Source of the DNA: an actinobacterium SCGC AAA278-O22
Lineage (GTDB): Bacteria > Actinomycetota > Actinomycetes > Nanopelagicales > Nanopelagicaceae
Assembly: GCA_000372185.1 (NCBI GenBank)
Contig: AQUA01000007.1
Location: 1-33,661 of the forward strand
Direction: 5' to 3'
Length of the DNA stretch: 33,661 nucleotides
Positions within the stretch are counted from its first letter, which is position 1. Each line of letters begins with the position of its first letter. The notes below the pieces were generated by a model, which was given only the letters and a program-made list of their open reading frames with translations, was not told the origin of the DNA and searched no databases. The position numbers and the translations under genes are program-made. Below are positions 1 through 33,661 of the stretch, one piece after another.

Positions 1-570
1 CAGATGGATGTGACAGATTCAGCGAGCGTCGATGAAGGATTTGCAAAGGTGGAAAGTGAGATCGGGCAGCCTGAAATCATTGTTGCAAATGCAGGAATCA
101 CAAAAGATACGCTGGTAATGCGAATGAGTGATGAAGATTTCGAAAATGTGATCGATGCAAATCTCACCGGAGCATTTCGTGTCTCCAAGAGAGCTACTAA
201 AGGCTTACTGAAATTGAAACGTGGACGACTCATCTTTATTGGATCTGTAGTTGGGGGAGTCGGAGCCGCAGGCCAAGTGAATTACTCTGCTTCGAAATCG
301 GGCCTCGTCGGAATGGCGCGATCATTTGCGCGCGAATTGGGAAGTCGCGGAATCACTGCCAATGTGATTGCACCTGGATTTGTTGAAACCGATATGACCG
401 CCGAACTCGATGAGAAGCGCCGTTCTGACATTGCGGCGCAGGTTCCGCTAGGTCGTTTCTGTTCCGCTGAAGAGATAGCTGATGTTGTTGCCTTTATCGC
501 TTCTCCACAAGCAAGTTACATCACTGGTGCCATCATTCCTGTCGATGGCGGATTGGGAATGGGTCACTGA
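1..570 (+). CDS. fabG: 3-oxoacyl-ACP reductase FabG, 5'-truncated by window edge
   Basis: A short-chain dehydrogenase that reduces 3-oxoacyl-ACP with NADPH in type II fatty-acid synthesis. The reading frame is open from base 1, so the N-terminal Rossmann glycine motif lies outside the window; the methionine at 4-6 is internal. Counting from that methionine, the NAG motif is at residues 29-31, the catalytic Ser near 81 (GSVVGG), and the YSASK motif supplies Tyr94 and Lys98. The tail contains PGFVETDM and the usual TGAIIPVDGG. The stop codon lies 2 bases before fabI, so the two genes are surely co-transcribed, as with mycobacterial fabG1(mabA)-inhA. That neighbour favours FabG over other SDR enzymes. 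Confidence 0.93.
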   Translation, partial: QMDVTDSASVDEGFAKVESEIGQPEIIVANAGITKDTLVMRMSDEDFENVIDANLTGAFRVSKRATKGLLKLKRGRLIFIGSVVGGVGAAGQVNYSASKSGLVGMARSFARELGSRGITANVIAPGFVETDMTAELDEKRRSDIAAQVPLGRFCSAEEIADVVAFIASPQASYITGAIIPVDGGLGMGH

Positions 571-572
571 TT

Positions 573-1340
573 ATGGGAATTCTCGAAGGTAAAAACATCC
601 TTGTTACTGGCGTCTTAACTGATGGGTCAATTGCTTTTCATATCGCTAAGATCGCTCAAGAAGAAGGAGCCAACGTTGTACTCACTGGATTTGGACGCGC
701 TCTTAGCCTCACCACTCGTATTGCCGGCAGACTTCCGCAGCCAGCGCCGATCATTGAACTCGATGTCACTAACCAAGAACATCTCAATGGTTTAGCTGCA
801 GAAGTGAAGAAACACGTGCCACATCTCGATGGTGTAGTTCACTCCATTGGTTTTGCTCCAGAAGCAGCGTTAGGTGGCAATTTCCTCAATACAACATGGG
901 AAGATGTTGCGACAGCGGTTCACATTTCTGCGTATTCACTCAAATCACTGACCATGGCTTGTAAACCAACATTTAAGGATGGGGCATCTGTTGTTGGTCT
1001 TGATTTTGATGCACAAGTGGCATGGCCAAAGTACGACTGGATGGGCGTTGCAAAAGCTGCGCTTGAATCAACTTCTCGGTACTTAGCTCGCGATTTAGGA
1101 ACAGAAAACATTCGTATCAACCTTGTCGCTGCAGGACCCATTCGCACCATGGCTGCAAAATCGATTCCGGGTTTTGATGAATTTGAAAAGGTATGGAATG
1201 AACGCAGTCCGCTCGAATGGGATGTCACAGATCCCGTACCTGCCGCTAAAGCTGCAGTTGCGTTGTTAAGCGATTGGTTCCCTAAGACCACCGCGGAGAT
1301 CATCCATGTCGATGGCGGGCTACATGGAATGGGCGCATAA
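573..1340 (+). CDS. fabI: Enoyl-ACP reductase, InhA-type FabI
   Basis: NADH-dependent reduction of trans-2-enoyl-ACP, the last step of each FASII elongation cycle. It is 255 aa, close to InhA and FabI. The N-terminus GKNILVTGVLTDGSIAFHIA is the atypical Rossmann nucleotide-binding loop of enoyl reductases, where serine replaces part of the usual glycine motif. The catalytic pair Tyr154 and Lys161 sits in YDWMGVAK (Y-x6-K), followed by NLVAAGPIRTMA, the substrate-loop region, and a C-terminal HVDGG. It starts 2 bases after the fabG stop, so translation is probably coupled. Resemblance to InhA is strong in the Rossmann and catalytic segments. Mycolate synthesis is not implied. Confidence 0.95.
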   Translation: MGILEGKNILVTGVLTDGSIAFHIAKIAQEEGANVVLTGFGRALSLTTRIAGRLPQPAPIIELDVTNQEHLNGLAAEVKKHVPHLDGVVHSIGFAPEAALGGNFLNTTWEDVATAVHISAYSLKSLTMACKPTFKDGASVVGLDFDAQVAWPKYDWMGVAKAALESTSRYLARDLGTENIRINLVAAGPIRTMAAKSIPGFDEFEKVWNERSPLEWDVTDPVPAAKAAVALLSDWFPKTTAEIIHVDGGLHGMGA

Positions 1341-1586
1341 CTTCAGTCATCGCCCCATATGGAATGGGCGCCTAATTACGCACGGATTTTTCATTCCCAA
1401 CCCCTTCAGGTAGCCTTGCCCAAGACCAGTAGCCCAGCTACTGCAAGAGGAGCCCACCGCTCCCACCTCTTCTGCTTCGGCGGATTGGTTAGTCGGCAAG
1501 AACCTTTCACAGGTTTCTTCTCTGCCTATGCGGTGCGCGTTTTTTGCGGCAACTTGGATACTCAAGAACCGAACATAGGAGCAGAA
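1341..1586 (+). promoter_or_regulatory. Structured 5' leader of infC
   Basis: These 246 bases separate fabI from the true infC start. Hairpins visible by eye: CAGTAG/CTACTG at 1427-1443 (loop CCCAG); AAGAGG/CCTCTT at 1445-1471, with an inner AGC/GCT; a UUCG-tetraloop hairpin TCTGC/GCGGA at 1471-1484; and GGCA-AGAACC with GGTT.CT-TGCC at 1495-1526. A run of six T occurs at 1540-1545. The reading frame happens to stay open in the infC frame back to an ATG at 1359, but the stacked inverted repeats indicate RNA structure rather than coding. It probably regulates the infC-rpmI-rplT operon by attenuation or a ribosomal-protein/IF3 response; that role is inference. I could not identify a clear promoter. 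Confidence 0.6.
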
Positions 1587-2177
1587 ATCACAACAGAACC
1601 GCGCATCAACGACCGTATCCGCACACCCCAGATTCGTCTCATCAATTACACCGGTGAACAAGTGGGAGTTGTAGATATCGAAGCAGCGCTAGCAATGGCA
1701 GATGAAATCGGCCTCGATCTCGTAGAGATCGCGCCTGAAGCTAATCCGCCAGTGTGCAAAATTATGGACTTCGGCAAGTACAAGTACGAAATTGCACAGA
1801 AAGCTCGCGAAGCACGTCAGAACCAGACCCACATTGTGGTGAAGGAAGTGCGAATGACACCCAAGATCGAGAATCACGATTACGAGACTAAGCTCTCAGC
1901 AGTCGAGAAATTCCTCAAAGGTGGCGACAAGGTGAAGATCACGATGAAGTTCCGTGGCCGTGAGCAAACACGACCAGAACTCGGATTCAAACTCTTGCAA
2001 CGTCTTGCAGAAGATGTCAAAGAGATTGCCTTCGTGGAGTTCGCTCCTAAGCAGGAAGGTCGACAGATGACGATGGTTCTAGGACCAACGAAGAAGAAGA
2101 CCGAAGCGGTCGCAGAGCAGAAAGCAGCGCGAGCTGCCAAGGCAAAGGCTGCTGAAGAAGAAGCTGCTGCAAAGTAG
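1587..2177 (+). CDS. infC: Translation initiation factor IF-3 (AUC start)
   Basis: Binds the 30S subunit, prevents subunit joining and proofreads start-codon selection. The start chosen is ATC at 1587, behind the Shine-Dalgarno AGGAG at 1577-1581 (5-base spacer). It gives 196 aa beginning (M)[11 protein letters not shown], which is the family N-terminus. An ATG at 1359 would add 76 residues that resemble no IF3. The N-domain runs to about residue 75, followed by the linker around KARE/RQNQ and the C-domain with [19 protein letters not shown]. The tail is Ala/Lys/Glu-rich. AUU, AUC or AUA starts are classic for infC, because IF3 rejects such codons and so represses its own synthesis. The ribosomal protein genes rpmI and rplT follow. 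Confidence 0.95.
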
Positions 2178-2218
2178 TTTTAGATTTTTAACAACGACGA
2201 AGTAACAGGAGAAGATAG

Positions 2219-2416
2219 ATGCCAAAGATGAAAACCCATAGTGGTGCGAAGAAGACCTTCCGCGTCACAGGTTCAGGAAAGATAATGCACGAGCGTGCAG
2301 GCAAGCGCCACCTTTTGGAGCACAAGTCATCACGCGTTACTCGTCGTTTGAGTCAAGAATCATCAGCTAAGTCAACAGTCACAATGACAGCCAAGCGCAT
2401 GCTTGGTTTGAAGTAA
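2219..2416 (+). CDS. rpmI: 50S ribosomal protein L35
   Basis: A small, very basic large-subunit protein of 65 aa, the standard length. [14 protein letters not shown] at the N-terminus and the [13 protein letters not shown] segment are diagnostic. It is preceded by AGGAG at 2207-2211 with a 7-base spacer. It is the second gene of the infC-rpmI-rplT operon and is separated from infC by 41 bases holding no visible terminator. Confidence 0.97.
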
Positions 2417-2428
2417 GGGAGTCGACCA

Positions 2429-2788
2429 ATGAGAGTAAAGCGCGGAGTACACGCAGCAAAGAAGCGTCGCACAACTCTTGAGCGTGCAGCCGGATATCGC
2501 GGCCAGCGTTCACGTCTTTTCACAAAGGCGAAAGAGCAAGTAACGCACTCAATGGTTTACGCCTTCAATGATCGCAAAGATAAGAAGGGCGATTTCCGCC
2601 AGCTATGGATTCAGCGCATCAACGCTGCAGCTCGCGAAAACGGAATGACCTACAACCGCTTCATCCAAGGTCTTAAGGCTTCTGGACTTGAAGTAGATCG
2701 TCGTGTTCTTTCAGATATCGCAACGAACGATCCAGCTGCTTTCAAGGTTCTCGTGGATGTTGCACGTAAGAACCTTCCTGCAGCATAA
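2429..2788 (+). CDS. rplT: 50S ribosomal protein L20
   Basis: Binds 23S rRNA directly and is essential for early large-subunit assembly; in several bacteria it also represses its own operon. The protein is 119 aa, the usual length. It has the N-terminal basic extension [26 protein letters not shown], and a globular C-domain with [27 protein letters not shown] at 2415-2421 lies 7 bases before the ATG. It starts 12 bases after rpmI. If the leader upstream of infC is autoregulatory, L20 is the most natural ligand, but nothing in the sequence proves this. Confidence 0.97.
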
Positions 2789-2802
2789 GTAATACATACC
2801 CA

Positions 2803-3588
2803 ATGATTGAGAGCCTTCACTCGCCACATATCGCGCGAGTGAAGGCTCTTATTGGTTCTAAAGGCGCTAAAGAGCGACGCGAGACTGGCCTCTTTGTTAC
2901 AGAAGGCGTTCAATGTGCACGGGAAAGTATCGCTTCGGTCAACGGACCTCAAATAAAGATTCTCTACGCAACTGCCGAAGGTCTTTCAAAGATTTCAGAG
3001 TTAGATCTCACATCGGTTGAGTTAATTGAAGTCTCTACTGCAGTCATGAAAGCAATGTCTGACACAGTCTCACCCCAGGGGCTTATCTCACTTTGCTACA
3101 AGCCCGAAGAAGATTTCTCGGAAGTTACGGCTACAGGAAGATCCACTTTCATCTATCTCTATCAAATCCAAGACCCCGGAAATGCAGGCACAATCGTGCG
3201 CACTGCAGATGCGATGGGCATATCAGCGGTAATCACTTCGCCTGATTCTGTAGATATGTTCTCTCCAAAAGTTGTCCGCTCAACAGCGGGATCGCTGTGG
3301 AATATCCCAGTCTATGAAGGCATCACTTTCGATCGCATTGAAAAACAATTCCCAAAGATTCAAAAGATTCTTCTGTCATCTCACGCATCAACCTCACTTC
3401 TCGATCTCAATATTGCTGGAGATTGCATTGCAATCTTTGGAAATGAGGCTAGAGGAGTCGATGTAAGCGCTCTCGGCGGTTCTGTCACTGAGGTTACAAT
3501 TCCGATGGCAGGACGAGCCGAGAGTCTGAACTTATCTGCGGCCGCATCCATCGTAATGTTCACCCTTTCTTCAAAGGTGGCAGGTTAG
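2803..3588 (+). CDS. TrmH/SpoU-family RNA 2'-O-methyltransferase
   Basis: An AdoMet-dependent RNA ribose methylase with the SPOUT trefoil-knot fold, probably acting on 23S rRNA. It is 261 aa. An N-terminal substrate-binding domain (to about residue 100) is followed by the three SpoU motifs: DPGNAGTIVRTADAMG at residues 125-139, FGNEARGV, and IPMAGRAESLNLSAAAS near the C-terminus. Its place right after rplT matches mycobacterial tsnR (Rv1644). The target nucleotide cannot be read from sequence: RlmB-, TsnR- and TrmH-type enzymes share these motifs. There is no clear Shine-Dalgarno. TAATAC at 2790-2795 lies 7 bases before the ATG and could be a -10 for a leaderless mRNA. Confidence 0.88.
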   Translation: MIESLHSPHIARVKALIGSKGAKERRETGLFVTEGVQCARESIASVNGPQIKILYATAEGLSKISELDLTSVELIEVSTAVMKAMSDTVSPQGLISLCYKPEEDFSEVTATGRSTFIYLYQIQDPGNAGTIVRTADAMGISAVITSPDSVDMFSPKVVRSTAGSLWNIPVYEGITFDRIEKQFPKIQKILLSSHASTSLLDLNIAGDCIAIFGNEARGVDVSALGGSVTEVTIPMAGRAESLNLSAAASIVMFTLSSKVAG

Positions 3589-3598
3589 ACTTACCGCC
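3586..3598 (+). promoter_or_regulatory. Candidate -10 for leaderless pheS mRNA
   Basis: TAGACT at 3586-3591 fits the TANNNT form of an actinobacterial -10 and ends 7 bases before the pheS ATG. That would put the transcription start at or next to the start codon. The TAG is also the stop codon of the upstream methylase. There is no Shine-Dalgarno in the 10-base gap, which agrees with leaderless initiation. No convincing -35 is seen. Confidence 0.4.
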
Positions 3599-4606
3599 AT
3601 GAATCCGGCAGATATTTCATCGTGGATTAGCGATGCCAAGAAGGCGTTCTCTGCCGCCACAGATCTCGATCAACTTAAAGTAGCTCGATTGGCTCATACA
3701 GGCGATAAGGCTCCTATTTCACTTGCCAGTCGATCACTTGGTTCGCTATCACCTGAAGAGAAGGCTTCGGCCGGCAAACTCATTGGAGATGCAAAAGCTG
3801 AGATTGCTCAAGCACTTGCTGCTGCAACTGCCAGATTAGAAGCAGAGCGAGATGCGAAAGTACTGCTTGAAGAAGTTGTTGATATTACTTTGCCGGTCCA
3901 ACGCAACCATCGCGGCGGCCTCCACCCTATCTCCATCATTAAAAATGAAATTTCTGATTTCTTTATCGAGCAAGGATTTTCCGTTGAAGAAGGTCCTGAA
4001 CTCGAATCAGGCTGGCTCAACTTTGATGCGCTTAATATCCCTGCCGATCATCCAGCTCGAACCATGCAAGATACTTTCTTTATCGAGCCTGTTGAGTCAG
4101 GGATAGTTCTTCGTACCCACACATCGCCTGTCCAAATCCGCACCATGCTTTCGCAAGAACCACCTATCTATGTCATCTGTCCTGGCCGAACCTTCCGTGC
4201 CGACGAACTCGATGCAACACATAGCCCTGTCTTTCATCAAGTTGAAGGCCTTGTTGTCGATAAAGGCATCACCATGGCTCACCTCAAGGGCACTCTCGAT
4301 AACTTTGCGCGCCACATGTTTGGGCCAGATGTGACAACTCGTTTACGTCCTTCTTTCTTTCCCTTCACAGAACCTAGCGCTGAGGTAGATATCTTCTTCA
4401 ATAATCGTTGGATCGAATGGGGCGGTTGTGGGATGGTCAATCCCAAGGTTCTTGCAACATGTGGCATCGATACCGATGTGTACACAGGTTTTGCATTCGG
4501 AATGGGGCTCGAACGTACTCTGATGGTTCGCCACGGCATCACTGATATGCACGACATCGTTGAAGGCGATCTTCGTTTCACTCGTCAGTTTGGAGTGGGA
4601 CTGTAA
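3599..4606 (+). CDS. pheS: Phenylalanyl-tRNA synthetase alpha subunit
   Basis: Catalytic subunit of the (alpha-beta)2 class II synthetase that charges tRNA-Phe. It is 335 aa, typical of bacteria. The N-terminal coiled coil (about residues 1-90) binds tRNA. The catalytic domain begins near GGLHPI and contains HPARTMQDTFF, FRADELDATHSPVFHQVEGL, class II motif 2 around RPSFFPFTEPSAEVD, and motif 3 GFAFGMGLER. The stop at 4606 abuts the pheT ATG, so the subunits are translated together. Confidence 0.97.
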   Translation: MNPADISSWISDAKKAFSAATDLDQLKVARLAHTGDKAPISLASRSLGSLSPEEKASAGKLIGDAKAEIAQALAAATARLEAERDAKVLLEEVVDITLPVQRNHRGGLHPISIIKNEISDFFIEQGFSVEEGPELESGWLNFDALNIPADHPARTMQDTFFIEPVESGIVLRTHTSPVQIRTMLSQEPPIYVICPGRTFRADELDATHSPVFHQVEGLVVDKGITMAHLKGTLDNFARHMFGPDVTTRLRPSFFPFTEPSAEVDIFFNNRWIEWGGCGMVNPKVLATCGIDTDVYTGFAFGMGLERTLMVRHGITDMHDIVEGDLRFTRQFGVGL

Positions 4607-7063
4607 ATGCGCGCACCGTTGTCTTGGATAAAAGAGTTTGTAGACATTCCTACCTCAATCTCTGCTCAAGAAATTGCCGATGGATTGGTTCGAGTCGGCT
4701 TTGAAGTCGAAGAAATCATTGAACAAGGTGCAGATCTCACGGGTCCTTTGGTATTCGCCAAGGTTTTGTCCATTGAGGAACTCACTGACTTCAAAAAGCC
4801 GGTTCGTTATGTAGGCCTCGATTGTGGTGAACAGCAGACGCGCTTTGTAATCTGCGGAGCAACAAACTTCGCCGTTAGCGATCTTGTCGTAGCTGCCCTG
4901 CCTGGTGCAGTTCTTCCAGGCAACTTCTCCATCGGAGCTCGCGAGACTTACGGCAAAACTTCCAATGGAATGATCTGTTCGGCGCGCGAACTTGGCTTAG
5001 GTGACGATCACTCTGGAATCATGACTTTCGCCCAGGGCACTGTAGAGATTGGCGCTGATGCAATTACTGGTTTGATGATTAACGATGTCATATTTGATGT
5101 GGCTGTTAATCCAGATCGCGGTTACGCCCTGAGCATTCGTGGCATGGCCCGCGAAATAGCAGCTTCACTTGGGCTCACATTCACTGATCCAGTAGATGCG
5201 CTACGTAACCTGACTTTTTCAGATACTGGCAAAGGTGTTACTGCCAAGATTATCGATTCATCTACCGCCTCAATCTTTTATCTTCGTACTCTTTCGCATT
5301 TCGATCCCTCAGCAAAAACACCGCTTTGGATGCGCCGCCGCATTGAAAAGATGGGGATGCGCTCGATTTCCCTTGTCGTTGATGTGACTAACTATGTAAT
5401 GCTCGAATTGGGTCAACCACTGCATGCATTCGACAAGTCGAAAATTAAAGGTGGTCTGACAATTAAGCGAGCCGGTAAAGCTCAGCCGTTTACCACTCTT
5501 GATGGCCAAGTACGTCAACTCGATCCAGATGATTTGATGGTCTGGGATGACGAGCAACCGTTGGCGCTGGCCGGAACAATGGGTGGTGCATCGTCTGAGA
5601 TTTCTGAAACCACAACGGATATCGCACTTGAAGCTGTTCGTTTCGATCCCATGTGTGTCGCCAAGAATTCACGCCGCCACAGACTTTCATCAGAAGCCTC
5701 GCGCCGCCTCGAACGAAGCGTCGATCCATCGCTGGCTCAATATGCGTCTGCTCGTTTTGTGCAGCTCCTCACCGAAAATAGTTCAGCTCAACATGTAGCC
5801 ACAGTGGTCGATGGCGAGCCTCGCTTTGCTCCAGTTGTAAAGCTCGATCCCTCCTACGTGTCACGTATCTTGGGCTTCGAGATTTCACCTTCGGTCATTG
5901 CCGACGTTCTGCGCACAATCGGTTGCGATGTCAATGAGAAGACCTTTGAAGTAGATCCTCCGGCATGGCGTTCAGATTTGTTGACTGAAGCGGATCTCAC
6001 AGAAGAAGTCGCGCGCATGATCGGTTACGACAAGATTCCGTCGGTACTTCCACCGCGGCCACTGCATGCTTCGCTCACATCCACTCAGAAACGACGCCGT
6101 GCAGTTGCTCAGATGTTGGCCAATCGAGGATTAGCTGAAGTTCAAACTTTTCCTTTCACCAATCAAGAGACCATCGATTTCATGGGATTCGTAGGTGATC
6201 GCGCAGCTACCTACAAGATAGCTAATCCAATGTCTGAAGAGTCTCCTCTCATGCGCGTGCATTTAGTTCCAGGTCTGATTGAAGTTGCACAACGAAATAT
6301 CAGTAGAGGTGCTAAAGATTTCGCAATCTTCGAGATGGGTTCTATCTTCCGAAGTTCTCAGAAACTTGTTCCTTTTATTTCTCCTGAACTCTCTAAGCGT
6401 CCTGTACAAAAGATTATTGATGAAATTTATGCAAGCGTTCCGCCTCAGCCATATCACGTTGCTGGATTGCTTGTTGGCAAAGTAGAGAATGAGGATTGGC
6501 AAGGCAAGGCACGCTCATATACCTGGCAAGATGCCATCGCCTACGCTCAAGATATTCTTCAACTGTGCAATCTCGAGTGGACAGTGAAGCGTTCTGATTT
6601 TGCTCCATGGCATCCAGGGCGCTGTGCCGAATTGATAGTCGATGGAAAAGCAGTGGCACATGCTGGTGAGCTTCATCCTCGAATCGTTGCTAAGTACGGC
6701 CTGCCAGAACGCTCGGCAGCATTTGCCGTAGGGCTCAGCGCGCTCCCTGATTCACAGTTGGTGCGCCCAACAACTGTAGGAACGATGCCGGCAGCGCTTC
6801 AAGATGTGGCTCTCATTGTTGATTCGACAATTTCCGCCGCTGAGGTCGAAGATGCGCTTCGTTCCGGGGCTGGCGAACTACTCGAATCCATCACGCTCTT
6901 CGACCGCTACGACAAACTGGGTGATGGCAAGATCTCTTTGGCCTTCTCCCTTGTCTTCCGCGCTCCAGATCGAACGCTTACTGGGGCAGAAGTCACCGAG
7001 ATGCGCGAGTCGGCAGTAGCTGCTGCTGTCAAGGCAACAGGAGCTGTACTCCGCACTGCATAA
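4607..7063 (+). CDS. pheT: Phenylalanyl-tRNA synthetase beta subunit
   Basis: Structural, editing and tRNA-binding partner of PheS. The 818 aa match the usual bacterial length. Domains in order: N-terminal B1; an EMAP/OB tRNA-binding fold around residues 40-150 (GATNF, GMICSARELGLGDDHSGIM); the B3/B4 editing module (DVAVNPDRGYALSIRG and on); B5 with RSDLLTEADLTEEVARMIGYD; a catalytic-like core; and a C-terminal FDX-ACB domain (PAALQDVALIVD, LFDRYDKLGDGKISLAF). The ATG directly follows the pheS stop. The 3' end and stop codon overlap the first ARG box of the arginine operon. Confidence 0.97.
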   Translation: MRAPLSWIKEFVDIPTSISAQEIADGLVRVGFEVEEIIEQGADLTGPLVFAKVLSIEELTDFKKPVRYVGLDCGEQQTRFVICGATNFAVSDLVVAALPGAVLPGNFSIGARETYGKTSNGMICSARELGLGDDHSGIMTFAQGTVEIGADAITGLMINDVIFDVAVNPDRGYALSIRGMAREIAASLGLTFTDPVDALRNLTFSDTGKGVTAKIIDSSTASIFYLRTLSHFDPSAKTPLWMRRRIEKMGMRSISLVVDVTNYVMLELGQPLHAFDKSKIKGGLTIKRAGKAQPFTTLDGQVRQLDPDDLMVWDDEQPLALAGTMGGASSEISETTTDIALEAVRFDPMCVAKNSRRHRLSSEASRRLERSVDPSLAQYASARFVQLLTENSSAQHVATVVDGEPRFAPVVKLDPSYVSRILGFEISPSVIADVLRTIGCDVNEKTFEVDPPAWRSDLLTEADLTEEVARMIGYDKIPSVLPPRPLHASLTSTQKRRRAVAQMLANRGLAEVQTFPFTNQETIDFMGFVGDRAATYKIANPMSEESPLMRVHLVPGLIEVAQRNISRGAKDFAIFEMGSIFRSSQKLVPFISPELSKRPVQKIIDEIYASVPPQPYHVAGLLVGKVENEDWQGKARSYTWQDAIAYAQDILQLCNLEWTVKRSDFAPWHPGRCAELIVDGKAVAHAGELHPRIVAKYGLPERSAAFAVGLSALPDSQLVRPTTVGTMPAALQDVALIVDSTISAAEVEDALRSGAGELLESITLFDRYDKLGDGKISLAFSLVFRAPDRTLTGAEVTEMRESAVAAAVKATGAVLRTA

Positions 7064-7095
7064 ATATGCATCTTTTTGCATAATTATGCTACTAT
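7058..7095 (+). promoter_or_regulatory. Tandem ARG boxes and argC promoter
   Basis: Two palindromes lie between and across the pheT stop and argC. GCATAAATATGC is at 7058-7069, and GCATAATTATGC, a perfect 12-bp palindrome, is at 7078-7089. Their centres are 20 bp apart, close to the spacing of paired ARG boxes bound by an ArgR hexamer. They match the AT-rich TGnAT-wwww-ATnCA style of known ARG boxes. TACTAT at 7090-7095 is a plausible -10, ending 6 bases before the argC ATG, so the transcript would be leaderless and ArgR bound at box 2 would block the promoter. The ArgR gene is in the same operon. Confidence 0.8.
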
Positions 7096-7101
7096 TGCTC
7101 C

Positions 7102-8121
7102 ATGAAAATCGGAGTCATAGGAGCCAGCGGCTATGCGGGAGGCGAACTACTACGCCTGCTTGCGAACCACCCCCATTTTGAGGTTGCTGCAATTACCGCA
7201 CATTCACATGCAGGAGATCCGATCGCTTCTGTGCACCCACAGTTACAGAGCTACGGTGATAAGAAGTTCAACGCTTTCAACGCTGCTGACTTTGCTGCAT
7301 GCGATTTAGTATTTCTAGCTTTACCTCATGGTGAGTCCGCAAAAATTGTTGGCGAACTTCCAACATCTGCAAAAATCGTGGACCTTGGCGCTGATTACAG
7401 ATTAGAGAGTGCCGAAGCTTGGTCCGCTTATTATGGTGGCGAATATGCAGGGGCTTGGACATATGGGCTTGCAGATATCGAACCCTTTAGATCAGATATA
7501 GCAAAGTCCTCGAAGGTAGCAAATCCTGGTTGCTATGCAACCTCCATCACACTGGGTGCAGCACCAGCTTCCGCTATCGCCGACTTCAGCGATGTAGTGG
7601 TTGTCGCAGCATCTGGAACAACCGGTGCAGGAAGGAGCGCAAAGATCAATCTCATCGCCAGCGAAGTTGCAGGTTCTCTTACTTCTTACAAATTTGGGGG
7701 AGTACATCAGCACACCCCAGAAATTGAACAAGCTCTCGCCAAAATTTCTGGCGCGGATACGAAGATTTCCTTTACCCCCATACTTGCTCCGATGCCACGT
7801 GGAATTCTTTCAACAGTTACTGCCAAACTCACTAAGAAAATTTCTACCGAAGAAGCGCATGCCTTGTATAAAGATTTCTTCGCACATTCACGCTTTGTCT
7901 CAGTACTTCCCATGGGAATGATGCCAAAGACAGCAGCTCTTACCGGTTCAAACCATGTTCAGATTCAAGTTGCGGTGGACTCACATACTTCTCGACTAGT
8001 TGTATCTGTTGCAATTGACAATCTTGGAAAGGGCGCCGCTGCCCAGGCGATCCAGAATGCCAATCTCATGTGTGGGATTGATGAATCAGCTGGCTTGAAG
8101 TTCGATGGGCTGGGCGTATGA
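7102..8121 (+). CDS. argC: N-acetyl-gamma-glutamyl-phosphate reductase
   Basis: NADPH-dependent reduction of N-acetylglutamyl-phosphate to the semialdehyde, the third step of arginine synthesis. It is 339 aa. A Rossmann motif GASGYAGGE is at residues 7-15, and the catalytic cysteine is Cys144 in NPGCYATS. The family segment HQHTPEIEQ follows. First gene of the arg operon; there is no Shine-Dalgarno before the ATG, consistent with the proposed leaderless promoter. The stop overlaps the argJ start by 4 bp (ATGA). Confidence 0.97.
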   Translation: MKIGVIGASGYAGGELLRLLANHPHFEVAAITAHSHAGDPIASVHPQLQSYGDKKFNAFNAADFAACDLVFLALPHGESAKIVGELPTSAKIVDLGADYRLESAEAWSAYYGGEYAGAWTYGLADIEPFRSDIAKSSKVANPGCYATSITLGAAPASAIADFSDVVVVAASGTTGAGRSAKINLIASEVAGSLTSYKFGGVHQHTPEIEQALAKISGADTKISFTPILAPMPRGILSTVTAKLTKKISTEEAHALYKDFFAHSRFVSVLPMGMMPKTAALTGSNHVQIQVAVDSHTSRLVVSVAIDNLGKGAAAQAIQNANLMCGIDESAGLKFDGLGV

Positions 8122-9263
8122 GCACACTTCCACAAGGCTTTCGAGGCGCTGCCATTGCAGCAGGGCTGAAAAGGAGCGGCGATCTTGATTTAACTCTTAT
8201 TGAAAATACTGGACCTCGCTTCGATGCTGCTGCCGTGTATACCTCAAATAAGGTCGTTGCAGCTCCTGTCATCTGGTCACGTCAAGTTACTCAAGGTGGA
8301 GTTGTGAGAGCAGCAGTTCTCAATTCTGGCGGTGCAAATGCGTGCACTGGTCCACAAGGATTTGCAGATACTCATCACACAGCAGAGAAAGTGGGGGAGT
8401 TACTTGGAATCTGTTCGGGCGAAGTTGTTGTCTGCTCTACAGGTCTTATCGGTGAACTTCTTCCCATGCCCAAAATTCTCGCTGGTTTAGAGTCAATCGC
8501 ACCAGCCTTGAAGACAGATTCTCTCGACGAGGTATCGAGAGCAATTATGACAACAGATAGCGTTCCCAAAGTTGCGACTACTTCTATCGGTGCTGCTCAA
8601 TTCGCAGGAATAGCAAAAGGCGCTGGCATGCTTGCGCCTGCACTAGCCACCATGCTTTCAGTGGTCATGACAGATGCAGTGTTGCCTGCTTCTGCTCAAA
8701 GAATATTTCTTCGTGTTACAGATAGAACCTTTAATCGGATTGATTCAGATGGGTGCACATCTACCAATGACACGGTCTTGCTGATGGGTAGTGGCGCATC
8801 TGGGGTAGCACTCACCGAACTAGAGCTTGAAGAAGCGTTAATGAGTATCTGCGGTTCTCTGGCCGCCCAATTAATAGCTGATGCTGAAGGGTCAACTAAA
8901 ACTGTCGCAATCACAGTAAAAGGTGCAGCAACCGAAGAAGATGCCGTTGAGGTGGCTCGTGCATGTGCACGCAATAATCTTCTGAAATGTGCAATCTTTG
9001 GCGCAGATCCTAACTGGGGTCGAGTACTTGCAGCCGTAGGTACAGCTGATGCACAGATGGATGCGCTCAATATTGATGTCATACTCAATGGAGTTCATGT
9101 TGCGAAAGCTTCTGCGCCTTTTGAAGATAAGGGCGCTGTTTCGTTCACCGATCGTTTGGTTAATCTCGAAGTCAATCTCAACGTGGGCACGGCGTCGGCA
9201 ACTGTTATGACGAACGATCTCTCACATGACTATGTTCACGAGAATTCGGCCTACTCAACATGA
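8118..9263 (+). CDS. argJ: Bifunctional ornithine acetyltransferase / N-acetylglutamate synthase
   Basis: Transfers the acetyl group from acetylornithine to glutamate, closing the acetyl cycle; many members also use acetyl-CoA to make acetylglutamate. It is 381 aa. The self-cleavage site is visible as KGAGMLAPALATML, where Thr178 would become the N-terminal nucleophile of the beta chain. Other family marks are NSGGANACTG, CSTGLIGE and DPNWGR. It overlaps argC and argB by 4 bp on each side (ATGA), implying translational coupling. Whether it is bi- or monofunctional cannot be decided from sequence alone. Confidence 0.96.
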   Translation: MSTLPQGFRGAAIAAGLKRSGDLDLTLIENTGPRFDAAAVYTSNKVVAAPVIWSRQVTQGGVVRAAVLNSGGANACTGPQGFADTHHTAEKVGELLGICSGEVVVCSTGLIGELLPMPKILAGLESIAPALKTDSLDEVSRAIMTTDSVPKVATTSIGAAQFAGIAKGAGMLAPALATMLSVVMTDAVLPASAQRIFLRVTDRTFNRIDSDGCTSTNDTVLLMGSGASGVALTELELEEALMSICGSLAAQLIADAEGSTKTVAITVKGAATEEDAVEVARACARNNLLKCAIFGADPNWGRVLAAVGTADAQMDALNIDVILNGVHVAKASAPFEDKGAVSFTDRLVNLEVNLNVGTASATVMTNDLSHDYVHENSAYST

Positions 9264-10045
9264 TTGTCATTAAATTTGGTGGCCATGCCATGACCGACGA
9301 ACATGGAGGATTTGCTCAAGCGATTGCTGATGCCATCACAGCCGGAGTTACTCCCGTAGTGATTCACGGCGGAGGTCCCCAAATTGGAGAAGCTCTCAAA
9401 ACTTCCGGGATAGAGTCTCAATTTGTTGGGGGATTCAGAGTCACAACACCTGAGGTTTTTGAAGTGGTAGAAAGAGTTTTGGTACATGACGTTGGTCCAG
9501 CAGTTGCTTCTTCGCTCCAAGCCCATGGGGTAGATGCAGTTGCAATCTCGGGTCGAACTTCCGGGACCTTGATTGCTGAGCCACTTACCTCACTTGTAGA
9601 TGGAACTCCGGCAGATCTAGGTTTGGTGGGAGTTGTTACTTCAGTACACATTGCAGAACTCACAAGGTTAGTTGCTCTTGGGAAAGTGCCTGTCGTTTCT
9701 CCAATCGCCACAGATGCGCACAAATCAATCGGTTTTAACGTTAATGCGGATTTAGCGGCGGCTGCGATTGCTGGAGCACTCGATGCTCAATGGCTGATCA
9801 TCATGACCGATGTTGAGGGAATCTATAGAAATTGGCCGGATAAGAGCTCACTGATCTCGTCTATCTGCGCCGAAGAGTTGGAATCGTTGAAGTCTGGATT
9901 TGCTGAGGGAATGGCTCCAAAAGTTCAAGCTTGTCTCGATGCAATCGCAGCAGGTGCAAAGGCAGTTCGCATTATCGATGGAACTAATCCATCGGCTCTT
10001 AAAGATGCTCTCTTAGGTGAGGGCGGAACGTTGGTGGTTGCATGA
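9260..10045 (+). CDS. argB: Acetylglutamate kinase, short N-terminus
   Basis: Phosphorylates N-acetylglutamate with ATP. Amino-acid kinase fold with the nucleotide loop KFGGHAM directly at the start, HGGGPQI, GGFRVTTPEV, and FNVNADLAAAAIAGAL. It is 261 aa, about 30 shorter than arginine-inhibited kinases such as the mycobacterial enzyme, because the N-terminal helix before the first beta strand is missing. A longer start is excluded: an in-frame TGA lies at 9227-9229, and the ten codons between it and the ATG include no start codon. The C-terminus reads IIDGTNPSAL, without the histidine that arginine-sensitive homologues carry there. The likely consequence, weak or absent feedback inhibition, is inference. 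Confidence 0.95.
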   Translation: MIVIKFGGHAMTDEHGGFAQAIADAITAGVTPVVIHGGGPQIGEALKTSGIESQFVGGFRVTTPEVFEVVERVLVHDVGPAVASSLQAHGVDAVAISGRTSGTLIAEPLTSLVDGTPADLGLVGVVTSVHIAELTRLVALGKVPVVSPIATDAHKSIGFNVNADLAAAAIAGALDAQWLIIMTDVEGIYRNWPDKSSLISSICAEELESLKSGFAEGMAPKVQACLDAIAAGAKAVRIIDGTNPSALKDALLGEGGTLVVA

Positions 10046-11199
10046 AACGTTGGCAGAAAGCGCTTTTAAATAACTATGGAACTCCAAGTATAGAACTTGT
10101 GTCCGGTAAAGGATCCTTTGTTACAGATATTGATGGTAAGAGCTACCTCGATTTCTTGGCAGGTATTGCTACCAATGTGTTGGGTCACGCCCATCCTGCG
10201 GTAGTCAAAGCTGTGACTAAACAGGTTGCGACGTTAGGGCACGTGAGCAATTTCTACGCGCATCCCAATGGATTGGAGTTAGCTGAAAAACTTCAAAAGA
10301 TCACCGGAGATAAGAGCGCACGCATCTTCTTCTGTAATTCTGGCGCCGAAGCAAATGAGGCTGCGCTCAAACTTTCGCGAAAGACAGGAAAGTACAAGAT
10401 TGTCGCAACCCAAGAAGCGTTTCATGGACGCACTATGGGAGCACTTTCGTTGACAGGCCAACCCTCAAAACGCAATCCATTTAAGCCGCTCCTTAAGGGA
10501 GTTAAGCATGTTCCATTCGGTGATTCACTAGCTATGAAACGTGCAATTTCTAAGAAGACAGCAATGGTGATTGTTGAACCAATCATGGGTGAAGCAGGAG
10601 TCATAGTTCCGCCAGCTGACTACCTCAAAAATCTACGTGAATACTGCGACCGCAGTGGAGCACTCCTTGTTATCGATTGTGTGCAAACTGGAATGGGGCG
10701 TACCGGCGATTGGTTCGGGTATGAATATTCTGGGATCAAACCCGATGTCATCACACTGGCGAAAGGTCTTGGAGGTGGGCTTCCATTAGGCGCCATGATC
10801 GCTATCGGCTCAGCGGCACAATTATTTGAAGCTGGAGACCACGGAACAACATTTGGAGGCAATCCAATAGCGACGGCAGCCGGATTAGCAGTGATTTCAA
10901 CGATTGAAAAAGAGAAGATACTCGACAACGTTGATGCAGTTGGAGAGTACTTACTCACAGAGTTGGCTCTTATTCCAGGAGTGATCGAAGTCCGCGGAGC
11001 AGGACTTCTCATAGGTCTTACTCTCGAAAAACCAGTTGCGAAGGCAGTTCTCAAAAAGTGCCAAGAATTAGGATCCCTTATCAATGCGCCTGGTGAATCA
11101 GTTATTCGTCTGGCTCCTGCGCTCAATCTTTCCATGAAGAATGCCGAGAAATTTGTGAAAATTTTTACGCAAGCACTTCAGGAGGTTTCTCATGTCTAG
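10042..11199 (+). CDS. argD: Acetylornithine aminotransferase
   Basis: PLP enzyme making N-acetylornithine from the semialdehyde with glutamate as amino donor. It is 385 aa, a class III aminotransferase. It has FFCNSGAEANEAALKLSRK, AFHGRTMGALS, VEPIMGEAGV, and the PLP lysine Lys241 in LAKGLGGGLPLG. The cofactor Asp212 is followed by Cys213 (IDCVQTG), where nearly all relatives have glutamate (DEVQTG). The start overlaps argB by 4 bp. The 3' end contains a near-perfect Shine-Dalgarno for argR. Confidence 0.95.
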   Translation: MKRWQKALLNNYGTPSIELVSGKGSFVTDIDGKSYLDFLAGIATNVLGHAHPAVVKAVTKQVATLGHVSNFYAHPNGLELAEKLQKITGDKSARIFFCNSGAEANEAALKLSRKTGKYKIVATQEAFHGRTMGALSLTGQPSKRNPFKPLLKGVKHVPFGDSLAMKRAISKKTAMVIVEPIMGEAGVIVPPADYLKNLREYCDRSGALLVIDCVQTGMGRTGDWFGYEYSGIKPDVITLAKGLGGGLPLGAMIAIGSAAQLFEAGDHGTTFGGNPIATAAGLAVISTIEKEKILDNVDAVGEYLLTELALIPGVIEVRGAGLLIGLTLEKPVAKAVLKKCQELGSLINAPGESVIRLAPALNLSMKNAEKFVKIFTQALQEVSHV

Positions 11200-11671
11200 C
11201 GTGACAGCGCGCAGAGCAAAAGCTATCGCTCTGATCAAGGCAGGGCTCATCCATTCTCAATCTGACTTGGTGAAACAATTGAAGAAGGCTGGCTTTCCAG
11301 TTACACAGGCAACTGCGAGTCGTGATCTTGAAGAGATTGGTGCGGTCAGAGGACGTTCGACAACGGGGGAATCTATCTACAAGATTTCAGATAGCGACGA
11401 TGAGTCAATTTCTCGCACCCTGCCTGTCCCCTCTGACCTCATCATCTCGGTTGAAGCCAGTGGAAATCTCGCGGTTGTGCGCACACCACCTGGGGGAGCG
11501 CAGCTTTTAGCGAGTTCATTAGATCACTCTGGAATTACCGACATCATCGGCACGATTGCAGGTGACGACACGGTTCTGGTTGTTTCCAGAAAAGCCAGTG
11601 GTGGAGCCCAACTAGCGAAAGAATTGCTGGCTTACGGCGGTTTGAAGAGAAGTGGAAGAGGTAGCAAATAA
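11192..11671 (+). CDS. argR: Arginine repressor ArgR
   Basis: Hexameric arginine-responsive repressor. It is 159 aa. The N-terminal winged helix has the recognition segment VTQATASRDLEEIG (residues about 37-50). The C-terminal oligomerisation and arginine-binding domain includes GTIAGDDTVLVVSR, whose Asp pair contacts arginine in known structures. AGGAGG at 11180-11185, inside argD, gives it one of the strongest ribosome sites in the window. It overlaps argD by 8 bp and argH by 1 bp. It most likely binds the ARG boxes at 7058-7089 and thus controls its own operon. Confidence 0.96.
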   Translation: MSSVTARRAKAIALIKAGLIHSQSDLVKQLKKAGFPVTQATASRDLEEIGAVRGRSTTGESIYKISDSDDESISRTLPVPSDLIISVEASGNLAVVRTPPGGAQLLASSLDHSGITDIIGTIAGDDTVLVVSRKASGGAQLAKELLAYGGLKRSGRGSK

Positions 11672-13098
11672 TGGCGCTCTGGGGCGGACGTTTTTCGCAG
11701 GCACCGGCTGATGCTGTCTTCGCACTTTCTCGTAGCGTTCACTTCGACTGGCGTTTGGCGCCTTACGACCTGAGATCTTCTTTGGCGCACCTTTCGGTCT
11801 TGCATTCCAGCGGACTACTAGAAGATTCTGTCGTTGAACAGATCCGTGGTGCGCTACATGAGTTGATTACTGAAGTTTCATCCGGAAAGTTTGAAGCAAC
11901 TGCCACCGACGAAGATGTCCATAGCGCTCTTGAAAGAGGGCTCACTGAAAAGCTCGGTGCCATTGGAGGATCTTTGCGCGCAGGTCGTTCACGTAATGAT
12001 CAAGTAGCAACGGATCTTCGCCTCTACGCGATAGATCACATGATTGAAGTTGCTCAGCAGATTATCGAACTTCAAAAATCGTTGATTGCTAAAGCATCTG
12101 AATATGCAGATGCGCCAGCACCTGGATTCACTCATCTCCAACACGCCCAACCTGTTCTCTTTGGCCATGAAATTGCAAAGCATGTTCACGCTTTTTCTCG
12201 CGATCTCGACCGAATTCATGACTGGCTAGATCGCGCACTTGTAAGTCCCCTCGGGTCAGGAGCTCTTGCCGGATCATCTCTTCCACTTGCACCTGAAGTG
12301 ACCGCTAAGAAACTCGGATTTTCCTCGAGCGCTGCGAATTCAATTGACGCAGTTTCAGATCGCGACTTCGTTGCCGAATCGCTCTTCATTCTCTCGATGG
12401 TTGGAATACATCTGTCGCGTATTGGTGAAGAGTGGTGCATCTGGGCAACCACAGAATTTGGCTGGGCGAAAGTTGCAGATGCTTATTCAACAGGTTCATC
12501 CATCATGCCTCAAAAGAAGAACCCAGATATGGCAGAGCTTGCGCGAGGTAAGGCAGGAAGACTTGTTGGCAATCTGACAGGCGTTCTCACGATGCTTAAG
12601 GGACTTCCATTTGCTTATAACCGTGATCTTCAAGAAGATAAAGAGCCGCTCTTCGATTCAATTGATACTGTTTTGCTCGTTCTTCCTGCAGTAACCGGAA
12701 TGGTTGCAACGACAGATTTTGATCGCGAGAAGATGGCACTTGCTGCGCCACTTGGTTTCTCCTTAGCTACTGAGATTGCAGATTATCTGGTGCGTGCGAA
12801 GGTTCCATTCGCGCAGGCACACGAAGCCGCCGGAAAGTGCGTTGCGCTATGTGAAGCATCTGGAAGACAGTTGCATCAACTGACCGATAAGGAATTCGAA
12901 TCGATACATCCGCAGCTTAAGAGCGATGTGCGAGATGTACTCACCGTCCATGGAGCCCTTGAATCACGAACGACAAGAGGAGGAACCTCTCCATCTTCAT
13001 TCGAGGCGCAAATCAAGGATGCAACAGCCATCACGGATTCGTATTCCAAAGAATTCACCGACAAGGCCAAGAGCTTTTCCGAGATGATGGGTGGGTGA
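11671..13098 (+). CDS. argH: Argininosuccinate lyase
   Basis: Splits argininosuccinate into arginine and fumarate, the last step of the pathway. It is 475 aa. The fumarase/aspartase-superfamily signature GSSIMPQKKNPD is present, with RSRNDQVATDLRLY, GFTHLQHAQPV and GALAGSSLPL. The start overlaps the argR stop as TAATG. In related actinobacteria argF lies between argD and argR, and argG before argH; both are absent here. Confidence 0.97.
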   Translation: MALWGGRFSQAPADAVFALSRSVHFDWRLAPYDLRSSLAHLSVLHSSGLLEDSVVEQIRGALHELITEVSSGKFEATATDEDVHSALERGLTEKLGAIGGSLRAGRSRNDQVATDLRLYAIDHMIEVAQQIIELQKSLIAKASEYADAPAPGFTHLQHAQPVLFGHEIAKHVHAFSRDLDRIHDWLDRALVSPLGSGALAGSSLPLAPEVTAKKLGFSSSAANSIDAVSDRDFVAESLFILSMVGIHLSRIGEEWCIWATTEFGWAKVADAYSTGSSIMPQKKNPDMAELARGKAGRLVGNLTGVLTMLKGLPFAYNRDLQEDKEPLFDSIDTVLLVLPAVTGMVATTDFDREKMALAAPLGFSLATEIADYLVRAKVPFAQAHEAAGKCVALCEASGRQLHQLTDKEFESIHPQLKSDVRDVLTVHGALESRTTRGGTSPSSFEAQIKDATAITDSYSKEFTDKAKSFSEMMGG

Positions 13099-13106
13099 AG
13101 AGCGAT

Positions 13107-14375
13107 ATGACTGATCTGATTGATGACCTTAAGTGGCGCGGACTTATTTCGCAGACCACGGATGAGAAAGAGCTACGCGAAGCCCTCAAGAAACCGATTA
13201 CTCTCTATTTAGGTACTGATCCAACCGCCCCCAGCATCCACGTGGGAAATCTCGTAGTGCTCTTAGTGCTTCGTCGCTTCCAGTTGGCGGGGCACCACAC
13301 GCTTCCACTTATTGGGGGCGCAACCGGTCTTGTCGGGGATCCAAGCGGTAAAAATGAAGAGCGCACACTCAACTCAACGGAGGTTGTTGAGCAATGGGTA
13401 ACGCGCATGACGGCTCAGCTCGCAAAATTCATGGATTTCCAGTCGAAAGACAATCCAGCGAAGATCGTAAATAACCTTGATTGGACTGCACCGATGTCCG
13501 CCATCGAATTTTTGCGCGATATCGGAAAGCATTTCAGCGTTAATCAAATGCTCAATAAGGATTCAGTGTCAACGCGGCTCGAGAAAGATGGAATTTCTTA
13601 CACTGAATTTTCATATCAAGTTCTGCAATCAATGGATTATCTCGAGTTGTATCGTCGCTACAACTGCACCTTGCAGATCGGTGGTTCAGATCAATGGGGA
13701 AATATCACAGCTGGCCTCGATCTGATTCGTCGCGCAGAAGGTGGTTCAGCACATGCACTGACTGTTCCTCTGCTGACAAAAGCCGATGGTTCAAAATTTG
13801 GTAAAACTGCAGGCGGTGCAGTCTGGATTGATCCCGAGATGACGTCGCCATACGCCTTCTTCCAGTACTGGCTTAACTCTGATGATAAAGATGTCATCAA
13901 GTTCCTCAAAGTATTTTCTTTCAAGTCACGTCAAGAGATCGAAGCACTTGAAAAAGCACATCATGAAAATCCAGGTGCACGCGAAGCCCATCGCGAGCTC
14001 GCCCGAGAGTTGACTTCATTGGTTCATTCACCGGAAATTGCAGAACGCGTTGAAGCTGCAGCAAAGGCGCTATTCGGTCAAGGAGATATCACTCAACTAG
14101 ATGAAACAACTTTGTCTGCAGCACTTGCTGAACTTCCACGAACACAGGTGAAAAAAGGCGAAGAGATTCCTACATGGGTCGATCTACTCGCTGCCACTGG
14201 TGTCGTGGATTCAAAATCTGCTGCCCGACGAATCGTTAAAGAGGGTGGCGCATATCTCAACAACGAGAAGATTTCGGGCGAAGATTTCCGCCTTGAAAAA
14301 AGCCACTTTTTATGCGGTAAATATGCAGTTTTGCGAAAAGGTAAGAGAGATCTTGCGGCGGTAGAGCTGATTTAG
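13107..14375 (+). CDS. tyrS: Tyrosyl-tRNA synthetase
   Basis: Class I synthetase charging tRNA-Tyr. The chosen ATG gives 422 aa beginning MTDLIDDLKWRGLI, the usual actinobacterial N-terminus. A GTG at 13095 overlapping the argH stop is possible and would add four residues. The HIGH motif appears as PSIHVGNL, with GGATGLVGDPSGK, the tyrosine pocket SYTEFSYQVLQ and QIGGSDQWGNI, the KMSKS equivalent KFGKT, and a C-terminal S4 RNA-binding domain (VDSKSAARRIVKEGGAYLNN). It closes the arg gene run and lies directly before the rRNA operon. Confidence 0.96.
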   Translation: MTDLIDDLKWRGLISQTTDEKELREALKKPITLYLGTDPTAPSIHVGNLVVLLVLRRFQLAGHHTLPLIGGATGLVGDPSGKNEERTLNSTEVVEQWVTRMTAQLAKFMDFQSKDNPAKIVNNLDWTAPMSAIEFLRDIGKHFSVNQMLNKDSVSTRLEKDGISYTEFSYQVLQSMDYLELYRRYNCTLQIGGSDQWGNITAGLDLIRRAEGGSAHALTVPLLTKADGSKFGKTAGGAVWIDPEMTSPYAFFQYWLNSDDKDVIKFLKVFSFKSRQEIEALEKAHHENPGAREAHRELARELTSLVHSPEIAERVEAAAKALFGQGDITQLDETTLSAALAELPRTQVKKGEEIPTWVDLLAATGVVDSKSAARRIVKEGGAYLNNEKISGEDFRLEKSHFLCGKYAVLRKGKRDLAAVELI

Positions 14376-14391
14376 CTCCTCACATTCCTTT

Positions 14392-14431
14392 GAAAAACCC
14401 TGTTTTTTACGCTTAAAAGTGGTGGTTTTTC
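14392..14431 (+). terminator. Inverted repeat after tyrS, possible terminator
   Basis: GAAAAACC at 14392-14399 and GGTTTTTC at 14424-14431 are a perfect 8-bp inverted repeat. The T-run/A-run in between (TTTTTT, AAAAG) can extend the stem. It lies 16 bases after the tyrS stop and before the rRNA promoters. The GC content of the stem is low, so efficiency as a terminator is uncertain. Next to it (14454-14478) the motif CCGG recurs three times in short inverted repeats. Confidence 0.45.
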
Positions 14432-14480
14432 AGATTTTCTCACCCAAGTGACCACCGGAAGGCCGGTTCGGAGGCCGGAT

Positions 14481-14509
14481 TTGACCTCCATCGAGGCGAC
14501 GCCTATAGT
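14481..14509 (+). promoter_or_regulatory. rRNA promoter P1
   Basis: -35 TTGACC at 14481-14486, spacer of exactly 17 bp, -10 TATAGT at 14504-14509. This close match to the sigma-70/SigA consensus lies about 360 bases before 16S and should start near 14516. Confidence 0.75.
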
Positions 14510-14583
14510 TACGTCCCTTGCTGTGGAACGGACATTACGTGGCCGTACAGCATTACTTCCCGATCTAGGCCATTACCGCCGTT

Positions 14584-14612
14584 TTGACGTGCGCGTAGCC
14601 ATGGACTAGATT
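14584..14612 (+). promoter_or_regulatory. rRNA promoter P2
   Basis: -35 TTGACG at 14584-14589, spacer of exactly 17 bp, -10 TAGATT at 14607-14612. It lies 103 bp downstream of P1. Tandem rRNA promoters are common in bacteria; the start should be near 14619. Confidence 0.7.
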
Positions 14613-14666
14613 TGGTGGTCTGCCCTGAAATGCGGGAGAAATCCTGCTGCCAGTGCGCATCCGTAC

Positions 14667-14864
14667 CTTGAGAACTCAACAGCGTGCCATAAGTCAATGC
14701 CAGAGAATGGCTCTATGAGTCATTCTCTAAATTAATACTTCAATGAAGTATGTGCCAGACGCTATAAATTTCACTATTTATGCGCTGGAAATACTCGTTG
14801 ATTTCCTTTGGTAAAGACAAAATAAACGACAGTTTGTTTGTCTGGTAAGCCATGAAGAAAACTT
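14667..14864 (+). promoter_or_regulatory. rRNA leader: antitermination box and processing hairpins
   Basis: TTGAGAACTCAACAG at 14669-14683 matches the actinobacterial rrn antitermination/processing box. CAACAGCGTGCC at 14677-14688 can pair with GGCACGTTGTTG at 16527-16538, forming the long stem that brackets 16S. Between these and 16S are further hairpins: AGAGAATG/CATTCTCT (14702-14728), ATACTTC/GAAGTAT (14735-14751), and CCAG-CGC-ATAAAT with ATTTAT-GCG-CTGG (14755-14788). There is no open reading frame of note. Confidence 0.7.
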
Positions 14865-19768
<4,904 letters not shown>

Positions 19769-19889
19769 CAAAGTTGCTACGCGTCCACTGTGTGGTTCTC
19801 GAGATACGGTCGAGAACCACGAATAAGTAAATCTTCTTTATTGAAGATCAGACTTACATTCGTAGGTTTACGTCCAAAACTCAATAGCG
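19769..19889 (+). other. 23S-5S spacer with competing stems
   Basis: The stretch 19765-19802 is nearly complementary to 16644-16679 and closes the 23S processing stem. Its end, GTGGTTCTCGA (19792-19802), is also perfectly complementary to TCGAGAACCAC at 19810-19820, giving a local 11-bp hairpin with a 7-base loop. A second hairpin at 19824-19856 pairs TAAGT/ACTTA and ATCTTC/GAAGAT. Confidence 0.8.
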
Positions 19890-20006
19890 TTTCGGCGACC
19901 ATAGCGAGAGGGAAACACCCGGTCCCATTCCGAACCCGGAAGTTAAGCCTCTCAGCGTCGATGGTACTGCACGGGTGACCTTGTGGGAGAGTAGAACGTC
20001 GCCGGA
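19890..20006 (+). rRNA. rrf: 5S ribosomal RNA
   Basis: About 117 nt. The terminal stem pairs CGGCGAC (19893-19899) with GTCGCCG (19998-20004). The conserved CCCATTCCGAACCCGGAAG loop B/C region and TGGGAGAGTAG near the 3' end are diagnostic. It follows 23S by about 120 bases and precedes a strong terminator. Confidence 0.96.
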
Positions 20007-20016
20007 CTTCTTTTAT

Positions 20017-20057
20017 AAAAAGGGGCGCTTATTTGTAAGCGCCCCTTTTTTATTTTT
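20017..20057 (+). terminator. Rho-independent terminator of the rRNA operon
   Basis: AAAAAGGGGCGCTTA (20017-20031), loop TTTG, TAAGCGCCCCTTTTT (20036-20050), then more T. The 15-bp perfect stem with GC core and T-tract is the clearest intrinsic terminator in the window; the A-tract makes it potentially bidirectional. Confidence 0.93.
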
Positions 20058-20105
20058 CACGAAGTAAAATTTGATTGTTGTGAATTGATGTATAAGGAGT
20101 TGGTG

Positions 20106-20918
20106 ATGGAAGAGCGTCCACGTAAGAGCGATAGACCAGCTCGTGGTGGCCGCCCCGACCGCAAAGGCGCAACTCGAAACGTTTCAAAGGGTCGTGAAGT
20201 CAGCGATCCACGCGGGTTTCGGCCAGCTCCTCAAGAGCGCGACCAATCTCGAATTCGTCCTCGAATCTTTGAACCCGATATCCCAGATGATGTCACTGGA
20301 GAAGAATTAGAGAAAAGCGTTCGCGCAGAACTACTCAGCCTTTCAGCAGAGAATGCAAAGGTGGTTGCACGCCATATGGTCTGTGTCAATCTCTATATGG
20401 ATATTGACCCTGAACTCTCGCATAAACATGCAGTAGCTGCAGCACATCATGCAGGACGTTTGGCAGTAGTTCGCGAAACTGCCGGTTATGCAGCGTATCG
20501 CGCAGGTCATTATGAAATTGCTTTAAAGGAACTTCGCGCATCTCATCGAATTTCTGGTGATGTCTCAATGTGGCCAGTTATGGCTGATTGCGAACGAGGT
20601 CTTGGAAATCCGCTGAAAGCCCTGAATTTGGCTGGTTCTAACGAGGTCAAGCGTTTAGCCAAACCTGAAGAAATTGAGATGCGTATCGTTGCATCTGGTG
20701 CGCGACGTGATTTAGGTGAATTCGATGCAGCTGTCGTTACTTTGCAATGTAAAGAGCTAAAGAATGAGAATGAGGATTGGGCGCTACGCCTTCGTTACGC
20801 ATATGCTGATGCACTCGATGCCGCCGGTCGCATCGATGAAGCCAGAGAATGGTTTGCTAAGTGCGCCCAGTTAGATCCTGACGAACTCACTGATGCACAC
20901 GAACGTTCACAATCATAG
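20106..20918 (+). CDS. TPR-like protein with basic Arg/Gly-rich N-terminus
   Basis: 270 aa from the ATG behind AAGGAG (20094-20099, 6-base spacer); an in-frame TTG at 20085 lies upstream of this ribosome site and is rejected. Residues 1-60 are disordered, rich in Arg, Gly, Pro and Asp (RPARGGRPDRKG). Residues about 75-265 are alpha-helical, with tetratricopeptide-like pairs such as HAGRLAVVRETAGYAAYRAG and ALRLRYAYADALDAAGRIDEAREWFAKCAQLDP. A -10 TAAAAT at 20065-20070 follows the rRNA terminator. Actinobacteria keep a TPR gene at this place (Rv1691-like). No enzymatic motif or membrane segment is seen; a scaffolding role is likely but unknown. Confidence 0.8.
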   Translation: MEERPRKSDRPARGGRPDRKGATRNVSKGREVSDPRGFRPAPQERDQSRIRPRIFEPDIPDDVTGEELEKSVRAELLSLSAENAKVVARHMVCVNLYMDIDPELSHKHAVAAAHHAGRLAVVRETAGYAAYRAGHYEIALKELRASHRISGDVSMWPVMADCERGLGNPLKALNLAGSNEVKRLAKPEEIEMRIVASGARRDLGEFDAAVVTLQCKELKNENEDWALRLRYAYADALDAAGRIDEAREWFAKCAQLDPDELTDAHERSQS

Positions 20919-21004
20919 ATAGATATCCACACTTCACATTTCTTGCGCTTAATATGTCTGCGCTCTAGTTCATCATCGCCCTCCACACTACGAGAGGAAT
21001 TTTG

Positions 21005-21358
21005 ATGGCAGCAACAAAGAAAGCGATTAAAGGTACAGATGTAATTGAAGAAGAAGTAGATTATTCACTCAATGATCTATTACTCCGCGGACGAGTTTCG
21101 GCACCAGCAACAACGAAAGAACTTCCAAGCGGTGACAAAGTTGTTGAATTTCGATTGATAGTCACTCGCGCCGAACGAGAAGGCGTCGATACCCTCGATA
21201 TCGCTGCATGGAGCGCAAAGATGAGAAAGACCGCCCTTACACTCCAAGGCGATGAGTGGATTGAAGTCTCTGGCTCTATCCATCGTCGTTTCTGGCAGAG
21301 TCCAAACGGAGTCGCAAGTCGCTGGCAGATTGAGGCGACAGAGATAATCCGCCTATAA
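21005..21358 (+). CDS. Single-stranded DNA-binding OB-fold protein, SSB-like
   Basis: 117 aa. The ATG at 21005 follows GAGAGGA (20992-20998) with 6 bases between; a TTG one codon earlier is ignored. The central region, LLLRGRVSAPATTKELPSGD then VVEFRLIVTRAER, and VEVSGSI-like IEVSGSIHRRFWQ is the SSB OB fold. The protein ends at ATEIIRL and lacks the Gly-rich linker and acidic DIPF-type tip through which housekeeping SSB recruits partners. It is thus an accessory paralogue, a type common in actinobacteria; the replicative SSB must lie elsewhere. The acidic start EEEVDYSLND may compensate or inhibit; this is speculation. Confidence 0.75.
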   Translation: MAATKKAIKGTDVIEEEVDYSLNDLLLRGRVSAPATTKELPSGDKVVEFRLIVTRAEREGVDTLDIAAWSAKMRKTALTLQGDEWIEVSGSIHRRFWQSPNGVASRWQIEATEIIRL

Positions 21359-21384
21359 CTCGCCCTTCTCGATACTCTAGGGCC

Positions 21385-21723
21385 ATGGCAAAGGCACCAA
21401 TCTCCGAGCTCTTCTCAACTCTCAAGAGCTATGCGCAGAAGCTCTCAGATGGAGAACGAACTCCTGCTGAGATCGCATCTGCTCTCAATGATTGGGCACA
21501 CGAAAGCGCCGAGTCACTCCGAGCAAAAATTCACGAAGAAGTGGAGACCGCAGTCTTAAAGATGGGTTTTGTGAAGCGCGAAGAGTTCGATGCGTTGGCC
21601 CAAGAGGTGGCACATCTCAAGAAGTCAAAGGCTAAGAGCGCTCCAACCAAAAAAATAGCGAGGACTCCAGCCAAGAAATCTGTTAAGAAGAGTGCACCCA
21701 GAAAGAAGGCAGCCAAGCGATGA
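21385..21723 (+). CDS. Phasin/UbiK-like coiled-coil protein with Lys/Ala-rich tail
   Basis: 112 aa. Residues 1-55 are helical (ELFSTLKSYAQKLSDGE, DWAHESAESLRAKIHEEV). GFVKREEFDALAQEVAHLKK resembles the terminal coiled coil of phasin-, BMFP- and UbiK-type proteins. The last 35 residues are Lys/Ala/Pro repeats (PTKKIARTPAKKSVKKSAPR) like histone H1 or HU tails, suggesting DNA or RNA contact. TACTCT at 21373-21378 ends 6 bases before the ATG, with no ribosome site, so a leaderless mRNA is probable. The stop overlaps the next small gene by 4 bp. Function unknown. Confidence 0.7.
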   Translation: MAKAPISELFSTLKSYAQKLSDGERTPAEIASALNDWAHESAESLRAKIHEEVETAVLKMGFVKREEFDALAQEVAHLKKSKAKSAPTKKIARTPAKKSVKKSAPRKKAAKR

Positions 21724-21869
21724 GTGAAGAACAAGAAGTAAATTTCGTACAAGAAGTTCGCAACAAACTCGAAGAGATTGATGCCAGTGAATTATCAGAA
21801 CATTCGGCTCGTTTTGAAGCGCTCCACGAAAAACTTCAAGAGTCACTTAAGTCGATCGATAACCTATAA
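21720..21869 (+). CDS. Small conserved acidic protein upstream of tlyA
   Basis: 49 aa, beginning MSEEQEVNFV and ending LQESLKSIDNL. It overlaps the previous gene by ATGA and ends 9 bases before tlyA. The composition is acidic and helical, with a heptad-like pattern (VRNKLEEIDASELSEHSARF). The phrase SEHSARFEALHEKLQ resembles the short proteins (about 50-60 aa, Rv1693 type) that sit just before tlyA in many actinobacteria. Position, tight coupling and sequence style support a real gene. Its function is not known. Confidence 0.75.
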   Translation: MSEEQEVNFVQEVRNKLEEIDASELSEHSARFEALHEKLQESLKSIDNL

Positions 21870-21878
21870 GCCACTCCC

Positions 21879-22667
21879 ATGAAGACACGTCTCGATGCAG
21901 AATTGGTTCGTCGCGAACTTGCGCGTTCGCGCGAGCATGCTGCTGATCTCATCGAGTCACGTTCTGTTTTAGTAGGAGGTATTCCAGCGACTAAACCAGC
22001 AACTCAAGTTGATGCAGAGACTTCCATTACCATTCAAGGCGATCGCGATGATTTCGTATCTCGTGGAGGACATAAATTGGCTGGAGCACTCGATGCATTC
22101 ACAGGTGTCGTAGTAGAAGGCAAGAAATGTCTCGATGCCGGCGCTTCCACTGGAGGATTTACCGATGTCTTACTCAGACGTGGCGCATCGCTTGTAGTGG
22201 CAGTGGATGTTGGCTACGGACAACTTGCGTGGGAGTTACGCCAAGATCCACGGGTCAAAGTTCTCGATCGCACCAATATTCGCCATCTCACAGGTGAACA
22301 AGTGGGTGAAGATATTGATCTAGTCGTTGCAGATCTCTCATTTATCTCACTCTCATTAGTTCTTCCGGCACTGGCAGCAGTCTCCAAACCCGAAGCTGAT
22401 TTTCTCCTCATGGTGAAACCACAATTTGAAGTTGGGCGCGAAAAACTCGGAGCTGGTGGGGTAGTTCGCGATCCTGCACTTCGTCGTGCTGCAGTTCTCG
22501 ATGTCGCCGAATCTGCCTATGACGTAGGCCTTGGAACCATGGGAATTACTGCAAGCCCACTTCCCGGACCAGCAGGAAATGTTGAGTACTTCTTATGGTT
22601 ACGCCGAGGAGCTCCTGCGATCGATGAAGGCGCGCTCGATGGCGCAATTGCGATGGGACCTGCGTAA
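21879..22667 (+). CDS. tlyA: TlyA 16S/23S rRNA 2'-O-methyltransferase
   Basis: 262 aa. An N-terminal S4 RNA-binding domain (residues 1-60) is followed by SRGGHKLAGAL and a Rossmann AdoMet site CLDAGASTGGFTDVLL. The catalytic Lys66, Asp152 and Lys180 correspond to the K-D-K residues of mycobacterial TlyA, which methylates C1409 of 16S and C1920 of 23S rRNA; loss of it gives capreomycin resistance. TATAAG at 21865-21870 lies 8 bases before the ATG and could be a -10 for a leaderless transcript in addition to read-through. It overlaps nadK by one base (TAATG). Confidence 0.95.
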   Translation: MKTRLDAELVRRELARSREHAADLIESRSVLVGGIPATKPATQVDAETSITIQGDRDDFVSRGGHKLAGALDAFTGVVVEGKKCLDAGASTGGFTDVLLRRGASLVVAVDVGYGQLAWELRQDPRVKVLDRTNIRHLTGEQVGEDIDLVVADLSFISLSLVLPALAAVSKPEADFLLMVKPQFEVGREKLGAGGVVRDPALRRAAVLDVAESAYDVGLGTMGITASPLPGPAGNVEYFLWLRRGAPAIDEGALDGAIAMGPA

Positions 22668-23516
22668 TGTCCATACGTAGCGCAGCACTTGTCATCAGTC
22701 CATCGCGAACAGAGGCGATTACAGCAGCTAAAGAGTTAGCGCCACTCTTATATTCAGCTGGATTTTCGCTCTACACAATTTCAGATGTTTCCCTTGAAGG
22801 AATCAAGAAAGTTGCACCTAGCGATTTGCCAGAGATTGAAGTTGCAGTTGTCTTAGGTGGCGACGGCACAATATTGCGAGCTGCTGAAATAACTCTCACC
22901 CGCAATATTCCACTGCTTGGCATCAATATGGGACACGTTGGATTTATGGCTGAAGTTCAACGCCCATCTATTCAAGCGATTGCAGAAAGCATTATCACCA
23001 AGAGCTACGTCTCTGAAGATCGAATGATTCTTCGCTTCTCAGTTCAACGTTCAGGCAAAGAGATTGGTAAGGGCTGGGCTCTCAATGAAGTAACTGTCGA
23101 ACGTGATGGCACCACCATGGTCGAACTCTTTGTCGAAATTGATAATCGGCCGCTCTCACATTGGGGATGCGATGGATTGATCTGTTCTACTCCAACTGGA
23201 TCAACTGCATACGCGTTTAGCGCAGGAGGCCCAGTTTTATGGCCAGAAGTTGATGCTCTCGTCCTACTTCCTATCTCGGCCCATGCGCTCTTTTCACGAC
23301 CTATGGTCGTCTCTCCAAAATCTGAAATTGTTGTGACGATTGATTCAGAAGATGCTCTGCTATCTGCAGATGCACTCCGTAAAATTCCATTGCATAAAGG
23401 TGATCGGGTTTTGATTACACGTGATGATCAGACTATCAAGCTTTCACATGTGTCAAAGACCCTCTTCACCGATAGATTGGTAGCAAAGTTCAAACTTCCC
23501 GTTGAAGGTTGGCGCG

Positions 23517-23524
<8 letters not shown>
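22667..23524 (+). CDS. nadK: NAD kinase
   Basis: Makes NADP from NAD with ATP or polyphosphate. It is 285 aa. The diagnostic GGDGT is at residues 64-68, followed by GINMGHVGFMAE, NEVTVERDG and CDGLICSTPTGSTAYAFSAGGP. The start overlaps the tlyA stop by one base and the end overlaps recN by 8 bases, so tlyA-nadK-recN is one operon, in the same order as in mycobacteria. Confidence 0.97.
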
Positions 23525-26910
<3,386 letters not shown>

Positions 26911-26919
26911 TTCTGAAAA

Positions 26920-27837
26920 ATGGAGTTCGAATCCGCGCGTAGCTCTTATCTTGACCAGCTACGCATTGAAAGAGGACTATCTCCTAATTCAATTTCCTCA
27001 TATGCGCGTGATCTAGCAAAGTTTGAGACATTTCTACTTACCTCGCAACGCAACTTTTCAAAACTGTCACCTGATGATCTCACTGAATTCGAAGTATCAC
27101 TTAGATCTGCAGGGCTTGCTACATCAAGTCTTAACCGGACGCTTTCGGCTATCAAGGGTTTCTATAAATACGTAGCTCTTGAATTTGATATTCCAAACCC
27201 CACACTGGATATTTCAACATCAAAAATTGCACGGAAACTTCCCAAGGCGCTTTCAGTCGAAGAGGTAACAAGACTTATCGAATCTGCCAAGCGAGAAGGC
27301 GATTCCATTTCTCTTCGTGATAGCGCAATTCTTGAATTGCTCTACTCATCGGGAGGCCGAGTAAGTGAAATAGTGGGAATTAATACGTCCGATATATCAA
27401 TTTCTAAAACAAATCATGGAGATGTAACCGTCCTGAAGCTGCGAGGCAAAGGCGCTAAAGAGCGTCTTGTGCCCCTAGGGAAATTTGCAGTATCGGCTGT
27501 AGAGGATTACCTGATTCGAACTCGTCCCGCCCTTGCTGCAAAGAATTCCAAGGCAGAACCAGCCCTCTTTCTCAATGCACGCGGTAAGCGTCTATCTCGG
27601 CAGAGTGCATGGCAGATTGTTCTCGACGCAGCCATTGCGACAGGACTTCAAGGCAGAGTTTCCCCACACGTATTTCGACATTCCTATGCAACGCATCTAC
27701 TAGATGGCGGAGCAGATATCAGAGTGGTCCAAGAGTTGTTAGGACATTCATCGGTAACAACGACGCAGATATATACGCTGATAACAATCGATAAGGTGCG
27801 CGAAACATATAGCACTGCGCACCCTCGAGCGAAGTAA
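26920..27837 (+). CDS. xerD: Tyrosine recombinase XerD
   Basis: Site-specific recombinase resolving chromosome dimers at dif. It is 305 aa. An N-terminal SAM-like core-binding domain (residues 1-90, YLDQLRIERGLSPNSISSYA) is followed by the catalytic domain. Active-site residues are visible: Arg147 (SSGGRVSEI), Lys177 (RGKGAKER), His250 and Arg253 (PHVFRHSYATHLL), His276 (LLGHSSVTTTQIY) and nucleophile Tyr285. The position after pyrG and before parA-scpAB supports XerD rather than a phage integrase. Its stop is one base from the stop of the convergent minus-strand gene. Confidence 0.93.
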   Translation: MEFESARSSYLDQLRIERGLSPNSISSYARDLAKFETFLLTSQRNFSKLSPDDLTEFEVSLRSAGLATSSLNRTLSAIKGFYKYVALEFDIPNPTLDISTSKIARKLPKALSVEEVTRLIESAKREGDSISLRDSAILELLYSSGGRVSEIVGINTSDISISKTNHGDVTVLKLRGKGAKERLVPLGKFAVSAVEDYLIRTRPALAAKNSKAEPALFLNARGKRLSRQSAWQIVLDAAIATGLQGRVSPHVFRHSYATHLLDGGADIRVVQELLGHSSVTTTQIYTLITIDKVRETYSTAHPRAK

Positions 27838-27838
27838 G

Positions 27839-28252
27839 TTAAATGCCGCGAAGACGGCGAGCAAGAATGCTCTGGTCACCCTTTGCCTCGAGATCAGCAA
27901 TGATCACTGCAATTGATTCACGCACGATACGACCGCGATCTACGGCAAGTCCCAGATCCCCGCGAAGCATCAAACGAGCTTGATCAAGATCGAATAGTTC
28001 ATCGGTTGAGAGATAGACAGTGATCTTCTCTTCATGAAGTTCGCGACCTGAAGGAGATTTCTCAGCTGCTGTCACTCGTCTACGAGAAATAGTGCGCACG
28101 CCCTTTTTGGTTTTAGGAGTTGCACTCTGTGTCACAGGGGTAACTGGAGCCGAGGTCTGGATAGGTTCTGCAACCTGACGCACTGCGCTTAAGGCTGGTG
28201 TATTGGCGCGGAATAGTTCATCGGCTCCTGGCAAGCTAGCTCTACGTGTCAT
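27839..28252 (-). CDS. ParA-linked small basic protein, possible ribbon-helix-helix
   Basis: 137 aa. The N-terminal 75 residues are low-complexity, Pro/Thr/Ala-rich then basic (KTKKGVRTISRRRVT). The conserved C-terminal part is EKITVYLSTDELFDLDQARLML followed by DLGLAVDRGRIVRESIAVIIADLEAKG. The beta-strand plus two-helix pattern recalls CopG/RHH DNA-binding proteins. The start overlaps the parA stop by 4 bp (ATGA on the minus strand), so it is translated with parA. Actinobacteria with this parA usually carry a similar partner. It is likely the DNA-binding or adaptor half of the pair, but it is not a ParB (no ParB/HTH domain is seen). Confidence 0.75.
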   Translation of the reverse strand: MTRRASLPGADELFRANTPALSAVRQVAEPIQTSAPVTPVTQSATPKTKKGVRTISRRRVTAAEKSPSGRELHEEKITVYLSTDELFDLDQARLMLRGDLGLAVDRGRIVRESIAVIIADLEAKGDQSILARRLRGI

Positions 28253-29133
28253 CGTGCTCCTCCTCGGGCAATTAGTTCTCGGGCAAGACGGCGGTATGAC
28301 TGGGCGCCACCAGATGAAGATGCATAGGCAGTAATTGGTTCGCCTGCAACTGTGGTTTCTGCAAAACGAATCGTCTTAGCGATAATTGTTTCAAAGACAT
28401 CCTCAGGATACTTTTCTAGAATTGCTGTGAGAACCTCGCGATTGTGAAGAGTTTTCTTCTCATACATGGTGGCAAGAATTCCTATCAGCTTTAATTCAGG
28501 GTTGAGGAAGCTGCGAACTTTATCGATATTTCCCTTAAGTTCAATAAATCCGTGGAGTGCGAAGTATTCACATTGCAATGGAACGATTACTTCATCGGAT
28601 GCGACAAGGGCATTGATAGTGAGTTGACCCATTGTTGGCTGGCAATCAATCAAAATAACGTCGTATTCAGAACGCAGGCGACCGAGCGCGCGCTTGAGGT
28701 ACTGCTGTCCACCGATTTCGGCTCCGAGAGTTGTTTCAGCAGTTCCGAGATCTCGGTTAGCAGGGAGAAAATCCAATCCAGCTACAGAAGATTTCAAAAC
28801 GATCTCATCGATATTTGCATCCGGCGTCATGAGCGCGTAATAGACAGTATTTTCGAGGGGGAGCGCATGAGCGTTAACTCCAAGGCCGAGTGAGAGACCA
28901 CCTTGTGGGTCGAAGTCGACAAGGAGAACGCGGCGACCAAGTTCTGCGAGCGCTGCACCTAAGTTGATAGTCGAGGTAGTTTTACCGACGCCACCTTTTT
29001 GATTGAAGATTGAGATGATCTTTGCATCGCCATGTTCAGTAATAGGCGCCGGGATGGGGAAGTTCTGTGGAGTTCGCCCAAGCAGAGTGGCGGTAGTGGC
29101 CACATCATCATCAAATGTCGATTTAGCGTTCAA
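28249..29133 (-). CDS. ParA/Soj-family ATPase
   Basis: 294 aa from a TTG start with AGAGG 10 bases upstream (plus-strand positions 29144-29148). After a 38-residue N-terminal extension comes the deviant Walker A FNQKGGVGKTT (Lys46, Lys51). The switch motifs are VDFDPQGGLSLGLGV and IDCQPTMGQLT, and EYFALHG is also typical. It is divergently placed from scpA and matches Rv1708-type ParA beside scpAB, not the origin-linked parAB. ATP-driven positioning of cargo or DNA is the family role; the specific cargo is unknown. The gene downstream is its small basic partner. Confidence 0.92.
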   Translation of the reverse strand: MNAKSTFDDDVATTATLLGRTPQNFPIPAPITEHGDAKIISIFNQKGGVGKTTSTINLGAALAELGRRVLLVDFDPQGGLSLGLGVNAHALPLENTVYYALMTPDANIDEIVLKSSVAGLDFLPANRDLGTAETTLGAEIGGQQYLKRALGRLRSEYDVILIDCQPTMGQLTINALVASDEVIVPLQCEYFALHGFIELKGNIDKVRSFLNPELKLIGILATMYEKKTLHNREVLTAILEKYPEDVFETIIAKTIRFAETTVAGEPITAYASSSGGAQSYRRLARELIARGGAR

Positions 29134-29149
29134 GCGAGAAACCTCTTTT

Positions 29150-29190
29150 CAGTTGTCGCGACTCTACGCGTAAAGCGCGGACAACTGCAA
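29150..29190 (-). promoter_or_regulatory. parA promoter within a gapped palindrome
   Basis: Reading the minus strand: -35 TTGCAG (plus 29185-29190), 18-bp spacer, -10 TAGAGT (plus 29161-29166), expected start near 29154. The same segment on the plus strand carries CAGTTGTC at 29150-29157 and its exact inverse GACAACTG at 29180-29187, with TACGCGTA at 29165-29172 on the same centre (29168.5). The dyad covers the parA promoter and could bind a dimeric repressor. Confidence 0.55.
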
Positions 29191-29200
29191 GTAAGACAAG

Positions 29201-29213
29201 TAAGGTTCGCGTC
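29201..29213 (+). promoter_or_regulatory. Candidate -10 for leaderless scpA mRNA
   Basis: TAAGGT at 29201-29206 lies 7 bases before the scpA GTG. No ribosome site is visible between them. The -35 is unclear. Initiation next to the parA operator would allow joint control of parA and scpA. Confidence 0.35.
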
Positions 29214-30104
29214 GTGGAAAGTGTCGTTGCGCCAGAGGAAATCACCTCCGAACAGGCTGAATCAATCGCCCCCGAGAGCGGTTTTAGCGTCCACCTCGAT
29301 AACTTTGATGGCCCCTTCGACCTCCTGCTCCAGCTCATTTCACGCCATAAGCTCGATATCACTGAGATTTCACTCAGCATGGTCACCGATGAGTTCATCG
29401 CCTTTATCCGCGCGCTCGAAACAAGCGGAGAGGGATGGCGCCTCGACCAGGCCACTGAGTTCCTCGTGATTGCAGCCACCCTGCTCGATCTCAAGGCTGC
29501 TCGCCTCCTGCCTAGCGGTGAGATTGAGGATGAAGAAGATCTCGCTCTCCTTGAAGCCCGTGACATCCTCTTCGCACGACTCTTGCAGTATCGCGCCTTC
29601 AAGGAGATTGCTGCCTCATTCCAAGAGGCGATAACCCAAGCCGATAAATCCTTCCCTCGCGTTGTTGCCCTCGATCCAGCTCTGGCATCTCTGCTTCCGG
29701 AGGTCCTCATCGGGGTAGGGGCTCAGCGTTTTGCAGCGATTGCAGAGCGAGTTCTCACGCCAAAAGTGGCACCCGTTGTGGCACTTGAGCATCTTCACAG
29801 CGCCCTTGTGAGCGTGGCTGAGGAGTCGAAGATGGTGGTGGAGGCACTTCGCAAGAGTCGAACCATTTCCTTCCGCAACCTTGTCCAGGGAGCAGATTCC
29901 ACCTTGGTCGTGGTTGCTCGCTTCCTCGCCCTTCTCGATCTCTATCGCCAAGGGGCTCTCCGATTCGAGCAGGTTATCGCCCTCGGCGAGCTGCAAATTA
30001 GCTGGATTGGCTCAGATGAAGGAGAAATCCTCGCGACCGATGAGTTTGACCTCCCACCCGAAATTTCTGATGAAAATGAGACAGAAGAGGAAGAGAATGT
30101 CTAA
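29214..30104 (+). CDS. scpA: Segregation and condensation protein A (kleisin ScpA)
   Basis: Kleisin that bridges the SMC heads in the bacterial condensin. 296 aa from GTG at 29214. The diagnostic N-terminal segment is FDGPFDLLLQLISRHKLDI, which binds the SMC neck, followed by DEFIAFIRAL and ATEFLVIAATLLDLKAARLL. The C-terminal winged helix contains ATDEFDLPPE near the end, and the tail is very acidic. Hand-counted GC is about 60%, clearly above xerD and pyrG. It overlaps scpB by 8 bp. Confidence 0.95.
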   Translation: MESVVAPEEITSEQAESIAPESGFSVHLDNFDGPFDLLLQLISRHKLDITEISLSMVTDEFIAFIRALETSGEGWRLDQATEFLVIAATLLDLKAARLLPSGEIEDEEDLALLEARDILFARLLQYRAFKEIAASFQEAITQADKSFPRVVALDPALASLLPEVLIGVGAQRFAAIAERVLTPKVAPVVALEHLHSALVSVAEESKMVVEALRKSRTISFRNLVQGADSTLVVVARFLALLDLYRQGALRFEQVIALGELQISWIGSDEGEILATDEFDLPPEISDENETEEEENV

Positions 30105-30714
30105 TCCAGAAGTTGAGACTCCCGCTCTAGAAGTGGTCGAGGATAGCCAATCGGCGCATCTCTTTGATCCTGCAGCCTTAGCGCGCTCCATTGAAGCGAT
30201 CTTGATGGTTGTCGATGAGCCGGTCACCGAGCTGACCCTCGCTTCAGTTCTGCAGGTGACGGTGGATCAGGTAGTCGAAGCCCTTGAAACCTTGCTGCCC
30301 AGCTACGAAGGTCGTGGCTTTACGCTCAAGGCTATCAACGGGGGATGGCGCTTCTATAGCCACCCCGATTGCAGCGATGTCGTTGAGAAATTTGTCCTGG
30401 ATGGTCAGCAGAATCGCCTAACCCAGGCGGCGCTTGAGACCTTGGCAGTGATTGCCTATCGCCAGCCAGTTTCACGTGCTCGAGTCTCAGCGATTCGAGG
30501 GGTCAATGTCGAGGCTGTTATGAAGACCCTCATTACCCGAGGTTTGGTCGAGGAGTACGGGGTAGAGAACGAGACTGGGGCGATTCTCTATAAGACCACA
30601 AGCTACTTCCTCGAACGCCTAGGCTTAAACTCTCTTACCGATCTGCCACCGCTGGCTCCACATCTGCCAGATATCGATGTCCTCGATGAGATTCTCGATT
30701 CGCTTACAGACTAA
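30097..30714 (+). CDS. scpB: Segregation and condensation protein B (ScpB)
   Basis: Condensin accessory subunit; two copies bind the middle of ScpA. 205 aa from the ATG at 30097, preceded by AGAGGAAGAGA inside scpA; the upstream open frame is the scpA shadow and is excluded. Two winged-helix domains are recognisable: LARSIEAILMVVDEPVTELTLA and LTQAALETLAVIAYRQPVSRARVSAIRGVN, followed by TRGLVEEYG. The smc gene is not in the window. Confidence 0.95.
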   Translation: MSNPEVETPALEVVEDSQSAHLFDPAALARSIEAILMVVDEPVTELTLASVLQVTVDQVVEALETLLPSYEGRGFTLKAINGGWRFYSHPDCSDVVEKFVLDGQQNRLTQAALETLAVIAYRQPVSRARVSAIRGVNVEAVMKTLITRGLVEEYGVENETGAILYKTTSYFLERLGLNSLTDLPPLAPHLPDIDVLDEILDSLTD

Positions 30715-30781
30715 GTAACGCCATACACTTCGGGCTGTAGCTTCAAGCCCTTCACTAGTGCAGAAGCTTTGACTGTCGAGA

Positions 30782-31513
30782 ATGGATAGCCAGATGCCAG
30801 ACATGCGCCTCAATAAGATCATTGCCGATGCCGGAATCACCTCACGGCGCGGTGCTGACGAACTCATCATGGATGGCCGAGTAACTGTTGATGGCCATCA
30901 AATCCGCGAGCTTGGAGCCAAGTTCGACCCTGAAAAGGTCAAAGTCGCTGTTGATGGTGAGACAATTATACGATCTTTGTCTAAGAATTATGTAGTTCTT
31001 CATAAACCTAGAGGTGTTCTGTCAACGATGTATGACCCTGAGGGACGCCCATCACTTGCTGACTTTATCAACCTCCGAACTGAGCGACTTTTCCATGTTG
31101 GGCGGCTCGATAAAGATTCCGAAGGGCTCATTCTGCTGACAAATGACGGGGATCTGACCTTCCGCGCTACCCACCCCTCCTTTGGCCTTGAGAAGACCTA
31201 CATCATTGAGTTCGATGGCAAGCTCCCGGTTGGTGTAGATAAGACCCTTTTAAAGGGGATCGAACTCGAAGATGGGATGGGTCGTGTTCTGAGTTTCAAC
31301 CACCTCTCTCCCCAGTGGATTGAGGTCACGATCCATGAGGGTAGATATCACATCATCCGTCGCCTCATGGAAGCGGTTGGGGTTGAGGTTCTGCGCCTCA
31401 TCCGCACCAAGTTCGGTCCCATATCTCTGGGGGATACACCTGAGGGAAGATGGCGAGATCTCAATAGCGCTGAATTGTTAAGTCTGCAAGTGGCTTTAGA
31501 TATAAAACAATAA
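30782..31513 (+). CDS. rluB: 23S rRNA pseudouridine synthase, RluB/RsuA family
   Basis: 243 aa. The N-terminal S4 domain MRLNKIIADAGITSRRGADELI is followed by the catalytic motif GRLDKDSEGLILLTNDGDL, which holds the nucleophilic Asp, and a C-terminal RQIRRM-like HIIRRLMEAVG. The start is uncertain: ATG 30782 adds seven residues before MRLN, whose ATG is at 30803. The family modifies U2605 of 23S rRNA in E. coli. A short stretch (30961-31020) is 19/60 GC although its neighbours exceed 50%. It follows scpB after 67 bases. Confidence 0.92.
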   Translation: MDSQMPDMRLNKIIADAGITSRRGADELIMDGRVTVDGHQIRELGAKFDPEKVKVAVDGETIIRSLSKNYVVLHKPRGVLSTMYDPEGRPSLADFINLRTERLFHVGRLDKDSEGLILLTNDGDLTFRATHPSFGLEKTYIIEFDGKLPVGVDKTLLKGIELEDGMGRVLSFNHLSPQWIEVTIHEGRYHIIRRLMEAVGVEVLRLIRTKFGPISLGDTPEGRWRDLNSAELLSLQVALDIKQ

Positions 31514-31778
31514 AGTACTTCTGCATCAATAAATCAATATAACCATTTATCGGTATTACCTTCGCGTGAGAAGGGAAAACCGTTTTATCGACAAATTTAT
31601 GCTTAAATTGGCTCAATTAAAAACCATTTATCGATATTTATAATTGGCCAATGTAGTAGCGAGAAACCATTCGATCAAATCGGAAAACCAGTGAAGGCTA
31701 GAAATTAACAAGTTTATTTATCGGCAAAACGGTAAATATATAGAATCCAGATAGAGGTGCGAAGGGTACGATTGCGCA
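31514..31778 (+). repeat. AT-rich spacer with AACC...TTTATCG repeat array
   Basis: 265 non-coding bases before aroH. A hairpin CCTTC/GAAGG lies at 31559-31574. AACCATTTATCGGTAT occurs at 31541-31556, AACCGTTTTATCGACAA at 31578-31594, AACCATTTATCGATAT at 31622-31637, AACCATTCGATC at 31665-31676, AACC again at 31686, and GTTTATTTATCGGCAAAA at 31712-31729. AACC start-to-start distances are 37, 44, 43 and 21 bases. One line (31621-31680) is 19/60 GC. The array ends about 40 bases before the aroH -10 TACGAT (31767-31772), itself 6 bases before the ATG. An operator cluster is the simplest reading. Confidence 0.6.
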
Positions 31779-32141
31779 ATGTCCGTGCGAGCTATCCGTG
31801 GAGCCACCCAGGTTGAGGTCAATACAGCCGAGGCGATTACTGCTGCCACCCAAGAGTTGATTCTTGAAATTCTCGCCGTGAACTCACTTGCCCCTGATGA
31901 TGTTATTTCGGTCCTCTTCACCTCGAGCCCCGATCTCAATTCGGCCTTTCCCGCAGCGGCCGCACGATCAGTTGGCTTTGAAAACACCCCCTTGATCTGC
32001 TCAGTAGAGATTGATGTACCTGGGGCCCTTCCACGCACTATTCGAGTCATGGCACATGTTGAGACCAATCTCTCCAAGAACGAAGTGGCTCATATCTACC
32101 TCCACGGAGCTAAGGCCCTCCGTCGAGATATCGCTCAGTAG
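31779..32141 (+). CDS. aroH: Monofunctional chorismate mutase, AroH class
   Basis: Rearranges chorismate to prephenate. 120 aa, the size of the trimeric pseudo-alpha/beta barrel enzyme from Bacillus. Residues Arg7, Glu77, Arg89 and Tyr107 correspond to the catalytic Arg7, Glu78, Arg90 and Tyr108. VRAIRGATQVEVNT and CSVEIDVPGALPRTIRV are diagnostic. It has no ribosome site and is probably leaderless from TACGAT. tyrA follows after 6 bases, so the enzyme feeds the tyrosine branch directly. Confidence 0.95.
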   Translation: MSVRAIRGATQVEVNTAEAITAATQELILEILAVNSLAPDDVISVLFTSSPDLNSAFPAAAARSVGFENTPLICSVEIDVPGALPRTIRVMAHVETNLSKNEVAHIYLHGAKALRRDIAQ

Positions 32142-32147
32142 GCAGCT

Positions 32148-33200
32148 ATGACACTTTCGCATGTAAAGATTGTTGGTTCAGGGCTGATTGGTACATCCAT
32201 AGGGCTGGGTCTCGCGCTCAAAGGCGTAGGTGTAACGATGCAAGATCTCGATTCCAGGGCTCAGGGTTTGGCCGATGATCTTGTCAAGAGCGCATCCTCG
32301 AACCCCATCGAGTTGGTTATCTTCGCAACGCCCATCGGAGCCCTTGAATCTCTGATCGACGGAGAATTTGCCGCCAATCCAAATGCGGCATTTATAGATA
32401 TCAGCTCTGTAAAGTCTAAAGTTAAGGTTGAAGTTGCAACATCTACCTTGCCTCCATATAGATTCCTGCCCACCCATCCCATGGCAGGTCGAGAGGTGGG
32501 AGGCGCCGAATCAGCACGAGCCGATCTCTTCCAAGGTCGACCCTGGGTGATCGATTCCCAAGGGGTCGATAGTGATGTTGTTGAAAAGGCTACCTCACTG
32601 ATTGAACTTCTCGGGGCTCACGCGATTGAACTTGACTCTTCAGAACATGACAAGGCCGTTGCTCTGGTTTCTCATCTTCCTCAAGTAGTTTCCTCGCTCC
32701 TTGCCAAGCAACTCAATGGGGGGGAGGGCCGCTGGTTAGACCTCGCGGGTGCGGGATTGCGAGATACCACCCGAATCGCTGGCTCGGACTCAAAACTCTG
32801 GCGTGAAATCATCACAGCAAATAGCGCAGCTTTGGCACCGCTACTTCGCTCCCTGCATAGTGATCTTTCAGAGTTAATTTCACATCTTGAAGATGAAGAG
32901 TCGGTTGCTTCATTGATCATTGAAGGACAGAAGGGTCGCGCTCGAATTCCAGGAAAGCATGGTGGAAAGGCGCGTGAATATACATATCTTCCGATTGTTA
33001 TAGAAGATAAACCTGGACAACTTGCATCACTCTTTGACGAGTGCGCATCTGCTGAAGTGAACGTGGAAGATCTGACAATCGAACATAGCCCTGGACAATT
33101 CACTGGATTAATCACACTTGCACTATCGGCAAGTGATGCAGACACTTTATCTGAGCACTTGAAGAAGAATGGTTGGAGCGTTCATTCACCAAGAAAGTAA
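32148..33200 (+). CDS. tyrA: Prephenate dehydrogenase with C-terminal ACT domain
   Basis: Oxidative decarboxylation of prephenate to hydroxyphenylpyruvate. 350 aa. The N-terminal NAD motif is VGSGLIGTSIGLGL. THPMAGREVGGAESARADLF and the catalytic histidine in VALVSHLPQ follow. From about residue 275 an ACT domain (LPIVIEDKPGQLASLFDECASAEVNVEDL) suggests allosteric control, probably by tyrosine. GC falls from 39/60 at 32701-32760 to 26/60 at 32941-33000, close to the start of the ACT part. aroH-tyrA-cmk is a common actinobacterial order. Confidence 0.95.
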   Translation: MTLSHVKIVGSGLIGTSIGLGLALKGVGVTMQDLDSRAQGLADDLVKSASSNPIELVIFATPIGALESLIDGEFAANPNAAFIDISSVKSKVKVEVATSTLPPYRFLPTHPMAGREVGGAESARADLFQGRPWVIDSQGVDSDVVEKATSLIELLGAHAIELDSSEHDKAVALVSHLPQVVSSLLAKQLNGGEGRWLDLAGAGLRDTTRIAGSDSKLWREIITANSAALAPLLRSLHSDLSELISHLEDEESVASLIIEGQKGRARIPGKHGGKAREYTYLPIVIEDKPGQLASLFDECASAEVNVEDLTIEHSPGQFTGLITLALSASDADTLSEHLKKNGWSVHSPRK

Positions 33201-33253
33201 ATGGAAATCTGATTAAGGCAATAGAATTACTTAACTAAAGATGGGCTGTGAAA

Positions 33254-33661
33254 ATGATTGTTGTAGCGCTAGATGGCCCAAGTGGCTCTGGCAAATCAAG
33301 CACATCTAAATCAATTGCAATCCGTGCGGGTTGGAACTATCTCGACACCGGCGCGTTGTATCGAGCAATTACATTTCTATCTTTATCGATAAAGAGTGAA
33401 AACCCGCAAGCGATTATTGCAGCACTTGTGCAGACACCAATTTCATTTTTTTCCAATCCACGAGAACCAAAGGTGCTTCTTGGGGATAGGGATATATCCG
33501 CCGAGATTCGTTCACATGAAGTCACCGAGAAAGTATCTTTAATAAGCGCTCTTCCTGAAATTAGAGCGGAACTTCTTAATGTGCAACGAACAATCATTGC
33601 AAAGGCAGATCGCGGGATTGTGGTTGAGGGACGCGACATCGGAACTGTGGTGTGTCCCAAT
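33254..33661 (+). CDS. cmk: Cytidylate kinase, 3'-truncated by window edge
   Basis: Phosphorylates CMP and dCMP. The first 136 codons are present and the frame is open to the last base. Walker A GPSGSGKSS is at residues 8-16, followed by LDTGALYRAIT and, near the edge, VVEGRDIGTVV, all diagnostic of Cmk. A GTG at 33248 two codons earlier is an alternative start. TAGAAT at 33222-33227 is a good -10 candidate, leaving about 20 leader bases. In relatives der (engA) follows. Confidence 0.93.
   Translation, partial: MIVVALDGPSGSGKSSTSKSIAIRAGWNYLDTGALYRAITFLSLSIKSENPQAIIAALVQTPISFFSNPREPKVLLGDRDISAEIRSHEVTEKVSLISALPEIRAELLNVQRTIIAKADRGIVVEGRDIGTVVCPN

Follow-up and report, generated by a model that had tools for sequence, protein, structure and literature searches.

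A short NAG kinase lacking the N-terminal helix in Nanopelagicaceae, probably derived from a long arginine-sensitive actinobacterial enzyme

Introduction

NAG kinase (NAGK, ArgB) is the usual feedback point of arginine synthesis where ornithine acetyltransferase (ArgJ) recycles the acetyl group, and pathways of this kind are described as being regulated in general by arginine acting on ArgB, by ornithine acting on ArgJ, or by both (PMC3827942). As set out in an account that includes the yeast enzyme, arginine-sensitive NAGKs bear an N-terminal extension, and the arginine adjoins that extension (PMC3329491). A published sensitivity test looks for three features: a signature at the N terminus, a central Lys and a second signature at the C terminus (PMC3084294). 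A further review, whose residue numbering (C. glutamicum/C. crenatum) we follow throughout, includes Glu19, His26, Arg209, His268 and Gly287 in its list, Gly287 being a mutated feedback position (PMC10464499).

Two kinds of described enzyme are the closest points of comparison. The NAGKs of Mycobacterium tuberculosis (2ap9, 7nlf) and Corynebacterium glutamicum are arginine-sensitive hexamers; that of Escherichia coli (1gs5) is an arginine-insensitive dimer. The ArgB described here, from the Nanopelagicaceae, a family of streamlined, tiny freshwater bacteria, is closest to the former pair over the whole core and shares their type of argJ–argB junction. Unlike them, however, it has no N-helix and no central Lys, His268 or Glu281. 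It resembles the E. coli enzyme in being short and in lacking both the helix and the arginine-site residues, but differs from it in descent and in its pathway, which has ArgJ where that of E. coli has ArgE. In the open-licence literature we found no account of a loss of ArgB feedback in Nanopelagicaceae.

Results and Discussion

The arg cluster and the sequences compared

The window, that is, the whole stretch of 33,661 nucleotides that was analyzed, is part of contig C7 of a 1.14-Mb assembly that is 75% complete. Its arg genes and the features discussed below are listed in Table 1; they include argJ, in keeping with the statement in a preliminary description of this DNA that the pathway uses ArgJ. 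The 261-residue ArgB scored 203.3 bits against the curated profile TIGR00761 (argB; cut-off 151.3) and is therefore a NAG kinase.

Table 1. Positions in the window of the arg genes, the arginine-site codons and the ARG-box-like palindromes
Feature	Coordinates	Strand	Basis or remark
ARG-box-like palindrome 1, TGCATAAATATGCA	7057..7070	.	overlaps the pheT stop codon
ARG-box-like palindrome 2, TGCATAATTATGCT	7077..7090	.	20 bp after palindrome 1
argC	7102..8121	+	TIGR01850, 371.8 bits (cut-off 233.6)
argJ, ornithine acetyltransferase	8118..9263	+	4-bp overlap of its stop with the argB start
In-frame TGA closing the argB frame on its 5′ side	9227..9229	+	no start codon from there to 9260
argB, short NAG kinase without N-terminal helix, 261 aa	9260..10045	+	start MIVIKFGG
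W178 codon, at the central Lys position (C. glutamicum Arg209) of sensitive NAGKs	9791..9793	+	site alignment
R237 codon, at the His268 position	9968..9970	+	site alignment
A250 codon, at the Glu281 position	10007..10009	+	site alignment
argD	10042..11199	+	PRK03244, 574.1 bits (cut-off 457)
argR, arginine repressor with GTIAGDDT motif	11192..11671	+	M. tuberculosis ArgR alignment
argH	11671..13098	+	TIGR00838, 547.7 bits (cut-off 279.5)

ArgB matches were found in 187 of 201 genomes of the order, all from one family, the Nanopelagicaceae. We compared 130 Nanopelagicaceae argB loci, which encode 113 distinct proteins. The site table covers 110 distinct Nanopelagicaceae sequences and 55 from the rest of the class; three Nanopelagicaceae loci (L127, L128 and L132) and one class locus (L131) were left out as incomplete, and L129 and L130 were not entered. 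Identical proteins were counted once and near relatives apart, and some genomes stand under two locus identifiers. Columns of the kinase core, for example K34, H67, G68, G69, R91, N190, D194 and K251 (L163 numbering), are invariant in all 110 Nanopelagicaceae sequences, so ArgB appears to have been kept for catalysis in this family. A broken arginine pathway was ruled out, since argF and argG scored over their cut-offs elsewhere in the genome in 19 of 19 genomes. Three Nanopelagicaceae genomes with listed completeness of 92–97% (G048, G069 and G087) gave no match over the argB cut-off; these may be arginine auxotrophs or assembly gaps.

ArgB begins at the kinase core

The preliminary description held that ArgB has no start longer than MIVIKFGG and lacks the N-terminal helix, and both statements stood up to comparison. 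Between the in-frame TGA and the ATG at 9260 lie ten codons (CTA TGT TCA CGA GAA TTC GGC CTA CTC AAC), not one of them a start, which rules out a missed longer frame. The helix motif LP[WYF], sought in the open residues 5′ of the core, occurs at 0 of the 130 Nanopelagicaceae loci versus 54 of the 56 loci elsewhere in the class; seen over 130 loci, the absence of the helix is not an artefact of a single assembly. A start codon 20 to 50 codons upstream of the core was present at 55 of the 56 other class loci, the exception (L168) having its start at −66.

At least 20 codons are open upstream of the core at 22 of the 130 Nanopelagicaceae loci, and the residues encoded there bear no helix motif and are not helix-like. 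In 11 of these 22 a start codon lies at −15 to −19, and L205, one of the 11, has a further start at −23. In L205 to L207 the open upstream residues lie over the end of argJ, and the 4-bp overlap of the argJ stop with the short start persists. The basal Nanopelagicaceae member L114 (genome G135) carries a nine-residue stub at the place where the N-helix ended.

The arginine-site residues are replaced

The central Lys position (C. glutamicum Arg209) was transferred by spacing from His268, and Glu281 is a position that we take to belong to the arginine site. The 13-residue spacing between His268 and Glu281 agrees with His271/Glu284 in a table of PMC10464499. The C-terminal arginine-site histidine, whose absence had been proposed for the window, is indeed replaced there by Arg237 and is found in 0 of the 110 Nanopelagicaceae sequences versus 45 of the 55 from the rest of the class. 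The difference is sharper at Glu281 (0/110 versus 54/55), at the central Lys (2/110 versus 53/55) and at the Thr of the next loop (0/110 versus 55/55). His268 itself varies within the class, as do Glu19 of the N-helix (37 of 55 class sequences) and His26, which is unconserved there; thus not every marker is diagnostic, and the histidine taken alone is a weak one. Judged against the arginine-sensitive NAGKs, the window protein has lost the N-helix, the central Lys/Arg, His268 and Glu281. Gly287, a loop glycine, is retained, as G256 in the window and in 105 of 110 Nanopelagicaceae sequences versus 54 of 55 from the class. It is the sole tested marker of sensitivity left, and its retention weakens the reading of an insensitive enzyme that we prefer.

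The replacements are themselves nearly fixed in the Nanopelagicaceae: 103 of 110 sequences have Arg at the position of His268, and 109 of 110 have Ala at that of Glu281; L114 has Leu, not Arg, at the former. Near fixation is what speaks for a rebuilt site, for example one in which the fixed Arg and Ala take part, through which ArgB would still be inhibited by arginine, and the yeast NAGK oligomer is described as differing around the arginine site (PMC3329491). Even in yeast, however, the enzyme relies on an N-terminal extension, and a positive charge at the site would be expected to repel the guanidinium group of arginine. We regard inhibition through a rebuilt site as improbable.

Descent from long actinobacterial NAGKs

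The preliminary description also, in effect, placed ArgB with the E. coli-type enzymes. In architecture this is apt, since the N-helix and the arginine-site residues are missing; in descent it is not, since by similarity and by tree the protein groups with the long actinobacterial NAGKs rather than with the one E. coli sequence compared. Among solved structures the long NAGK chains of M. tuberculosis matched best, at 204.6 and 203.3 bits, compared with 51.8 bits for the E. coli enzyme, and the mean identity of the window ArgB is 44% to the 55 other class members versus 28% to E. coli NAGK. In a quick tree of the core columns (83 rows), in which E. coli NAGK forms a very long branch, the 46 Nanopelagicaceae rows need one label change, with support of 74. 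Of these, 44 form a clade with support of 98, and the two least reduced members, L114 and L158, lie at an unresolved base; given this and the support of 74, two losses are possible. The architecture is a known one and its origin separate. Horizontal transfer of an insensitive NAGK gene of the E. coli type would yield the same short architecture, but it is contradicted by the identities, the structure search and the tree, the last of which sampled few short NAGKs of other phyla. The gene also occupies the same place in the cluster, between argJ and argD. We therefore consider such a transfer extremely unlikely.

The junction with argJ points to what was removed. The 4-bp overlap of the argJ stop with the short argB start is present at 102 of 104 Nanopelagicaceae loci, and a 4-bp overlap with the long start is possible at 42 of 54 other class loci, a count that leans toward overlap as it took, among the possible starts, the one nearest to a 4-bp overlap. 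As the junction is similar in the short and long forms, the part that the short form lacks is the helix segment lying between argJ and the kinase core.

From these comparisons we consider it very probable that the window ArgB is an active, arginine-insensitive NAGK, likely a plain dimer, that arose from a long, sensitive NAGK through a family-wide ancestral loss. The sequences suggest, rather than establish, the insensitivity, the dimeric state, the direction of the loss and its having been a single change. The ancestor would have been a long, arginine-sensitive actinobacterial NAGK from which the helix-coding segment between argJ and the kinase core was lost in the ancestor of the Nanopelagicaceae, and the arginine site of the C-lobe (central Lys, His268 and Glu281) would have decayed. 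Control by arginine would then be exerted at least by ArgR acting on the tandem ARG-box-like site that precedes argC, and perhaps also by inhibition of a retained short NAGS or by ornithine at ArgJ, as relatives suggest. A point against this reading is the statement in the review PMC10464499 that the hexameric form need not be the cause of arginine sensitivity.

ArgR and a conserved tandem site before argC

The alignment of the window ArgR with that of M. tuberculosis extends through GTIAGDDT, and the scores of the window protein are under both of the best curated cut-offs (153.3 of 200 bits and 130.0 of 130.45 bits). ArgR lies downstream of argB at all 36 Nanopelagicaceae loci having at least 1.9 kb there. 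The pair of ARG-box-like palindromes before argC was present in all 39 relatives for which 2.4 kb upstream was available, whereas none of 780 dinucleotide shuffles and none of 36 stretches from downstream contained it; the 39 relatives are close kin, so the count shows conservation and not 39 independent cases. In a first count the pair was present at 47 of 82 Nanopelagicaceae loci, and all 35 misses had less than 2.0 kb upstream, which cannot reach argC; the later count was limited to the 39 loci for this reason. The class loci, mostly with 1.5 kb upstream, allow no fair comparison for ARG-boxes.

A scan with the E. coli ARG-box consensus gave 11 matches versus 13.3 expected, not above chance. 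The form TGCATAWWTATGCW, which was derived from two of the matches of that scan, gave 21 at up to three mismatches versus 13.4 expected, and 7 of 100 shuffles reached 21. The case for the boxes thus lies in the presence of two spaced copies without mismatch and in the conservation of this pair, not in scan counts. Of ten genomes scanned at no more than one mismatch, eight had both boxes in front of the argB cluster, G015 had one there and G025 none; single boxes occurred elsewhere too. From the conservation of the pair we infer that ArgR would bind this tandem site.

An ORF at 4607-7063, pheT by eye, precedes argC; its stop lies within palindrome 1, and the gap to argC is just 38 bp. At L011–L014, L041, L046, L058 and L062 and in G008 and G014, the box pair lies ~1.03–1.09 kb before argB, at the place where argJ would begin, instead of ~2.2 kb before it, and argC may no longer belong to the operon there.

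A short NAGS and other possible brakes

The assembly encodes on contig C12 (L189:3821-4315, minus strand) a 164-residue protein with a single GNAT domain that scored 267.8 bits with PRK07922 (cut-off 180) and matched M. tuberculosis NAGS structures at 205 bits. By these matches it is a short-type NAGS, orthologous to the M. tuberculosis enzyme; its neighbors look like LysS and ClpC by eye. In a survey with profile NF005921, a short NAGS scored over the cut-off in 34 of 35 Nanopelagicaceae genomes, the one miss being a 78% complete genome and the matches in G004 and G037 holding an internal stop, and in 12 of 13 other genomes of the class. Its occurrence in both groups suggests that it is probably ancestral.

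This enzyme offers a second point of control. All microbial NAGS previously known were inhibited by arginine, according to PMC3827942, and control may have shifted to step 1, with an arginine-inhibited short NAGS throttling the entry of acetyl groups, so that ArgB need not sense arginine. But the short NAGS is equally present alongside long ArgB in the class, which leaves the ArgB loss unexplained; NAGS is described as just anaplerotic where ArgJ recycles acetyl groups (PMC3827942, PMC10464499); and the short M. tuberculosis enzyme is reported to have a very high Km for glutamate (PMC4490483). We hold step-1 control to be a tentative possibility, and one that would supplement the descent of an insensitive ArgB from a long enzyme without replacing it.

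The preliminary description had gone further, suggesting that flux control moved to ArgR alone. The part concerning ArgR held, as the repressor and its likely operator are conserved; "alone" was not established. That arginine inhibits none of the pathway enzymes, and that repression by ArgR is the only brake, would fit the conserved ArgR and paired site together with the loss of the ArgB markers. On the other side, the pathway includes the short NAGS and ArgJ, either of which might be subject to inhibition, ornithine being able to inhibit ArgJ in relatives (PMC3827942), and binding by ArgR is itself deduced. An only brake at ArgR is thus one of several readings, and we think it rather unlikely.

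Equally doubtful, in our view, is the broader proposition that the Nanopelagicaceae gave up enzyme-level arginine feedback yet kept acetyl recycling by ArgJ, leaving synthesis under transcriptional control only. If true, this would be a natural feedback-free pathway, created when a regulatory helix was cleanly removed at the junction of two genes that overlap. The family-wide loss of the sensor with the argJ junction kept would constitute a natural experiment on the simplification of metabolic control in small-genome, slow-growing bacteria, and makes testable the question of whether enzyme-level feedback is dispensable when ArgR remains. It would also provide a large set of natural NAGKs, probably free of feedback, that might serve in arginine production.

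A parallel case outside the class

Short ArgB frames also occurred in a second actinobacterial family, f51, from another class of the phylum (phylum sample, 159 genomes). Five of its 13 genomes were compared, having been picked for short frames, and three of their loci (L217, L218 and L221) are near copies. At L217 to L221 the short ArgB, 35–37% identical to that of the window, lies beside an ArgJ-like frame; Arg occupies the His268 position, the central Lys is replaced by Thr or His, and Glu281 by Arg, Asp or Gly. The replacement of the arginine site in f51 is apparently independent of that in the Nanopelagicaceae, and a short ArgB with ArgJ is accordingly not unique to the latter. The same combination exists in Bacillus subtilis.

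A last observation concerns argG in one genome, G007. Two adjoining short argG matches (G007:C2:579461-579739; profile positions 1-30 and 329-390) lie near argB (581452-582243), and an intact argG is present elsewhere; the fragments look like remnants of an argG that decayed within the arg cluster.
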